The notes under the pieces are model-generated. The model did no database searches, was not told the origin of the DNA, and saw only the letters and a program-made list of their open reading frames with translations. A DNA stretch of 64,000 nucleotides from Acidocella sp. (GTDB lineage: Bacteria; Pseudomonadota; Alphaproteobacteria; Acetobacterales; Acetobacteraceae), in assembly GCA_027308685.1 (NCBI GenBank), contig DAIDEE010000061.1, positions 62,001 to 126,000 on the forward strand, written 5' to 3'. Position 1 is the first letter of the stretch, and each line of letters begins with the position of its first letter. Made by a program: the position numbers and the translations under genes. Of this stretch, positions 1 to 64,000 are shown piece by piece.

Positions 1-197
1 GTGGCATGGTGCAGGACCGACTGCGCCTTCAGGCGCTTGGTCTTGGCCACCAGCGGACCGATAACGGTCTCATCGCCGTAAATCAGGAATTTCGCCAGCG
101 GCTGACGTACTGCCGCAATTTCAAGCCCGGCAATCACCATTGCCGGCGCATCGTCTCCCCCCATGGCATCAACCGCCAACACATTGCTCCGGCTCAT
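1..197 (-). CDS. plsX: Phosphate acyltransferase PlsX, N-terminal part
   Basis: Only the first 65 codons lie in the window; the gene runs off the left edge. The protein begins MSRSNVLAVDAMGGDDAP, and the DAMGGD motif near the N-terminus is the signature of PlsX. PlsX makes acyl-phosphate from acyl-ACP at the start of phospholipid synthesis, as a peripheral membrane enzyme. It lies 46 bases downstream of rpmF on the same strand, the usual rpmF-plsX arrangement, so the two are probably cotranscribed. The start is the ATG at 197. Confidence 0.93.
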   Translation of the reverse strand, partial: MSRSNVLAVDAMGGDDAPAMVIAGLEIAAVRQPLAKFLIYGDETVIGPLVAKTKRLKAQSVLHHA

Positions 198-243
198 TTC
201 ACACCGTTCGGTCTAAAAATACGCGGGGGGAGGCTGTCAAAAA

Positions 244-447
244 TCAGATACGCACGACGCCCTTGGCGGTTTTGCCAGAAGCCACCACTTCGCGATTGTC
301 ATAGTGACCGCAATGCGCACACACATGATGCGGGCGCTTCAACTCGCCGCAATTACCACATTCAGCGTGGGATTCAGCACGCAGAGCCAAGTGGCTGCGG
401 CGCATACCAGCGCGTGACGGGGAAGTCTTTCTCTTAGGAACGGCCAT
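244..447 (-). CDS. rpmF: 50S ribosomal protein L32
   Basis: A 67-residue basic protein of the large ribosomal subunit. It opens [19 protein letters not shown], the standard L32 N-terminus. Two Cys pairs follow (CGNC near residue 31 and CAHC near residue 43), the zinc-ribbon of zinc-containing L32. Length and motif spacing are normal. It precedes plsX. In many proteobacteria DUF177/yceD sits directly upstream of rpmF; here that gene is about 1.3 kb away (1747-2283, same strand), with two unrelated genes between. Confidence 0.97.
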
Positions 448-579
448 AGTAAATTACGCCTTGAAAAAACGGTAAAGGATGTACGAGAGGCGCGGCGTAG
501 CAGACCCATCAGCGCATCGCAAGTATCCCATCATGCAAGCCACATTCCCACCCTCGCTCTGGCTCGGTATAGCGGTATC

Positions 580-1203
580 ATGAACGTCACCTCCTCACTC
601 ATCTCCTTCACCCTGGCCGCAACCCTACTCACCATCACTCCTGGCCTGGACACCGCGATGATCCTGCGCACCAGCATGACCCAAAGCGCCAAAACCGCCA
701 CAAAAGCCGGTTTGGGTATTATTGCTGGTTGTCTGGTCTGGGGGGCTGCCGTCGCGGTCGGACTCGGCCTGCTGATCACCGCCTCGCCCTTGGCTTTCGG
801 AGCATTGAAATGGGCGGGGGCCATCTATCTGGTCTGGTTTGGTGTGCAACTATTCCGCCAGCCCCGGCTTTACCTTGGTCACACAACCGCCGTCGCGGCC
901 GGGCCGCAGCGCAACTGGATCATAAAGGGCCTCCTGCAAAACCTACTGAACCCTAAAATCGGGGTCTTTTATGTTTCGTTCCTGCCGCAATTTGTGCCGC
1001 CCACCATGCCTGCGGTCAGCTACACCTTCTTTTTAGCGGTGGTTCACGCCAGCCTGACAATCATCTGGTTCGCCATCTTGATCACAGCCACCCGGCCCAT
1101 CGCCCGGCTATTACAGCGCCCCGGCTTTATAAAGACCATCGACCGCCTGACCGGCTGCGTCTTCATCGCCTTCGGGGCTCGTCTTGCTTTGGCACAGCGT
1201 TAA
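580..1203 (+). CDS. LysE/RhtB-family amino acid exporter
   Basis: A 207-residue hydrophobic protein with about six membrane segments and the typical length of the LysE/RhtB superfamily. These inner-membrane carriers export amino acids or their derivatives. The N-terminal pattern (LAATLLTITPGLDTAMILRTS, then a Gly-rich second helix) and the central LLNPKIGVFYVSFLPQF segment are family hallmarks: an N-P-K motif followed by an F-x-P-Q-F. The substrate cannot be read from sequence. It is divergent from rpmF and convergent with the DUF805 gene, and appears inserted between rpmF and its usual partner yceD. No strong ribosome binding site precedes the ATG, so the start is less certain than the family. 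Confidence 0.88.
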   Translation: MNVTSSLISFTLAATLLTITPGLDTAMILRTSMTQSAKTATKAGLGIIAGCLVWGAAVAVGLGLLITASPLAFGALKWAGAIYLVWFGVQLFRQPRLYLGHTTAVAAGPQRNWIIKGLLQNLLNPKIGVFYVSFLPQFVPPTMPAVSYTFFLAVVHASLTIIWFAILITATRPIARLLQRPGFIKTIDRLTGCVFIAFGARLALAQR

Positions 1204-1238
1204 AAACAACAATTAAACGGCGTTGGTAAGCCACCATG

Positions 1239-1649
1239 CTAATCGTACTTATTACTTCCCTTGGTCCCAGGGACAAAAAGGAGAACCAGAACGGGAACTA
1301 AAAGGAGTATTTTATCGACAATGGCCACAATGGGAAGCGATACCATCACTAAAATCGGCCAGCCCACGTAGAGACCCATAATCCAGATCATATGATACCC
1401 GGGCAAATTCATGTCATGGAGCCGTTTCACGGCGACCGAGGCGCCGGCCCATAGCGCCAAAACAGTAATCAAAAGAAATAAAATCAACGCCAATATGATC
1501 ACAATCTCACTGCCGTGGGCATGGCCAAAAGAATGTAAATAGTCCCCCACATACTCCAGAAACGTTAAAATCGCCGTGAACAAAACCGACCAGCCGAAAT
1601 AAGCCAGCCGTCCCATCCGCCCGGAAAAATCAAAAAATCGGTCAATCAC
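1239..1649 (-). CDS. DUF805 family membrane protein
   Basis: A 136-residue protein that starts at a GTG. The N-terminal phrase FFDFSGRMGRLAYFGWSVLF and the central AVKRLHDMNLPGY are the two conserved blocks of DUF805 (F-x-G-R-x-x-R-x-x-F/Y-W and V-x-R-L-H-D). Three to four hydrophobic segments follow. Members are inner-membrane proteins of unknown function, often near stress or phage genes. On the minus strand a purine-rich stretch (GAGGGGCAGG) lies just upstream of the GTG. It is convergent with the LysE gene, 35 bases apart. Confidence 0.82.
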   Translation of the reverse strand: MIDRFFDFSGRMGRLAYFGWSVLFTAILTFLEYVGDYLHSFGHAHGSEIVIILALILFLLITVLALWAGASVAVKRLHDMNLPGYHMIWIMGLYVGWPILVMVSLPIVAIVDKILLLVPVLVLLFVPGTKGSNKYD

Positions 1650-1746
1650 AGCCTGCCCCTCTATTTATTTCCAGGCTGAAATGGCGGCTGATTGCAGAAA
1701 CGCAATGAGACGATTTTGGACGACCATGAACCGGCGACGCTGCGAC

Positions 1747-2283
1747 TTAAACCTCCGGCTTTTTGAACGCCAGCAGAGCGGCCATCGGCCCGCTTGTCTC
1801 CTCCTCGCCGAAGCCTTCCGGCAGCTTGGCCCCTGGCTTGCGCGGGTAAGGGTCCAGCACCAGCGCCAGTTGCTCGGCCAGCACCGCGCCTAAATCAATC
1901 GCCTCACCGGCATAGGGGATCTCATCGGGGCCTTCGAGCGTCTCGGCATCCAACACCAGGGGCTCGCCTTCGCGCACCTTCGCCGAGGGCACAAACCGCA
2001 ATGTGGTCACTTCGGATATTTTCGTATCGAACGGCTCCAGCGTCACCACACAAACCTGCGTCACCCGGGCCGATAATTTAACCTCCGCCAGCAGCACCCC
2101 ACCACGCTCGTGGCTCACCAAAAACTCACCCTCCAACGCGGCGATGCCCGGCAGGCCAAACAAAGCCGCCAATGCCGCACATTCCACGGGCGTTGCCGCA
2201 ATCGCCCGGCTGACCGGTGCGCTCGCAATTCCTCCCAGCTTCATCCGGCGGCTGAAAATCTCGCTCATCTCGTCACTCATCAT
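1747..2283 (-). CDS. DUF177 (YceD) family protein
   Basis: A 178-residue soluble acidic protein. The pattern ARVTQVCVVTLEPF, an L/V-x-x-x-C-x-x-T-L-x-P block, is typical of DUF177/YceD. The family is linked to 23S rRNA accumulation and large-subunit biogenesis and is normally encoded directly before rpmF. The C-terminal half is acidic and includes LDPYPRKPGA, a motif shared by alphaproteobacterial members. Tandem ATGs at 2283 and 2280 both follow an AGGAAG; the second has the better spacing (6 bases), so it may be the true start. Confidence 0.85.
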   Translation of the reverse strand: MMSDEMSEIFSRRMKLGGIASAPVSRAIAATPVECAALAALFGLPGIAALEGEFLVSHERGGVLLAEVKLSARVTQVCVVTLEPFDTKISEVTTLRFVPSAKVREGEPLVLDAETLEGPDEIPYAGEAIDLGAVLAEQLALVLDPYPRKPGAKLPEGFGEEETSGPMAALLAFKKPEV

Positions 2284-2387
2284 TATCTTCCTGCTTTATT
2301 GGCATCACCCGCATGAGCGCGTAGAACATCCTGAGCAGCCATGGTAGGAGACGCCACGGCCAGAAACCAGACCCGAAGGACTTGAGC

Positions 2388-2945
2388 TTGCGCCCTACCC
2401 CGCTGCCCACATTCAAACGCCTGCTCCGCATCACCGCGATCGGTGTTTCCCTGTTTCTTCCAGGCTGTGCCCTGTTCACAGATGCACCGCATTTCCGAGG
2501 CATCGCCGTCTCCGACCATGATTTGAAGGAGCTCACCCCGGGCACCTCAAGCCAGGCCGACGCGCAGGCGCTGCTGGGCCCGCCAACCTTCCATGAGCAA
2601 TTTAATGATAATGACTGGGTCTATGTCAGCCAGATCACCAAAATGCGCATCGGTCAGACCGAGGGTGTCAAGCAGCAGGAGGTCGTAACCCTGCATTTCA
2701 ATAGCGCCGGCATACTACAAAAAATTACCAAGGATAACCTCAAAAATCGCGTCAATGTGGCCATGGATTCCAGCCAAACCCCGGTACCAGGTGGCAACGC
2801 CAGCATCCTGCAGCAAATTGTCGGCGGTGTCGGCAGCTACAACCCCGGCCTCGGCGGCGCCGGCGCTTCGGCCAGCGGCTCTGGAATCGGTGCCGACGCG
2901 CTCGGTGGGCCAGGTTCCAGCGGTGGCAGCGGCAGCGGGCTGTAA
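2388..2945 (+). CDS. bamE: Outer membrane assembly lipoprotein, BamE/SmpA-OmlA family
   Basis: About 185 residues. The N-terminal hydrophobic segment ends in a lipobox, LPGC near residue 28, so the mature protein should be lipidated at Cys. The following domain has LTPGTSSQADAQALLGPPT and NDWVYVSQ, matching the BamE fold (L-x-x-G-x-x-x-x-x-V-x-x-x-L-G-x-P). BamE is an outer-membrane accessory of the beta-barrel assembly machine. A TTG at 2388 is chosen because AAGGA lies 7 bases upstream; the TTG at 2382 is too close to it. The last 40 or so residues are almost all Gly, Ser and Ala, an unusual tail. It is divergent from DUF177. Confidence 0.83.
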   Translation: MRPTPLPTFKRLLRITAIGVSLFLPGCALFTDAPHFRGIAVSDHDLKELTPGTSSQADAQALLGPPTFHEQFNDNDWVYVSQITKMRIGQTEGVKQQEVVTLHFNSAGILQKITKDNLKNRVNVAMDSSQTPVPGGNASILQQIVGGVGSYNPGLGGAGASASGSGIGADALGGPGSSGGSGSGL

Positions 2946-2949
2946 TCTG

Positions 2950-4548
2950 GTGAAGCGGCGGGTTCTGCTGGGTGGCTTATCGCTCGCGGCACTAAGCACA
3001 AATTTTGCCCCGGCGCAGTCGGCACTCGGCGTTTCCACCACACCGCCACCTTTAGCCTTGCCCAACCCGCAGGCCGCCAAAGCCGATGACACCGTCGGGC
3101 CCGGCTTCACCCGCCTCACCATCATCCGCTGGGGCGACGCCTTGCTACCCGACTCCCCTGACTTCAGCCCCAATCCCCTCACGCCTGAGCAAGCTGGCAC
3201 GCAATTTCCCTATGATGCCACGCTGCTGGGCGTTCTGGCCCCGCCACCATCTGAGGATAATATTCCCCGGCTGATCATGGTGCTGGCTAACCCCGACGCT
3301 CCGGCGCGCATGATATTTCCGGGCGGGGTTGATAACCCAGCCGCCGCCGGCAAATTGCAGGGTGGCACCATTATAAACCTGCAATTTTTATCAGGCCGCT
3401 GGGTTACCGTGGACGGCGGCTACCAAAACCGCCGTCTGACTGACGGCACGCTGTGCCAAATCTCTGGTCCCGCCGCTGCCGCCATCGGCAACACTGTGCA
3501 AGGCGTGCTGGCGCCGCAGGGCGGCTGCATCAGCCCCTGGGGCACGGCTTTGTTTGGCGAAGGTGACCCCGCCCCCTGGCTGACCCGCCTCGCCACCACC
3601 GATTATGGCTATAACGACCCTACCCAGGCACCCAAATTCGGCTGGATCACCGAGGTCAACCCGCTTGACCCCAGTTTTATCCCCATCAAGCGCACGGCGC
3701 TGGGTCGCTTCCCGAAAGCCGCCGTTGCCGTCGCCGTCACCCCGGATGGCCGGCCTGTCGTTTTCATGAGCCATAACAATCCCGCCGGATTTTTATTCCG
3801 CTTCATCGCCGCCACCAATGCCACCGACGGCACCGCGCTCGATTCCGGCATTCTCGCCGTTGCCCAGATCAGCGGCAACACCATCACTTGGGTTAACCTG
3901 CCCGGCGACACGCCGACACTGGTGGGCACATTGGCCGCAGCCCGCACCGCGAATGGCTCAGTCTTTGATGCTCCCGGCGGCATCGCCATCGCCCCCAACG
4001 GCACTATCTATCTTGCTTGCCGTGGTAACCCTGGGCGCGACTCCCTCAGCACCAACGCTCTCAATCTTCGCGCCAACGACTATAACGGTTACATCCTGGC
4101 CCTGCACGCGCCCAGCGGCGACCTTACAGCCCCGCATTTTACCGGTGAAGTCGCCATCACCGCCGGTAACCCTGCCACTGCTGCCGGAATCCACTACACC
4201 TCAGGCTCGAATGGCTGGTTCAAGCACCCCCGCACCATCAACCTGGACAGTTTGGGCCAGCTATGGATCGGCACCGACAGCCATGGCGATACCTCTGAGA
4301 CCGCTGATGGCCTATTCATCATGCAAACCGGCGGTCCCTCAAAATACCTCATCACCACCGCCTATCTCGCGCCTGTGGGGGCTGCCATCGGGGGTGCCGC
4401 GTTCGATTCTGCCACCCACACGCACTTCGCCATGGTCCGCCATCCCGGTGCCACGCCCACCGCCAGCTTCGAATCGCCCGCCACCCGCTGGCCCACGCTG
4501 TCGCCCACCATGCCACCGCAAAGCACCGTGATCGCGCTGGTTGGCTGA
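2950..4548 (+). CDS. Tat-exported DUF839 (PhoX-like) protein, probable divergent active site
   Basis: A 532-residue protein starting at a GTG 4 bases after bamE. The N-terminus VKRRVLLGGLSLAA is a twin-arginine signal, as in PhoX phosphatases. The middle matches DUF839/PhoX: FGWITEVNPLDPSFIPIKRTALGRF, then a G-R-P-V-V-F stretch. In PhoX the block after ALGRF is normally followed by H-E, and a C/W-E-E-N motif precedes it. Here these read PKAAV and ALFGEG, so key metal-ligand glutamates seem absent. Export and the beta-propeller fold are well supported; phosphatase activity is not. The C-terminal segment contains further propeller-type repeats (PRTINLDSLGQLWIGTDSHG). It is probably cotranscribed with bamE. 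Confidence 0.8.
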   Translation: MKRRVLLGGLSLAALSTNFAPAQSALGVSTTPPPLALPNPQAAKADDTVGPGFTRLTIIRWGDALLPDSPDFSPNPLTPEQAGTQFPYDATLLGVLAPPPSEDNIPRLIMVLANPDAPARMIFPGGVDNPAAAGKLQGGTIINLQFLSGRWVTVDGGYQNRRLTDGTLCQISGPAAAAIGNTVQGVLAPQGGCISPWGTALFGEGDPAPWLTRLATTDYGYNDPTQAPKFGWITEVNPLDPSFIPIKRTALGRFPKAAVAVAVTPDGRPVVFMSHNNPAGFLFRFIAATNATDGTALDSGILAVAQISGNTITWVNLPGDTPTLVGTLAAARTANGSVFDAPGGIAIAPNGTIYLACRGNPGRDSLSTNALNLRANDYNGYILALHAPSGDLTAPHFTGEVAITAGNPATAAGIHYTSGSNGWFKHPRTINLDSLGQLWIGTDSHGDTSETADGLFIMQTGGPSKYLITTAYLAPVGAAIGGAAFDSATHTHFAMVRHPGATPTASFESPATRWPTLSPTMPPQSTVIALVG

Positions 4549-4554
4549 AATCAC

Positions 4555-5007
4555 GTGACCCAAACGTTCCCGCTCCCGATCGTGATTCACGAATATCCCG
4601 CCGAAGCAGCGCAATTTGCGGCATGTATGGCCATTCGTCTCGCCGTATTCGTGCAGGAGCAACAGGTGCCGCTGGAAGACGAACGCGACGCCCTCGACGG
4701 CTCAGCCCGGCATTTTCTGGCCGTGGAGGACGGCAAACCCGTGGGCACCGCCCGTTTATTGATACAGCCCGACGGCACCGCCCGGATCGGCCGCGTGGCG
4801 GTTCTGGCAGCCCGCCGCGGGCGTGGCGTGGGGGCCGTCCTGATGCGCCACATTGAGGGCCTAACCACCGCCCCCATCATCGTGCTCGACGCCCAAACCC
4901 AGGCGCTGCCATTCTATCAAGGTCTTGGCTACGAACCCTCAGGCGAGGTGTTTTTAGAAGCCGGTATCCCGCATCGCCACATGCGCAAGGTGCGATCAGC
5001 CACCTGA
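4555..5007 (+). CDS. GNAT family N-acetyltransferase
   Basis: A 150-residue protein starting at GTG 4555, six bases after the DUF839 gene. It has the GNAT acetyl-CoA binding loop RRGRGVGAVLM (R/Q-x-x-G-x-G/A) near residue 88. The N-terminal IRLAVFVQEQQVPLEDERD and C-terminal FLEAGIPHRHM blocks are those of the YjcF/ElaA-like subgroup. Such proteins transfer an acetyl group from acetyl-CoA to an amine; the acceptor is unknown. Close spacing suggests cotranscription with the two genes upstream. No clear Shine-Dalgarno is visible, which fits translational coupling. Confidence 0.85.
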   Translation: MTQTFPLPIVIHEYPAEAAQFAACMAIRLAVFVQEQQVPLEDERDALDGSARHFLAVEDGKPVGTARLLIQPDGTARIGRVAVLAARRGRGVGAVLMRHIEGLTTAPIIVLDAQTQALPFYQGLGYEPSGEVFLEAGIPHRHMRKVRSAT

Positions 5008-5171
5008 CTCGTTATAAAATCGCATGAATTCGGGGGCATTCTTTTACCCCGCCTCCCCGATTCATCCGATATTCACCTGTAACCTGTTAAATTTAATGCA
5101 ATTTCAAATTTACATACTTTATAGACGCAACCAAAGGTTATATTTGTCACCCATGAGGCCACTTCATCGCA

Positions 5172-6425
5172 ATGGCGCGTCAAGTTATGAGTATCGGCAT
5201 TCCGCGTGAATTCCGCGCGGCATCTGAGCCAGCCGTGAACGATAATGCTCCCGCAAACCTGAAGCAGCGGGTCGATGATCTGTTGCAGGTACGGGTCCGC
5301 GATCTGGAAATGCCGCCCGATATCGCGGCACTTTACGAGGTCCGATCCAGCAAAATCCGCCGCGCGGTGATGAGCGCTTGGTTTTTTTGGGTCGGCACCA
5401 TCAACATCCTGCTCTCCGGCTTCGATATTTTTGACCTTGCCCCACCCGCACTGACAGTCACGCTGGCCGCCCGCATCATTATCTCGCTGGTCTGTCTGAT
5501 CAGCGGCGTCATGCTCCGACAAGGCTACTTTATCGGGCGCGAAAAATGGCCAGTTATCGCCATGCCGCTGCTGTGTATCGCGGCAGCCGGCCTGGCGGGG
5601 CATGTATCGCATCAGCCTGAGATCGCCGCTGGGTATCTCATCAACGCACTGCTGGTGGTCTACTCAGTCATCATGTTTATCCACATTGATTTGAAGGACT
5701 CCAAGCTGCTGGCAAGCCTTGCCATGGTCCTGATCGTGGTAAGTATGATCACCGAGGGTGGCGGCGATGCTGCCATCAAGTCACAACTTTTCACTCTCTA
5801 CGCCGCCACCGCATATGCTCTGCTGCAGGCCCGCCGGATTCATAACCGTTTCCAGCACCGGCTGTTCCTCATCAATCTGCGCGATGAGATGAACGCCAAG
5901 GAAACCGCCAGCCGCAATGCCGAACTATCATCGATCGCCTATATCGACCGGCTGACCGATATTCCAAACCGGCGCTATTTCGATGAAATCTGCCATGCCA
6001 TGAGCGAGACCACCAAAAACCTGATGCCGCTCAGTGTCTGCATGATCGACATTGATAAATTTAAATCTCTCAACGACCATCTGGGTCATTTGCGAGGTGA
6101 CCATTGCCTGCAAGTGGTGGCTAATACCATTCGCAATAACCTGCGCGGTAAAACCGATATTTTAATCCGCTATGGCGGCGATGAATTTTTACTCCTCCTG
6201 CCGGGTACCGACCGGGAGCGGGCCTTGGATGTGGCCGAGCGCGTTCTGTGTGCCATCACCGACCTGCAACATAGTAATCCAGGTTCGCCGTTCGGGATCA
6301 TCACTGCCAGTATCGGCGTCTATACCCACCTCACCCACCCAGTCAGCGGCGAGGTTTTAATTGAACATGCCGACACCGCGCTGTACCGGGCAAAATCAGC
6401 CGGACGCAACCGGGTCAGCGCCTGA
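5172..6425 (+). CDS. Membrane-anchored diguanylate cyclase (GGDEF)
   Basis: A 417-residue protein. Residues about 60-230 contain several hydrophobic membrane helices, and the C-terminal third is a GGDEF domain. It carries RYGGDEFLLLLPG near residue 335, with the intact G-G-D-E-F catalytic loop, and DIDKFKSLNDHLGHLRGD, the metal/substrate block. It should make cyclic di-GMP from two GTP at the inner membrane. No EAL domain is present. An inhibitory site R-x-x-D before GGDEF is not evident. It precedes the cytochrome-porin gene on the same strand, but a 172-base gap with a promoter-like sequence separates them. Start is ATG 5172; an in-frame ATG at 5187 is an alternative. Confidence 0.92.
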   Translation: MARQVMSIGIPREFRAASEPAVNDNAPANLKQRVDDLLQVRVRDLEMPPDIAALYEVRSSKIRRAVMSAWFFWVGTINILLSGFDIFDLAPPALTVTLAARIIISLVCLISGVMLRQGYFIGREKWPVIAMPLLCIAAAGLAGHVSHQPEIAAGYLINALLVVYSVIMFIHIDLKDSKLLASLAMVLIVVSMITEGGGDAAIKSQLFTLYAATAYALLQARRIHNRFQHRLFLINLRDEMNAKETASRNAELSSIAYIDRLTDIPNRRYFDEICHAMSETTKNLMPLSVCMIDIDKFKSLNDHLGHLRGDHCLQVVANTIRNNLRGKTDILIRYGGDEFLLLLPGTDRERALDVAERVLCAITDLQHSNPGSPFGIITASIGVYTHLTHPVSGEVLIEHADTALYRAKSAGRNRVSA

Positions 6426-6526
6426 GTAGTTTCCGAGTCTGCCCAGCCCCTTGCCAATGGTGCTTAAGGGCGTGGCAATTGCGAATGACCAGACCCGCGT
6501 CTTGGGCGTGCGTAAACCACCGGAGA

Positions 6527-6555
6527 TTGACACAGATCAAAGCGAATTCTCTAAC
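6527..6555 (+). promoter_or_regulatory. Predicted sigma-70 promoter overlapping an FNR/FixK-like box
   Basis: Bases 6527-6540 read TTGACACAGATCAA, a 9/10 match to the FNR consensus half-sites (TTGAT-N4-ATCAA). The same bases 6527-6532 form a perfect -35 hexamer TTGACA, followed after 17 bases by TCTAAC (4/6 match to -10). The box would centre near -28 of the inferred start of transcription, a position that favours repression. It lies 58 bases before the cytochrome-porin start codon. Both readings are inferred from sequence. Confidence 0.5.
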
Positions 6556-6597
6556 TTTCACCGTAATGACGGCTACATTTTAAGAACGGACAAACAA

Positions 6598-7941
6598 ATG
6601 GCCAGAATTACCACCGATCACCTGCCTTGGCTGCCTGCAGCACTTGTCATCACCGGATTGATCGCAACGGCAGACCCGGCACACGCTATACCAGCATTTG
6701 CCGCCCAGACCGGGGAGCCATGTTCGGCCTGTCACATCGGGTTTCCACAGCTCACCCCTTATGGGCGTGAATTCAAGTTGGAAGGCTATGTCGCGGGCGG
6801 AATGTTCCCGGATTTCAAAAACCTCGCGGTGATGTCGCAAATCGGCTTTACCCATGTGCAAAACAAGGTTGCGGGTGGTCTTGCCACCAATTACCCCTCC
6901 AATAACGCCTGGTCAGTGCAACAAACAAGCATATTCTACGGCGGTGCGCTGGACGCTAAAATCGGTCTTGGGGCTTTTATTCAGGCCACCTACAATGGCA
7001 TCGGCCATACCTTCAGCTGGGACAACACCGACATCCGGCTGGCACGACTCACCACCTTCCTTAAAAAACCGCTATTCTACGGGTTCACCTTCAACAACAA
7101 CCCAGGTGTAACCGATTTATGGAACACGCCACCCGCCTGGGGTTATCCGTTCCTGCCCGACGCGTTGGGTGCCGGTCCGCCAACGGCCGTGCAGTTGGCC
7201 TCGCTGGGCGGGCAAGTCATGGGCCTTGGCGGTTATGGTGCGATGAACATCACACTGAGCGACATGCTGTACGCGGAAGGCAACGTTTATCAATCGCTTC
7301 CCAACAATCTGGGTCATACGCTGGGGGCTGGTTACAGCCCGATCGCCGGGGTAATTCCGTATGCGCGGGTCGCCTGGCAGCATAGCTGGGCGAGCAATTC
7401 CTTTGAACTCGGCGCCATCGGCCTGGAGGACAACCCGATCCCCAGCGGCATCTCGCACGCCGCTGCCGATCACAAGATGGACCTAGGGGTTGATTCGCAA
7501 CTGCAATTCATCTCGGCCACCCATGCACTTTCGTTGCAGGCCGCCTATGTGCATGAATGGCAGCACCTGTCTGCAAGTTATGCCGCTGGCAACAGCAGCA
7601 ACCTGAACGACACCCTTGATACCGTGACGCTGACAGCCTCGTATTTATACCACCAGAAATACGGCATCACCGAGACCTACAGTAATATAGTTGGCAGCGG
7701 CGATGCCCTGCTTTATGGTACTGCCAATACCAAGCCCGATACGAGCAGCTTCACGACCGAGGTTGACTATTACCCCTGGAATAACGGCGGTCCATCGTTC
7801 TTCCCCTGGGCGAATGCTAAGTTATTTGTTGAGGCGATCGTCTATCCTACCTTCAACGGCCGCAGCAGCAATTACGACGGCGCGGGAGCCAGCGCGAATG
7901 CCAATAACCTGTTATTCACTGGCATCTGGCTCGCTTTCTGA
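6598..7941 (+). CDS. Cyc2-like outer membrane cytochrome-porin fusion
   Basis: A 447-residue protein. A Sec signal peptide (residues 1-30, ending PAHA) is followed by PAFAAQTGEPCSACH, a single c-type heme site at residues 42-46. Then come FPQLTPYGREFKLEGY and about 380 residues of alternating, aromatic-rich beta strands, ending in a terminal Phe (GIWLAF), the outer-membrane insertion signal. A CxxCH heme at the extreme mature N-terminus, a P-x-L-x-x-x-G-R-x-F-K block and a 16-strand-size barrel are the architecture of Cyc2, which moves electrons from extracellular Fe(II) across the outer membrane. The family also occurs in organisms not known to oxidise iron, so the donor is unproven. ATG 6598 is chosen because the signal peptide begins there and the promoter lies upstream of it. 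Confidence 0.82.
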   Translation: MARITTDHLPWLPAALVITGLIATADPAHAIPAFAAQTGEPCSACHIGFPQLTPYGREFKLEGYVAGGMFPDFKNLAVMSQIGFTHVQNKVAGGLATNYPSNNAWSVQQTSIFYGGALDAKIGLGAFIQATYNGIGHTFSWDNTDIRLARLTTFLKKPLFYGFTFNNNPGVTDLWNTPPAWGYPFLPDALGAGPPTAVQLASLGGQVMGLGGYGAMNITLSDMLYAEGNVYQSLPNNLGHTLGAGYSPIAGVIPYARVAWQHSWASNSFELGAIGLEDNPIPSGISHAAADHKMDLGVDSQLQFISATHALSLQAAYVHEWQHLSASYAAGNSSNLNDTLDTVTLTASYLYHQKYGITETYSNIVGSGDALLYGTANTKPDTSSFTTEVDYYPWNNGGPSFFPWANAKLFVEAIVYPTFNGRSSNYDGAGASANANNLLFTGIWLAF

Positions 7942-7964
7942 AACTTTTTTGTAGGGAAACTGCA

Positions 7965-8357
7965 ATGACATCCACGAGCAAATTATTTGGCCTGGCAACC
8001 GGCGTTCTGATGCTAGCCGGCGCCAGCGCCGCCCATGCGGCAGGCGATGCCGCCAAGGGCGCCGGCGTTTTTCAAAGCCAGTGCGCGATGTGCCATGGCG
8101 TGACAGTCGGTGCCAATGGCATCGGGCCATCGCTTGCCGGGGTTTATGGCAAGCCCGCCGCAAGTGTGGCGGCTGGCTACGAGTACTCACCGGCGCTGAA
8201 GGGTGCGAATCTGACTTGGAACGATGCGTCTCTGGATAAATTCCTCGCGGCCCCGCAAAGCGCGGTCCCGGGCACTAAAATGCCTTACGCCGGGCTGCCG
8301 GATGCGGCTGACCGCGCCGACGTGATTGCTTACCTGGCCACACTTACAGGTAAATAA
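7965..8357 (+). CDS. Periplasmic class I c-type cytochrome
   Basis: A 130-residue protein with a cleavable signal peptide (cleavage near AHAA, residue 26). It has one heme-binding motif CAMCH near residues 40-44 and a distal Met in GTKMPYAGL near residue 106. The NGIGPSLAGVYGKPA segment and C-terminal ADRADVIAYLATL helix are those of mitochondrial-type cytochrome c/c2 proteins. It should carry single electrons in the periplasm. It starts 23 bases after the cytochrome-porin gene, behind an AGGGAA ribosome site, and is almost certainly cotranscribed with it. This makes it the likely electron acceptor or donor of the outer-membrane cytochrome. Confidence 0.92.
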   Translation: MTSTSKLFGLATGVLMLAGASAAHAAGDAAKGAGVFQSQCAMCHGVTVGANGIGPSLAGVYGKPAASVAAGYEYSPALKGANLTWNDASLDKFLAAPQSAVPGTKMPYAGLPDAADRADVIAYLATLTGK

Positions 8358-8372
8358 TCAGCTCCATTAAAG

Positions 8373-8399
8373 CCGGGGCGCTTAGCGTCCCGGTTTTTT
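8373..8399 (+). terminator. Rho-independent terminator after the cytochrome pair
   Basis: CCGGGGCGC-TTA-GCGTCCCGG forms a nine-pair stem (one G-T) followed directly by TTTTTTA. It lies 16 bases after the cytochrome c stop and reaches the last codon of the convergent flavoprotein gene. It may work in both directions, though the opposite strand has only a short T run. Confidence 0.88.
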
Positions 8400-9813
8400 A
8401 TGGCCCCGGCAGCATTTTACCGGGATTTAACAGGCCCATGGGGTCAAATATTTTTTTCAGCGCCCGCATCATATCCAATTCCACCGCTGATTTGTGCATG
8501 GCCATGCCTTCAATGCGCATTTGCCCAATGCCATGCTCAGCGCTGAAACTTCCGGCAAACGTCATCGCCAGATTTTCCACGGCGGCGGTGATCGCATTTT
8601 TCTGGGACGCGATATCAGCCAAACTGCGCCCCGCCGGCGGGCGCACATTCACATGCAGATTACCATCGCCGAGATGTCCGAAAATATTCAACCGCAAGCC
8701 GGCAAACCGCTGTGCGATCAGGGTTTCAACGGCAGCGACCACCGCAGGAATATCAGCAATCGGCACCGAAATATCGTGCTTCACCGAGCCACCTGCCGCT
8801 AACTCGCCGTCAGAGAGGGTCTCGCGGATCCGCCACAAATCTGCCCGCTCGCGCTCCGACTGCGCGACCACCGCATCGCTGGCGGTCCCGTCTTCCAGCA
8901 AAGGCTCCAGGGCGGAAGCCAATAGTTCCTCAACCGCCAGGCCAGGTGTCGGGGTGGTGATTTCCACCAGCACATAATTAGCCGCGGTAAATGGTAACCG
9001 CAGCGTCGGGGCGTGCGCCAAGCCCACCGCCATCGCATTTGCGGTGATAAACTCGCAGGCTGTGAGAGACTGGCCTGCCTTAGCCTGTACTGTTTTGAAA
9101 ACCCCCACGGCCGCGTAAATATTGGAAACCCCCACCATTGCGGTGGCGTGCGCGGTGGCCGCCGGATGCAAGCGAAGCACCGCCGCCGTGACGATGCCAA
9201 GCAAGCCTTCGCCACCGATGAACAGCTGCTTAAGGTCAAAGCCGGTGTTGTCTTTGCGAAGCACCCTCAGACCATTCCAAATTCGGCCATCAGCCAGCAC
9301 CACTTCTAAACCCAACACCTGAGCGCGCATCGAGCCATAGGCCAACACCTGAATCCCGCCGGCGTTGGTGGAAATCGCGCCGCCGATCTGCGCTGTGCCC
9401 TCAGCGGCAAGACTAACCGGGAACAACCGCCCTGCCTCCACCGCCGCCTCCTGTACCTCCTGCAAGGTAACGCCAGCTTCCACAGTTATGGTATCGCCTG
9501 TCGCATCGAGGGCGCGGATTTTGTTCATTCGGCGCAGATTCACAATAATTTGCGGTGCCCCCGCCACCGGCACACCGCCCGCTACCAGCCCGGTATTACC
9601 GCCTTGCGGCACAATTTTAACCCCTGCGGCCGCTGCCAAACGCAAGGTGGCGGCCACCTGATCTGTGGTTTCAGGTAGTACCACACATACCGCCTTATGG
9701 TGATGTAGCCGCCGCCAGTCGGTCTCAAACGGCGTTGTATCCGGCGTGTCGGCAATCACTGCCTTGTCGCCCAGCGTGCTGCGCAACTGGTTGATCAGAT
9801 CCTTCATAGCCAT
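8398..9813 (-). CDS. FAD-binding oxidoreductase, D-2-hydroxyglutarate dehydrogenase-like
   Basis: A 471-residue flavoprotein of the GlcD/D2HGDH/D-lactate dehydrogenase family. The N-terminal FAD domain has VPQGGNTGLVAGG (the P-x-G-x-x-T-G/S loop), then GGAISTNAGG. The C-terminal half has HLGDGNLHVNV, and SAEHGIGQ near the end, the His/Glu metal-binding residues typical of D-2-hydroxyacid dehydrogenases. It should oxidise a D-2-hydroxyacid to the 2-oxoacid and pass electrons to a quinone or ETF. The hydroxyglutarate assignment rests mostly on the divergent neighbour at 9885, a transhydrogenase that makes D-2-hydroxyglutarate. D-lactate or glycolate remain possible. Starts ATG 9813 and ATG 9807 are both plausible. 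Confidence 0.85.
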   Translation of the reverse strand: MAMKDLINQLRSTLGDKAVIADTPDTTPFETDWRRLHHHKAVCVVLPETTDQVAATLRLAAAAGVKIVPQGGNTGLVAGGVPVAGAPQIIVNLRRMNKIRALDATGDTITVEAGVTLQEVQEAAVEAGRLFPVSLAAEGTAQIGGAISTNAGGIQVLAYGSMRAQVLGLEVVLADGRIWNGLRVLRKDNTGFDLKQLFIGGEGLLGIVTAAVLRLHPAATAHATAMVGVSNIYAAVGVFKTVQAKAGQSLTACEFITANAMAVGLAHAPTLRLPFTAANYVLVEITTPTPGLAVEELLASALEPLLEDGTASDAVVAQSERERADLWRIRETLSDGELAAGGSVKHDISVPIADIPAVVAAVETLIAQRFAGLRLNIFGHLGDGNLHVNVRPPAGRSLADIASQKNAITAAVENLAMTFAGSFSAEHGIGQMRIEGMAMHKSAVELDMMRALKKIFDPMGLLNPGKMLPGP

Positions 9814-9884
9814 TTAACCTTCGCAAAGATTGACCTTCTCGCATGACTGAATAATGAAAGCGGAAGTATCAAAGGACAACATCA

Positions 9885-11159
9885 ATGCCAGAATTTGAAA
9901 GCATTTTTACGCTCGAAGCAACCCAATTAAAATTTGGCGACGGCAGCGCTGAAGAATTGGGCTGGGAACTAAAGCGGCTTGGCCTGACCAGCGTGATATT
10001 GGTGACCGACCCGGCGTTGCATGCTTGGGGGCTGGTTGAGCGCATCGAAGCCATCATCGCCAAGGCCGGGGTAAAGTTTGCCCGATTCGAGGATATTCGG
10101 GTTGAGCCGACACTAGAGTCTCTCAACAAGGCGGTCGATTTTTGCGCTCAGCATCGGGCGGAGGGGTTTGTGGCACTGGGCGGCGGCTCAACCATCGACA
10201 CCGCCAAAATCATGAATTTGATCGCGGTGCATGGCGGCGCGATTATGGATTATGTGAACCCACCAATCGGCGGTGGCAAAAAGCCCCCCTCACCGCTGAT
10301 GCCGCTGATTTGTTTGCCCACCACTTCGGGGTCCGGGTCGGAGGCCACCACCGTGGCGATACTCGATATCCCCGAACTGCATGTGAAAACCGGCATTTCA
10401 CACCGCTATATGCGGCCGACTTTGGCGATTGTGGACCCTGACCTGGCGCGGTCCACCCCTGGCGGCGTAACCGCTTCGGCGGGGCTGGATGTGCTTTGCC
10501 ACGCCATTGAGAGCTATATTTCCAAACCTTACAACGAACGCCCGAAACCAGCCTCACCTGATGAGCGCCCGCCCTACCAGGGCTCGAACCCGGTGGCGGA
10601 TATCTGGTCGCTGAAAGCCATCGAGTTTGCCGGGCAGTTTTTGGCGCGCGCGGTGGCGGATGGTGATGATACCGAGGCGCGCGGCACCATGATGCTGGGG
10701 GCCACGATGGCGGGAATCGGGTTTGGCACTGCGGGCGTGCATATTCCCCATTCCATCGCCTACCCGATCGCGGGGATGAAACATGTATTTCACGCGCAAG
10801 GGTACGCGCGCAATTATGGCTTTGTGCCCCATGGGTATTCGGTAATTGTTAGTTCGCCGGCGGCGTTTCGTTATACTTATGACGCAGCGCCCGCCAAGCA
10901 TATACAGGCGGCAGAATTATTGCGGGGGCACAAAATTATAAATCCCGATGCCGAAAGCCTGCCAAGCGCGTTGATTGATATGATGAAAGCGATTGGAGCG
11001 CCCTCGGGAATTGCCGAACTTGGTTATGGCGAGGCCGATTTTCCGGAGATCATCGCAGGGGCATTGAAGCAACAGCGGTTGCTGGCAGGGGCACCCAAGG
11101 CGGTGAACGCGAAGGTGTTGGAGACGATACTGGCAGAGTCGCTTTACAACTGGAAATAA
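9885..11159 (+). CDS. Hydroxyacid-oxoacid transhydrogenase, iron-containing ADH family
   Basis: A 424-residue group III (iron-dependent) alcohol dehydrogenase. The nucleotide site GGGSTIDTAK lies near residue 100, and metal ligands are in DVLCHAIESY and GVHIPHSIAYPI. The stretch RPPYQGSNPVADIWSL, the long insert before it and IGFGTAGVHIPH closely resemble animal ADHFE1. That enzyme transfers hydride from 4-hydroxybutyrate to 2-oxoglutarate, giving succinate semialdehyde and D-2-hydroxyglutarate. The resemblance is judged from memory of the ADHFE1 sequence. An AAAGGA lies 8 bases before the ATG. It is divergent from the FAD oxidase at 8398 with 71 bases between, suggesting shared control. Confidence 0.85.
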   Translation: MPEFESIFTLEATQLKFGDGSAEELGWELKRLGLTSVILVTDPALHAWGLVERIEAIIAKAGVKFARFEDIRVEPTLESLNKAVDFCAQHRAEGFVALGGGSTIDTAKIMNLIAVHGGAIMDYVNPPIGGGKKPPSPLMPLICLPTTSGSGSEATTVAILDIPELHVKTGISHRYMRPTLAIVDPDLARSTPGGVTASAGLDVLCHAIESYISKPYNERPKPASPDERPPYQGSNPVADIWSLKAIEFAGQFLARAVADGDDTEARGTMMLGATMAGIGFGTAGVHIPHSIAYPIAGMKHVFHAQGYARNYGFVPHGYSVIVSSPAAFRYTYDAAPAKHIQAAELLRGHKIINPDAESLPSALIDMMKAIGAPSGIAELGYGEADFPEIIAGALKQQRLLAGAPKAVNAKVLETILAESLYNWK

Positions 11160-11171
11160 CACCAGGTTAGC

Positions 11172-11191
11172 AATGTGACACGTGTCACATT
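11172..11191. promoter_or_regulatory. Perfect 20-bp palindrome, CRP-site-like
   Basis: AATGTGACAC followed by its exact reverse complement. The core TGTGA-N6-TCACA is the textbook CRP/FNR-superfamily site. It lies 12 bases after the transhydrogenase stop and between convergent genes, so it is not in an ordinary promoter position. As RNA it would fold into a hairpin followed by a short U run, so it could also be a terminator. Confidence 0.5.
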
Positions 11192-11224
11192 TTGCTTGTA
11201 AGTTATTGGCGTAATTAAGAAATT

Positions 11225-11259
11225 CGGGAATCAACTAACTGAAAGTTAGAAGATTCCCG
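11225..11259. repeat. Nested inverted repeat between convergent genes
   Basis: CGGGAATC (11225-11232) pairs with GATTCCCG (11252-11259), and CTAACT (11235-11240) pairs with AGTTAG (11244-11249). Symmetric AA/AA internal loops and a GAA loop remain. The right arm continues into a degenerate REP-like copy (TTCCCG-TTTG-CGTGGGAA, to about 11272). Probably transcription-terminating or REP-related. Confidence 0.55.
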
Positions 11260-11312
11260 TTTGCGTGGGAAAGCCGAGGGGAGCCGCGGGAATAACAGCC
11301 GAGAGGGGTAAT

Positions 11313-12056
11313 TCAGCCTTTCCCCAGCTTCTTCGCCAGCGCTTCCTCGGCCGTGGCGACACCGCCATGGGCGGCAGACCATTTCATCGGATCTTCCAGA
11401 AATTTACGCACGCCGGCCAACGCGCTGTCGGAAAAATACGGCCGGTCCTTGGCGGCTTCCAGCACATCCCACCAGGTGCACAAATGATGCAGCTCGATGT
11501 CCATTTTCTTCAGTGTCTCGAAGCTGCCGGGGAACACGCCGTAGAAAAACACCACGAAGGTATGGTTACAAATGGCGCCGGCGTCGCGCAGCGCCTTGGC
11601 GAAGGCAATTTTCGAGCCGCCATCGGTGGTGAGGTCTTCCACCAGTAACGTGTTCAGCCCTTCTGGCACATCGCCCTCGATCAAGGCGTTTTTGCCGAAG
11701 CCCTTGGGCTGTTTGCGCACATAGGCCATCGGCGCGCTCATGCGCTCGGCGATCCAGGCCGCGAATGGTATCCCGGCAGTCTCACCCCCGGCGACTGCCT
11801 GAATGGCCTCATAGCCGATGTGGCGGGAGATTTTCTCGACCGCGAGGTCGCAGATTTTGGCCCGCGCCCGGGGGAAATAGATGATCTTGCGGCAATCGAT
11901 ATAGACTGGGGATTTCCAGCCAGAGGTGAGTGTATAAGGCTCCTCGGGCCGGAAGTTCACCGCCTTAATCTCCAGCAGCAGCCGAGCGGCGGTCAGCGCG
12001 GCGTCGCGGTCCCAGTCGCTTGCCCAGTCAATTTTCGCCGCAATCCGTCCGCTCAT
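11313..12056 (-). CDS. pyrE: Orotate phosphoribosyltransferase
   Basis: A 247-residue cytosolic enzyme of pyrimidine synthesis that joins orotate and PRPP to give OMP. The PRPP-binding motif appears as TLLVEDLTTDGGSK near residue 138, and AYVRKQPKGFGK supplies the conserved catalytic lysines. The N-terminal FRPEEPYTLTSGWKSPVYIDCR is the orotate-binding region. It is longer than the 210-230 residues common in proteobacteria, with extra C-terminal sequence (WWDVLEAAKDRPYF onward) seen in several alphaproteobacterial forms. It is divergent from icd and convergent with the transhydrogenase gene. Confidence 0.94.
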   Translation of the reverse strand: MSGRIAAKIDWASDWDRDAALTAARLLLEIKAVNFRPEEPYTLTSGWKSPVYIDCRKIIYFPRARAKICDLAVEKISRHIGYEAIQAVAGGETAGIPFAAWIAERMSAPMAYVRKQPKGFGKNALIEGDVPEGLNTLLVEDLTTDGGSKIAFAKALRDAGAICNHTFVVFFYGVFPGSFETLKKMDIELHHLCTWWDVLEAAKDRPYFSDSALAGVRKFLEDPMKWSAAHGGVATAEEALAKKLGKG

Positions 12057-12199
12057 TGAAAGCCCCCTTGGTTGAAGCGGTTTTCTATCGCGCCCGGCGC
12101 ATGGCGTCCATGCGGGGTTAGCCGGGGTTAACGCGCGCGTCAGGGTTGTCGGGCCGGGCGATGATGATTAGGGAATGACTATAACTCAGGAGCTGAAAT

Positions 12200-13414
12200 A
12201 TGGCCAAAATCAAGGTAAAGACGCCGGTTGTTGAAATGGACGGGGACGAGATGACCCGCATCATCTGGGGGTTTATCAAGGAAAAGCTGATCCTCCCCTA
12301 CCTCGACATCGACCTGAAGTATTTTGACCTCGGGATCGAGTACCGAGATGAGACCAACGACCAGGTGACCCTGGATGCGGCCTATGCCACCAAGCAATAT
12401 GGTGTTGGCGTGAAATGCGCGACCATTACACCTGATGAGGCGCGGGTTAAGGAATTCAACCTTAAAAAGATGTGGCGCAGCCCGAACGGCACGATTCGCA
12501 ATGTGCTCGACGGCACCATTTTCCGTGAGCCGATTATTTGCAAAAACGTGCCGCGCTTGGTGCCGCACTGGTCCGAGCCGATTGTGATCGGGCGGCATGC
12601 TTATGGCGATATCTACCGCGCCACCGAGACCAAAATTCCCGGCCCTGGTTTGGTGCAATTAACCTATCATCCGGCTGACGGCAGCGCGCCGATGCTGATG
12701 GATGTGCATGATTTCAAAGGCCCCGGCGTCGCGATGGGGATGCATAATACGCTGGCTTCCATTCAGGGATTTGCCCGCGCCAGTTTGAACTATGGTTTGA
12801 TGCGCAAATATCCGGTGTATCTCTCCACCAAAAATACCATCCTGAAAGCCTATGACGGCATGTTCAAGGATGCGTTTCAGGAGATTTACGATACCGAGTT
12901 TAAGGACAAATACGAAGCCGAAGGCCTGACCTACGAGCATCGTCTGATCGACGACATGGTGGCGAGTGCGCTGAAGTGGAATGGCGGGTATTTGTGGGCC
13001 TGTAAGAATTATGATGGCGACGTGGAGAGCGACATTGTGGCGCAGGGTTTCGGCAGCTTGGGTCTGATGACCTCGGTGCTGCTGAGCCCGGATGGCAAGA
13101 CGGTGGAAAGCGAGGCGGCGCACGGCACCGTGACGCGGCATTATCGCGACCACCAGAAGGGCAAGCCGACCAGCACCAACCCGATCGCCAGCATTTTTGC
13201 CTGGACCCGTGGGCTGATTTACCGCGGACAGTTTGATGGCACACCGGATGTTGTGACGTTTGCCGAAACATTGGAGCGGGTGTGCGTGGAGACGGTGGAA
13301 TCCGGTTTCATGACGAAGGATCTGGCACTGCTGATCAGCAAGAGCGCACCCTGGCTGAATACCCAGGACTTCCTCGATAAAATCGATAGCAATTTACAAA
13401 TTGCGATGAAGTAA
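12200..13414 (+). CDS. icd: NADP-dependent isocitrate dehydrogenase (eukaryote-type)
   Basis: A 404-residue TCA-cycle enzyme that oxidatively decarboxylates isocitrate to 2-oxoglutarate and makes NADPH. The N-terminus [17 protein letters not shown] and the substrate loop [19 protein letters not shown] (Ser-Asn-Gly-Thr) mark the homodimeric subfamily found in eukaryotes and many alphaproteobacteria, not the E. coli type. The C-terminal [13 protein letters not shown] motif is present. Length is normal. CAGGAG lies 7 bases before the ATG. A GC-rich hairpin follows the stop. Confidence 0.97.
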
Positions 13415-13426
13415 ACGATGCGAAGA

Positions 13427-13459
13427 CATGCCGGTTCCCTCGAGGCGGGGACCGGCATG
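13427..13459 (+). terminator. Hairpin after icd
   Basis: CATGCCGGT-CCC arms pair across a TCGAGGC loop (CATGCCGGTTCCC and GGGGACCGGCATG). The stem of about 12 pairs lies 13 bases after the icd stop. The following bases (ATTTGCG) give only a weak U run, so it may act as a processing or stability element rather than a strong terminator. Confidence 0.6.
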
Positions 13460-13571
13460 ATTTGCGTATGTTCCATGGCTTTCATGGCCGTGATGATACT
13501 GGGTAGGCTGTAGAGACGGGTTCAGACATTAAGGCGAGCCTTAAAATGGTTCGCCTTGATGTTATCGCGCG

Positions 13572-13880
13572 TTAGTCGTTACCAGAGTCGATCGAATTTT
13601 CCAGAACCGCCCCGGATTGCGCGTCAATTCCGACCTCATGAACGATATTGGCTGAGGTTTTGACATCGAACGAATAGCGCAGCGATGAGCCGCCCTTCTC
13701 ATGTTCGAGCTCGGTATCGACGATTGTACCCGGCTGGGCCGAAAGCGCGATTGTTTGAGCCTGTGCCAGGGAAATTTTGGCATCCTTGGCGAGAGATTCA
13801 CCATTGTATGCAAAGGCTGGCAGGCTGGAAGCCACCAGACCCGAGATACAAAGGGCGGCGAGGGTTGGTGAGAATTTCAT
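13572..13880 (-). CDS. Periplasmic PepSY-domain protein
   Basis: A 102-residue protein. It has a signal peptide (about residues 1-24, ending SLPAFA), then a single PepSY domain: KISLAQAQTIALSAQPGTIVDTELE, then RYSFDVKTSANIVHEVGIDAQSG, the S-x-x-x-A-x-x-I-A and Y-x-F-x-V-x-x-x-x-x-x-E-V-x-V-D-A-x-x-G pattern. PepSY proteins are thought to restrain peptidases or bind metals in the periplasm; no partner is visible here. The ATG at 13880 is preceded by AAAGGA. That ribosome site lies inside a perfect hairpin (13886-13918), so translation may be controlled. Confidence 0.85.
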   Translation of the reverse strand: MKFSPTLAALCISGLVASSLPAFAYNGESLAKDAKISLAQAQTIALSAQPGTIVDTELEHEKGGSSLRYSFDVKTSANIVHEVGIDAQSGAVLENSIDSGND

Positions 13881-13885
13881 AATCA

Positions 13886-13918
13886 AAAGTCCTTTTGTTG
13901 TTGCTACAAAAGGACTTT
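13886..13918 (-). promoter_or_regulatory. 13-bp perfect hairpin enclosing the PepSY ribosome site
   Basis: Arms AAAGTCCTTTTGT (13886-13898) and ACAAAAGGACTTT (13906-13918) are exact complements with a 7-base loop. On the transcript the 3' arm contains the AAAGGA Shine-Dalgarno of the PepSY gene, ending 9 bases before its ATG. The folded state would block ribosome entry. Confidence 0.6.
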
Positions 13919-13973
13919 CACATAAGGCACTGTACCCGGCTTTGGCCGGAGCTGTACGGTTTTTTAACCCGTG

Positions 13974-15464
13974 TTATTTGGCCGCCGCAGGCGCCTGCGG
14001 GTATGTGCCTTCCCAACCGCCGCCCAGGGCCTGATAAAGCGTGACCAGGTCTGTTGAGACCTTGGCGACTGAACTTGCCTCAGCCTGCTGGGCACCAAGA
14101 TAGCTTTGTTGAGCGGTTAGTACGGTTAAATAATCGGCCAGGCCTTGGCGATATTGTTCCTCAGCCAGGTCCATCGCGAGGCGGCTTTGCTTGGTCTCAA
14201 TCACCAATTGATCCAGAGTGGCGTGCTCCTGATTATAAGTCACCAGAGCAACATCAACCTGGTAAAACGCCGTCAGCACGGTTTTGGCGTAGTTCAGGGC
14301 GGCTTCCTGTTGCTGGGCCTTGCGCAGATGCAACTGCCCCATCAACTGGCCGCCCTCAAACAGCGGAATGCTGATCTCGGGGCCGACCGCATAGGTGATG
14401 GCCTTGAACTCATTGAGGTTTTTAAGCTGCAAAGCCTGCAAGCTGACCGAACCTGAGAGTGAGATGTCGGGGAAAAAGCTGGCAACAGCGACACCGGTTT
14501 CAGCGGTGGCTTCATGCAAGGCGGCTTCAGCCTCACGCACATCGGGGCGGCGACGCAATAAATCTGAGGGCAGACCTACCGGCACCACGGGCGGGGCCAG
14601 CGGGACGGCTTCAGGATTGGTGAGGTCGGCCGGCAGTGCGACCGGTGTGACGCCGAGCAGCAAGCCGATCTGACCGATTAGCGTATCGCGCTGGGTGGTG
14701 AGGGTGGGAATCTGGCTGGCGATTTGCGCCTGGGCGGCGCGGGCGTTGGCGACATCGAGCGCGGTGGTCAAACCGGCTTGTTCGCGCTCATTGGTGAGTT
14801 TTACGAGCTGGTTGGCTGAATCGAGGTTCTTTTGAGTGATGGTCAGCACCGTCTCGGCACCGCGCAACTGAATATAGGCGCTGGCAACCTGGGCCTCGAC
14901 GTTCAATAGCGCGGCCCGGCGGGCTTCCTCCGATGATTTCGCGGCGGCGACGGCGGCTTCAACCGCGCGGCGGTTTTTGCCCCATAGATCGAGGTCGAAC
15001 ATCGATTGCAGCCCGTACTGGTAAAGGTCGAGCGGCACGATACCGCCACCTGCCAGGCCACTATTGGCGCCGGAACCGAAGGCATTGAAAATACCTTCCT
15101 TGCTGGGGGCCTCTCGGGTGTAGGAACCGTTGCCGTTGAGGCTGGGGAACAGTGGCGCTCCGGTGATTTGCGCCTGGGCCTGCGCCTCCAACAGATGCTG
15201 GGTGGCAATTTGCAGATCGAGGTTGCCTGCCACAGCCTCGGTTTCGAGCTTGGTCAGCATGGGGTCGTTAAAACTTTCCCACCATTTGGGGTCCACCGCA
15301 TCGCCGGAGACATAGGGCGTGGTTTCGGCGGCGGGCTGGTCCTGGATGTAAGCGGGTGGCACAGCGGCATGGGGCTTGGTGAAGTTTGGGCCGACTTCGC
15401 AACCGCTCAAAGTGGTGCTGAAGAGGCAGGCAACCAATAGCCGAGACTTAAGGGAGGTGACCAA
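13974..15464 (-). CDS. Outer membrane efflux lipoprotein (OprM/NodT family)
   Basis: A 496-residue TolC-like channel. The N-terminal signal ends in lipobox LSGC near residue 22, followed by EVGPNFTKP, the standard start of NodT/OprM proteins (C-x-V-G-P-x-Y/F). Two outer-membrane efflux repeats follow, with LTNEREQAGLTTALDVANARAA and EEQYRQGLADYLTVLTAQQSYL as the paired coiled-coil segments. It forms the outer-membrane exit duct of the pump encoded just upstream: it begins 9 bases after the emrB gene, so one operon emrA-emrB-oprM is likely. The family usually has 460-500 residues. Confidence 0.94.
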   Translation of the reverse strand: MVTSLKSRLLVACLFSTTLSGCEVGPNFTKPHAAVPPAYIQDQPAAETTPYVSGDAVDPKWWESFNDPMLTKLETEAVAGNLDLQIATQHLLEAQAQAQITGAPLFPSLNGNGSYTREAPSKEGIFNAFGSGANSGLAGGGIVPLDLYQYGLQSMFDLDLWGKNRRAVEAAVAAAKSSEEARRAALLNVEAQVASAYIQLRGAETVLTITQKNLDSANQLVKLTNEREQAGLTTALDVANARAAQAQIASQIPTLTTQRDTLIGQIGLLLGVTPVALPADLTNPEAVPLAPPVVPVGLPSDLLRRRPDVREAEAALHEATAETGVAVASFFPDISLSGSVSLQALQLKNLNEFKAITYAVGPEISIPLFEGGQLMGQLHLRKAQQQEAALNYAKTVLTAFYQVDVALVTYNQEHATLDQLVIETKQSRLAMDLAEEQYRQGLADYLTVLTAQQSYLGAQQAEASSVAKVSTDLVTLYQALGGGWEGTYPQAPAAAK

Positions 15465-15473
15465 TAAAAGCTC

Positions 15474-17006
15474 CTATGCTGCCGATTTCGGCGACGATTT
15501 TATCAAAAATACCAAAGGCCAGAGCACCAAAGCGATGATGCCGATGAGGTGAAACATGTCCAGATAACTCAGGAACGATGCCTGAGTTTGCACGATTGGA
15601 CCGATTTGAGAAACCCGCAGACCATGCAGGCTGGTATACGGCGTGATCGCCTCTGTCAGCCGGGCATGATGAAATTGCTGGCGGTAAACCAGCATGGTGT
15701 TGACGAATGAGATGCCGACCGAACTGCCGAGATTGCGCGATTGGTTGATAAGCGCCGAGGCCTCGCCGTTATTTTTCGGGGGCACGCCAATGTAGGCGAC
15801 CGAATTCAACGGAATGAAAATGAACGGCAGTGCGATGACCTGCATCACCCGATAGGTTGAAATAATATTGAACGAGACCTCAGGCGCGATTGAACTTTGC
15901 AGGAGCAAGGCGATGCCGACCTCGATAAAGGCCAACCCCATCAACAGCTTTGCTGAGACATAGCGACCGGTGATGAAACCTGCCACCGGCATCAACCCGA
16001 TCGTAAACATGCCACCAAGCGCCAAGGCAAAACCCGAGGTGGTGGAATCGTAGCCGAGCAAGGTCTGGGTAAGTTCGGGGAGTAACTGGGTTGAACTGAG
16101 CAGGATGAAGCCCACGAAAAACAATAAAATATTGCCGACCCAGAAATTGCGGACTTTGAACAGCCGGACGTTCATCACCGGATAAGGGTGCTGCCATTCC
16201 CACACCGCCAGCAGGCTGAGCGAAACCACCACGATGATGAAGCTGACGAGGATGAAATGTGAGGAAAAACCATCGTCTTCCTGGAATTTATCGAGGAAGA
16301 TCTGCAACATGCCAAAACCCGAGGTAACCAGAAACAGGCCGACATAATCAAGCTTGAGGCCGTCTTTGAGCCGCTCGATGCGCTCCTGGACCATGATGGC
16401 GGGTTCAGAGGTGAAAACGCTGATGAGGGTGAAGGCGATCAAGCCGACCGGCAGGTTGATCAGGAAAATCCAGTGCCATGAAAGATTATCAGTGAGCCAG
16501 CCACCGAGGATGGGACCGATGGCGGGGGCAGCGATGACCGTGAGGCCGAACACGCCGAAGGCCTGGGAGCGTTTGGCCGGTGGAAAACTGTCGGCCAGCA
16601 TGGATTGCGTGATGGGTGCCAGGCCGCCACCACCGAGGCCCTGGAAAACCCGAGCAATCAACATCATCGGAAGGGTGGACGCGAAGGCACAGCCGACCGA
16701 GCTGACGGTGAAAAGTGCCACGCAAATGAGATAGAAGCGCTTGCGGCCAATGACATTGGCGAGCCAGCCGCTGATCGGCAGGATGACGGTGTTGGAGACC
16801 AGGTAACTGGTGAGAATCCAGGTGCTTTCATCCTCGCTGGCACCGAGTGAGCCCGCCATATGGGTGAGTGCGACATTGGCGATGGTGGTATCGAGCACCT
16901 CCATGAAGGTGGCGAGCGAGACCACACCGGCGATGAACCAGGGGTTAAACGGTCCTGCCGGGGAGCGCGGCAGGTCGTAGGCCGGGCTGGTGGCAGCAGC
17001 GTTCAT
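15474..17006 (-). CDS. emrB: DHA2-family MFS drug transporter, EmrB/QacA type
   Basis: A 510-residue inner-membrane transporter with 14 predicted helices. TM1 contains FMEVLDTTIANVAL, the DHA2 signature (L-D-x-T-I-V-N-V-A-L). Motif A is present as GWLANVIGRKRFYL, and motif C as FGLTVIAAPAIGPILGGWL (G-x-x-x-G-P-x-x-G-G). It should be a proton-drug antiporter working with the EmrA adaptor and OprM-type channel as a tripartite pump. Its start codon overlaps the adaptor stop by four bases (ATGA), a translational coupling signal. Confidence 0.94.
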   Translation of the reverse strand: MNAAATSPAYDLPRSPAGPFNPWFIAGVVSLATFMEVLDTTIANVALTHMAGSLGASEDESTWILTSYLVSNTVILPISGWLANVIGRKRFYLICVALFTVSSVGCAFASTLPMMLIARVFQGLGGGGLAPITQSMLADSFPPAKRSQAFGVFGLTVIAAPAIGPILGGWLTDNLSWHWIFLINLPVGLIAFTLISVFTSEPAIMVQERIERLKDGLKLDYVGLFLVTSGFGMLQIFLDKFQEDDGFSSHFILVSFIIVVVSLSLLAVWEWQHPYPVMNVRLFKVRNFWVGNILLFFVGFILLSSTQLLPELTQTLLGYDSTTSGFALALGGMFTIGLMPVAGFITGRYVSAKLLMGLAFIEVGIALLLQSSIAPEVSFNIISTYRVMQVIALPFIFIPLNSVAYIGVPPKNNGEASALINQSRNLGSSVGISFVNTMLVYRQQFHHARLTEAITPYTSLHGLRVSQIGPIVQTQASFLSYLDMFHLIGIIALVLWPLVFLIKSSPKSAA

Positions 17007-17995
17007 GGTTGGATGGTGATGCTGGGCAATACTGATAAACCGGGTGCGAGGCCGTATTGCGCGACGCGGTTGTCGTCGAACACCAGCTTCACGGGAACGC
17101 GCTGAATAACTTTAACGTAATTACCGGTGGCATTTTCCGCCGGTAGCAGGCTGAACACCGCGCCGGTCCCTGCCCCGATGCTATCGACATGGGCCTTGAA
17201 GGTGACGCCGGGGATGGCATCGACCGTGATGGTGGCGGGCTCGCCGGGGTGGATGTCCGGAAGTTGGGTTTCCTTGAAGTTGGCGGTCACCCAGACGTCA
17301 TCGCCGACGACAGCCATCAGCCCGGCGCCTGCGGGTTCGACATCGCCGGCGCGAACGGTGCGCATGGCAACGCGGCCGGCGGCGGGGGCGATGATGCTGG
17401 TATAGGAGCGCTGCAGGTTGGCGTTGTTGACCTCCACATTGGCGGCGGTGAGTTGAGCCTGGGCGGCGGTCACCGAGGATTCTGCGCCCACCTGCTGCTG
17501 AACGGCAGCGTCGTATTTCGCTTTGGCGGCACGGATGGTGGCGGTGGCGGAATCGAGTTGCTGCTGGCTGATGGCGCGCTGGTTGACGGCACGATAGCGT
17601 TGATAATCCTGTTGGGCTTGCAATAATGCGGCATCGGCGACGGCGACATTGGCGGCGGCCTGACCCTGATTGGCTTGCGCCACAGCGACCTGCGCCTGGG
17701 CCTGCGCAAGATCAGCCTTGGCTTTGGCCAGAGCGGCATCAGCGTCGCGCGGGTCTAGCTGAACCAGAATTTGGCCCTTGGTGACGTGCTGATTATCGGT
17801 TACCAGGACTTGCTCGACCTGCCCGGCCACCCGTGGCGATATCTGGTAAATGTTACCGTCGATCTGGGCATCGTCGGTGGTTACATAGCCGCGGTTGATA
17901 AGGTAATAGACCAGTCCGGCAACGGCGACGCCACCCAACACCAGAAATAAAATGACAAACGGCTTTCTGCTGCGGGTTTGCGGTGGCTTGCCCAT
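17003..17995 (-). CDS. emrA: EmrA/HlyD-family membrane fusion protein
   Basis: A 330-residue periplasmic adaptor. One N-terminal membrane anchor (about residues 12-31) is followed by the barrel-sandwich hybrid halves: DDAQIDGNIYQISPRVAGQVEQVLV at the N-side, and PAAGRVAMRTVRAGDVEPAG after the hairpin. A long alpha-helical hairpin rich in Ala and Gln (about residues 90-190) lies between. It bridges the EmrB transporter and the outer channel. First gene of the efflux operon; it starts 71 bases from the divergent TetR gene, with a palindrome between. Confidence 0.93.
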   Translation of the reverse strand: MGKPPQTRSRKPFVILFLVLGGVAVAGLVYYLINRGYVTTDDAQIDGNIYQISPRVAGQVEQVLVTDNQHVTKGQILVQLDPRDADAALAKAKADLAQAQAQVAVAQANQGQAAANVAVADAALLQAQQDYQRYRAVNQRAISQQQLDSATATIRAAKAKYDAAVQQQVGAESSVTAAQAQLTAANVEVNNANLQRSYTSIIAPAAGRVAMRTVRAGDVEPAGAGLMAVVGDDVWVTANFKETQLPDIHPGEPATITVDAIPGVTFKAHVDSIGAGTGAVFSLLPAENATGNYVKVIQRVPVKLVFDDNRVAQYGLAPGLSVLPSITIQP

Positions 17996-18013
17996 GGACG
18001 TCTCCCAAAATGA

Positions 18014-18026
18014 CCGAACGGTTCGG
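18014..18026. promoter_or_regulatory. Probable TetR operator of the emrAB efflux operon
   Basis: CCGAAC-G-GTTCGG, a perfect 13-base palindrome in the gap between the divergent efflux operon and the TetR gene. Its context TGACCGAACGGTTCGG resembles AcrR/TetR-type operators of related bacteria (TGACCGA-N-GGTC). Binding here could repress both directions. Confidence 0.65.
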
Positions 18027-18066
18027 CCATCTTGCGTTTCGCATCAATTCGTTTCAAGATCAAGAG

Positions 18067-18702
18067 ATGGCAGACCATGCTTATTCAGACCCGGATATGC
18101 TCTCCTCTGATCGGCGTGACCGGATTGTGGCCGGGGCGGCGGCAATTTTTATGCGGGATGGTTATGAAGGCGCCTCGATGTCGCAGATTGCGGTGGCGGC
18201 AAATGTATCGAAGGGCACGTTATATAATTACTTCCCGGGCAAAGACGCCTTGTTTGCCGCCTTTGTGCGGCAGAACTGCAATTGTCTGGTGCAGGAAGTT
18301 TTTCAGGACGCGCCTGGAGGGCTCGCCATTGAGGCTGAATTGGCACGGATTTGCCGGACGATGCTGCGGATGATGCTGTCAGCGCGCGGGATGGCGATTT
18401 TTCGGGTGGCGGTGATGGAAGCCTCGAAGTTTCCCGAGTTGGCGCAGGCGTTTATCGAGGCCGGACCGAATGTCATGATTGCCAATATGGCCGCGTGGAT
18501 CGAACGGCAGGCGGCAGCGGGGTTGCTGAAGGTTGATGATCCGGTATTTGCTGCTGAGCAGTTTTTTGCGCTCTCCCAGACGCGATTGGTGATGCGGGCA
18601 CGGACCAATGCGGCGTTTGTGGCGAGCGAAGCAGAGATTGAGCAGGTGATTACAGGGGCTGTGCGCGTATTCCTGGCAGCCTATTACAACTCAGGGTTAT
18701 AG
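18067..18702 (+). CDS. TetR/AcrR-family transcriptional regulator
   Basis: About 211 residues. The N-terminal helix-turn-helix is clear: RDRIVAGAAAIFMRDGYEG, then SMSQIAVAANVSKGTLYNYFPGKDALF (A-x-x-x-x-V-S-K-x-T-L/Y-Y-x-Y-F-x-x-K-x-x-L-F). The C-terminal half is the variable ligand domain. It is divergent from the efflux operon, with an operator-like palindrome between, so it probably represses the pump and itself until a drug binds. ATG 18067 is chosen because it precedes the conserved domain by a normal distance; upstream in-frame codons would run through the operator. Confidence 0.9.
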   Translation: MADHAYSDPDMLSSDRRDRIVAGAAAIFMRDGYEGASMSQIAVAANVSKGTLYNYFPGKDALFAAFVRQNCNCLVQEVFQDAPGGLAIEAELARICRTMLRMMLSARGMAIFRVAVMEASKFPELAQAFIEAGPNVMIANMAAWIERQAAAGLLKVDDPVFAAEQFFALSQTRLVMRARTNAAFVASEAEIEQVITGAVRVFLAAYYNSGL

Positions 18703-18914
18703 CCGCCTATTTGGAACAGCCTGTGGATATATTTATGCGCAGTCCGAAGGCTTGGCCGAACATTCCTGAATTATAAACATATTATGAATACGGCGCTTGA
18801 CGCGATTACTAAAATTTAATTTCAAATTTACGTAAAATACATCTTGCATCTCGAGTCGTTTTAGTCAGTATTCTATTTAAGGTTGTATTAACCTTTAGTA
18901 AAACGGAGACTAAA
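18703..18914. other. AT-rich intergenic region before the hypothetical gene
   Basis: No gene is seen. Bases 18775-18900 are markedly AT-rich. An AAGGTT-GTATT-AACCTT inverted repeat (18879-18895) lies about 20 bases before the next start and could be an operator. Confidence 0.4.
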
Positions 18915-19553
18915 ATGGCAATCGTGAGTCTGGATGCGTTGGTACGGCAAAAATTGCGGGCCTGGCCGAACCGACCACCGGGGTTGGACCAGGGGATGTG
19001 GGGCGGAGCCTGGGTGAAAGCTCGTCCGGTGGTGAATGATGACATAGATTATCCCTACCTGAAATTACCCGGCACCAACCGGATGCGGACGGTACCTGAT
19101 GGGCTGTGGATGAATTTTGGCGGCAGTGAGCGGGACCCGTATGTGGATATTTTTGTTATCGAGGTTTGTGGATCATTCCCGAATTTGCTTGATAAACGCT
19201 CGCGCTTCTCACCCTCGATGCATTCACTGCTGGCGGTGTGCCCGCTGAACTGGCTGCTGGGCGAGTATGCCACAACCGATGGCACGCCACGCTGGAAGCG
19301 CACCGAGTTGCTGAAAGCCGTACCGACCGAGGCGATTACGGTGCCGGTACGCGATATACGAGTGATGTATGGGTTGCGGCCGAAGGACTATGAAGGGTTT
19401 TCAACACACCAGGTGCCGCATGCGCATGAGTTTTTTGTGCCGGTGCATGTGCTGTTGGGGCCGGATGGATGGCTGCAGCCGGAAATGCGGACGTTTATTG
19501 CCCGTACCTCACCGCAGGCGAATTTTTGGGCGTTTAACGTGGCGGCGGAATGA
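18915..19553 (+). CDS. Conserved-looking hypothetical protein
   Basis: A 212-residue protein that I do not recognise. It lacks a signal peptide and membrane helices. It is rich in Trp, Pro and Phe, with clusters such as PPGLDQGMWGGAW, MNFGGSERDPYVDIFVIEVCGS and HAHEFFVPVHVLLGPDGWL, which suggest a folded beta-rich soluble domain. An ACGGAG lies 8 bases before the ATG, and codon use fits its neighbours, so it is likely a real gene. Its 3' end overlaps the convergent glycerophosphodiesterase gene by 20 bases. It stands alone, without operon partners. Confidence 0.7.
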   Translation: MAIVSLDALVRQKLRAWPNRPPGLDQGMWGGAWVKARPVVNDDIDYPYLKLPGTNRMRTVPDGLWMNFGGSERDPYVDIFVIEVCGSFPNLLDKRSRFSPSMHSLLAVCPLNWLLGEYATTDGTPRWKRTELLKAVPTEAITVPVRDIRVMYGLRPKDYEGFSTHQVPHAHEFFVPVHVLLGPDGWLQPEMRTFIARTSPQANFWAFNVAAE

Positions 19554-20253
19554 AGCGGGTTGGGTAGTCGGTCATGATGACGTCGATCATGGGTGACAGG
19601 CGGGTGAATTGCGCCGGGTCGTTGACGGTCCAACTGTAAATCTTGAGGCCCAGGGCACGGGCCTCATGGATTTTATGTTCGCTTAAGGTCTCAAAATGCG
19701 CAGCCCAGGCGGTGGCACCATTATCGGCCACTGCCTGCGGCGTGCTTACCGGGCTTGGCACGCCCCACCATAACGCTGGTTCGGCTTCGGTGTCAGGCGC
19801 GGTCAGGCAGACGCGGGGCATGGTGGGCGCGCGGGCGGCCACTTCGCGCAACACCGACCAATCGAACGCCAGGATGCTGATGAGGTGTGGCGAAATGCCG
19901 GAGGCCGCGATCGCTTCGAGGGTTGTTTCCACCATCAGCGCGGGGGCAAGGCATTTCTCGGGGGTTGGCGGGAAGGTTTTAATTTCCAGCAGCCAGTTGA
20001 GGTGGGGGAATTGTGCCAGGGCTTCTGCCAGAGTGGGAATGTTGGAGAGTTCGGCGAAATTCAGGTTACGGATCAGCCGGCCGTCCGCGAGGTCGGGGTT
20101 GTGGTGCAGCACCGGGATGTGGTCGGCGGTGAGCGAAATGTCGGTCTCGAAGCCGGTGACGCCGACGGCGAGGGCGTGGGCGAAACCCGCCAGGGTGTTT
20201 TCGGGGCACTCTCCCCTCGCCCCGCGATGGCCGTAGATGGCGGCATTAGTCAT
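19534..20253 (-). CDS. ugpQ: Glycerophosphodiester phosphodiesterase
   Basis: A 239-residue GDPD-fold enzyme that hydrolyses glycerophosphodiesters to glycerol-3-phosphate and an alcohol. The catalytic motif is IYGHRGARGECPENT at residues 6-20 (H-R-G and E-N-T), with FETDISLTADHIPVLHHN (metal ligands E, D and the second His). LLEIKT and YSWTVND near the C-terminus are conserved. No signal peptide is present, so it is cytosolic, like UgpQ. The start overlaps the end of the aldolase gene by eight bases; the pair form an operon. The C-terminus overlaps the hypothetical gene at 18915. Confidence 0.9.
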   Translation of the reverse strand: MTNAAIYGHRGARGECPENTLAGFAHALAVGVTGFETDISLTADHIPVLHHNPDLADGRLIRNLNFAELSNIPTLAEALAQFPHLNWLLEIKTFPPTPEKCLAPALMVETTLEAIAASGISPHLISILAFDWSVLREVAARAPTMPRVCLTAPDTEAEPALWWGVPSPVSTPQAVADNGATAWAAHFETLSEHKIHEARALGLKIYSWTVNDPAQFTRLSPMIDVIMTDYPTRFIPPPR

Positions 20254-20896
20254 TCGGCAGGTATGCCGTGGCGAATTGCTGCTGCGCCTCGGCGACCTCC
20301 GAGGCGGTAAGCAGCACCGGGCCGCCGATGCTGAGCGAGAGGCAATATTGTTTGGCGAGCATTTCCAGTTCTACCGCTGTCCCCATCGCGGCATCGAGGG
20401 TGGCGCCGGTGGCGATGAGGCCGTGATTGGCGAGCAGGCAGGCCGTGCGGCCTTGTAGCGCCTCGACCGCCAGTGTGGACAGCGCGGCGGTGCCGAACAA
20501 TGCGTAGGGGGCACAGCGGACGTCACCACCACCGAAGCGGGTGACCATATAGTGACAGGCGGGAATTTCCCGCCGGGCGATGGCGAGGGCTGTGCAATAG
20601 GGCGCGTGGGTATGGACGATGGCACCGATATCCAGGCGGGCCCGCATGATGTCGAGGTGGAAGCGCCATTCCGATGAAGGGCGTTTTGGGCCTTCCCAGG
20701 TGCCGTAATCACTTGTCAGCGGCATCATCGCGATCATTTCCGCAGTCATGTCATCGTAGCGGATGGCCGAGGGGGTGATGAGCATGCCGTGGTCGGTGCG
20801 CAGGCTTAAATTGCCGGCCGTGCCGGTGTTGAGGCCTAAGCCTGTGAGGCTGCGGGCGGCAGCAATCAGGGCGGTGCGTTGTTGCAAATGCGGCAT
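20246..20896 (-). CDS. Class II aldolase/adducin family protein
   Basis: A 216-residue protein, the normal size for FucA/AraD-type aldolases or epimerases. GTAGNLSLR (substrate phosphate loop), PSSEWRFHLDIMRAR (acidic catalytic residue) and GAIVHTHAPYCTAL plus ANHGLIATG (zinc-binding His residues) are all present. Members cleave sugar phosphates or act as methylthioribulose-phosphate dehydratases; the substrate is not readable. ATG 20896 is chosen because AAGGTGAG lies 6 bases before it, and the sequence farther upstream does not resemble the family. It is divergent from the pim-like operon. Confidence 0.87.
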   Translation of the reverse strand: MPHLQQRTALIAAARSLTGLGLNTGTAGNLSLRTDHGMLITPSAIRYDDMTAEMIAMMPLTSDYGTWEGPKRPSSEWRFHLDIMRARLDIGAIVHTHAPYCTALAIARREIPACHYMVTRFGGGDVRCAPYALFGTAALSTLAVEALQGRTACLLANHGLIATGATLDAAMGTAVELEMLAKQYCLSLSIGGPVLLTASEVAEAQQQFATAYLPND

Positions 20897-20968
20897 CGGA
20901 TACTCACCTTGACGTAAACGGGAACTACGGCTCAACTGATGGAAAGCTGAATGCCAATGGAGGATAAT

Positions 20969-23077
20969 ATGGTCCAGATCAATGGATGTATCGAGTTGAG
21001 TGTTGCCGATGGTGTGGCTCTGATTTTGGCCGATAACCCACCGGTGAATGCGTTGGGTCATGCAGTGCGGGAAGGCCTGGTGGCGGCGGTGCGCCAAGCG
21101 GTGGCCGATCCAGCGGTGCAGGCGATTGTGCTGGGCTGCAAGGGCCGGACATTTTTTGCGGGCGCCGATATTACCGAGTTTGGCAAACCGTTAAAGCAGC
21201 CGGGCTTGCAGGAAGTGATTGCGGAATTTGAGGCCAGCCCGAAGCCGGTGGTAGCGGCGATTTTTGGCACGGCACTGGGTGGCGGGTTGGAGATTGCGCT
21301 TGGGTGCCATTTCAGGGTGGCGCGTGCTGACGCGCGGATGGGTCTGCCGGAAGTGAAACTAGGGCTGTTGCCGGGGGCTGGCGGCACACAGCGGTTGCCG
21401 CGATTGGTGGGGCCGCAAAAGGCGGTGGCGATGATTGTGGCCGGCGTGCCGGTGGCTGCAAAGGTAGCGCTGGCGGATGGGATTATTGACGAGATTGTGG
21501 CGGAGCCGATTGCCGGGGCGGTGGCATTTGCCAAGCGTGTGCTGGTGGAGGCAGTGCCTCTGGTGAAAGTGCGGGACCGCGAGGAAAAAATTGTGTCAGC
21601 ACGTGATAACCCGGCCGAATTTGAGGCAGCGGCGAAAGCGGCTTTGAAGAAATTGGCAGGGGTGGAAGCTCCGGCGGCGTGCGTGGAATCGGTGCGCAAT
21701 TCATTCATGCTGCCATTTGAGGCGGGACTGGCGGCAGAGCGCGATTTGTTTATGAAATTGGTGGTGGGTGACCAGAGCCGGGCGCAACGGCATATATTTT
21801 TCTCGGAGCGCGAGGCTGCGAAGGTGCCCGATATGCCTGCCGGTGTGAAGCCTGCCGCCATTAAAAAAGCCGTGGTGATTGGCGGCGGTACAATGGGGGG
21901 AGGCATTGCGATGTGCTTTGCCAATGCCGGTGTGCCGGTAAGCATTGTTGAAACAACAGAGGAATTTCTTGCCAAGGGGCTGGCGCGGATTAAGCAGACC
22001 TATGCGGTTTCAGTGGAACGTGGGGCATTGAAGCAGGAGGCGATGGACAAACGCTTAGACCTGATTGCCGGTACGCTGGATTGGAATGTGATTGCCGACA
22101 CTGACATCGTGATTGAGGCGGTGTTTGAAGAGATTGGGCTGAAGAAAGAAATTTTCGGCAAGTTGGATAAGATTGCAAAGCCAGGAACATTGCTGGCCTC
22201 GAACACGTCCACGCTGGATGTGGATGCGATTGCTGAAAGCACGTCGCGGCCTGGCGATGTGGTGGGGATGCATTTTTTCTCGCCGGCGAATGTGATGAAG
22301 CTGCTGGAGATTGTGCGGAGTGCGCATAGCTCGATGGAAGCGATTGCGACGGCGGTGGCGGCGGGGAAACTACTGGGGAAAATTCCGGTTGTAGTGGGTA
22401 ATTGCGATGGGTTTGTGGGAAACCGGATGTTGGCGCGACGCTCGACCGAGTGTGAACGGTTATTGCTGGAGGGTGCTAAGCCGGAGGATGTGGATGCGGT
22501 GGTGCTGAAGTTTGGGTTTCCGATGGGGCCTTATGCGATGGGGGATCTGGCCGGGCTGGATGTAGGCTGGCGGATTCGTAAAGGCCGTGGCGTGACAGCG
22601 CCAGTGAGCGATGCGCTATGTGAGGCCGGACGGTTTGGCCAGAAGACCGGTAAGGGATATTATATTTATGAAAATGGCGCGCGTGTGCCGATGCCGGACC
22701 CGGAGGTTTTAGCGCTGGCCACTCAAAAAGCTGAAGAGCTTGGGATAAAGCGGCGCAATATTTCGGAGCAGGAAATATTCGAACGGATGTTTTATCCGAT
22801 GATCAATGAGGCGGCACGGATTTTGGAAGAAGGCATTGCGGTGCGGGCTTCTGATGTTGATGTGGTGTGGGCCTATGGCTACGGCTGGCCGGTTTGGCAG
22901 GGCGGGCCGTGTTTTTATGCAGACCTCGTGGGTGCCAAGGTGATTTGCGCGGCATTGGACCATTATGCAGCGCTCACCGGCGATGCGGGGTTACAACCGT
23001 CGGCGCTATTGCGGAACCTGGCTGAAACCGGCGGTAAGTTTGGTGATATTGGCGTAGTGGCAAAGGTGGCGGCGTAA
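20969..23077 (+). CDS. pimF: Bifunctional enoyl-CoA hydratase / 3-hydroxyacyl-CoA dehydrogenase (PimF-like)
   Basis: About 702 residues. The N-terminal crotonase domain (residues 5-190) has both catalytic glutamates, in GGGLEIALGC and LPEVKLGLLPGAGG. A Rossmann NAD domain starts near residue 305 with GGGTMGGGIA, followed by DIVIEAVFE, SNTSTLDVD and the catalytic HFFSPANVMKLLEIV. Two C-terminal dehydrogenase domains complete it. It performs beta-oxidation steps 2 and 3. GGAGG lies 5 bases before ATG 20969, preferred over 20951. It is the first gene of a five-gene operon ordered as pimFABCD of R. palustris, so dicarboxylyl-CoA is a likely substrate. General FadJ function is the alternative. Confidence 0.9.
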   Translation: MVQINGCIELSVADGVALILADNPPVNALGHAVREGLVAAVRQAVADPAVQAIVLGCKGRTFFAGADITEFGKPLKQPGLQEVIAEFEASPKPVVAAIFGTALGGGLEIALGCHFRVARADARMGLPEVKLGLLPGAGGTQRLPRLVGPQKAVAMIVAGVPVAAKVALADGIIDEIVAEPIAGAVAFAKRVLVEAVPLVKVRDREEKIVSARDNPAEFEAAAKAALKKLAGVEAPAACVESVRNSFMLPFEAGLAAERDLFMKLVVGDQSRAQRHIFFSEREAAKVPDMPAGVKPAAIKKAVVIGGGTMGGGIAMCFANAGVPVSIVETTEEFLAKGLARIKQTYAVSVERGALKQEAMDKRLDLIAGTLDWNVIADTDIVIEAVFEEIGLKKEIFGKLDKIAKPGTLLASNTSTLDVDAIAESTSRPGDVVGMHFFSPANVMKLLEIVRSAHSSMEAIATAVAAGKLLGKIPVVVGNCDGFVGNRMLARRSTECERLLLEGAKPEDVDAVVLKFGFPMGPYAMGDLAGLDVGWRIRKGRGVTAPVSDALCEAGRFGQKTGKGYYIYENGARVPMPDPEVLALATQKAEELGIKRRNISEQEIFERMFYPMINEAARILEEGIAVRASDVDVVWAYGYGWPVWQGGPCFYADLVGAKVICAALDHYAALTGDAGLQPSALLRNLAETGGKFGDIGVVAKVAA

Positions 23078-24756
23078 TGGCACGGCCGTTTGCTTGGGAG
23101 GCATCGTACCCGCCGGGGTTGGTTTGGGATGTTGCGCCACCGCAGATTTCGCTGCCCGAGCATTTGCAGAATTGCGTGACGGCGCATGGGCATAGGCTGT
23201 TTATTGATTATCGCGGGACTGAAATTTCCTATGCCGAGTTTGGTCGCAAGGTGCATCAGACGGCAGCCGGGTTGTTGGCACTGGGATTGCAGCCCGGCGC
23301 GAAGGTGGCTTTGTATTTACCCAATACGCCGTATCATCCGTTTAGTTTTTTTGGCGTGTTGAAGGCAGGCGGGGTGGTGGTTCATCTATCGCCTTTGGAT
23401 GCGCCGCGTGAGCTGGTGCATAAGTTGACCGATAGTGGGGCACGGATTTTAATCACCACAAATATTGGGCCGATGCTGGAGGGCGCACAAAAGTTGTTGG
23501 CCGGTGGGTTTATTGACCGGTTGATTGTGGGCGATGATGCGGTGTTCGGCCCTGCCCCGGGTTTACCGATTGTGGCGGTGCCGGAGGGGAATCCGGCGAT
23601 CGTGAATTTCAATACTTTGTTTGAAGCTGCATTGCCCGAGACGTGGCCGGTGCTGGTGCCGACGGACCTTGCGGTGCTGCAATATACCGGCGGCACCACG
23701 GGGCTTCCTAAAGGGGCGATGCATACGCATGCAACGCTGGGAGCTTCGATTGCCATATATAACCAGTTTTACGAAGGCCAGACACCAGAAGATAAGAATG
23801 AAAAACTGCGGGTAATTGCCGTGCTGCCGTTTTTTCATATTTATGCGTTGGTGGTGTTGCTGCTGTGGCAGATGAAACGCGGCTCAGCGTTATTGTTGCA
23901 TTTACGGTTTGATGCGGAGGCGATTTTACACGATATTGAGGTGAAACGCGCCAGTTATTTTCCGGGTGTGCCGACGATGTGGATTGCGCTAAGTACGATT
24001 GCGGGCATTGAGAAGCGTGATTTTTCATCGTTGAAGCATGTGGCCTCCGGCGGTGCGCCATTGCCGGTGGAGGTGGCGGCGCGGTTTGAGCGTTTGGTGG
24101 GCAAGCGGATTGGCGGCGGATGGGGGATGACCGAAACGGCTTCGGCCGGGACCGGGCATTTGATGGAAGGGATTTTCCGGGAAGATTCCGTAGGTGTGCC
24201 GTTGCCGGGGATTGAGGCGCAGATTGTAGCCCTTGATGACCCCGCGCGCGTGTTGGCCCAGGGCGAAACCGGCGAATTGCGGGTAAAGGGGCCCAATATA
24301 TTCAAGGGCTACTATAATAAGCCCGCTGATACCGCCAAGGATTTTATCGATGGGTATTTTCTGACGGGTGACATTGGCAAAATGGATGCCAATGGGATGC
24401 TGTACCTGGTGGACCGTAAGAAGGATATGATTATTTCGGGCGGGTTTAATGTGTATCCGCGCTATATTGAAGATGCGATTTATGAGCACCCTGATGTTGA
24501 GGAATGCAGCGTGATTGGGGTTGTTGATGACTATCGCGGCCAGGCGGCGAAGGCGTTTATAAAGTTGCGGGCTGGAGCGATAGGATTTTCGCTGGATGAG
24601 TTACGGGTATTTCTAGCTGATAAGATCGGGCGCCACGAAATGCCTTCGGCAGTGGAGTTTCGGGACGCGTTGCCGAAAACGCCGGTTGGGAAGTTGTCAA
24701 AAAAAGAATTACTCGCCGAAGAGGCGGCAAAACTGAAGGATCAAGCACATGGTTGA
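23077..24756 (+). CDS. pimA: Acyl-CoA ligase (PimA/FadD-like)
   Basis: A 559-residue AMP-forming acid-CoA ligase. The P-loop-like motif QYTGGTTGLPKGAMHTH lies near residue 203, GGWGMTETAS further on, and YFLTGDIGKMD, then DRKKDMIISGGFNVYPRYIE, form the C-terminal hinge and catalytic region. PVGKLSKKEL near the end carries the adenylation lysine. It activates the free acid at the start of the pathway. Its ATG overlaps the PimF stop (TAATG), and the next gene overlaps its own end, so the operon is tight. Long-chain or dicarboxylic acid preference cannot be read from sequence. Confidence 0.9.
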   Translation: MARPFAWEASYPPGLVWDVAPPQISLPEHLQNCVTAHGHRLFIDYRGTEISYAEFGRKVHQTAAGLLALGLQPGAKVALYLPNTPYHPFSFFGVLKAGGVVVHLSPLDAPRELVHKLTDSGARILITTNIGPMLEGAQKLLAGGFIDRLIVGDDAVFGPAPGLPIVAVPEGNPAIVNFNTLFEAALPETWPVLVPTDLAVLQYTGGTTGLPKGAMHTHATLGASIAIYNQFYEGQTPEDKNEKLRVIAVLPFFHIYALVVLLLWQMKRGSALLLHLRFDAEAILHDIEVKRASYFPGVPTMWIALSTIAGIEKRDFSSLKHVASGGAPLPVEVAARFERLVGKRIGGGWGMTETASAGTGHLMEGIFREDSVGVPLPGIEAQIVALDDPARVLAQGETGELRVKGPNIFKGYYNKPADTAKDFIDGYFLTGDIGKMDANGMLYLVDRKKDMIISGGFNVYPRYIEDAIYEHPDVEECSVIGVVDDYRGQAAKAFIKLRAGAIGFSLDELRVFLADKIGRHEMPSAVEFRDALPKTPVGKLSKKELLAEEAAKLKDQAHG

Positions 24757-25930
24757 AGCGGTAATTGTCTCGACGGCGCGCACACCGATTGGAAAAGCGT
24801 TCAGGGGTGCGTTTAACTTAACCCATGGTGCTGCCATGGGTGGCCATGTGATTGCGGCGGCGTTGGCGCGGGCCAAGGTAGAGCCAAGCGAGATTGAGGA
24901 TGTGGTGATGGGATGCGCGACCCCTGAGGGGGCGACAGGCGGCAATATTGCACGGCAGGCAGCGTTGCGGGGGGGCATTTCAGTGGACGCGGCGGCGATG
25001 ACGGTGAACCGGTTTTGTTCGTCAGGCTTGCAGGCAATAGCCCTGGCGGCACATGAGATTTTGCTGGAAGGCGCACCGATTGTGGTGGCCGGCGGATTAG
25101 AAAATATTTCGCTGACCCAGATGAGTGCCAACCGGCATTTTGGTCAGGATGAATGGTTGTTGGCGCATAAGCCTTCCATTTACATGACGATGATTGAAAC
25201 GGCCGATAATGTGGCGAAGCGTTATAATGTAAGCCGCGCGGCGCAAGATGAATATGCGTTAGAGAGCCAGCGCCGCACGGCCGCTGGGCAGCAGGCTGGG
25301 CGGTTTAATGATGAAATTGTTCCGATGCATACGACGAAGGCTGTTGAGAATAAAGAGACCAAGGACATTACGCATGAGGCGTGTTTTTTGAAGCAGGATG
25401 AAGGCAACAGACCCGAAACGAATTTAGAAGGTTTGCAGAAGTTAAAGCCGGTGCGAGGTGAGGAATTTTTTATAACCGCTGGTAACGCTTCGCAACTTTC
25501 TGACGGAGCATCGGCTTGCGTGATGATGTCTGATACCGAAGCAGCACGACGTGGTTTGACGCCGATGGGGATTTTCAGGGGCTTTGCGGTGGCGGGGTGT
25601 GAACCTGATGAAATGGGCATTGGGCCTATTTATGCGGTGCCGCGGTTGTTGAAGCGGCATGGGTTGAGCGTGGATGATATTGGTTTGTGGGAACTAAACG
25701 AAGCATTCGCCAGCCAGGTGATTGCCAGCCGGGACCGTTTGGGAATTCCCAATGATCGGCTGAATGTCGATGGTGGATCGATTTCGATCGGGCACCCATA
25801 TGGGATGAGCGGGGCACGGATGACCGGCCACGCGCTGATTGAAGGCAAGCGCCGGGGTGTAAAATATGCGGTTGTGACCATGTGTATCGGCGGTGGCCAG
25901 GGTGCGGCTGGTTTGTTTGAAATTGTGTGA
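24749..25930 (+). CDS. pimB: Acetyl-CoA acyltransferase, thiolase (PimB-like)
   Basis: A 393-residue thiolase. The nucleophilic Cys sits in VNRFCSSGLQAIA near residue 90. The second active-site set is NEAFASQV, GHPYGMSGAR near residue 350, and CIGGGQGAA near residue 377. HPYGMSG replaces the more common HPxGxTG or HPxGATG, a mild variant. It cleaves 3-oxoacyl-CoA with CoA to acetyl-CoA and a shortened acyl-CoA. It overlaps the ligase gene by eight bases. Biosynthetic use is unlikely given its neighbours, two acyl-CoA dehydrogenases. Confidence 0.92.
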   Translation: MVEAVIVSTARTPIGKAFRGAFNLTHGAAMGGHVIAAALARAKVEPSEIEDVVMGCATPEGATGGNIARQAALRGGISVDAAAMTVNRFCSSGLQAIALAAHEILLEGAPIVVAGGLENISLTQMSANRHFGQDEWLLAHKPSIYMTMIETADNVAKRYNVSRAAQDEYALESQRRTAAGQQAGRFNDEIVPMHTTKAVENKETKDITHEACFLKQDEGNRPETNLEGLQKLKPVRGEEFFITAGNASQLSDGASACVMMSDTEAARRGLTPMGIFRGFAVAGCEPDEMGIGPIYAVPRLLKRHGLSVDDIGLWELNEAFASQVIASRDRLGIPNDRLNVDGGSISIGHPYGMSGARMTGHALIEGKRRGVKYAVVTMCIGGGQGAAGLFEIV

Positions 25931-25942
25931 GGAGATCATCAG

Positions 25943-27154
25943 ATGGATTTGAATTTATCGGCTGAAGAACTGGCGTTTCGCGATGAGGTGCGGGCATTTA
26001 TTGCAGCTGAATTATCGCCCGAGACGCGCGAGAAACTGGTGCTGGGGCGCGAGATTGGTAAACATGATTTTGTTGAGTGGCAGCGCAAGTTAAATGCCAA
26101 GGGTTGGGCCGTGCCGCATTGGCCGGTGGAATGGGGCGGCCAGAATTGGGGGCCGATGCAGGAGTATATTTTTCTCGATGAGTTGCAGCAGGCCCCTGCC
26201 CCTTCGCCTTTGCAGTTTAATTGCTCGATGGTGGGGCCGGTGATTGCGACGTTTGGCTCGGAGGAACAAAAAAAGAAGTTTCTGCCCGCGACGGCGAATT
26301 TGGATATATGGTGGTGTCAGGGATTCTCAGAACCTGGGGCTGGGTCGGACTTGGCCGGGCTGAAGACCACGGCGCGGCGTGAGGGGGATTTTTATATCAT
26401 CAACGGCCAGAAGACCTGGACCACTCTGGCGCAATATGCCGATTGGATTTTTGTGCTGGCGCGGACCAACCCGCAAGCGGAGAAGAAGCAGCAAGGGATT
26501 TCGTTTATTCTGGTGGATATGAAAACACCGGGTGTCACTGTGCGGCCCATTCAGTTGATTGATGGCGGGCGCGAGGTGAATGAGGTGTGGTTCGATGAGG
26601 TGAAGGTGCCGGCTGAGAATTTGGTAGGACAGGAGAATCGCGGTTGGGATTATGCCAAGTTTCTGCTGACCAACGAGCGGATGGGGATTGCGCGGATTGG
26701 GGTTTCCAAGCAACGCATCCGGCGGATTAAGGAACTGGCGAAGAGTGAGCGCTATGGCGATACGCAATTGCTGGACCAGCCTTGGTTTCGTGAAAAACTG
26801 GTGAGTGTGGAAATTGAGTTGAAGGCGCTGGAGATTACCCAGTTGCGGGTACTTGCCGAAGCACGCAAGCGCGGCAAGCATGGTGAAGCGGACCCGAATT
26901 CCTCGATATTGAAAATCAAAGGCTCGGAATTGCAGCAAGTGACGACTGAGTTGATGATGGATGTGATGGGGCCCTTTGTGCTGCCGTTTGCGGCTTCGAT
27001 GGATGATGAGGACCGCACCAATGAGCCGCCGATCGGGCCGGATTATGCGGCTTCGGCAGGACCGACCTATTTTAATTCGAGGAAGATTTCGATTTATGGT
27101 GGGTCGAATGAGATCCAGCGGAATATTATTGCGAAGGCGATTCTGGGTTTCTGA
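25943..27154 (+). CDS. pimC: Acyl-CoA dehydrogenase, large-subunit type (PimC-like)
   Basis: A 403-residue flavoenzyme. The FAD/substrate block WWCQGFSEPGAGSDLAGLKT and the C-terminal SIYGGSNEIQRNIIAKAILGF are both present. The sequence runs DLNLSAEELAFRDEVRAFI, the usual alpha-helical N-terminal domain. In R. palustris the large and small pimeloyl-CoA dehydrogenase subunits are encoded side by side, as here with the next gene, so a heteromeric enzyme is likely. It makes the 2,3-enoyl-CoA and gives electrons to ETF. GAGGAG lies 9 bases before the ATG, 12 bases after pimB. Confidence 0.87.
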   Translation: MDLNLSAEELAFRDEVRAFIAAELSPETREKLVLGREIGKHDFVEWQRKLNAKGWAVPHWPVEWGGQNWGPMQEYIFLDELQQAPAPSPLQFNCSMVGPVIATFGSEEQKKKFLPATANLDIWWCQGFSEPGAGSDLAGLKTTARREGDFYIINGQKTWTTLAQYADWIFVLARTNPQAEKKQQGISFILVDMKTPGVTVRPIQLIDGGREVNEVWFDEVKVPAENLVGQENRGWDYAKFLLTNERMGIARIGVSKQRIRRIKELAKSERYGDTQLLDQPWFREKLVSVEIELKALEITQLRVLAEARKRGKHGEADPNSSILKIKGSELQQVTTELMMDVMGPFVLPFAASMDDEDRTNEPPIGPDYAASAGPTYFNSRKISIYGGSNEIQRNIIAKAILGF

Positions 27155-27160
27155 AAGAAG

Positions 27161-27184
27161 TTTCCCGCCTGCGCGGGAATGACG
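27161..27184. repeat. REP-like palindrome
   Basis: TTTCCCGCCTGCGCGGGAATGACG, between the two acyl-CoA dehydrogenase genes. The TCCCGC/GCGGGA stem and ATGACG tail recur at 43641-43717, 43779-43811 and 57027-57050, with stem variants. It sits inside an otherwise continuous operon. Confidence 0.75.
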
Positions 27185-27209
27185 ATTAGGCGGAAATGGG
27201 GGATGTATT

Positions 27210-28349
27210 ATGGATTTTGATTTTTCCGATGACCAGAAGTTGCTGAAGGAAAGTGTTGGGAAGTTGATGGCCTCGCGCTATGGGGATTTTGAGAAGCGCA
27301 AAGGGTATCAAACGCATACCAATGGCTTCGACCCGGCGGTGTGGGCGGAATATGCTGAGGCCGGCATATTGTCCCTGCCCTTTTCAGAGGAGCAAGGCGG
27401 GTTTGGCGGCGGGCCGGTTGAGACCATGATCGTGATGGAGGAGATGGGCACGGCGCTGGCGGTGGAGCCGTATCTGGCGTGCGTGGTGCTGGCGGGGGCG
27501 GTTTTGAAATATGGCAAGGCAGACGACAAAATTCCTGAAATTGCCACGGGTGAGGCGATTGTGGCGCTGGCGAATATTGAGCGCTCATCGCGGTATGATT
27601 TGAATGATGTAAGTCTGCCCGCAAAACTGGATGGCACTGCGTATGTGCTGGAGGGTGAAAAGAGCGTTGTGCTTGGTGGCGGGGCGGCAGATTATTTTAT
27701 CGTTGCAACGCGGACCTCGGGCAATCGGCGCGATGTGGATGGAATTACATTATTGCTGGTGGATGCCAAAAGCCCTGGAATTTCCCGGCGTGGCTACCCG
27801 ACGCAGGATGGGCAACATGCGGCTGAGGTGTCGTTTGGCTCAGTGCGGGTGCCGGTGGCAAATGTGATTGGCGAGGTTGGCAAGGGGCTGCCGATTTTGG
27901 CGCGGGCGGTGGATGAGGCGATTGCCGGGCTTTGTGCCGAAGCGGTGGGCGCCATGGATGCGCTGGTGAAGATGACCGTGGAGTATTTGAAAACCCGCAA
28001 GCAGTTTGGCGTGGCGATTGGCTCGTTCCAGGCGTTGCAGCATCGCTCGGTGGATATGCTGGTGATGCTGGAGCAGGCGCGCTCGATGGCAATATACGCG
28101 GCGCTCAGTGTGGACGATGCCGATGAAGTGGCACGCGGCAATGCAATTTCAGCGGCGAAAGTGCAGATTGGACGGTCGGCGAAGTTTATCGGCCAGCAAT
28201 CCGTTCAGTTACATGGCGGGATTGGGGTGACGATGGAGTATAAGGCTGGGCATTACTTCAAGCGCCTGACGATGATTGAACAGATGTTTGGGGATTCTGA
28301 TTATCATATGCGGAAATTGGCGGCGTCGGGGGCGGCAATCGCAGCGTAG
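27210..28349 (+). CDS. pimD: Acyl-CoA dehydrogenase, small-subunit type (PimD-like)
   Basis: A 379-residue acyl-CoA dehydrogenase fold, more divergent than pimC. It begins MDFDFSDDQKLLKESV. The FAD block usual in the middle is weak (DYFIVATRTSG), while HGGIGVTMEYKAGHYFKRL near the end is well kept. This pattern, with one canonical and one divergent partner, is that of pimeloyl-CoA dehydrogenase small subunits and other two-gene heteromeric ACADs. GGGGG lies near 10 bases before the ATG. A 55-base gap with a REP element separates it from pimC. A pimE homologue does not follow. Confidence 0.83.
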   Translation: MDFDFSDDQKLLKESVGKLMASRYGDFEKRKGYQTHTNGFDPAVWAEYAEAGILSLPFSEEQGGFGGGPVETMIVMEEMGTALAVEPYLACVVLAGAVLKYGKADDKIPEIATGEAIVALANIERSSRYDLNDVSLPAKLDGTAYVLEGEKSVVLGGGAADYFIVATRTSGNRRDVDGITLLLVDAKSPGISRRGYPTQDGQHAAEVSFGSVRVPVANVIGEVGKGLPILARAVDEAIAGLCAEAVGAMDALVKMTVEYLKTRKQFGVAIGSFQALQHRSVDMLVMLEQARSMAIYAALSVDDADEVARGNAISAAKVQIGRSAKFIGQQSVQLHGGIGVTMEYKAGHYFKRLTMIEQMFGDSDYHMRKLAASGAAIAA

Positions 28350-28407
28350 GGGGTTTCCTTTCGCGTGTAGTTGAGCGATTGTAAGCAACCCCTGGTTGGA
28401 GTTTTGC

Positions 28408-28974
28408 TTGCAGCGCCGCTTGTTTATAGCCTTGTCGGGAGTTCTGTTGAGCGGTTGCGCGGTGATGGCGGCTGATGGGTCACGGCTGCCGAAACTGCCA
28501 GTCGGGCCAACTGGTACCTACCGGTTGGGGGCGGGCGATGGGCTGAAGATAAGGGTTTATGACCAGCCGCAATTATCGGGCGATTTTATTGTCGATGACA
28601 GCGGGATGATCGATATGCCGCTGCTGGGGTTGGTGCCCGCGGCGACTGATACGACGTCGGAATTGGCGGATGCGATTACCGCTTTGCTTAAAGCCAAGAA
28701 TTTGATTCTGGCGCCGAGTGTGGCGATTGAAGTTTCCAAATACCGGCCGTTTTATGCGCTGGGCGAGGTGAATACGCCGGGCCAGTACCCATACCGCCCC
28801 GGCATGACTGTCCTGACAGCAATATCCATCGCCGGAGGCTTCACGTACCGGGCGGAGCAAGGCTACGTAGGGGTAACGCGTGATTTTGGCAGAGGCGCTG
28901 CCCAGTATCGCGCCTCCATTACGGCACTGGCAGAACCTGGCGATGTCATCACGGTTTTTGAGAGACGATTTTAA
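28408..28974 (+). CDS. Wza-like polysaccharide export lipoprotein
   Basis: About 188 residues from TTG 28408. The N-terminal segment ends in lipobox LSGC near residue 17. A Poly_export domain follows (TYRLGAGDGLKIRVYDQPQLSG, DDSGMIDMPLLG), then an SLBB-type domain (FYALGEVNTPGQYPYRPGMTVLTAISIAGG). It is a short member of the outer-membrane auxiliary family that exports capsule or exopolysaccharide. It is not next to the other EPS genes (46.5-53 kb). TTGGAG 6 bases before TTG 28408 supports this start over TTG 28396. The last bases overlap the following MFS gene. Confidence 0.86.
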   Translation: MQRRLFIALSGVLLSGCAVMAADGSRLPKLPVGPTGTYRLGAGDGLKIRVYDQPQLSGDFIVDDSGMIDMPLLGLVPAATDTTSELADAITALLKAKNLILAPSVAIEVSKYRPFYALGEVNTPGQYPYRPGMTVLTAISIAGGFTYRAEQGYVGVTRDFGRGAAQYRASITALAEPGDVITVFERRF

Positions 28975-30163
28975 ACCAGGTAAATTTGGCTCCGGCACAT
29001 TTGGCCCCGGCACCTGGCAAATGAATGTGGCGGTGATTGCTGCCGGGATTGCCACTTTTATAAACATGTACTGCACACAGTCGATTTTACCGGTGCTGGC
29101 GGAGGCGTTTCATGTGCCGCAGGCGCAGACCGGGCTCTCAGTGACCGCGCCGCTGTTGGCGACCGCGATGGTGGCGCCGGTGGTGGGGGCGATCTCCGAC
29201 CGGTTTGGGCGCAAGAGACTGATATTGGGAGCAGCCACATTATTGGTGATACCCACGGCTCTGGCAGCGGATGCCGGTAATTTTGAGATGTTCGTGTTCT
29301 GGCGGTTCGTGCAGGGGCTGATGCTGCCGTTTATTTTAACGGTGACGATTGCCTACATTGGCGATGAATCCGACGGGCCGATGACGGCGCGGTTGGCCGG
29401 TATTTATATGGCCGGCACCATTACAGGCGGGTTCAGCGGGCGGTTGATTACCGGATTTGCTACAGAGTTCATCGGCTGGCGCGGCGCGATGCTGGTGGTG
29501 GCGGCAATTACCTTCACCATGGCAATGGTGGTGGCTGTGATGATGCGGCCTGAGCGGCGCTTCAAGGCGCAGTATGGAATTGGGCGGGCGCTAAAATCAT
29601 TTCCGATCCATCTGTCAAACCCGCGGTTACTGGCAACATTTGCGGTGGGGTTTGGGGTGTTGTTCAGCCTGATCGCGATATTTACCTACGTGAATTTCCG
29701 GCTGGCGGCGGCACCGTATTTTCTGGGCCCCGCCGCGTTGGGCAGCATTTTTGTGGTGTATCTGGGCGGGGTGGTGATGAGCCCGCTGGCGGGGCGATTG
29801 GCGAACCGGTTTGGACGGCGCCGGGTGATGGCGGCGGCGGCGCCGGTATTGGTGTTGGGGCTGATGATTACGCTGGCCGGGCCTTTGTGGATGATTATTG
29901 CCGGGCTGCTACTGTTCTGCTCGGGCGTGTTTGTGCAGCAGACGGTGGGCACGGCGTTTGTCAGCCAGGCAGCGCGGGAGGCGAAATCAACCGCCGTGGG
30001 GCTGTATGTGATGTGCTATTATATTGGCGGCAGTGCTGGCGGAATTTCACCGGCGGGTGTGTGGCACGCTTATGGCTGGCCCGGATGCGTGGCGATTGTG
30101 TGCGCGATGCAGGCGATGATGCTGGCGGTGGCGATGCGGTATTGGACTCCGCCTACGAGTTGA
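28943..30163 (+). CDS. MFS transporter
   Basis: About 406 residues with 12 predicted helices. Motif A-like GAISDRFGRKRLIL lies after TM2, and a second GRLANRFGRRRVMAAAA after TM8; both are MFS signatures. The closest style is the small-molecule/arabinose-type efflux group that includes YnfM. The substrate is unknown. ATG 28943 would overlap the Wza-like gene by 32 bases; ATG 29023 is possible but leaves no cytosolic head. Convergent with dihydroorotase. Confidence 0.88.
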   Translation: MSSRFLRDDFKPGKFGSGTFGPGTWQMNVAVIAAGIATFINMYCTQSILPVLAEAFHVPQAQTGLSVTAPLLATAMVAPVVGAISDRFGRKRLILGAATLLVIPTALAADAGNFEMFVFWRFVQGLMLPFILTVTIAYIGDESDGPMTARLAGIYMAGTITGGFSGRLITGFATEFIGWRGAMLVVAAITFTMAMVVAVMMRPERRFKAQYGIGRALKSFPIHLSNPRLLATFAVGFGVLFSLIAIFTYVNFRLAAAPYFLGPAALGSIFVVYLGGVVMSPLAGRLANRFGRRRVMAAAAPVLVLGLMITLAGPLWMIIAGLLLFCSGVFVQQTVGTAFVSQAAREAKSTAVGLYVMCYYIGGSAGGISPAGVWHAYGWPGCVAIVCAMQAMMLAVAMRYWTPPTS

Positions 30164-30165
30164 GC

Positions 30166-31488
30166 TTACGACCTGAAGTGAATCGGCTGACCGATGGGCG
30201 TGGCGACTTCGCCCTCGCGCATGACGATATTGCCGCGCACAATGGTGGCAGCCGGCCAGCCAGTGACAGACACACCGTCAAACGGGGTCCAGCCGCATTG
30301 GCTCGCAATGGCGGTGTTGCTGATGGTTTCAGTTTTTTTTAGGTCCACAATGGAAAAATCGGCATCGTAGCCGGCTGCGATGCGGCCTTTGTTGACCGCG
30401 CCGTAGATACGGGCGGGGCCGGCGGACATGAGGTCAGCCAGGCGCAGTAGCGAGAGTTTGCCCTGGTGGACTTGCTCTAACATCATTGGCAACAGAGTTT
30501 GCACGCCGGTTAAGCCTGCCGCGCAATCGGGCCAGGGTTTTTCCTTGTTGGCGCGGGAATGTGGCGCGTGGTCGGAGCCAATGGTGTCGACCGTGCCATC
30601 GGTAATGGCGGCCCAGGCGGCGGCGACATGGCGGGTATCGCGGATCGGCGGGTTCATCACGCCGTAAGCGCCGAGACGTTCATACACGTCGGGGGCGGAT
30701 TGCACGAGGTGGTTGAGGAGGACTTCGACGCTGGCGATGTCGTGGAAACCTTTGAGGTAATCCAGCTCCTCGGCGGTGGAAACATGCAGGATATGGGCCG
30801 GACGTTTTGTTTTGCGGGCGAGCGCCATGATGCGGCGGGTACCGAGGAAAGCGCATTCAACATCGCGCCAGATGGCGTGGTTGGCGTAGGCATCACCTGA
30901 GGAAAAACTTTTGCGACGCTCCTGCAAGCGGGTTTCGTCTTCAGAGTGGAAGGCGATGCGGCGGCGGCCGGAACGCATCACGCGCTCGATGTCATGGTCG
31001 GAGGCGACCAGGAGATTACCTGTGGAGGAGCCTGCGAAAACCTTGATGGCGCAGACGGCGTCAATGGTTTCAAGATTGCCGATGGTGTCGGCATTGTCGG
31101 TGGTGGCGCCGACGTAAATACCGACGTCGCAATAGGCGTGGCCGGTGATGTACTTGCGCTTGGCGTTCAGGGTTTCGACGTCGATGGCGGCGGGGGTGGT
31201 GTTGGGCATGTCGAACACTGAGGTGACGCCGCCAAGCACCGCGCCCTTGGTGCCGGAGAGGAGGTCTTCCACGCCGTTGATGCCGCCGTTGCCGCCGTCG
31301 CGGAAGTGCACATGCGGGTCGATGATGCCGGGGAGGATGTGCAGATGCGTGGCGTTGAATGTTTCGGGGGCGGTTCCGAGGTTTCTGCCGATGGCGGCGA
31401 TGCAGCCCTGGGCCACGCCGATGTCGGCCTCGATGATCCCCCAGGGGAGGACGATGCTGCCGTTCTGGATGAGAAGGTCGAAATTCAT
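30166..31488 (-). CDS. pyrC: Dihydroorotase-type amidohydrolase
   Basis: A 440-residue amidohydrolase of the cyclic-imide hydrolase superfamily. Zinc ligands are visible as DPHVHFRD (H-x-H) near residue 60, IKVFAGSS with the carboxylated Lys position, HILHVSTAEEL, and GSDHAPHSRANKEKPW for the last Asp. It should interconvert carbamoyl-aspartate and dihydroorotate; an allantoinase or hydantoinase role cannot be fully excluded, but the HAPH-x-x-x-x-K-x-x-P motif favours dihydroorotase. ATG 31488 with GAGG 5 bases before it is the better start. It follows the GT9 gene by 31 bases, perhaps in one operon. Confidence 0.87.
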   Translation of the reverse strand: MNFDLLIQNGSIVLPWGIIEADIGVAQGCIAAIGRNLGTAPETFNATHLHILPGIIDPHVHFRDGGNGGINGVEDLLSGTKGAVLGGVTSVFDMPNTTPAAIDVETLNAKRKYITGHAYCDVGIYVGATTDNADTIGNLETIDAVCAIKVFAGSSTGNLLVASDHDIERVMRSGRRRIAFHSEDETRLQERRKSFSSGDAYANHAIWRDVECAFLGTRRIMALARKTKRPAHILHVSTAEELDYLKGFHDIASVEVLLNHLVQSAPDVYERLGAYGVMNPPIRDTRHVAAAWAAITDGTVDTIGSDHAPHSRANKEKPWPDCAAGLTGVQTLLPMMLEQVHQGKLSLLRLADLMSAGPARIYGAVNKGRIAAGYDADFSIVDLKKTETISNTAIASQCGWTPFDGVSVTGWPAATIVRGNIVMREGEVATPIGQPIHFRS

Positions 31489-31519
31489 GGTTGCCTCATG
31501 GGTTAGACGATGGCGATTT

Positions 31520-32410
31520 TCAGAGCAATGTTTGGGCGGCAGCCAGGGCGGCTTCAACCGTCAGGCCTTGCATGGGAGCGCCGCCCGCGGGGCCGGGGGC
31601 AACGGCAATAGCCGTGTGCAGGCCAGCAGGTGCGTATTCATCGGCGCGGGAGCGGCCAAACAGGCCTAGCGTGGGGGTGCCAGCGGCGGCGGCGATGTGC
31701 ATCAGGCCGGAATCATTGCCGACGAACAAAGCGCAACGGCGCATACTGGCGGCGACTTCCGGGAGCGTGAGGTTGCCGACTAGGTCGATGGCGCCGGGGA
31801 GTGCGGCCATCACTGGGGCGGCCATGGCGCGCTCGGCGGGGCCGGGGCCGGCAAAGATGGCAGGCCGGGCATTGGCGAACGGGCCAACCGCCAGGGCTTT
31901 GAACAGGGCGATGAAATTTTCAGCGGGCCAGACCTTGCCGGACCAGTTGGCGGTGGGGCCGAGACCGATAATCGGGCCTTCGGGGAGCAACGAGGCGGCC
32001 TTGGCTTCATCCACCGGCGCGACCCAGGTGACGGGCAGTGGTGGTGGAGTAAACCCCATGCCGGCGGCGAGTTGCTCATAACGGCGGCCAGGGCGGCGAC
32101 CACCGCGCAGCATGTGGCGTTTTTTAGTGAGCAAAAATAAGGCCATGCCGGAGCCGCGGACATCGACCACGATGTCCCACACATGAGGGATGAGCTTGGT
32201 CCATAGGCGTAACCAATGGGCGTCGAAACGTTCCTTCTCGAACACGATCAGGCGCTCAATCCCGGGCAAGCGAGCGAAGACGCCCTCAGCCACAGTGCCG
32301 CAGGCCACGGTGATGCGGGCGGTAGGATGGTTTTGGCGGAGACGTTCCAGAATCCCGCTGGAAATCACGGCATCGCCGATACGTGAAGAGGTGATGAATA
32401 GAATCCGCAT
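31520..32410 (-). CDS. Glycosyltransferase family 9 (heptosyltransferase-like)
   Basis: A 296-residue GT-B glycosyltransferase of the ADP-heptose:LPS family. The N-terminal MRILFITSSRIGDAVISSG (R-x-G-D) block, the LGPTANWSGKVWPAENF (G-x-x-x-x-x-K-x-W-P) motif and the donor site FVGNDSGLMHIAAAAGTPTLGLFG are present. It should add a sugar, likely heptose, to the LPS core on the cytosolic face. It is somewhat short for WaaC/WaaF. ATG 32410 is chosen because sequence upstream lacks similarity. It is divergent from ygfZ. Confidence 0.87.
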   Translation of the reverse strand: MRILFITSSRIGDAVISSGILERLRQNHPTARITVACGTVAEGVFARLPGIERLIVFEKERFDAHWLRLWTKLIPHVWDIVVDVRGSGMALFLLTKKRHMLRGGRRPGRRYEQLAAGMGFTPPPLPVTWVAPVDEAKAASLLPEGPIIGLGPTANWSGKVWPAENFIALFKALAVGPFANARPAIFAGPGPAERAMAAPVMAALPGAIDLVGNLTLPEVAASMRRCALFVGNDSGLMHIAAAAGTPTLGLFGRSRADEYAPAGLHTAIAVAPGPAGGAPMQGLTVEAALAAAQTLL

Positions 32411-32467
32411 GGGGTGGCGCTGTAGCATGGGTTGCCGTGGCGTAGCCATGCGCCCACTTATCGGGAC

Positions 32468-33277
32468 ATGGTCAATATAGCGCATTTATCAAATCGTAGC
32501 GTGATTGCCGTAACCGGGGCGGACCGGGTGGCGTTTCTCAACGGGCTGGTCTCCAACGATGTGGCGCAGGCGGCGCACGGCCGGGCGGTGTGGGCGGCGA
32601 TGTTGTCACCGCAGGGTCGGTATTTTTCGGATTTTTTCATTTTTTTCGATGATGCGCGGTTGCTGCTGGATGCGCCGCGCGAGGCCGTACCGGAGATTGT
32701 GAAAAAATTGTCGCGCTACAAGCTGCGGGCGGCGGTGAGCCTTACGGATGTATCGGATGAGTTGGCGGTTTATGCGGTGTGGGATGGCGCCCCGCCCCGG
32801 GTTGCGCTGACCGCGCCCGACCCGAGGTTGCGTGAGGCGGGATTCAGGTTGTTGAGCCATGAGGCGTTGACCGCCACGGCCGATGAGGCTGCCTATGCAA
32901 CCCACCGGCTGCAGCTAGGTTTGCCGGATGGACCGCCTGATCTGGAGCCTGACAAGACGCTGCTGCTGGAAGCCGGGTTCGATGAGTTGAACGGGGTGGA
33001 CTGGAAAAAGGGCTGCTACATGGGCCAGGAGCTGACCGCGCGGACGAAGTATCGTGGGCTGGTGAAGCGCCGGTTGGTGCCGGTGATGGTCAACCACCCT
33101 GCCCCGGCCCCTGGTGCCGTGATTATGGCTGAGGGACGCGAAGTGGGCACGCTGCGCAGTGCTTCCGGGGGCATGGCGCTGGCGATGCTGCGGGTGGATG
33201 CGCTGGCATTGCCATTGTGGGTGGATGAAGCAGCGGTGACGCCAAAGCTGCCGGGCTGGTTGGAGCTGAACTCATGA
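32468..33277 (+). CDS. ygfZ: YgfZ/CAF17 folate-binding iron-sulfur cluster protein
   Basis: A 269-residue protein of the GcvT-like fold. The diagnostic motif KKGCYMGQELTAR (K-G-C-Y-x-G-Q-E) lies near residue 180. The N-terminal region (VTGADRVAFLNGLVSNDV) is the expected folate-binding part. The family helps repair or mature Fe-S enzymes through tetrahydrofolate. ATG 32468 is preferred because it starts the conserved region. The stop overlaps the following DUF3833 start (ATGA). Divergent from the GT9 gene. Confidence 0.92.
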   Translation: MVNIAHLSNRSVIAVTGADRVAFLNGLVSNDVAQAAHGRAVWAAMLSPQGRYFSDFFIFFDDARLLLDAPREAVPEIVKKLSRYKLRAAVSLTDVSDELAVYAVWDGAPPRVALTAPDPRLREAGFRLLSHEALTATADEAAYATHRLQLGLPDGPPDLEPDKTLLLEAGFDELNGVDWKKGCYMGQELTARTKYRGLVKRRLVPVMVNHPAPAPGAVIMAEGREVGTLRSASGGMALAMLRVDALALPLWVDEAAVTPKLPGWLELNS

Positions 33278-33813
33278 ACCGATCTGTTGCGGCGGGTTTA
33301 TGGCTGCTGGCCGGATTGCTGCTGGTCGGATGCTCGACCCCGCTGACACCTGATAAATTTGCTGGGACCGGGTATTTTGATCCAGTAGCGTTTTTTACGG
33401 GGCATGTGACCAGTTGGGGTGTTGAGGAAAATCGCGATGGTCAGCCGATTGGGATTGTGACAACTGATTGCGTGGGCACGCCGACCGGTCCGCATAGCAT
33501 CAACATGGTGCAGACCCTGCATGTGGATGGCAAAACCCAGGTGCGGACGTGGCAATTCAGGCAGGTTGGCGATGGGCAATATAGCGCCACGGCAAATGAT
33601 ATGGATGGGACGGCAGCGGGGACGGTCTCGGGACGGGCGTTTCACTGGACCTGGATATTGCAAACCTCGCCTGGCAATTCGTTAAAAAACGTAACCATGG
33701 ACCAGTGGTTTTACCGGATGGATGATGGTGCCGTGATGATCCGCACCATTGTGAGCAAGGCTGGGGTGAGGCTGATTGAGGTTTCGGAGCAATTTGAGAA
33801 GCGGACTTCGTAA
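33274..33813 (+). CDS. DUF3833 family lipoprotein
   Basis: A 179-residue protein with an N-terminal signal ending in lipobox LVGC at residues 17-20. The mature region, with FFTGHVTSWGV, then R-x-x-Q-x-G-I-V near residue 55 and DQWFYRMDDGAVMIRT in the second half, matches DUF3833. Function is unknown; family members are exported lipoproteins. It is translationally coupled to ygfZ. A REP-like hairpin follows. Confidence 0.85.
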   Translation: MNRSVAAGLWLLAGLLLVGCSTPLTPDKFAGTGYFDPVAFFTGHVTSWGVEENRDGQPIGIVTTDCVGTPTGPHSINMVQTLHVDGKTQVRTWQFRQVGDGQYSATANDMDGTAAGTVSGRAFHWTWILQTSPGNSLKNVTMDQWFYRMDDGAVMIRTIVSKAGVRLIEVSEQFEKRTS

Positions 33814-33820
33814 CCTGAAC

Positions 33821-33854
33821 ACGGGGAACTCCCCGCTCGCGCGGGGATACCCGT
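33821..33854. repeat. REP-like GC hairpin between convergent genes
   Basis: CCCCGC-TCGC-GCGGGG forms the central stem, and flanking ACGGG and CCCGT can pair further. It resembles the TTCCCGC..GCGGGAA repeats elsewhere but lacks the ATGACG tail. It lies between the ends of the DUF3833 and map genes and may also stop transcription. Confidence 0.55.
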
Positions 33855-33857
33855 GGG

Positions 33858-34661
33858 TCAGATGTATGGCGGGACCGTGAAGCCTGCCGGAGAGAGGGTG
33901 AAGATTTCGCAGCCGGTTTCTGTCACGCCCACCATATGCTCAAACTGGGCGGAGAGCGTGCGGTCGCGGGTGACGGCTGTCCAGCCGTCTTCAAGGACTT
34001 TTACTTCCGGGCGGCCGGCGTTCACCATCGGTTCGATGGTGAAGAACATGCCGGGCTTAAAGACCGGGCCTTCACCGGGGCGGCCAAAATGCAGCACGTT
34101 GGGGGGCTCATGGAACTGCCGGCCGATGCCGTGGCCACAGAAGTCTCGCACCACCGAATAACGCTGCGATTCCACGAATTTTTGGATGACATAACCAACA
34201 TCGCCGAAGGTGGCCCCGGGCTTGACTACCGCAATGCCGCGCATCAGGGACTCGTAAGTGATGTCGATGAGGCGCTTGGCGCGGGTGTTGGCGGCGCCCG
34301 CCACATACATGCGGCTGGTATCGCCGAACCAGCCTTCCAGGATGACTGTAACGTCGATGTTCACGATATCGCCGTCCAGCAGCTTTTTATCGCTGGGGAT
34401 ACCATGGCAGACCACATGGTTGATCGAGGTGCAGATGGACTTCGGGAAGCCCCGGTAATTCAACGGCGCCGGGATCGCGTTATGGGCGGTGATGAAATCG
34501 TGGCACAGTTTGTTCAGCGCGTCGGTGGTTACACCAGGCACCACATGCGGGCCGATCATGTCCAGTGTTTCCGCGGCCAGACGGCCTGCGTCGCGCATCG
34601 GGGCAAAATCTTCGGGGTCATATATTTTAATCCGCCGGGAATCGGCGCCGCCGTCCATCAT
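33858..34661 (-). CDS. map: Methionine aminopeptidase, type I
   Basis: A 267-residue dinuclear metalloenzyme that removes the initiator Met from nascent proteins. Metal ligands: NIDVTVILEGWFGDTSR holds the two Asp, GHGIGRQFHEPP the His, TIEPMVN the first Glu, and the second lies in FEHMVGVTETG. The NYRGFPKSICTSINHVVCHGIP segment is diagnostic of type I enzymes. The length is normal. It is followed 20 bases upstream by the MFS gene on the same strand. Confidence 0.96.
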   Translation of the reverse strand: MMDGGADSRRIKIYDPEDFAPMRDAGRLAAETLDMIGPHVVPGVTTDALNKLCHDFITAHNAIPAPLNYRGFPKSICTSINHVVCHGIPSDKKLLDGDIVNIDVTVILEGWFGDTSRMYVAGAANTRAKRLIDITYESLMRGIAVVKPGATFGDVGYVIQKFVESQRYSVVRDFCGHGIGRQFHEPPNVLHFGRPGEGPVFKPGMFFTIEPMVNAGRPEVKVLEDGWTAVTRDRTLSAQFEHMVGVTETGCEIFTLSPAGFTVPPYI

Positions 34662-34680
34662 GGTTATCTTTCTCTGAGTT

Positions 34681-35829
34681 CTACCGCGTTCCTACCACAT
34701 GCGGGCGCAAAACTTCAAAACAAGAGGCGGCGGCCACGCTGAGCGAGGCGATAGCAGCCAGGCCATAGGGTAGGCCGAAGCTGCCGAAACTGGCCATTAG
34801 TGCCCCCATGGCAGGCGGGCCAAGGATGCCGCCGATGGTGTAAACGGCCACTGAAAGCGCCACAGCGGAGGCCAGAGAGCCGCCTTTGAAGCGGGCCCCG
34901 AGGACGACCATGCCGAGGGTGAACATGCCACCGATGGCCAGGCCCCAGGCCAATAAGAGCGGCCATACCAAGCTGCTGGCATAAAACAACGGCAAGGCCA
35001 GCGGGGCGGTGATGGTGATGAACCCGGTGCCGAGCAGGATGGCAGGGCGGCTGAATTTGTCAGCAAGGAAGCCAAATAGGAAGGCGCCCGCAGCGCCTGC
35101 CCCTTGCACGATAACCACGTACATCGACGCGGTGGCGGCGGTTGCACCCGCACCCAGGGCAAATAAGGGCAGTAAGGAGAGGTTGCAGGCCTCGGTAACG
35201 CCGACCAGCGCAATGCCGGTGAAGGCTGCGGCTTCTAGACTGAGGATGCGCCAGAGGGAAAGGTGAATTTTGGCGCGGACTTTGATGGCGGATTCGCGGC
35301 CGGCAATGAGCAACAGCCCCGAGGCGGCTGTGACAATGGCGGCGCAGGTAATAAAAGGCAGGGAGCCAGTGTTACCCAGAAATACTAGGCAAGCCGGTCC
35401 GGCGGCGATGGAACCGCTGGCTACCAGCTCATACAAGCCAATGAGGCGGCCACGGGCGTGGTCGGGTACGGCACCGTTGATCCAGGTGTCCATGGCGGCC
35501 CAGCGCAGGCCCAGCGTGGCGCCTTGAATACAGAACAGGAGGCTCCAGAGGATAACCGAGCGGGTGGTGGCGAAGCCGATGAATACCAGAATGGAAATGA
35601 GCATTCCCGACAGGACAGTTCGTTGCAGGCCGATCCGGTGGATCAGGCGCGGCACCAATGGGAGCACCGCCAACAGCCCGACCCACGGCAAACCCGAGAT
35701 GATGCCGACCCAGAGGTCGCTCACCCCGTCACGGCGCAGCGATACGGCGATCAGCGGTAGCGACATCCAGAATGACGAGGCGGAAAGAAAGCCGCCCGCA
35801 ATGGCGATAAACAAGCGAGCGCGGTTCAT
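34681..35829 (-). CDS. MFS transporter
   Basis: A 382-residue protein with about 12 helices and alternating small hydrophobic segments. LVPRLIHRIGLQRTVLSGML is a degenerate motif A after TM2, and GFLADKFSRPAILLGTG is the second copy. The LYELVASGSIAAGPA loop and Gly-rich late helices are typical of small MFS permeases. Substrate unknown. It precedes map by 19 bases on the same strand and may share its transcript. It is divergent from the RND pump operon. Confidence 0.85.
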   Translation of the reverse strand: MNRARLFIAIAGGFLSASSFWMSLPLIAVSLRRDGVSDLWVGIISGLPWVGLLAVLPLVPRLIHRIGLQRTVLSGMLISILVFIGFATTRSVILWSLLFCIQGATLGLRWAAMDTWINGAVPDHARGRLIGLYELVASGSIAAGPACLVFLGNTGSLPFITCAAIVTAASGLLLIAGRESAIKVRAKIHLSLWRILSLEAAAFTGIALVGVTEACNLSLLPLFALGAGATAATASMYVVIVQGAGAAGAFLFGFLADKFSRPAILLGTGFITITAPLALPLFYASSLVWPLLLAWGLAIGGMFTLGMVVLGARFKGGSLASAVALSVAVYTIGGILGPPAMGALMASFGSFGLPYGLAAIASLSVAAASCFEVLRPHVVGTR

Positions 35830-35883
35830 GGGGGTGGTTTAGTGACCCGGCCACAGCGCTACCACCCCGGCGGCAAGAGGGTC

Positions 35884-35892
35884 TGCTATAAT
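35884..35892 (+). promoter_or_regulatory. Extended -10 promoter before the RND pump
   Basis: TGCTATAAT: a perfect TATAAT with an extended TGn. No convincing -35 hexamer lies 17 bases upstream. It is 34 bases before the start of a possible leader ORF and about 109 bases before the RND adaptor gene. Confidence 0.6.
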
Positions 35893-35926
35893 GGCAGGCT
35901 TATTGACCAACCCTGAGAGGGCCCAT

Positions 35927-35986
35927 ATGAGCGCCATGGCCATTGTGTCGGGTTTGCGGCAAATGTTTGGGAAAGAATCGCGTTAA
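35927..35986 (+). CDS. Possible 19-residue leader peptide of the RND operon
   Basis: ATG-started ORF encoding MSAMAIVSGLRQMFGKESR, then TAA. It has an excellent ribosome site, GAGAGG, exactly 6 bases before the ATG, better than that of the pump adaptor gene. The stop lies 14 bases before the adaptor ATG at 36001, so ribosomes finishing here could reinitiate. It follows the predicted extended -10 by 34 bases. No database support can be claimed; it may be a leader for translational control or chance. Confidence 0.45.
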   Translation: MSAMAIVSGLRQMFGKESR

Positions 35987-36000
35987 AACTTGGGGTACGG

Positions 36001-37143
36001 ATGAAACAACAAATTTTCCGTCTGGCCGGATTGGCGTTGTCAGGGCTGCTGATGCTGGTGACCCCTGCGTGGTCCCAAACCGCAAATGCACCACCGCCGA
36101 CCGTAACAGTAATGAATGTTCAGCAGCAACCGGTTTACGCCCAGCAATCATATGTGGGGCGGGTGGCGGCCATGGATATTGTGCAATTAAATGCACGGGT
36201 GACTGGGTATTTGCAGTCGCAGAATTTTAAGGATGGCGAGGACGTAAAGGCTTGGCAATTACTGTACGTGATTGAGCAGGCGCCCTACCAGGCGGCGGTG
36301 GCGCAGGCACAAGCGCAGGTTGAAGCGGCGATTGCGCAGTCGCAAAACGCCAATGTGACGTTGCAGCGCGCCGAGGCGTTATTGCGCACGCCGGCGGGGC
36401 AGCAATCGACGGTGGATGCCGCGAAGGCAGCGGCGCTGAGCGACACAGCGCAGATTGATGCCGCCAAAGCACAACTGCAAACGGCAAAGATCAATTTGGG
36501 CTACACCGAGATACGCGCTCCGCTGGATGGCCAGATTGGTGCGACAGCCGTGAACGTTGGCAATGTGGTGGGCCCGACCAGCGGCGTGCTGGACACGATT
36601 GTGAGCGAAGACCCGGTTTATGTGACCTTTGCATTGCCGGTGGTTGATGCTTTGAAGTTTCGTAATACGGCGCAGGCGCAAGGCGGGCTGAGCGGGATCG
36701 ACCTGCTGCTGCAACTGCCAGATGGGCGGATGTACGGGCAGACCGGCAAAATTGATTTTATCAATAATCAGATCACCGCCACCACCGATACACTGAACTG
36801 GCGTGGCACCATCGCTAACCCTCTGCTCCCGGGCACTGGAAATATTCCGGGGGCTGCAAGGGAATTGACATCTGGCGAGTTTGTAACGGTGATTTTACGT
36901 AACCGCACGCCGCAGAACCAAATTGTAGTGCCCCGTGATGCCGTGATTACCGACCAGCTTGGTGATTTTGTCCTGAAGGTGGGCAGCGACAACAAGGTGG
37001 TGCGCCAACCGGTGACGATGGGGGCCAACACCAACGATAGCGTCGAGATTGTTAAAGGACTTAGCGCGGGAGACCACGTGATTGTGGATGGCATCCAACG
37101 GGTTCATCCGGGGATTGTTGTGAACCCGAAGCTGGCGAAATAA
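36001..37143 (+). CDS. RND efflux periplasmic adaptor
   Basis: A 380-residue membrane fusion protein of the AcrA/MexE group. Signal peptide to about residue 27 (TPAWSQ). The lipoyl half [20 protein letters not shown] and its partner [20 protein letters not shown] flank an alpha hairpin rich in Ala and Gln (about 100-165). The C-terminal [17 protein letters not shown] and [11 protein letters not shown] regions are typical. It joins the RND pump to an outer channel. No lipobox is seen, so it is anchored only by its fold. Followed four bases later by the pump gene. Confidence 0.93.
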
Positions 37144-37147
37144 CCGC

Positions 37148-40100
37148 ATGTTTTCAGCTTTTTTTATTGATCGGCCGCGCTTTGCCATTGTGATTGCGTT
37201 GATCATCACGCTGGCCGGCGGCATTGCGTTGACGCGGATACCGGTGGCGCAGTTCCCCTCGATCGTGCCGCCGCAGGTGCAGGTGACCGTGACGTATCCG
37301 GGTGCTTCGGCGAAGGTGGTGGAAGACACCGTGGCCGAGCCGATTGAGGAGGCGGTGAACGGGATCAATGATGAAATTTATATGTCATCAACCAGCGCCA
37401 ACGATGGCAGTTACGCGCTGACAGTCACATTCCGGGTGGGTTCGAACCCGGACATTGATACCATTAACGTAACTAACGCGGTGCAGCAGGCAACATCGCA
37501 GTTGCCAACGCAAGTACAGCAGGAGGGCATTACGGTTCGTAAACGCTCAGCCGCGGTGCTGGCGTTTTTGTTTGTCTCCAGCCCCGGCAATAAACTATCA
37601 CCGCTGCAAATTTCCAACTATGCGACGATTAATCTGCTGGACCCGCTCTCGCGGGTGCCGGGGGTGGGCCAGGCATTTTTGTTTGGTGCGCAGAATTATT
37701 CGATGCGGATCAATTATAATATCAACCGGTTGGCGCAGTTGGGGCTGACACCGGGGGATATAATCACGGCCTTGCAGCAGCAGAATGTGCAGGCGCCGGT
37801 GGGCGCGATTGGGATGCCGCCGGATGCCAGTGACCAACAGATGCAGATGACCGTGGAGACGCAAGGGCGGCTTTCCACGCCGGAGCAGTTTGGCAATATT
37901 GTGATTCGAGCCAATCCGGATGGGTCGTTGTTGCGATTGAAAGATGTGGCGAGCGTGGTACTGGGGGCGCAGACCCAGAACCGGATCAACAAGATTGATA
38001 ATAATGCCGGTCTCGCAATGGGAATTTACTTAGCACCCGGCGCCAATGCGGTGAACACCTCGGCGGCCATTCAAAAGGAGATCGCGGTACTGCAAAAGCA
38101 GGCGCCGCCTAGCCTGCAAATCGCCACGGTGTATGATACTTCGGCCTTTGTGCTCGATACCATCCATGAGGTTGAGGCCACGCTGGCGGAAGCCTTTGCG
38201 CTGGTGGTGCTGGTGGTGTTTTTATTCCTCGGCGACTGGCGAGCGACGATTGTGCCGATGGTGGTGGTGCCGATTGCGCTGATTGGCGCGTTTGCATTTA
38301 TGCTGGCGTTTGGATTTTCCGCCAATACCGTGACGTTGCTGGCGCTGGTGGTGGCCACCGGCATTGTGGTGGATGATGCCATTGTGGTGGTGGAGAATGT
38401 TGAGCGGGTGATGGCGGAGCATCCGGCGATGAACGCCAATGACGCCACCAAGCTGGCGATGACGCAGATCACCGCGCCGATTATCGCGATCTCGCTGGTG
38501 CTGCTTTCAGTGTTTGTGCCGATTGCGTTTATCCCTGGGCTGTCCGGGCTGTTGTTTCAGCAATTTGCCTTCACCGTGAGCGTGGCCATGCTGATTTCAG
38601 CGACCAATGCGCTGACGCTCTCGCCGGCACTTTGCGCGTTGCTGATTAAGCCGCAACATGCGCGGCGCGGAATTTTGGGACGGATTTTGAACGGCATTGA
38701 CCATACGCGTAACGGCTATTCCAATGTCGTGAAGCGGATGCTGCGTAAATCCTGGATTGGCGTGGTGGTGATCCTGGTGTTTGCCGTGGGTGCCGGGGGG
38801 ATTTCATACATCACGCCCGGAGGGTTTTTACCGACTGAGGACCAGGGAGCGTTTTTTGCACAGGTGACCTTGCCGCCGGGGGCTTCGGTGAACCGTACCG
38901 AGGTGGTGGCTGACAAGCTGACCGATGAGGTACGGAAATTACCGCAGGTGCAGCAGGTGATTTCGATCATCGGGTTTTCGCTGCTGGACGGCACGACGGA
39001 ATCGAACGCGGCGTTTATTGTGGTGCGGCTCAAGCCTTTTTCGCAGCGTCCTGGGTTAGCCAACGGGGTTGACGCCGCCATTAAAAAACTGTTCGCCATT
39101 GGCAGTCAGTTGCAAAGCGCGCAGTTGGTAGCGTTTAACCTGCCGCCGATCATCGGGCTTTCAACCAATGGTGGGTTTCAGTACGAGCTGGAGAATACTC
39201 AAGGGGCCTCGCAATCGCAGTTTCAAAGCGTGCTGAATGGGCTGCTGGTGAGTGCTAATCAGGACAAGCGCCTGAGCCATGTATTTTCGACGTATAATGC
39301 TAACAACCCAGCCATTTATTTGAAGGTTGACCGTACCAAGGCGGAGGCGCTGGGGGTGAATATCAATGACATATTCACCACGTTGCAGGCCACGCTGGGC
39401 GGTTATTTTGTTAATCAGTTTAATCTGTATGGCCGGATCTGGCAGGTGAATATTGAGGGTGTGGCATCCAACCGCGATACGCCGGATGCGATTTTCCAGA
39501 GCTATGTGCGAAGCCAGTCAGGAGCGATGATCCCGATGCGCTCGCTGGCGAGCGTGAGCACGATATTGGAGCCACAGATTATCTCGCGTTACAACGATGT
39601 GGAGGCGATACCGATTATCGGCACGCCGGGGCCGAATGTGTCCTCGGGGGATTCAATTAAGGCGATGGCGGAAGTTTCGGCACATACGCTGCCGGCTGGG
39701 TTTGCCTATGAATGGACCGGCACGGCGTACCAGGAACTTTCCGCCGCCGGACAGACCGGGCCGATTTTGGGGCTCTCGGTGCTGTTTGCCTACCTGTTTC
39801 TGGTAGCACTATATGAAAGTTGGATTATTCCAATCCCGGTGCTGCTCTCAGTGGTGGTGGGTGTGTTTGGAGCGATGCTGGGGGTTGCGTTGTGCGGGTT
39901 GAATGTGAATCTGTACGCGCAGATTGGCATGGTGACGCTGATCGCGTTGGCGGCGAAAAACGGCATTCTGATTGTAGAATTTGCCAAGGACCGCCGCGAA
40001 GAAGGTATGCCGATTTTGGAAGCCGCCGAAGCGGGGGCGCGAATGCGGTTCCGCGCCGTGATGATGACCTCGATTGCCTTTGTTTTTGGCCTGTTGCCGC

Positions 40101-40270
40101 TGGTGGTGGCAACCGGGGCGGCGCAGATTAGCCGCAGGTCACTCGGCACGCCGGTATTTTTTGGGATGATCGCCGCCAGCCTGATTGGGATTTTTGTGAT
40201 CCCCCTGCTTTATGCGGTGTTCCAGACGGTCAGTGAACGATATTTTAAGCCGCGCAAGACACGGGAATAG
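37148..40270 (+). CDS. RND multidrug efflux permease, HAE1 type
   Basis: A 1040-residue inner-membrane proton-drug antiporter. It begins [19 protein letters not shown], the usual RND start. TM4 contains [15 protein letters not shown] with the proton-relay Asp pair, and [19 protein letters not shown] follows TM7. Late GNLALVAATKN-like and [15 protein letters not shown] segments hold the conserved Lys. The two large periplasmic domains fit the 12-TM plan. It works with the preceding adaptor and an external TolC/OprM channel, perhaps the OprM encoded at 13974 or elsewhere. Drug range cannot be inferred. The stop is followed by a 58-base gap to the next gene. Confidence 0.95.
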
Positions 40271-40328
40271 CCTTACTTTTTGAGGTTTACTCCCATATAA
40301 TGTTGCAACGCACAGCAGGAGCATTTTG

Positions 40329-42623
40329 ATGACGAAATTTGGCATGTCGCAACCGGTACGTAGGGTTGAGGACCCCAGGCTTTTGTTGGGTAACGGGCGC
40401 TATACCGATGATGTGGCGGCGCCCGGCGCGTTGTATGGCTATGTGCTGCGCAGCGGCTATGCGGCGGCGCGAATATTGAAAGTGGATGCCACGGCGGCGC
40501 GGGCGTTGCCGGGTGTGGCGGCAGTTTATACCGGGGCGGACTTGGCCGCCGATGGGATTGGCGGGTTACCCTGTAATATCCCGCTAAAGAACCGCGATGG
40601 CTCGCCGCGTGCCAGTGTGCCGCACCCGGTGCTAGTGGTGGATATGGTGCGCCATGTGGGCGACCCGGTGGCGTTTATTGTAGCCGACAGCATTCAGACC
40701 GCACGCGATGCTGCTGAGTTGGTGCTGGTGGATTATAACGGCGTGCAGTCGATTACTGAACTGGCGGACGCGCTTGAGCCTTCGGCACCGCAGCTTTGGC
40801 CCGAAGCGCCAAACAATACTGCGTTCGACTGGGATTTTGGCGACAAGGCTGAAGTTGATGCGCTATTTGCCGCCGCCCACCATGTGACCAAGCTGAACCT
40901 GGTGAATAACCGGATTGTGGTGGCCTCGATGGAGGCGCGGGCGGCGCTAGCGGTTTATGAGAATGACCGTTGGACACTGACGACCAATACCCAGGGCGGC
41001 TGGGGCATTCGCAACATGCTGGCCGAGACGATCTTCAAGGTGGAGCCGAAAGCGTTTCGCGTGATCACCCCAGATGTGGGCGGCGGGTTTGGGATGAAGC
41101 TGTTTTTATACGCCGAGCATGTGCTGGTTTGTTATGCGGCGCGTAAATTGGGGCGTCCGGTGCGGTGGGCGTCTGAACGCTCAGAGGCATTTTTGTCCGA
41201 CACGCATGGGCGCGATCATCTCTCAGAGGCAGAATTGGCACTGGATAAGGATGGCAAGTTTATTGCCATGCGGATTCGCACCGTGGCGAACATGGGGGCT
41301 TATCTTTCCAATTTTGCGCCGCTGATCCCCACCATGCTGGGGGCCAAAGTGCTGGCCAGTATTTATGATTTCAAGGCGATTTACCTGAATGTTCTGGGCG
41401 CCTTTACCAATACGGTGCCGGTGGATGCATACCGGGGCGCGGGCCGGCCTGAGAGCAATTACCTGGTGGAACGGTTGATTGACACGGCAGCCGCCGAAGT
41501 GGGGATTGACCGGATTGAGTTGCGGATGCGCAACATCGTACCGCCCTCGGCGATGCCCTACACCACAGTGATGAAGCAGACTTATGACTCCGGTGATTTT
41601 GCCCAGGTGATGAAGGCCGCGTTGGCGCGGGCGGATTGGGCGGGCTTTCCGGCCCGGCAGGCGGCGGCTGCGAAGTTGGGCAAGCGGCGCGGCATTGGGC
41701 TGGCGTATTATCTGGAAGCCACTGGCGGCGCGCCGACCGAGCGGGCCGAGATTAAGTTTGCTGAGGATGGGTTTGTGGATGTGTATGTTGGTACACAATC
41801 CACCGGGCAAGGGCATGAGACGGCTTATGTGCAGTTGACCGTTGATCAGTTGGGGATTGATGGGGACAAAATCCGAATCCGTCAGGGGGATACCGATACT
41901 ATTCCGATGGGCGGTGGCACCGGCGGGGCGCGCAGCCTGTATTCCGAGGGGCAGGCGATATTACTCACCGCTGCCAGTGTGATTGAAAAAGGCAAGGCTG
42001 AGGCTGGGGAGTATCTGGAAGCAGCGGTGGCGGATATTGAATTTACGGCGGGCAAGTTCTCGGTGGTAGGAACCGACCGCGGGGTTGATATTATGACGCT
42101 GGCGCAGGCGAAGCCGGGTGCTTTGGATACCGCTGAGATTGCCAAGATTGACGCACATACCTTCACCAATGGCTGCCACGTGGCTGAGGTGGAGATTGAC
42201 CCTGAGACCGGGGTTGTTGCAATTGTGAAATATGTAGTGATCGATGATGTGGGCAAGGCGGTGAACCCGATGATTGTGCGCGGCCAGGTGCATGGCGGTG
42301 TGGCGCAGGGGGTTGGTCAGGCGCTGATGGAGCGGGTTTCGTATGACCCGGAGTCCGGGCAGTTGGTGGCCGGCAGCTTTATGGATTATGCGCTGCCGCG
42401 GGCTGATGATTTGCCTGATATCGTGGTGGAATTCATTGAAATTCCCTGCACCACCAACCCGCTGGGGGTGAAAGGCGCTGGTGAAGCTGGCGCTGTTGGT
42501 AGCCCGCCGGCGGTGGTTAATGCGATTGTGGATGCGTTGAAGGTGGATGGGGTGCGGACAGTGGATATGCCGGCGACCCCGGAGCGGGTTTGGGAGGCGA
42601 TTAACCTCGCGAGGGCGGCTTAA
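40329..42623 (+). CDS. Molybdopterin-binding large subunit, xanthine dehydrogenase/CoxL family
   Basis: A 764-residue large subunit of the molybdenum hydroxylase family, matching the MCD-binding chain. PVRRVEDPRLLLGNGRYTDD opens the protein. VTPDVGGGFGMKLFLYAEH and AYRGAGRPESNYLVER lie near residues 250 and 367. The active-site loop reads AYRGAGR, the form-II/uncharacterised CoxL type, not the AYXCSFR of true CO dehydrogenase. C-terminal GVKGAGEAGAVGSPPAVVNA is conserved. The usual FAD and 2Fe-2S subunits are not in the window beside it, so it is orphaned here. AGGAG lies 7 bases before ATG 40329. Confidence 0.88.
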   Translation: MTKFGMSQPVRRVEDPRLLLGNGRYTDDVAAPGALYGYVLRSGYAAARILKVDATAARALPGVAAVYTGADLAADGIGGLPCNIPLKNRDGSPRASVPHPVLVVDMVRHVGDPVAFIVADSIQTARDAAELVLVDYNGVQSITELADALEPSAPQLWPEAPNNTAFDWDFGDKAEVDALFAAAHHVTKLNLVNNRIVVASMEARAALAVYENDRWTLTTNTQGGWGIRNMLAETIFKVEPKAFRVITPDVGGGFGMKLFLYAEHVLVCYAARKLGRPVRWASERSEAFLSDTHGRDHLSEAELALDKDGKFIAMRIRTVANMGAYLSNFAPLIPTMLGAKVLASIYDFKAIYLNVLGAFTNTVPVDAYRGAGRPESNYLVERLIDTAAAEVGIDRIELRMRNIVPPSAMPYTTVMKQTYDSGDFAQVMKAALARADWAGFPARQAAAAKLGKRRGIGLAYYLEATGGAPTERAEIKFAEDGFVDVYVGTQSTGQGHETAYVQLTVDQLGIDGDKIRIRQGDTDTIPMGGGTGGARSLYSEGQAILLTAASVIEKGKAEAGEYLEAAVADIEFTAGKFSVVGTDRGVDIMTLAQAKPGALDTAEIAKIDAHTFTNGCHVAEVEIDPETGVVAIVKYVVIDDVGKAVNPMIVRGQVHGGVAQGVGQALMERVSYDPESGQLVAGSFMDYALPRADDLPDIVVEFIEIPCTTNPLGVKGAGEAGAVGSPPAVVNAIVDALKVDGVRTVDMPATPERVWEAINLARAA

Positions 42624-42790
42624 AGTCGTTCGGAAACTCTACTCCAGAGGTCATTCGACGCGGCTTTCTCGGCTTCCGGTGCTCACGTACTCAACGTACG
42701 CTGCGCGCCGGTTCTCGAAAGTTATGGCGACTGACTCACTGGAGCTAGTTTCTAAACAGACTGTAAACTTACCGTAGTGTAGTTTTTGTT
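42624..42790. repeat. Intergenic region with a large imperfect inverted repeat
   Basis: The 58 bases at 42664-42721 form an imperfect palindrome: CTTTCTCGGCTTCCGG-TGCTCACGTAC opposes GTACGCTGCGCGCCGGTTCTCGAAAG. It follows the CoxL-type gene and precedes the end of a low-GC gene. It resembles dispersed intergenic hairpins of other proteobacteria; no coding sequence is supported. Confidence 0.5.
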
Positions 42791-43438
42791 TTATTTTGCA
42801 CGCCGAGCATGTGACTGTTTAACTAGACCTACAAATGTTTCTGCATCTTCAAAGTTTTTTATCCAGCCACGCGAATAGCTATTCTGATCTTTATGTAGAA
42901 ATCCATTTGAAATATAGCTTTCTGGATTTCCATAAAGTGTAAAAGCGAGATTATTCACTTTATGTTGCACCTTTAGTGTAAATGTGTTCAGCGGGCTATT
43001 CACCCACCGGCCAGCGCCTCGTTCAACCAATTCACCAGCCACACCCGCAGCACGAATATCTGACAGAACCCTTTTGGCGACACCTTGTAATCCTGGGGCC
43101 AATTGCCTGACATGAGCCATGAATTGATTATCACCAGTCGGAGAGCTTTGTAGTTGAGCAACTCTACGATGTTCAACGAAGCCAGTACTAACAATTTTCG
43201 GTAAAACCACGAGGATGGCGTTTTCCCAGTTACCCTCGTGAATTGCTAAAATATTTTTGGTGTCAATCATTCCAGCATTCAAATTTGGGAATACTGCAGC
43301 TTCTTGTACCACCATAATCGCTTGGGTGGATTCTGGCTTACACAAATTAACCTTGTGAACGAAGTGTGGGTCAATATTGACATTATAGACCAACAAACCT
43401 CCGATCTCATTCAATTTCATTGCAATTGGCTGTTTCAT
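42791..43438 (-). CDS. Hypothetical protein, atypical base composition
   Basis: A 215-residue protein I do not recognise. It is rich in Lys, Asn and Val and lacks signal peptide or membrane helices. Visible segments include MKQPIAMKLNEIGGLLVYNVN, an Ala-Gly stretch LSDIRAAGVAGELVERGAGRW, and a basic end KQSHARRAK. The coding bases are clearly AT-richer than the flanking genes. ATG 43438 is strongly supported by GGAGG 5 bases upstream. Overlapping palindromes lie just behind the promoter region (43464-43481). An acquired gene is likely; its function is open. Confidence 0.65.
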   Translation of the reverse strand: MKQPIAMKLNEIGGLLVYNVNIDPHFVHKVNLCKPESTQAIMVVQEAAVFPNLNAGMIDTKNILAIHEGNWENAILVVLPKIVSTGFVEHRRVAQLQSSPTGDNQFMAHVRQLAPGLQGVAKRVLSDIRAAGVAGELVERGAGRWVNSPLNTFTLKVQHKVNNLAFTLYGNPESYISNGFLHKDQNSYSRGWIKNFEDAETFVGLVKQSHARRAK

Positions 43439-43463
43439 TTTTACCTCCATTAGGGATAATTTA

Positions 43464-43481
43464 TACTGCAGTAAATACTGC
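43464..43481. promoter_or_regulatory. Two overlapping palindromes behind the orphan gene
   Basis: TACTGCAGTA (43464-43473) is a perfect palindrome, and GCAGTA-AA-TACTGC (43468-43481) is a perfect inverted repeat sharing its right part. They lie 26-43 bases upstream of ATG 43438 and could bind an autoregulator as two adjacent half-sites. Confidence 0.45.
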
Positions 43482-43640
43482 AATCAATAAAATTCTTACA
43501 AGAAAGGTACTTTTGATTCTCAACTAGCTTCCCCAAGATGCGGAATCGCTGCCCACCCAAACAATAATTATTGTCACCCAAGGTACCTGAAAAGGACCTG
43601 TGTGGCCTCTTGCGCGGCCAAAACGTGCCAGATGTATTTA

Positions 43641-43717
43641 TCGTCATGCTCGCGCAGGCGAGCATCTTTTATTTGGCCGACGATGTTGAAGAAGATGCTC
43701 GCCTGCGCGAGCATGAC
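43641..43717. repeat. Inverted pair of REP elements (BIME-like)
   Basis: A 27-base arm at 43641-43667 (CGTCATGCTCGCGCAGGCGA...) is the exact reverse complement of 43691-43717, with a 23-base spacer. Each arm is itself palindromic (GCTCGC..GCGAGC) and carries the ATGACG tail. The stem differs from the TCCCGC type by matched base changes. Confidence 0.8.
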
Positions 43718-43778
43718 GTGGTGATGGGGCTCGGATTTGTAGTGACGTCCGGGTGAGGATTTTTAGGAAGATGGATTG

Positions 43779-43811
43779 CTTCTTCCCGCTTTCGCGGGAT
43801 CGCAATGACGA
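43779..43811. repeat. REP-like palindrome near fumC
   Basis: CTTCCCGC-TTTC-GCGGGATCG with an AATGACG tail, a third stem variant of the family. It abuts the stop of fumC, so it may also end its transcript. Confidence 0.65.
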
Positions 43812-45212
<1,401 letters not shown>

Positions 45213-45241
45213 GGCCCCTACATGGGAAGCGGTGCGGCCAA

Positions 45242-45523
45242 TTAAAACATCTGGTCGCGCAGGAAACCAAGGGCCGGGAGAGGTTTCCAGCGGCGGGGTA
45301 AATCGGTCCGGCGGATGGGTTTTACCGCATAGCGCGGAAAAGGCTGGGAAGAGCGTTCCAGAAACCCGGCATAAGCGCGCACCTGGGCTTCGCGCCACGC
45401 TTGGTCGGCTAGGGCGGCAGCGCGGCTGGGATAGATTTCGGCGATGCGGATGACTTTGCCCAAAATGGCGACTACCGCCCAAAGGGCGGAATCGGCTGGC
45501 GGTTGGCGGCTGGCCTCGAGCAT
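45242..45523 (-). CDS. Small hypothetical protein upstream of fumC
   Basis: 93 residues, not recognised. It has an Ala/Arg-rich helical first half ([35 protein letters not shown]) and a basic Pro-rich end. No ribosome site precedes its ATG. Its 3' end lies 30 bases before fumC. Plausible but not proven: the reading is helped only by a good amino acid composition and shared strand. Confidence 0.4.
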
Positions 45524-45584
45524 GGCAGAAAAGTTCGCACAGGTTACGCCGTGGCGTCAAAGTTAAAATTGTAAGGAAATGCAG

Positions 45585-46586
45585 ATGGATATGACGGTGA
45601 ATGTTTGGGTTGAGGGCCGCGTGGGGCGTATCAGGTTGAATCGGCCCAAAGCGCTGAACGCCCTGGATTTGGAGATGGTGGAGCAGGTGGAGGCCGCGCT
45701 AGAGCGATTTAAGGGGATGGCTGAGGTTCATGCTGTGCTGGTGGATGCCACAGGCGAGAAGGCATTTTGTGCGGGCGGCGATGTGAGGGCGATCAGGGCG
45801 CAAGGGATGGCCGGGGAGACCACGCCGATTGCGGCGTTTTTTGAGGCTGAGTACCGGATGAACCAGACGATTGCGGAGTATCCTAAGCCATATGTGGCGC
45901 TGGTGGATGGAATTTGCCTGGGCGGCGGGATTGGGATTTCGGTGCATGGCAGTCATCGGGTGGCAAGCGAGCATGCGATGTTTGCGATGCCGGAGACCGC
46001 GATTGCGCTGTTCCCGGATATAGGTGCCACCTATTTGCTGCCGCGGATGCCCGGCGCACTGGGGATGTTTTTGGCGCTGACCGGCACGCGGATTTTAGGC
46101 GCGGATGCGGTGCATGCGGGCCTTGCCACGCATTTTGTCAGCCGCGCACGATTGCCCGCATTGGCCCAGGCGATTGCAGCGGATGGGGTGGCGGTGATTG
46201 CAGCGTTCGCCGAGCCCCTGCCCGCTTTTACGCTGGCGCCGCATATGGCGGTGATCAATGCGGCGTTTTCGAAGCCGAGCGTGGCTGAGATTATCGCAAC
46301 TTTGGAAGCCGATGGCAGCGCGTTTGCGAATGAGACATTGGCGACATTGCGGGCATTATCGCCGTCGTCGATTCATTGGTCATTCAAAATTGTAAGTGAT
46401 GGGGCGCATCGCACATTGCAGCAGTGTTTAGCGGCAGAACTGCGGCTCGTGAAAAAAATCACGCTGCATCCGGAGTTTTTTGAAGGTGTGCGGGCCGTGG
46501 TGGTGGATAAGGACCGGGCGCCGAAGTGGCAGCCGGCGCGGTTGGAGGATATCGATTTGGACACTATCGACGGAATGTTTGCTTAA
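45585..46586 (+). CDS. 3-hydroxyisobutyryl-CoA hydrolase-like enoyl-CoA hydratase/isomerase
   Basis: A 333-residue crotonase-fold protein. [15 protein letters not shown] (oxyanion hole) and [46 protein letters not shown] match the HIBYL-CoA hydrolase subgroup, whose members act in valine breakdown. The FPDIGA block after the first Glu favours hydrolase over hydratase. Length (330-350) fits. ATG 45585 is preferred because AAGGA lies 7 bases before it; ATG 45579 is too close. Its 3' end overlaps the convergent WecG-type gene by 23 bases. Confidence 0.88.
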
Positions 46587-47298
46587 GCAGGGCGAGCAAT
46601 ATCGGAGGGTCGTCGATGAGGTAGCGCTTGGCCAGGCGGCGCGGGTTGCGGACCAGACGGTGCAGCCATTCCAGCCCGCTGTTGCGCATCCAGATAGGGG
46701 CGCGGGGTGTGGTGCCTGCACAGAATTCAAGGGCGATGCCGGTGCACAGCCCAACCCCCAGGGCGTTTGGTTGACAGGCGATGGCGTAGGCCAGCAATTC
46801 CTGCAGCGGAGAGCCAAGCGCGATGAAGGTGAAGCGGGCATTGGTGCTTACCGCGAAATCCCGGGCGCGGCGAAAGCCGATTTGATCGTTCAGCAGGTTT
46901 TGCGGCGGGGCGTGGTGCGCAAAGGTGAGATGCGGGTAACGTTGCTGCAAGGCGGTTAGCACCGCAGGTTGCATGCCGATGATGGCGACAGTCTGGGCGG
47001 TAAGACGTGACAATAATTCAGTGGTGATGTCGGCGCCGGTGGCAACCAGCGGGACCGGCTGGCGCAGAAGGCGGGCGGCGTGCCAGATGAATTTAGAATC
47101 CAACAGGCGCAGCCAGGCGGCATCGTACACCAACCGAAGTTTTGACTGGCGCTTAAGGCGGGTGAGATGGTCAGCGTTGGGGGTGACGATATAGGCGAAG
47201 CGCAAGCTGCGCGGGCGGCTTAATAACTCATCGATAATGGTGGTGAGGTTTAGATTATTGAAGTCGATACCGAGCAGGTTAACGGTGCTCGACGGCAT
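46564..47298 (-). CDS. WecG/TagA/CpsF-family glycosyltransferase (GT26)
   Basis: A 244-residue GT26 transferase. AYIVTPNADHLTRL (T-x-N-x-D-H), then DSKFIWHAARLLRQPV, GADITTELL, FIALGSPLQELLAY (L-G-x-P-x-Q-E) and GLCTGIALEFCAGTTPRAP are all family blocks. It should transfer an N-acetylmannosaminyl or similar sugar onto a lipid-linked precursor at the inner membrane, in exopolysaccharide synthesis. It comes directly after the beta-barrel gene (no gap) on the same strand, so they form an operon. Its stop region overlaps the hydrolase gene. Confidence 0.9.
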   Translation of the reverse strand: MPSSTVNLLGIDFNNLNLTTIIDELLSRPRSLRFAYIVTPNADHLTRLKRQSKLRLVYDAAWLRLLDSKFIWHAARLLRQPVPLVATGADITTELLSRLTAQTVAIIGMQPAVLTALQQRYPHLTFAHHAPPQNLLNDQIGFRRARDFAVSTNARFTFIALGSPLQELLAYAIACQPNALGVGLCTGIALEFCAGTTPRAPIWMRNSGLEWLHRLVRNPRRLAKRYLIDDPPILLALLKQTFRR

Positions 47299-48504
47299 TT
47301 ATGGTGCCCAGGTGATGGTGAGCGTTACCACATGCTCGTTGGCGGCGCGAAGGTGATTGGCCTGGCGGTCGTTGAAGGTATAGGCGGTGACGAATTTGAA
47401 TTGACGGTTGAGACGCCAGGTGATGGTTTCGGCGTTGCTGAGAATGGTTTCGGTGAGCGGGCTATGGAAATAATCGGCTTGGGTGGCGCTGGCGGCGGCG
47501 GTGAGGATGATGTTGCGGCGGAGTTCATGGGCGAGCGATAGTTTTGATTCCGTGAGTGTGTAGCTGGTGGCATCGAGACGCTCGGGGTCTTCGATCTCGT
47601 GGGCGGCGCTGAAGTCCAGGCTGGTGAGTTCGCTCGGCATCCAGGCGAAGGCGGCCTCGATGACAGGTACGGTTTGGGATTTGCCGATGGCGGGTAAGCG
47701 CGTGGCGATGCCACCGAGGAGGCGGAAGCTCCAGAGGCGTTCGGCGTCGTTGGAGAGGCCAATGAGGGCAGTGCCGTCATTGGCGTTTTGGCCGAGTTTG
47801 CTAAAACGCCAGTTCGAGGCGTGCAGACGCATCACCAGGCTGGTGATGGCGTCGGGGGTAAAGGTGAGCGTCAGCCCGCCACCGATGTTGGTGGCGGTTA
47901 AGTTGGCAGGGGACGCGGTGACGGCGGTGGCGTAGGTGAATTCTGGCGTGAGCGTGACCATGCCGGTGGTATATTTGTCGGAAGCGCGAAATTCGGTGCC
48001 GGTGATGGTGGTGGGTCTGAGCGTGCTGATACTAGCCAGGGCGAAGCCGGTTTCCTGGGTTTGCAGACGGGCTAGCGCCAGAACCAGGGTGTTGTGGGGC
48101 AGTAGCAGCGCCTCCCCCAACGCCAGCGTGTTGCTATTGCTGTTTTGTAAAGGTGATTGCAGGTAATTTTGTGATTGCGCTGCGGCGTACGCGCCAATGC
48201 CGAGGGCGGTGTTTTGGACCAACAGGCTGGGACCAAGGTTCAGGGTGGCAGAGGGTGACGCGATGCCGTTCGGGTTGGAATCGTAGCCGGTGCCGGCGGT
48301 TAGTTCCGGGTCAATCTCCCAAGCGCCCCAGCGGATGCCCGGGCTGTCATATTGCGGGTGCTGGCGGGTGAGGATGGTGACTTCCGGGGTGGAGTTGAAG
48401 CCGGGGATGCCGTTGGGGAGCAAGCTGTCGAGTTCGAGCGCCAGCGCGGGGTGCGCAGCGATGGTCAGGCCAGCAGAGAGGGTGAGAAACAGGAGAGGGC
48501 GCAC
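47299..48504 (-). CDS. Outer membrane beta-barrel protein (BBP2-type)
   Basis: A 401-residue protein with a signal peptide (residues 1-22, ending ALA). The mature region is alternating beta strands with many Thr, Leu and Phe, and ends in TLTITWAP. The pattern of ITGTEFRASDKYTTGMVTLTPEFTYA-like strands resembles the putative beta-barrel porin 2 family, found in exopolysaccharide loci. Role likely polymer export or surface structure; the assignment rests on topology and location. It immediately precedes the WecG-type gene. Confidence 0.72.
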   Translation of the reverse strand: MRPLLFLTLSAGLTIAAHPALALELDSLLPNGIPGFNSTPEVTILTRQHPQYDSPGIRWGAWEIDPELTAGTGYDSNPNGIASPSATLNLGPSLLVQNTALGIGAYAAAQSQNYLQSPLQNSNSNTLALGEALLLPHNTLVLALARLQTQETGFALASISTLRPTTITGTEFRASDKYTTGMVTLTPEFTYATAVTASPANLTATNIGGGLTLTFTPDAITSLVMRLHASNWRFSKLGQNANDGTALIGLSNDAERLWSFRLLGGIATRLPAIGKSQTVPVIEAAFAWMPSELTSLDFSAAHEIEDPERLDATSYTLTESKLSLAHELRRNIILTAAASATQADYFHSPLTETILSNAETITWRLNRQFKFVTAYTFNDRQANHLRAANEHVVTLTITWAP

Positions 48505-48556
48505 GCCTCAGCGTTAACACAACCTTAAATTATTTCAATGTCGGTATTGGCTAAAT

Positions 48557-49576
48557 ATGCGCGGCATGGTTGTGTTTGGTATGGAACGCCGCATCGACAT
48601 CGACCAGGCCAAGGGAATGGCGATTTTGCTGGTGGTGTTCGGCCATATCGTGGCGCGGGCGGACCCGGTGGGGGTGGAATGGTACGAACCACTGCGGCGG
48701 GCGGTTTATGCATTTCACATGCCGTTTTTTTTATATTTGAGCGGATTGGTGAGCGTGCTGTGTGGTGCGGCGATGTTGCCGCCCCAGCGATGGCGCGGGT
48801 TGCTGGCATCTCGCGCGTGGCGGTTGCTGGTGCCGTTTTTCGGGCTGGGGCTGATCAGCGTGCTGGGCAAGCTGGTGGTGCAGCGGTTTATTTATGTGGA
48901 TCATGTGCCGGAGAGCCTTGCCGCCGGGATGGCCAGCCTGGTGTGGCATACGGCGGATAGTGCCGATGGGTCGATTTGGTATTTATTTGTGTTGTTTGTG
49001 GTGGCTCTCAGCACGCCGGTTTTGCTGTGGGTGGATGGCGGGAGATTACGGTTGTTGGTGGCCGTTGCAGCGGGTTTATATTTTGGGTCGTTGCCGCCTT
49101 ATGTTTACGCCGACCATGTGGGCCGCTACGCGATTTTTTTTGTAGCCGGCGTGTGGGCGGGACGCCAAGGTGCGGCGTGGACGGGGTTTATGGACCGGCA
49201 TTATCGCGGGTTGCTGGGGCTGCTGGGCATCGCGCTGGCGGCGGTGGCGGTGTTTGGGGCGCATTGGCCGGTGGCAGCGATTTTGCTGCCTGTGGGGTTG
49301 CTCTCGATGCCTGCGCTTCATGGTTTGGTAAGGCATGTGAGCGCAGGCTTTGGTCAGGTATTTCACTGGCTGGGGCGGTATTGTTTTATGATCTATTTGT
49401 TCAACACCATATTCATTGGGCTGGCGAAAGGCGTTTTACTGCGGGTCGTTAGTTGGGATGGAACGCATTTTCTGCCGTTTGCGGCGGCGCTGATGGTGGC
49501 TGGGGTGATTCTGCCGGTGGCGTTGAAATTCTATGCGTTGAACCGGGTGCCGGGATTGCGGCGGTCAACGGATTGA
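48557..49576 (+). CDS. Acyltransferase family 3 membrane protein
   Basis: A 339-residue integral membrane protein with about 10 helices. RRIDIDQAKGMAILLVVFGHI is the N-terminal hallmark (R-x-x-x-x-D-x-x-K/R-G-x-A-I-x-x-V-x-x-x-H). FHMPFFLYLSG and GSIWYLFVLF follow. Such proteins acetylate or otherwise acylate exported sugars. The start could be ATG 48557, 48566 or 48581; none has a strong ribosome site, and 48581 begins the conserved part. It is divergent from the beta-barrel gene in the EPS locus, so polysaccharide decoration is likely. Confidence 0.87.
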   Translation: MRGMVVFGMERRIDIDQAKGMAILLVVFGHIVARADPVGVEWYEPLRRAVYAFHMPFFLYLSGLVSVLCGAAMLPPQRWRGLLASRAWRLLVPFFGLGLISVLGKLVVQRFIYVDHVPESLAAGMASLVWHTADSADGSIWYLFVLFVVALSTPVLLWVDGGRLRLLVAVAAGLYFGSLPPYVYADHVGRYAIFFVAGVWAGRQGAAWTGFMDRHYRGLLGLLGIALAAVAVFGAHWPVAAILLPVGLLSMPALHGLVRHVSAGFGQVFHWLGRYCFMIYLFNTIFIGLAKGVLLRVVSWDGTHFLPFAAALMVAGVILPVALKFYALNRVPGLRRSTD

Positions 49577-49580
49577 GCGC

Positions 49581-49787
49581 ATGGCCGACAGTCAGGCGCT
49601 GGCGTTGTTTCTGCGCAGGATTGAACCGGCGCTGGCGCTGAGTTTTACCGAGGCGCAGCGCGACGCGATTGATTTGCATTTTGGGATGCGCTACCGGGCG
49701 CGGCATTTGATCGACTGGCGGTGGCGGATTTCATTCCCGTTCAGCCGGTTTTATATTGTGCTGCTGGCGGGGCGGGAGCCGCGTTGA
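49581..49787 (+). CDS. Small conserved-looking protein
   Basis: 68 residues, just four bases after the acyltransferase stop. The C-terminal half ISFPFSRFYIVLLAGREPR has the pattern of a small alphaproteobacterial family ending F-x-R-x-Y-x-V-x-L-x-G-R-E-R, of unknown function; this is recalled, not verified. Its last 57 bases overlap the 3' end of the Wzc-type gene on the other strand, so the transcripts are partly antisense. Confidence 0.55.
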   Translation: MADSQALALFLRRIEPALALSFTEAQRDAIDLHFGMRYRARHLIDWRWRISFPFSRFYIVLLAGREPR

Positions 49788-51881
49788 GGCCATAATATGT
49801 GGGCGGAAGTAGCCGCCATAGCGGGGTTGGTACATTTCAGCGTCGGGGAAGCCGGAGGCGCGGTGGATTTTGGAATTTACACGGGTGAGCACGGTGCCAG
49901 CGATTTTCACATTGGCGGACAATAATATTTGCAATGCCGCCTGTACCACGCGGGCGGGGGTTTTGCCCCATTGCACGCATAACAAAGTAGCGTCAGCGGC
50001 GCGGGCCAGCACGCGGGTTTCGGCCAGGGCGAAGGCGGGGGGCACGTCGATAAGCACGATTTCGTAGCGTTCTCGCAACAAGGCCAGCAACGCCGTAAGT
50101 TTTGGAGAGAGAAACAGCGAGAGCGCGTCGGCTGCCTGGGTGCCGGAGGTGATGACATGCAGGCTGGTCTCGGAATCTTTCAGCGTCATGGCGTCAATGG
50201 TTGTGAGGCCGGAGAGATAGTCGGTGAGGCCGATTTGGTCGCCGGTGTCGAACATCGCCTCGAAGCTGGGCTGGCGGATGTCGGCATCGACCACCACCAC
50301 AGCCACGCCGGCGGCGGCCAGGGCGCGGCCCAGGGCAACCGTGAGCGTGGTTTTGCCCTCCCCGGGTCTGGCCGCCGTGATGGCCAGCACGCGGGCGGTG
50401 CCGGCGAGTGTGAGCGCGGTACGCAGGGCGCGGAGTTGTTCGGTGAACAGCGAAAATGGCGCGTCCAGCACCGCAAAGTGCGGGTTGCTGACCTCTGGCA
50501 CGGCGGCTAGGCACGGCAGGCCGAAGCGCGATTGCAGATCGTTGGTGGAACGGAAACTGGTATCGAGCGCCTCGGCCAGACCGGCCAGTAATGTGCCGAG
50601 GCAGGCACCCAGACCAAGGGTGGCTGCCAGAATCAGGCCGCGGTGCGCCGGGTTGGGTGATGCTGGGGGCGATGCCGCTGAGATGACCACCGCCATCGGG
50701 CGGTCGAGCGCGGTTTGCTGGGCTAACTGGTCGGCCTGGGTGGCGATGGCGCGTAAGGTGGCGCGAATGGCGTCGGCGCGTTGGTTGAGCGCCTGGATGG
50801 GGGCTGACTGCATATCCTGCGCCTGCGAGGCGGTGCGGGCGGTGGTTAGTGCGGCACGTAACGCGGCGACTTGCGCCTGATCGGCGGCGACTTCGGCGCG
50901 GGCGGCTTGTAGCTCCCTGCCCGTCTCGGCGTCGATTTCGGCGTTGATGGCGGCGAGTGAGGTTTGGGCGGCGACGAGATCGGGGTAGCTGGGGCCGTAT
51001 TGGCGGGAGAGCGATTGCACCTGGGCGGAAAAATCAGCCTGCTCCTTGCGTAGTGGCAGTAAATTCGGCGCAATGGCGGCGTTGGCGGCGGCGGCGTCAC
51101 CCTGCGTGGCGGATTTTAGGCGGGCCTGCGCCATGGCCAATGCGCTCTGGGCGTCGATGAAGGAGGCGGTGATGCGGCTGGCGGTCTCGGCTGAAAGGTC
51201 GCCTTGCATGCCGGGCACCACGCCGGCGGTCTGGCGGGCGGTGGCGAGGGCGGTTTCAGTGCTATCCAGTTGCGATTGCAGGGCGGCTTGATGGGCCTGC
51301 AGCCAGCTTTGGAAGTCTTGCAGGTTAGTTAAGTATTGTTCGCGCTGGTGGTTCAAATAAAGCTGAATGGCGAGATTGGCAGCGGCGGCCGACAGGCTGG
51401 CATCGCGGCTGGTGAAGGCGACGGTGATCAGGCGGGAATTTGGGGGAACTGCGATGGCAAGGGCGCGGCCAGCGGCGAGCGGCACGCGGTCAGGGTCCGG
51501 GGCTTCGGCTGGCAGAGGCCACCACCACGGGGTTGGCGGGTTGAATTCGGGGCGGGCGGCGAGGTTGAGTTGGGTGGTGAGGCTGCGCAGAGCCGGCAGG
51601 CTGGCGATGAGGGCGCTCTGGCTGGCGATCAGCGCCTCGGAATCCTGCGGGCTGGCGGCGATGCCGGGGGCTGGCGCCGGGGCGTTGTAGATGAGGACGC
51701 CGGTGGCGGTGTAGCTGCGCGGCTGAGTGAACAAGATGGCGGCGGCGATGAGGGGGAGTGCGAGGCTGGTGGCGATGATGAGGCGCAGATGGCGGCGCAG
51801 GATGATAAGCTGCTCCGGTAGGGGGGCGGGGCCGGCGGCGGCAGGTGGGTGGCCGGTGCTCAGGCTGATGCTCATGGGCAA
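49731..51881 (-). CDS. Wzc/ExoP-type polysaccharide tyrosine autokinase
   Basis: A 716-residue inner-membrane BY-kinase. The N-terminal Wzz chain-length domain has one helix near residue 40 and another near 430. A long coiled-coil rich in Ala and Gln covers about 200-390. The kinase domain carries Walker A TAARPGEGKTTLTVALG near residue 500, Walker A' VVVVDADIRQPS, and Walker B IVLIDVPPAF. C-terminal tyrosines (MYQPRYGGYFRP) form the autophosphorylation cluster. It controls exopolysaccharide length and export. No separate phosphatase gene is visible beside it. Confidence 0.92.
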   Translation of the reverse strand: MPMSISLSTGHPPAAAGPAPLPEQLIILRRHLRLIIATSLALPLIAAAILFTQPRSYTATGVLIYNAPAPAPGIAASPQDSEALIASQSALIASLPALRSLTTQLNLAARPEFNPPTPWWWPLPAEAPDPDRVPLAAGRALAIAVPPNSRLITVAFTSRDASLSAAAANLAIQLYLNHQREQYLTNLQDFQSWLQAHQAALQSQLDSTETALATARQTAGVVPGMQGDLSAETASRITASFIDAQSALAMAQARLKSATQGDAAAANAAIAPNLLPLRKEQADFSAQVQSLSRQYGPSYPDLVAAQTSLAAINAEIDAETGRELQAARAEVAADQAQVAALRAALTTARTASQAQDMQSAPIQALNQRADAIRATLRAIATQADQLAQQTALDRPMAVVISAASPPASPNPAHRGLILAATLGLGACLGTLLAGLAEALDTSFRSTNDLQSRFGLPCLAAVPEVSNPHFAVLDAPFSLFTEQLRALRTALTLAGTARVLAITAARPGEGKTTLTVALGRALAAAGVAVVVVDADIRQPSFEAMFDTGDQIGLTDYLSGLTTIDAMTLKDSETSLHVITSGTQAADALSLFLSPKLTALLALLRERYEIVLIDVPPAFALAETRVLARAADATLLCVQWGKTPARVVQAALQILLSANVKIAGTVLTRVNSKIHRASGFPDAEMYQPRYGGYFRPHIMASTRLPPRQQHNIKPAERE

Positions 51882-52066
51882 GCGGTAGCAAATTTTAACG
51901 GTTAGTCAACTTTAGGTAGATTTTTGGTGTGGATGGCGGGTGTTGAAGGGGCCGCCGCGCAATCACTTATCTCTGCAATAACCAGATCTGGTCCATCTTT
52001 CTGGGCAACTTGCCCTCAACGTCGTATGGCTAACGCATATTTCAACCGAATTATTGGGATCCAAAA

Positions 52067-53170
52067 ATGGAATCAACGCGAAATGAAAGTGTAAATATCT
52101 CAAGAAATAATAATTTTAGCATTATTCGATTGGTTTTTTCGGCTTTGGTAATACTCTCACACTCGTCTGAATTAATTTATGGAGACGCTTCCCACGAATT
52201 ATTGACGTTAATTTTTGGAACAATTTCATTCGGCACGCTTGCAGTCGATGGATTTTTTTTGGTTAGTGGCTATTTGATCACTCAAAGCTACTTTTCGTCT
52301 AGCACAAAAAATTATACCGCAAAAAGAATTTTGAGAATATATCCGGGCTTTTTATGCGCTTCTATTTTTTTAATTTGCCTGGGAAAATATGTATCCAATC
52401 ACAATATTAGTTTTACTCCGAAAGCGATATTCGACAACATAGTTAATGTCGTATTTTTGATGCCACCTATTATGAATAATCCATATCCTGGTTATCCTTT
52501 TCCAGACTTGAACGGTTCGATGTGGACGATTGCCTACGAGTTTCGATGCTACCTCATAATTTTATTGCTTGGTGTATGCGGTCTGTTCTTGCGAAAAAAT
52601 TTCTTGCTTGGCTTAACAGTCATGCTCGGTATCATCTTCATGTTTCACCCCGACCTTCCAAAGCCTTATCACCCTGCCATTTCCACTAATTTGGGAACGC
52701 AGGGCATCGTCAATAATATTTTTAATTTTATTAGAAATTTTTTTATAGAATCTCGCGAAACAGACCTAAGATTAACCTTTATATTTTTGACAGGTATTTG
52801 TTTCTATTTGTTTCAAAATAAAATAAAATATAGTCATAGAGGCGCTTTCGTTGCAGCATTTTTATTGGTGTTATGCTTGAAGAATTTTAATTTTGCTGAG
52901 CCCGGTTTAGCTTTATTTGGCGGGTATATAATCTTTTGGTTTGCGTGCCATGTCAGACCACTCGCGATCAGTCAATTTTTCAATACGACAGATCTCTCCT
53001 ATGGAATTTATTTGTATGCATGGCCTATCCAAAAAACTTTGATCGCGGCCATAGTGGGCGTCAGCTTCCTGCAAGTCGCGGGGCTAACATTATTGCTCTG
53101 TGGAGTCATAGCGTTTTTTAGCTGGATACTTGTGGAAAAACCTTGCCTGCGGTTAAAAACAGTTTTTTGA
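52067..53170 (+). CDS. AT-rich acyltransferase family 3 protein, probably acquired
   Basis: A 367-residue membrane protein with about ten helices. It has FSIIRLVFSALVILSHSSELIYG (R-x-x-x-x-x-x-x-x-x-H) and DGFFLVSGYLITQSYF, the acyltransferase-3 core (F-F-x-x-S-G-x-L/Y), then GSMWTIAYEFRCYL. It should acylate an exported sugar chain. Base composition is strikingly AT-rich against the neighbours, with long A and T runs and AT-ended codons, so it was likely acquired by transfer. It sits next to the Wzc-type gene, so EPS decoration fits. Confidence 0.88.
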   Translation: MESTRNESVNISRNNNFSIIRLVFSALVILSHSSELIYGDASHELLTLIFGTISFGTLAVDGFFLVSGYLITQSYFSSSTKNYTAKRILRIYPGFLCASIFLICLGKYVSNHNISFTPKAIFDNIVNVVFLMPPIMNNPYPGYPFPDLNGSMWTIAYEFRCYLIILLLGVCGLFLRKNFLLGLTVMLGIIFMFHPDLPKPYHPAISTNLGTQGIVNNIFNFIRNFFIESRETDLRLTFIFLTGICFYLFQNKIKYSHRGAFVAAFLLVLCLKNFNFAEPGLALFGGYIIFWFACHVRPLAISQFFNTTDLSYGIYLYAWPIQKTLIAAIVGVSFLQVAGLTLLLCGVIAFFSWILVEKPCLRLKTVF

Positions 53171-53517
53171 CCTGGCAAGCGTACGATGGATAAGCCTAGC
53201 GTAATTCTCCATTATCCTTAACGCACTCTAACTTTGTCACAGGAATTCGGCTCAATAAAGATGGCGGATTGCGCTGCGCTTATTTGTTCTACGGTTTTTT
53301 GGTTGTTACCTATTCGGGCCATGCCGGAATCCGGGGTCAAGCTCTATGCACGTCGCGGTCGGTTTCAATGCGGGGGGGCCATGCTGCGTGAACCAGATGG
53401 CTTAGAGTGCAATGCCTTGTGCATTACACCTGCACGACGGGCTGGTATGTTCATGCCGCTGACGCGCAAAATTGCGAACGCAAAGCCGGTGCAATGCGAA
53501 GGCGCACTGCACCCTAA
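53171..53517. pseudogene. Intergenic region with a decayed copy of the comEC 3' end
   Basis: Bases 53310-53401, read on the minus strand, resemble the last 29 codons of comEC (53518-53604): AIWFTQHGP, then after one extra base IETDRDVHRA, an in-frame stop, and IPAWPE plus stop. The comEC copy reads AIWLTPHGP, IETDRDDQGA and VPAWPE. So it is a frame-shifted, interrupted duplicate. The rest of the region shows nothing supportable. Confidence 0.6.
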
Positions 53518-55548
53518 TCACTCCGGCCATGCCGGAACCCACGGCCTTGCCCCTTGGTCGTCGCGGTCGGTTTCGATGTGCGGGCCGTGTGGGGTGAGCC
53601 AGATAGCGGTGGCGCCGTTTTGGTAGGTGGAGAGACGGTCGATGATTTTTCGCTCGGGGGCGTTACAGGCACCGCGCAGCATGAGGGGGGAGATGATGAG
53701 GGGGGCGTTGGGGCAAATGCCGGGTGCCGTGAGGATGAGGGCTACGGAAATTTTGGTTGCGAAGTTGCAAATATTGTCGGGGCAGTTGGTGGTATCGAGC
53801 GGGGTGAAACTCTGTCCGGGCCAGAGGGCTTGCCATTGAGTGAGCGTATAACTGCTGGCTTTGGGTTGGCGTTGCAGGAGTAATCCGGCCGGGGTTTGGA
53901 TGGCGATGAGTTTGGCGTCGGCTGAGATGAGGACGTCGGGCGGGCGGGCGGCGAGGTAAACCACCAATGCGGCGGCGATGGGGATAAGCCCCACAAGGCG
54001 CGAGCGGCTGCGCCAGATGCAGAGCCAGGCGAGACCGCCGGTGAACAATAATATGGCGAGGCCCGGCATGGGGGGCACGCGCAGCATGGCATCGGGCCAG
54101 GTGGCGATGATGCTGGTGAGCCGAACGACGATGGCGATGCCCCACCCCATGGGGATGATGGCGAGCCAGCCAAGCCCCAGCGGCATCAGGGCCAGGGCGA
54201 GCAGGCCAAGCGGCATGATCCAGAGCGCGGTGAGTGGCACGGCGACGAGATTGGCAAGAATCCAGTAGGGTTGCACCTGTTGGAACTGGTAAGCGGCGAA
54301 CGGCATGGAAGCACCGCCGGCGAGCAGGCTGGTGGTGAATAAGCCTGCCAGATGAACTGTTACGCGACGGGCGTGGGAGGTGCCCTCCGCCAAGGGGCCC
54401 ACCCAATTTGAGATGGCCGAATATCCCGCAATAAGAGCGAGTACTGCTGAAAAGCTCATCTGGAAACTGACCCCGATGATGGCCTCGGGGGTGGCGAGCA
54501 GCAGCGCCGCGGCGGCCAGAGCCAGGCCGCGCAAGGAGAGTGCTTTGCGCCCTGCGATAACACCCACCGTAACCAACGAGGCCATGGCTAGGCTGCGTAG
54601 AATGGGTAAATGCGCACCGGTGAGCAGCGCGTAAGCACCGCCTGCCAGAAGCGCGATGATGGCGGCGGCGGGTTTTACGGGGAGGCGTAAGGCCAGACGC
54701 TCGGGCCGGGAGAGTAAAAACCGGCTGGCGGTGAAAAATAGCCCCATGACGATGCCGACATGCAACCCGGCCACCGCGAGCAGGTGTGCGAGGCCGGCAG
54801 CGATGAAATTTTGATGCTCCTCAGCCGGAATTTGGGTTTGCAGGCCGGTGAGGAGCGTTACCGCGATGCTGCCGGTTTCGGGTGGCAACACGTCCATAAT
54901 GTTGGCGGCAATGACTTCACGCAGCCCCCTCACACACAGCGCCATGCCACCGGGCTTGGACGAGGTGGTGACGCAGACCGGGCCAATGGCAAAGCCGGAG
55001 GCACCAAGGCCCGCGAAATAAGCATCGCGGGTGGAGTCCCAGCCGCCTGGATAGGCGGGGCGCTCGGGTTTGAACAGGATCGCGCGCAGGGTGATGGTGT
55101 CGCCGGGGGTGAGCGCGGTGGTGTCGCGCGTGCTGAGTTTGATGTGCAATGCCCGGACTAATGGTGGGCCGGTTTGAAATTGCGCTTGGGTGATGGTGAG
55201 GCGGCGGCCGGTGGGCAGTGTGTCGATGCTGGAGATACTGCCGGTGAGGGCGACGGCGCCGAAGGGAACGTCGAGCAGCGGCGGCATGGCGGCGGTGCGA
55301 AATTCGGCACGGGCGAAGCCCAGCGCGGCGGCGAGGGTTAAAGCGGCGGCGAAACGGGTTGGCGGGTAGCGCCAGCCGATGGCCAGGGCTGCGAGGCTGG
55401 CAGCCGTGAAGCTAACACCGAGCCATAAAGGCGGTTCGGATTTCAGGTTGAAATAGACCAGGATGGCGGCTCCCATGGCGATGGGGAGAAGCAAGCTGAA
55501 CCGGCCCCGCTCTGCTTCGATAATGGCTGATATCGTGCCCATAACCAC
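53518..55548 (-). CDS. comEC: ComEC/Rec2-family DNA uptake channel
   Basis: A 676-residue membrane protein. The N-terminal DUF4131-like region is followed by the Competence domain: NFIAAGLAHLLAVAGLHVGIVMGLFF (L-A-x-S-G-x/A-G-L-H) near residue 250, and GAHLPILRSLAMASLV. Many helices follow. It would translocate single-stranded DNA across the inner membrane in natural competence. The C-terminal part is short and lacks a complete metallo-beta-lactamase domain, as in other alphaproteobacterial members. The very end (VPAWPE) encodes a TCCGGC..GCCGGA palindrome. It is divergent from gltX, 68 bases apart. Confidence 0.9.
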   Translation of the reverse strand: MVMGTISAIIEAERGRFSLLLPIAMGAAILVYFNLKSEPPLWLGVSFTAASLAALAIGWRYPPTRFAAALTLAAALGFARAEFRTAAMPPLLDVPFGAVALTGSISSIDTLPTGRRLTITQAQFQTGPPLVRALHIKLSTRDTTALTPGDTITLRAILFKPERPAYPGGWDSTRDAYFAGLGASGFAIGPVCVTTSSKPGGMALCVRGLREVIAANIMDVLPPETGSIAVTLLTGLQTQIPAEEHQNFIAAGLAHLLAVAGLHVGIVMGLFFTASRFLLSRPERLALRLPVKPAAAIIALLAGGAYALLTGAHLPILRSLAMASLVTVGVIAGRKALSLRGLALAAAALLLATPEAIIGVSFQMSFSAVLALIAGYSAISNWVGPLAEGTSHARRVTVHLAGLFTTSLLAGGASMPFAAYQFQQVQPYWILANLVAVPLTALWIMPLGLLALALMPLGLGWLAIIPMGWGIAIVVRLTSIIATWPDAMLRVPPMPGLAILLFTGGLAWLCIWRSRSRLVGLIPIAAALVVYLAARPPDVLISADAKLIAIQTPAGLLLQRQPKASSYTLTQWQALWPGQSFTPLDTTNCPDNICNFATKISVALILTAPGICPNAPLIISPLMLRGACNAPERKIIDRLSTYQNGATAIWLTPHGPHIETDRDDQGARPWVPAWPE

Positions 55549-55616
55549 CTCCGGTTGTAATTTGTTAGCAGGCAGGGAGGTTTCGGGCCAGGGGTTAGGG
55601 TGCTAAAGGCGGTTAC

Positions 55617-57011
55617 ATGAAAATACGCACACGTTTTGCCCCTAGCCCGACCGGATTGCTGCATGTTGGCGGCGCCCGGACCGCTTTGTTTAACTATTTG
55701 TTTGCGCGCCATTATGGCGGGGAATTTCTGATCCGCATTGAGGATACCGATAAGGCGCGCTCAACCGAGGCGGCCGTGCAAGTTATTTTGGATGGGCTTG
55801 ACTGGCTGGGGCTGACGCCTGATGCGCCGCCGGTGTTTCAGTCCACCCGCGAGACACGGCATGTGGAGGTGGCGCGGGCGTTGCTGACACAGGGCCGGGC
55901 CTATGAATGCTATTGCACACAAGATGAATTGCGAGAGATGCGCGAAACGGCGCAGGCTAAAGGCCGCCCTCCCCGCTATGATGGCCGCTGGCGTGACCGC
56001 GACCCGGCAACTGCGCCGGCTGGGGTGAAACCGGCGATAAGGTTGAAGGCGCCGCGCGAGGGTGAGACGGTGCTGGAAGATTTGGTGCAAGGCAGTGTGA
56101 CTGTGGCAAATAGCGAGCTGGATGATATGATCATTCTGCGCTCGGACGGCACGCCGACCTATTTGCATGCGGTGGTGGTGGATGATCATGACATGCAAAT
56201 CACCCATGTAATTCGCGGCGATGACCATTTGACCAACACGTTCCGGCAGATTCAGATTTTTCATGCGATGGGCTGGGAGTTGCCGAAGTTCGCGCATATT
56301 CCGCTAATTCATGGCGCGGATGGCGCGAAGCTTTCCAAGCGGCATGGGGCGGTGAGTATTTTGGAATTCCGTGAGCAGGGGTTTTTGCCGGAAGCTCTGT
56401 GCAATTATTTGTTGCGGCTCGGCTGGGGGCATGGGGATGCCGAGTTTTTAAGCCGCGATGAGCAGGTGAGATTATTCGACCTGGATGGCGTGGGGCGAGC
56501 CGCCAGCCGGATGGATTATGCCAAGATGACGCATCTGAACGGCATGTGGCTGCGCGGTGCCGATGATGCGCGGCTGGTTAGGGATGTGATGGCGCGTTTG
56601 CCCGCGCAATGTGGTGTAACTGTAACCGAAGGGCTGGCCGATAAATTATTACGGCTGATGCCGGGCTTGAAAGAACGTGCCAAAACATTGCTGGAATTGA
56701 CGGCATCTTCGGCTTTTTTGGCACGCAGTGTTCCGCTGGCGTTTGAACCAAAAGCGCAGGCGCTGCTGACGGTTGAGGCGCGGGCGATGCTGGCGCGGTT
56801 GGCGCCAAATTTGGCTGCCACTGATTTCTCGGTGGCCAAGCTTGATGCGGCAATGCGGGCCTTTGCCGAAGCCGAAGGTTTGAAGCTGGGGCAAGTGGCG
56901 CAACCGCTGCGCGCGGCGTTAACAGGCAGCACAATGAGCCCTGGGATTGACGCCACGCTGGCGGCATTGGGTGGCTTGGAAAGCCTGGCACGAATACAAG
57001 CGGTTATTTAG
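55617..57011 (+). CDS. gltX: Glutamyl-tRNA synthetase
   Basis: A 464-residue class I aminoacyl-tRNA synthetase. The HIGH-type motif FAPSPTGLLHVGGART is at residues 7-22, and the KMSKS counterpart is GAKLSKRHGAVS near residue 240. RIEDTDKARST is the conserved specificity segment. C-terminal anticodon-binding helices complete the normal length. It charges tRNA-Glu and may also misacylate tRNA-Gln if no GlnRS exists; discrimination cannot be read here. A REP element follows the stop. Confidence 0.96.
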   Translation: MKIRTRFAPSPTGLLHVGGARTALFNYLFARHYGGEFLIRIEDTDKARSTEAAVQVILDGLDWLGLTPDAPPVFQSTRETRHVEVARALLTQGRAYECYCTQDELREMRETAQAKGRPPRYDGRWRDRDPATAPAGVKPAIRLKAPREGETVLEDLVQGSVTVANSELDDMIILRSDGTPTYLHAVVVDDHDMQITHVIRGDDHLTNTFRQIQIFHAMGWELPKFAHIPLIHGADGAKLSKRHGAVSILEFREQGFLPEALCNYLLRLGWGHGDAEFLSRDEQVRLFDLDGVGRAASRMDYAKMTHLNGMWLRGADDARLVRDVMARLPAQCGVTVTEGLADKLLRLMPGLKERAKTLLELTASSAFLARSVPLAFEPKAQALLTVEARAMLARLAPNLAATDFSVAKLDAAMRAFAEAEGLKLGQVAQPLRAALTGSTMSPGIDATLAALGGLESLARIQAVI

Positions 57012-57026
57012 GTTTTCGTAGCGCAG

Positions 57027-57050
57027 GTTCCCGCTTGCGCGGGAATGACG
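57027..57050. repeat. REP-like palindrome after gltX
   Basis: GTTCCCGCTTGCGCGGGAATGACG: nearly identical to the element at 27161. It lies between the convergent gltX and TPR-SPOR genes. Confidence 0.75.
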
Positions 57051-57077
57051 AGAGGATACGGACGCGTTGGCTGATTG

Positions 57078-58463
57078 TTAAAAATTCGCCAGCGTGCACA
57101 CACTGCCGGCGGCGCTGACTTCACCACAGAACTTCCCAGCGTCAGCCTTGGTGGCAAAGCTGCCAGTGCGTAAGCGATAATAGGTTTTGCCCTTGACGGT
57201 CGCGCTTTCGATGTTCGGGGTTTTATCGGCGAATAATGCGGGATTGGCGCTGGATAATTTATCCCAGATATGTTGCGCCTGCGCCTGCGATGGCAAGGCC
57301 CCTAACTGCACCTGGTACATGCCGGGGGCAGCGGTTGCGGAGGAGTCTGCCGTGGTTGCGCTGGGCGGCACTGCGACTGGCGGCGCGATAACGGCAGGAG
57401 ACGGAGTGTTTGCAGCGCTCGATGATGTATCGGGTGGCGGCGCGGTGATGTCAGCCACGTCGGAGGCCGAAGGTGCTGCGGGTGGTGCTGCCGGCGATGT
57501 TATTGTGGTTGACGTGCTGGTGTTTGTTGATGTCAGCGACGGTGCGATCTGCGCGGGCGTAGCGGATGACGGCGGCGTTGGTGGAGTGGCCGTGGGCGGT
57601 GTTACGGTGGCCGCACTCGGGGCTGGGGTTGTTAGCGTCGTGGTAGTGACTGCGGTGGTTGGCACCTGCGGTGTGGTGGGAGGAGCCGGTGGCTCGGAAG
57701 CAGGCAACGGCTGTTGGGCATCGGCAATGATGGCGTTAAAACCATCGATGGCTTTATCAACATCGCTGGGTGGTAAATCGATGCTCAGCACATGCCGCGC
57801 TTCAGCGATTTGACCGGTTGCCACCAGCGCAGCAGAGTAATCCTCACGGATTTTGGGCGTGGCTGTTTGGCTGGTTGCCAATGGGCCAAGATATTGCAGT
57901 GCCTCCTGGCCGTTGCCGGACAACGCCAGGGACAGGCCCAGATTGATTTCAGCCGCCTTCATGCCAGGTTGCGCAACCAGGGCTTTACGATAAGGCTCGA
58001 CGGCGCCGGCAAAATTACCCTCAAGGTCGCGCGCAATACCTAAATCGTTAAAGGCTGCGGCGTTACCAGGGTCGTCCTGCACGGCGAGCACCAAGGCGTG
58101 TTCAGCCTGCACGGGATCTGTTTTGATAAAGCAACGGCCAAGCCCGGTTTCAGCCGGTGAAGATTTGGGGTCGTGGGTGAGCGCGAGATTATACGCGGCT
58201 TCAGCAGCCGGGCAGCGGCCTAGCGCATAGTAAGCGTTACCTTCATGGATCAACGCATCAACATTATTGGGGTCGCTCTCCAGTGCTGACTGGCTGACCG
58301 ACAGCGCCATTGTGGGGTCACCGCCGGCAATGGCGGCATCAGCTACGTTTAACGCCCCCGGTCCACCATTTCCATCCGTTGATGCCGGCATCTGGACTGG
58401 TGTCTTTGCACATGCGGCAAGAAGGCAGACCGCGCTCAAAATAATAATGGATCGATTATTCAT
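57078..58463 (-). CDS. TPR-SPOR lipoprotein of the Tad locus (TadD-like)
   Basis: 461 residues. The signal ends in lipobox LAAC near residue 18. TPR repeats (about 40-220) include DPNNVDALIHEGNAYYALGRCPAAEAAYNLAL and NAAAFNDLGIARDLEGNFAGAV. A Pro/Thr/Ala-rich linker of about 130 residues (about 245-370) follows, then a SPOR domain at the C-terminus (MYQVQLGALPSQAQAQHIW, YYRLRTGSFATKADAGKFC). TadD alone is a TPR pilotin of the secretin; the added SPOR domain would bind denuded peptidoglycan. Last gene of the Tad operon, 10 bases after tadC. A linker this low in complexity is unusual. Confidence 0.85.
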   Translation of the reverse strand: MNNRSIIILSAVCLLAACAKTPVQMPASTDGNGGPGALNVADAAIAGGDPTMALSVSQSALESDPNNVDALIHEGNAYYALGRCPAAEAAYNLALTHDPKSSPAETGLGRCFIKTDPVQAEHALVLAVQDDPGNAAAFNDLGIARDLEGNFAGAVEPYRKALVAQPGMKAAEINLGLSLALSGNGQEALQYLGPLATSQTATPKIREDYSAALVATGQIAEARHVLSIDLPPSDVDKAIDGFNAIIADAQQPLPASEPPAPPTTPQVPTTAVTTTTLTTPAPSAATVTPPTATPPTPPSSATPAQIAPSLTSTNTSTSTTITSPAAPPAAPSASDVADITAPPPDTSSSAANTPSPAVIAPPVAVPPSATTADSSATAAPGMYQVQLGALPSQAQAQHIWDKLSSANPALFADKTPNIESATVKGKTYYRLRTGSFATKADAGKFCGEVSAAGSVCTLANF

Positions 58464-58473
58464 GATATTGGCT

Positions 58474-59412
58474 TTACTTCATCCCGCGCAGAGTCGCCAT
58501 AACGTTAATCATCGCCGGGCCGGCAACAATTAAAAAAACGCATGGCAAAATGAATAAAATCATAGGAATCGTCATCAGTGTCGGTAGTTTGCCGGCTCGT
58601 TCTTCAAATTTAACCAATGCTTCCTGCCTCAATTCGGCTGAAAGAGTCCGCAACGCCTGGGTCAACGGCGTGCCGTACTGCAATGACTGAATTAAGGTTG
58701 TGGCAAGACGCTTGAGAACATCCAAACCTGTTCTCTGGCCAAGAGCCTCCATCACACGGCGCATGTCTGACCCGATTGCCAACTCCTGCGATGTTTGCGT
58801 CAGTTCCATTGAGAGGGCGGGGTTCAATATGCTCATTTCCTGCGCCACCCGCGCGATGCTGGCTTCAAGGGCCAGACCAGAGTCGGCACAGATGACCATC
58901 ATGTCGAGGGCATCTGCAACGCCAGCTTCAACTTTTTTCAAATGCCGGGTGCGGATATTGGTGGCGATGGTCTCGGGTGCCAATAGTCCCACCACGGCGC
59001 CACCCATCAATTTGGTAACCATGAACAGCGGTGTTGTACCAACGTGGCGGAATACAAAAAATACCGCCATCGGTGTAACCAAAAACAAAAGTATTTTTGT
59101 GCCGATGAATAAACCCAGGCCACGCCCCCCGCGAAAACCGATCGCCTCCAGGGTAGCCGTCATTTCAACGAGTGTTTTTCGCGATAGCAGACCGCTGCGG
59201 GCAACCAGCATGCCTAGCTTTGAGACCAGCCCGATTACGGCGGATTCTTCCTGCTTTATGTCTTCAACGATATCCTCTGAGACGGTGGTGACAAATTGCA
59301 GGCGGTTGCTGAGCCTGCCTTTGCGCGTGACTTCTTCAAACAGAAAATAGCCAAGCACAGCCACAGTCACGAACAGCACGAGAATAATAGCGAAGACGAT
59401 AATGATGGTCAT
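58474..59412 (-). CDS. tadC: Tad pilus inner-membrane protein TadC
   Basis: A 312-residue T2SS-F domain protein. Hydrophobic segments lie near residues 1-25, 110-160 and 285-310. DMMVICADSGLALEASIARVA and LIQSLQYGTPLTQALRTL are the F-domain signature halves (G-x-x-L/x-x-A). It forms the inner-membrane platform with TadB for Flp pilus assembly. It follows tadB by nine bases, in the order cpaF-tadB-tadC. Confidence 0.92.
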   Translation of the reverse strand: MTIIIVFAIILVLFVTVAVLGYFLFEEVTRKGRLSNRLQFVTTVSEDIVEDIKQEESAVIGLVSKLGMLVARSGLLSRKTLVEMTATLEAIGFRGGRGLGLFIGTKILLFLVTPMAVFFVFRHVGTTPLFMVTKLMGGAVVGLLAPETIATNIRTRHLKKVEAGVADALDMMVICADSGLALEASIARVAQEMSILNPALSMELTQTSQELAIGSDMRRVMEALGQRTGLDVLKRLATTLIQSLQYGTPLTQALRTLSAELRQEALVKFEERAGKLPTLMTIPMILFILPCVFLIVAGPAMINVMATLRGMK

Positions 59413-59421
59413 GAGCGATCG

Positions 59422-60396
59422 TTATTTGAGGACGTTGCTAATCATAAACTGGATAATACCGAGGCCGATGCACAAAAGCAGAATAGCACCACCCAGGCAC
59501 GCCTGCCCGCTTTTGGTGAAAAATAACAACACGATATACGGGCGATTCATGAAATATAGCGCCCCGCCGGTTAGAAATGGCAAAACGGCAAGAATCATTG
59601 AACTGGTGCGTGCTTCGGATGTCAGAGCAAAACCGCGGGCTTTGAGCCCGACACGTTTGCGGATGACATCTGCCAGTGTTTCCAGGGTCTGCGTAATGGC
59701 ACCACCCGAGCGCATTTGGAGCGTGATTGCGGTGGCAAAAAACTGATACTCAGTGAGTTTGATGCGTTCTGATAATTCCCGCAACGCAACATCGATGGGG
59801 ATACCGATCTGCACTTTGTCAGCCAGAATATTAAACTCGGCTTTGGTGGGTTCTGGTGCGTCGCGGGCAACTGTACGCAGCGCCTCTCCCATCGGAATAC
59901 CAACGCGGACACATCGGACGATGGTGCCGAGCGCGTCGGGGAATTGTTGCAATAATGTAGCGTTTCGTTTGTTATTGAACCAAATAAAGACAAATTTTGT
60001 AACGACGAACCAGGCGATCGGCCAACCAACCACAAACATGATCGAGTCAAAGCCAATGGATTTTGCGGCCAGCCATACGATGACCCAGCTAATCCCAAGC
60101 GACAACGGCGGGACCAGCCACCATTTTATGGGGTACGTGTCGGCCTGTTCGAGATCAACACCGATGACGTTCGCCGCCTGAGACTTTACCAGGTCAGTTC
60201 GCGAGACAACTTTAGCGAGGGAGATCTGGTCCCCCATGATAATTATCGGTTTTTGATTATCAGACGTGGCATCGGAAATACGGGTCTCGAATTTTTGCTT
60301 CCGAGACATCGAATTCATCACTAACGAAAAAGTAATACCGGCTAACGCTAACAAAACGACAATAAAGATGAAGACCGCAATGATAATGCCGCTCAT
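59422..60396 (-). CDS. tadB: Tad pilus inner-membrane protein TadB
   Basis: A 324-residue T2SS-F domain protein. N-terminal and mid membrane helices (about 1-25 and 95-140) and a C-terminal pair are visible. The conserved LGTIVRCVRVGIPMGEALRTVARDA and LTEYQFFATAITLQMRSGGAITQTLETLADVIRKR segments fit TadB. It pairs with TadC as the pilus platform powered by the CpaF ATPase. Its start codon overlaps the cpaF stop by one base, so the genes are coupled. Confidence 0.92.
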   Translation of the reverse strand: MSGIIIAVFIFIVVLLALAGITFSLVMNSMSRKQKFETRISDATSDNQKPIIIMGDQISLAKVVSRTDLVKSQAANVIGVDLEQADTYPIKWWLVPPLSLGISWVIVWLAAKSIGFDSIMFVVGWPIAWFVVTKFVFIWFNNKRNATLLQQFPDALGTIVRCVRVGIPMGEALRTVARDAPEPTKAEFNILADKVQIGIPIDVALRELSERIKLTEYQFFATAITLQMRSGGAITQTLETLADVIRKRVGLKARGFALTSEARTSSMILAVLPFLTGGALYFMNRPYIVLLFFTKSGQACLGGAILLLCIGLGIIQFMISNVLK

Positions 60397-61844
60397 CAGG
60401 CCATATCTTCTAGAGCGTGCGCCCAGGCACGGTCGAGCCCAAAATATTGTAGCCGTTCGTGGAAAGTTGAGCGCATTTTGCTGATAATATAACGGCCAAC
60501 AACTCGGCCTGTTGGTGTTTCTCCCACCACTTCAAACTTGAAGATATCGTTAAGGAGTTGGGTTTCACCCTCGAGACCCGCCAGTTCGGTCACCTGGGTG
60601 ACACGGCGACCACCATCGCGCTGGCGTTCAACCTGAACAATGATATTGACTGCCGCCGAGACCTGGCTGCGAATGGCTTTGGGGGTCAGACCCATGCTCG
60701 ACATCTGCACCATGTTTTCGATACGCGCCAAAGCATCACGGGTATTGTTGGCGTGAATGGTTGACATTGAGCCATCGTGGCCGGTGTTCATGGCCTGCAA
60801 CATGTCGAATGCTTCGGGACCGCGGACCTCACCGATGATGATGCGATCGGGACGCATACGCAAAGCGTTACGCACAAGGTCGCGGGCGTTGACTTCCCCC
60901 TTGCCTTCCAAACTGGCGGGGCGGGTTTCCAGCCGAACCACATGCGGCTGCTGTAATTGCAATTCAGCGGCATCTTCGACGGTAACCACACGTTCGGAAG
61001 GGTCAATGAAACGGCTCATGGCGTTCATCATGGTGGTTTTACCGGAGCCTGTACCGCCAGAGACAATAATGTTGAGGCGGCAGCGCGACGCAATTTCAAG
61101 GATACGGGCAATGGCCGGTGTGAGTGAGCCAAAGGCGATCAATTTATCAAAATCAATCGGCTTTTTGCTAAATTTACGAATGGAAAGTGATGGGCCATCG
61201 ATCGACAGCGGCGGCAGAATAATATTCACACGCGAGCCATCTTTGAGGCGGGCATCGACCATCGGGCTGGATTCATCGACACGGCGGCCAACCGATGCCG
61301 CGATGCGTTGGCAGATATTGGTTAGATGCGTCCAGTCACGAAAGCGCACCGGCACCTGGACGAGTTTGCCGTTACGCTCGATAAAAGTTTTGTCAGGGCC
61401 ATTGACCATGATGTCGTTGATGGTTTCGTCTAACAGCAACGGCTCTAGTGGCCCGAGGCCGAGCATGTCATCGACCAGTTCGGTAGCAAGCTGGCGCTGC
61501 TCGCGGCCATTCAGATGCACCCGGCGTTCGGTAGCAAGGTCGGATATCAGGCGTTCAACTTCGATGAGCAGGCGCTCTGGGTGCAGCGCCGCGACTGCGG
61601 TGGCATCCATTTTAGCGAGGCACTGGGCACGTAATTCAGCAATATCGCTACGGGTATTGACGGCCGCGGCATTGGCCGCTGCCGCAACCACGGCTGCAGC
61701 GTTTATGTCCTGTTCTGGGGTGCTGATTGTGTTGTTTGTTGATACGGCAGGGGTAGTAGGTGCCGCTGGGAGCGGCACCGAGGTCATCAACTCCATTCCG
61801 TCTGCACGCCGGCGGCCAAACACCGGCATACTGGAATCATTCAT
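60396..61844 (-). CDS. cpaF: Tad pilus ATPase CpaF/TadA
   Basis: A 482-residue secretion ATPase of the VirB11/CpaF type. Walker A is IVSGGTGSGKTTMMNAMSRF near residue 262. EDAAELQLQQPHVVRLETRP is the Asp box, and IIGEVRGPEAFDMLQAMNTGHDGSMSTIHANN holds Walker B and the His box. The N-terminal part (about 1-110) is the low-complexity all-helical domain common in Tad ATPases. It powers pilin polymerisation and perhaps retraction in the cytoplasm. It overlaps cpaE by four bases. Confidence 0.96.
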   Translation of the reverse strand: MNDSSMPVFGRRRADGMELMTSVPLPAAPTTPAVSTNNTISTPEQDINAAAVVAAAANAAAVNTRSDIAELRAQCLAKMDATAVAALHPERLLIEVERLISDLATERRVHLNGREQRQLATELVDDMLGLGPLEPLLLDETINDIMVNGPDKTFIERNGKLVQVPVRFRDWTHLTNICQRIAASVGRRVDESSPMVDARLKDGSRVNIILPPLSIDGPSLSIRKFSKKPIDFDKLIAFGSLTPAIARILEIASRCRLNIIVSGGTGSGKTTMMNAMSRFIDPSERVVTVEDAAELQLQQPHVVRLETRPASLEGKGEVNARDLVRNALRMRPDRIIIGEVRGPEAFDMLQAMNTGHDGSMSTIHANNTRDALARIENMVQMSSMGLTPKAIRSQVSAAVNIIVQVERQRDGGRRVTQVTELAGLEGETQLLNDIFKFEVVGETPTGRVVGRYIISKMRSTFHERLQYFGLDRAWAHALEDMA

Positions 61845-63112
61845 GAGAGTCCGCCAAGTTTCGTTGATTTGAAGACGCTGGCCATGGAAGCCAACGCGCT
61901 GGTCGGCTCCGGTGAGGCTGAAGGACCGCCATCATCGCGGCCACTGACAAACCCGATTTCACGAGCGAGGTCGATGATCGCCTGACGGAACGGACCACGC
62001 TCAGTCACCGCAGGCTCTCCGAAGCTCGCACTTTCGTTTAACTGCTTTGGCATATCCGGGATCACGACGTCGATTTTAACTTTCAGCGCGTCTTCGATCT
62101 GCTTGCGGGTCAAACCACCGGGGCGTCCTTGCCGGCTCAGCACGATGGTGGGGGATTGTGGCTGCCAGGGTCCATTCGGCACGCCCATAAGGCGCAGAGT
62201 GTCACGGACTGACGCCAGTGAGGGGTCCATGACGATGACGCGGTGATGCGAATATTCCAGCAACTCGCGGTTACATGGCATTGGCAGGAATGGCACATCC
62301 ATAATGACAAAATTATAGCGGACCCGCAGCGTTTCGATGAGGCGTTGGGCGGCGCCTTTGGCGTAATTTAATGGCTCGCTCAGTTTTTCTTCGCTGGCGA
62401 GCACATGCAAACGCTCAGAAACCGGTTGGGCCGCACGTTCTACGAACAGCGGGTCGATCCGGTCAGGCGTTTCGAGCGCCATGCGCAGCCCTGGGCCAGT
62501 TTTGCCACCCAGCAGCAAAGCACCCGAGCCCATGTGCAGATCAGATTCCACAAATACCGAATGGCGTTTGGAAATAACGCCAAGATACCACGCCAGGTTA
62601 CCGGCGATCGTGGTGGTGCCAACGCCACCACGTGCGCCCATCACTGAGACCACACGGCCACCACGCGCGGCATCGGAACCAACCGTTTTACGAGTAATGA
62701 GCGGCGCGAAATGCCGACCCACCGCCTCGCGTGTGATCGGCTTGAAGATATATTCCATCACCCCCATACCGCGGGTAATGTGACGGTAGAAATCCACATC
62801 GTCGGTGTCGCCGATTACCAGCACGCGTACGCCCGGTTCAACGACATCAGAGAGTTCACCCAGTGCACTGAGCGGTTGGTCGTCACCGGAAATATCGATG
62901 ATCAGGACTTCCGGGGTCGGCAATTTCGCCATGGCCTGGATGGCGGTACGAATGGTGCCGCGTCTCACATCCATGCCGTTGGCGACAATATCGCCGAGGC
63001 CGTCACGCAATACCTGTTCGGTTTGCACATCGGCCAAAAAGGCCAAGACCGTGAGACGGTCCGGCCGGGAAGCCGAATTCGACGTCGACATGCGATAAGA
63101 TTCCTGGTTCAT
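61841..63112 (-). CDS. cpaE: Tad pilus localisation protein CpaE/TadZ
   Basis: A 423-residue protein with an atypical receiver domain (about 20-140; EVLIIDISGDDQPLSALGEL, VLVIGDTDDVDFYR) and a MinD/ParA-like ATPase domain. Its P-loop reads GARGGVGTTTIAGN near residue 160, the deviant form in CpaE proteins in place of KGGxGKT. DVPFLPMPCNRELLEYSHHRVIV and VLSRQGRPGGLTRKQIEDAL follow. It directs the pilus apparatus to a pole or site. ATG 63112 with GAGAGG 8 bases upstream is chosen; ATG 63091 is possible. Confidence 0.9.
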   Translation of the reverse strand: MNQESYRMSTSNSASRPDRLTVLAFLADVQTEQVLRDGLGDIVANGMDVRRGTIRTAIQAMAKLPTPEVLIIDISGDDQPLSALGELSDVVEPGVRVLVIGDTDDVDFYRHITRGMGVMEYIFKPITREAVGRHFAPLITRKTVGSDAARGGRVVSVMGARGGVGTTTIAGNLAWYLGVISKRHSVFVESDLHMGSGALLLGGKTGPGLRMALETPDRIDPLFVERAAQPVSERLHVLASEEKLSEPLNYAKGAAQRLIETLRVRYNFVIMDVPFLPMPCNRELLEYSHHRVIVMDPSLASVRDTLRLMGVPNGPWQPQSPTIVLSRQGRPGGLTRKQIEDALKVKIDVVIPDMPKQLNESASFGEPAVTERGPFRQAIIDLAREIGFVSGRDDGGPSASPEPTSALASMASVFKSTKLGGLS

Positions 63113-63160
63113 AACTACAACCCTCTCACACCGGACAACTCATGTTGTATGCCGGTATCA

Positions 63161-63466
63161 TTAATTCGACAAAGCCGAAGCGGTGATGGTTTTCGGGGGC
63201 TTCTGCAACCCGGCTGCAGTGCCGCCCGTCAAAGCTGTATCCAACGCCGCTGAAGCTGCGATGCCATTGGAAGATGTATCACCATGCCCTTGAAATAGTT
63301 CCGTTTTATCAGCAGTCTGCACAGCGATATTCTCGCGTGAGGCGCCGGTTAACGACCAATCTGCCGGGTTTTGATACGGATCTCCATAACATCCTGTAAG
63401 GCTTATACATATCAAGGCTGTTAGTCCTAGTAAAATTTTTGACATGGCAGAAGCTTTCAGCATCAT
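63161..63466 (-). CDS. cpaD: CpaD-like small lipoprotein
   Basis: 101 residues, shorter than the usual CpaD (about 200). An N-terminal signal ends in lipobox LTGC near residue 26. NPADWSLTGASRENIAVQTADKTELFQGHGDTSSNG has the pattern of the CpaD family (W-x-x-T-x-A-x-x-N-x-A-x-Q and a Gly-rich turn), and the position between cpaC and cpaE fits. Its ATG overlaps the cpaC stop (ATGA), which suggests translational coupling; ATG 63445 also fits the signal peptide. The second half of the canonical domain appears to be missing. Confidence 0.7.
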   Translation of the reverse strand: MMLKASAMSKILLGLTALICISLTGCYGDPYQNPADWSLTGASRENIAVQTADKTELFQGHGDTSSNGIAASAALDTALTGGTAAGLQKPPKTITASALSN

Positions 63467-64000
63467 TGCACCACAAAACCAGCATCGCCGGGCATTGCGG
63501 CATTTTTGTAGGGACCTCCCGTATTACGCAACAATAAAATACGCTGCAGGTCGTTAGGAGGGGTCCATCCATCATCAGGCGAAGCCAACAAACCTGTGTT
63601 GCTAACGGGGTCGACTAGATACGGAGTGACCGTGATGACCAATTCTTGTTGTTCGCGCTGAAAACTATCGCCGCGAAATAATGCGCCGAACACGGGCACT
63701 TCGCCCAACCCGGGAACCGCATTATCAGTTTGGTTGGTTGAGTCTTCAAGCAGGCCGGCAATGGCCATACCCTGCCCGCTACCCAAAATAACCGTGGTTG
63801 AGGCGCCTTGCACGGTGAGGGCCGGAATAACGAGAGAGCTGGTGCCAACCGTTGAAACAAACGAATTTGCCGTGCTTATCTGGCTCAGCTTTGGTGAAAC
63901 TTGCAGCGAAATGCGTCCATCCGAAAATACGGTAGGCGTGAACGAGAGTTGCACACCGTAATTTTCAAATTGAACGGTGACAACCGAACCGCCTGTCGTG
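63463..64000 (-). CDS. cpaC: Tad pilus secretin CpaC/RcpA, C-terminal part
   Basis: At least 178 residues are in the window; the gene continues past the right edge. The secretin-domain phrase QLSFTPTVFSDGRISLQVSPKLS and the late GQGMAIAGLLEDSTNQTDNAVPGLGEVPVFGALFRGDSFQREQQELVITVTPYLVDP are the universal secretin core (V-P-x-L-G-x-x-P-x-x-G-x-L-F, then E-L-x-I-x-x-T-P-x-x-V). It forms the outer-membrane ring of the Flp pilus system. The TGGSVVTVQFENYGV bases before it are in the same frame, so the start lies outside. Confidence 0.93.
   Translation of the reverse strand, partial: TTGGSVVTVQFENYGVQLSFTPTVFSDGRISLQVSPKLSQISTANSFVSTVGTSSLVIPALTVQGASTTVILGSGQGMAIAGLLEDSTNQTDNAVPGLGEVPVFGALFRGDSFQREQQELVITVTPYLVDPVSNTGLLASPDDGWTPPNDLQRILLLRNTGGPYKNAAMPGDAGFVVQ

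Follow-up and report, generated by a model that had tools for sequence, protein, structure and literature searches.

Cyc2-type cytochrome-porins have been described in Acidithiobacillus, where the accompanying cytochrome, Cyc1, is a cytochrome c4 (PMC10654088), and Cyc2 homologues of Acidocella have been placed with the Acidithiobacillus protein (PMC10715153, PMC10654088). A derangement of the bc1 complex has been published for Acidocella, and its Cyc2 homologues were proposed to feed cytochrome c oxidase (COX) past the deranged complex (PMC10715153). An Acidocella MAG from acid mine drainage may use a Cyc2-like cytochrome for Fe(II) oxidation (PMC8357290). Both Acidocella and Acidiphilium have been described as Fe(III) reducers, and the relevant sections of those sources report no Fe(II) oxidation there (PMC8790237, PMC8305228). 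The locus analyzed here bears on how such heterotrophic acidophiles exchange electrons with iron, as well as on why cytochrome c oxidase is retained in them beside a ruined bc1. In a 64,000-nucleotide stretch of DNA (the window), we confirmed the presence of a Cyc2-type cytochrome-porin gene accompanied by a partner cytochrome gene. Pairs of this kind have been reported from Acidocella before; what is new here is the family-wide evidence on the partner, the missing motif Arg, the state of bc1 and oxidase in the same genome, and a related plasmid module.

The cyc2-like gene occupies 6598..7941 of the plus strand and encodes a protein of 447 amino acids, in which an N-terminal monoheme segment is fused to a predicted 16-stranded beta-barrel. 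The initial annotation had described a 447-residue open reading frame (ORF) at 6598 with one CxxCH, a PQLTPYGREFK block and a terminal Phe, and all of these were found in the sequence: exactly one CxxCH is present, from residue 42, and the C-terminal residue is Phe. The span had been opened at 6451, which is an upstream in-frame TTG and was not retained as the start; the ATG at 6598 yields an N-terminus that, by eye, has the character of the signal peptide claimed earlier (6598..6687, plus strand), with probable cleavage after AHA at residue 30. The heme c motif CSACH (residues 42-46; 6721..6735, plus strand) is followed by the PQLTPYGREFK block (residues 50-60; 6745..6777, plus strand). In PMC8406198, the pipeline rule for Cyc2 is a length of at least 365 amino acids with a heme-binding site, and the present protein exceeds this length and carries its single CSACH. 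It also shows the PXL element four residues after CXXCH (CSACHIGFPQL).

That the protein contains a beta-barrel was borne out by structure prediction. An AlphaFold2 model built on a 39-sequence alignment (mean pLDDT 76.5, pTM 0.79) gave 16 strands, in agreement with the 16-stranded porin barrel expected of Cyc2, over residues 76-446 (6823..7935, plus strand). Residues 1-43 had pLDDT values below 50, and the placement of the heme segment in the model is therefore unreliable. Foldseek returned 717 matches in the PDB, and the best 29 among the 50 listed were outer-membrane barrels, including AlgE, VhChiP, OmpU, OmpT, PorB and other porins, with OprO at rank 32. Among these best 50 of 717 matches, E values reached down to 5.6e-8, query TM scores ranged from 0.27 to 0.48, and no single barrel family stood out as the closest. 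No Pfam or NCBIfam model matched the protein at E 0.1 or better, and a PDB sequence search gave one match at E 0.1 and a profile search none, so that neither search found a relative. The Cyc2-like protein is probably located in the outer membrane. Its gene is under strong purifying selection, as judged from codon comparisons: against its nearest named relative (L013), Nei-Gojobori estimates were dN 0.065 and dS 1.31 (dN/dS of about 0.05), and two further cyc2 pairs gave dN 0.078 and 0.124 with dS 1.63 and 2.69, the dS values being near saturation.

The published motif AXPXFAR[Q/K][T/Y], which precedes CXXCH, is matched at six of its seven fixed positions (AIPAFAAQT), with Ala in place of Arg. 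Homologues were collected by regular expressions that fixed P, T and CxxCH and limited other motif positions (e.g., Q/K/R at 37), and nine loci that yielded no sequence under these expressions were dropped. At the position of the motif Arg, 52 of the 120 sequences collected carried Arg, 51 carried Ala and 17 had some other residue, and this Arg therefore does not delimit the group sampled. The clade with Acidocella and Acidiphilium has Ala there in each of its 35 rows and is missed by the published motif if this is taken strictly. All six loci with a same-strand diheme neighbor (L024, L185, L216, L226, L228 and L229) had Arg, which was also found with monoheme partners, both as read by eye. 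Some genomes had entered the collection twice; after removal of seven duplicates and addition of the window sequence, 114 sequences remained for the alignment and the tree, including seven that belong to f38, a distant family. Invariant columns were P32, Q37, T38, C42, C45, H46, G56, F59, K60, G125 and G162. The invariance of P, T and CxxCH, the CSACH cysteines and His included, and of the other restricted motif positions is partly by construction because the collection patterns fixed or limited them, whereas G56, F59 and K60, all within the PQLTPYGREFK block and identical in 114/114 rows, lie outside these patterns. Among columns of His, Met or Lys, conservation in at least 70% of the rows was reached by H46 and K60 only, which makes K60 the sole conserved candidate for the distal heme ligand of the Cyc2-like protein.

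A search of 38 genus-level genomes, including that of the window itself (G000), found cyc2 at near full length in 25, in part in two and not at all in 11. One partial match covers only residues 12-104 and lies inside a 446-kb contig (G026), and the other covers residues 392-447 at a contig end (G034). Acidocella MAGs make up the named relatives at 80-89% identity, and the host genome is Acidocella-like. A profile search of the wider family gave 101 match rows, with homologues in 82 of 299 genomes and 35 of 102 genera. Acidobacteria account for 29 of the 43 named loci that a separate search identified. At phylum level, 88 matches were obtained from a sample of 398 genomes, and ten regions around such matches, examined by eye, contained no recognizable rus operon among the ORFs listed. 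In a quick maximum-likelihood tree of the 114 sequences (SH-aLRT support only), the window cyc2 grouped with L013, L014 and L015 (support 100) within the 35-row Acidocella and Acidiphilium clade (100). Other sequences from the wider family fell in several separate places, which suggests that cyc2 arrived more than once in this family. The f38 sequences, probably from Zetaproteobacteria, sat across a very long branch, and their matches to the cyc2 profile were mostly confined to its first third or even less. The earlier assignment of a Cyc2 architecture to an acidophilic alphaproteobacterium is thus upheld by the agreement of the predicted barrel, the tree and the published Acidocella homologues. 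These data support a Cyc2-type fusion with a partner cytochrome in such a bacterium, the tie to characterized Cyc2 resting on placements reported in PMC10715153 and PMC10654088.

The partner gene, cytC (7965..8357, plus strand), is oriented like cyc2 and starts 23 nt beyond the stop codon of that gene. It encodes the soluble class I cytochrome c that had been proposed to follow cyc2: the 130-aa ORF has one CAMCH, at residue 40, and matches Pfam Cytochrom_C above the cut-off. Met106 is its likely distal heme ligand. The cyc2-cyc1 order claimed by the initial annotation holds as to position and fails as to partner type, the protein here being monoheme and the Acidithiobacillus Cyc1 a cytochrome c4. 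Among the 38 genus-level genomes, 12 had a CytC match of at least 60% identity, always 23-62 bp from the cyc2 match, and the next best match was at 56%; one of these partners (G008) contains an in-frame stop. All 12 genomes were cyc2-positive (naive probability 0.002 given 25/38, with kinship ignored). Thirteen of the 25 genomes with near-full-length cyc2 had no CytC match of at least 60% anywhere and showed weaker matches elsewhere.

The pairing was examined in the wider family with 40 of the 101 match rows, picked by hand and none from the same genus; one of them (L183) had no cyc2 ORF, which left 39 loci. In 25 of these, a monoheme cytochrome related to CytC (blastp E <1e-10) was encoded no more than 1.5 kb from cyc2, compared with 4 of 191 other genes in the same regions (Fisher p ~1e-19, with loci that are non-independent and genes called by a simple in-house picker). 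The remaining loci had a diheme gene in one case (L185) and neither type in 13. In 23 of the paired loci, the cytochrome was on the cyc2 strand, and it stood after cyc2 in 15 and before it in 10. Because its position varies in this way, the association points to a functional tie between the cytochrome and Cyc2. For many Acetobacteraceae, the pairing identifies this cytochrome as the probable direct partner of Cyc2.

In the window, 172 nt separate the start of cyc2 from the GGDEF gene upstream of it. A promoter scan of the region found three promoter-like sites, compared with 1.7 expected from shuffles, and no plus-strand site in front of cyc2. A probable intrinsic terminator at 8373..8399 of the plus strand, recognized by eye and absent from the terminator scan, consists of a 9-pair stem (one G-T), a 3-nt loop and six T. 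The order GGDEF, cyc2, cytC, FAD oxidase, Fe-ADH, pyrE and isocitrate dehydrogenase is kept in three other genomes (G037, G036 and G006), and the locus therefore looks chromosomal and settled in this group. The possibility that it is a rus operon was rejected in view of the monoheme partner, the GGDEF and FAD-oxidase neighbors and the lack of a rusticyanin match in G000. In another set of loci (L081-L094), an aminotransferase gene adjoins cyc2 in 11 of 14 cases; judged from Pfam names, that of L087 probably belongs to a run resembling polyamine breakdown.

The respiratory genes of G000 bear on the direction in which electrons may flow through such a pair. One CtaD exceeded the cut-off and was taken as aa3-type, two CydA-family matches were found, and there was no second, weaker CyoB-like match to the CtaD family of the kind seen in many relatives. 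The bc1 residues were read from a tblastn-based alignment and compared with the Rieske signature CTHLGC/CPCHGS and the cytochrome b motif PEWY, which we take to be canonical. The petABC Rieske protein reads CELLGN...CPCDGS, with both His ligands lost; in cytochrome b, Ser replaces the first bH His, the second His is retained, and PEWY is changed to PPWY; and cytochrome c1 has CASCH. From these substitutions, the bc1 of G000 looks non-functional. NapC/NirT was matched in none of the 38 genus-level genomes, and the E. coli positive control was matched. Rusticyanin (TIGR03095) was not found in G000, and none of the 38 genomes exceeded its cut-off of 146.7, with sub-cut-off matches of up to 102 bits in nine; rusticyanin was therefore rejected as the missing link in this organism. 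UbiU/V and NrdD had no match in G000. In the genus-level sample, UbiU/V (U32 family) was found in four genomes and NrdD in five, four of these over the cut-off, and they lay on contigs other than that of cyc2 except in one genome (G021), where they share a contig with it at a distance of about 80 kb. CtaD exceeded the cut-off in five of the 11 genomes lacking a Cyc2 match (G004, G007, G012, G016 and G029), and the aa3 oxidase can thus be retained without Cyc2.

Homologues of the pair also occur on plasmids, among which tblastn found nine records. By PLSDB typing, pACRY03 of Acidiphilium cryptum JF-5 is conjugative, and pACMV3 of A. multivorum is mobilizable and of another replicon type. On both, cyc2, a cytochrome gene and a TcuB-like gene adjoin ubiT, ubiU, ubiV, pdxS, pdxT, nrdD and nrdG, and the UbiT, UbiU and UbiV of pACRY03 exceed the NCBIfam cut-offs. 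Compared with the proteins encoded in the window, the pACRY03 Cyc2 is 57% identical and the neighboring cytochrome 66%. The two modules share 93-98% identity in the proteins compared, and we therefore count them as one event on two replicons; the pACMV3 copy of cyc2 is broken up into two ORFs. A plasmid copy in Acidithiobacillus ferrooxidans YQ-N3 agrees with pACRY03 at 100% identity in every protein compared within the stretch covered, which leaves out nrdD and nrdG, and may reflect transfer or culture carry-over. PdxST avoids the O2-using PdxH, and NrdDG avoids the O2-using reductase. UbiTUV carries out O2-independent ubiquinone synthesis (PMC6747719). A search of open-licence papers found none on pACRY03, nor on Acidiphilium with UbiV and anaerobic growth, and in the text of PMC10715153 that was available, both uses of "plasmid" are unrelated to the Cyc2 plasmid module.

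With slightly better than even confidence, we propose that the Cyc2-family porin and its periplasmic monoheme partner carry electrons inward, from Fe(II) to the aa3 oxidase, as an auxiliary input. Extracellular Fe(II) would reach the heme in or at the barrel and donate one electron, which would then travel from the Cyc2 heme via the partner cytochrome to the aa3 oxidase. We infer Fe(II) as the donor, the step from CytC to aa3 and the inward direction, which is favored because no quinol route searched (bc1 and NapC) looks usable, while an aa3 oxidase is present. The role would be that of a downhill electron input; it is unlikely to be the basis for autotrophy because the bc1 needed for uphill transport looks non-functional. 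The partner cytochrome could also be reduced by periplasmic dehydrogenases, which is a caveat on the inward reading. Speaking against this reading are the place of the closest plasmid homologues in an anaerobic-growth module, the description of Acidocella and Acidiphilium as Fe(III) reducers, the retention of aa3 in genomes that lack Cyc2, the cyc2 genomes without a close CytC match and the in-frame stop in the G008 partner. Electrons may instead flow outward at low oxygen, from a partner cytochrome reduced by periplasmic dehydrogenases or a quinol route of another kind to Cyc2 and extracellular Fe(III). The two Acidiphilium plasmids lend weight to this idea, in which the homologue pair stands beside ubiTUV, pdxST and nrdDG, as do the cyc2-positive state of every genus-level genome with a UbiU/V (4/4) or NrdD (5/5) match, the reported Fe(III) reduction by the pACRY03 host, A. 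cryptum JF-5, even anaerobically, and the proposal of Cyc2 as an Fe(III) reductase in Acidithiobacillus (PMC8790237). However, the co-occurrence of cyc2 with UbiU/V and NrdD is not significant (chance probabilities of 0.17 and 0.11), the two modules count as one event with one cyc2 split, and Acidiphilium growth reportedly requires small amounts of oxygen (PMC8790237). In G000 itself, neither of the quinol-to-periplasm routes searched looks usable, and UbiU/V and NrdD have no match. We therefore regard outward flow as doubtful for this organism, although it is the rival to be taken most seriously.

The proposed inward transfer from Fe(II) also has to be weighed against readings in which direction is variable or iron plays no part. 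Cyc2 and its monoheme partner might be a direction-neutral mobile cassette, working inward past a dead bc1 in aerobic Acidocella and bundled with UbiTUV, PdxST and NrdDG in the Acidiphilium plasmid version. If so, a single plasmid could enable an aerobe to use Fe(III) for growth in the absence of oxygen, Cyc2 would be a terminal reductase, and the TcuB-like protein would possibly stand in for bc1; we think this unlikely. The oxygen need of Acidiphilium (PMC8790237) also weakens the cassette reading. Alternatively, the extracellular redox compound that the pair serves could be something other than iron, for example humic substances or a different metal. The homologues are spread over the wider family and their named loci are mostly acidobacterial. 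To our knowledge, most of these hosts are not known to oxidize iron. What the Cluster 3 homologues do was called most uncertain, but the characterized Cyc2 members oxidize Fe(II) (PMC8406198), and with no positive evidence for any other substrate, we consider a non-iron role improbable. If the protein were an ordinary porin whose heme motif arose by chance or is a vestige, this would explain why no domain model matched and why the fold matches are general outer-membrane barrels. Such a reading is very hard to reconcile, however, with the invariant G56, F59 and K60, the low dN/dS and a cytochrome gene that travels with cyc2, and we give it hardly any credence.

Compared with known systems, the locus shares with Cyc2 of Mariprofundus ferrooxydans PV-1, a member of Cluster 1 (PMC8406198), the 16-stranded barrel, the N-terminal heme segment and the core of the motif, whereas the f38 sequences match the profile partially and lie a very long branch away. 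For the heme potential of Cyc2, PMC8406198 quotes 560 mV in A. ferrooxidans (Acidithiobacillus) and gives a measured 208 mV in the neutrophile PV-1. With the rus operon of Acidithiobacillus ferrooxidans, it has in common an outer-membrane cytochrome-porin, a cytochrome gene directly downstream and an acidophilic host (PMC10654088, PMC8790237); it differs in its monoheme partner, as opposed to c4, and has no adjoining cox or rus genes. The homologues described for Acidocella MX-AZ03 and further Acetobacteraceae (PMC10715153) are from the same genus and of the same fusion kind, with an adjacent mono- or diheme cytochrome, a deranged bc1 and a retained COX; the available text of that report is without a family-wide pairing count, the Arg-to-Ala change and the plasmid module. 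The pACRY03 pair, finally, is plasmid-borne in an anaerobic-biosynthesis module, whereas the copy in the window stands in a conserved pyrE and isocitrate dehydrogenase context.

In Acidocella sp. G000, the genome to which the window belongs, the petABC operon of the bc1 complex (4961-7497 of locus L132, contig C66) encodes a Rieske protein from which both His ligands have been lost. One bH His is also missing and the PEWY motif is altered, and CASCH is retained in cytochrome c1.

At 6770-8491 of L257 (G695), a cyc2-like gene is followed by a gene for a 105-aa protein, which, judged by eye, looks like a small cupredoxin and is possibly a third kind of partner. Rusticyanin-like proteins were found in 9 of the 38 genomes of the genus-level search (L245, L246 and seven more genomes), and all scored below the family cut-off of 146.7 bits (TIGR03095), with a maximum of 102 bits.

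The cyc2 remnant L094 (G026, contig C59, 232506-232784) matches only residues 12-104 of the window Cyc2; it lies midway along a long contig and looks degenerate. Eleven Acidocella-group loci (L081-L090 and L092) lack the partner cytochrome, with cyc2 flanked by WD40-repeat and aminotransferase genes; in L087 and L081, a run of glutamine synthetase-like, deiminase-like and permease genes follows. Cytochrome c maturation genes of the ccmE/ccmF type lie close to cyc2 in L074 (G021), L075 (G015) and L078 (G022), and a three-CxxCH cytochrome adjoins it in G021 and G022.

In two Acidiphilium plasmids of differing replicon types, pACRY03 (L259, 452-12228, and L260, 38820-39932) and pACMV3 (L261, 20428-35927), UbiTUV, PdxST and NrdDG genes and a TcuB-like gene are grouped with the Cyc2-cytochrome pair. 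The compared module proteins within L057, a stretch of an A. ferrooxidans YQ-N3 plasmid, are 100% identical to those of pACRY03, which may reflect either very recent transfer or a culture containing Acidiphilium DNA.
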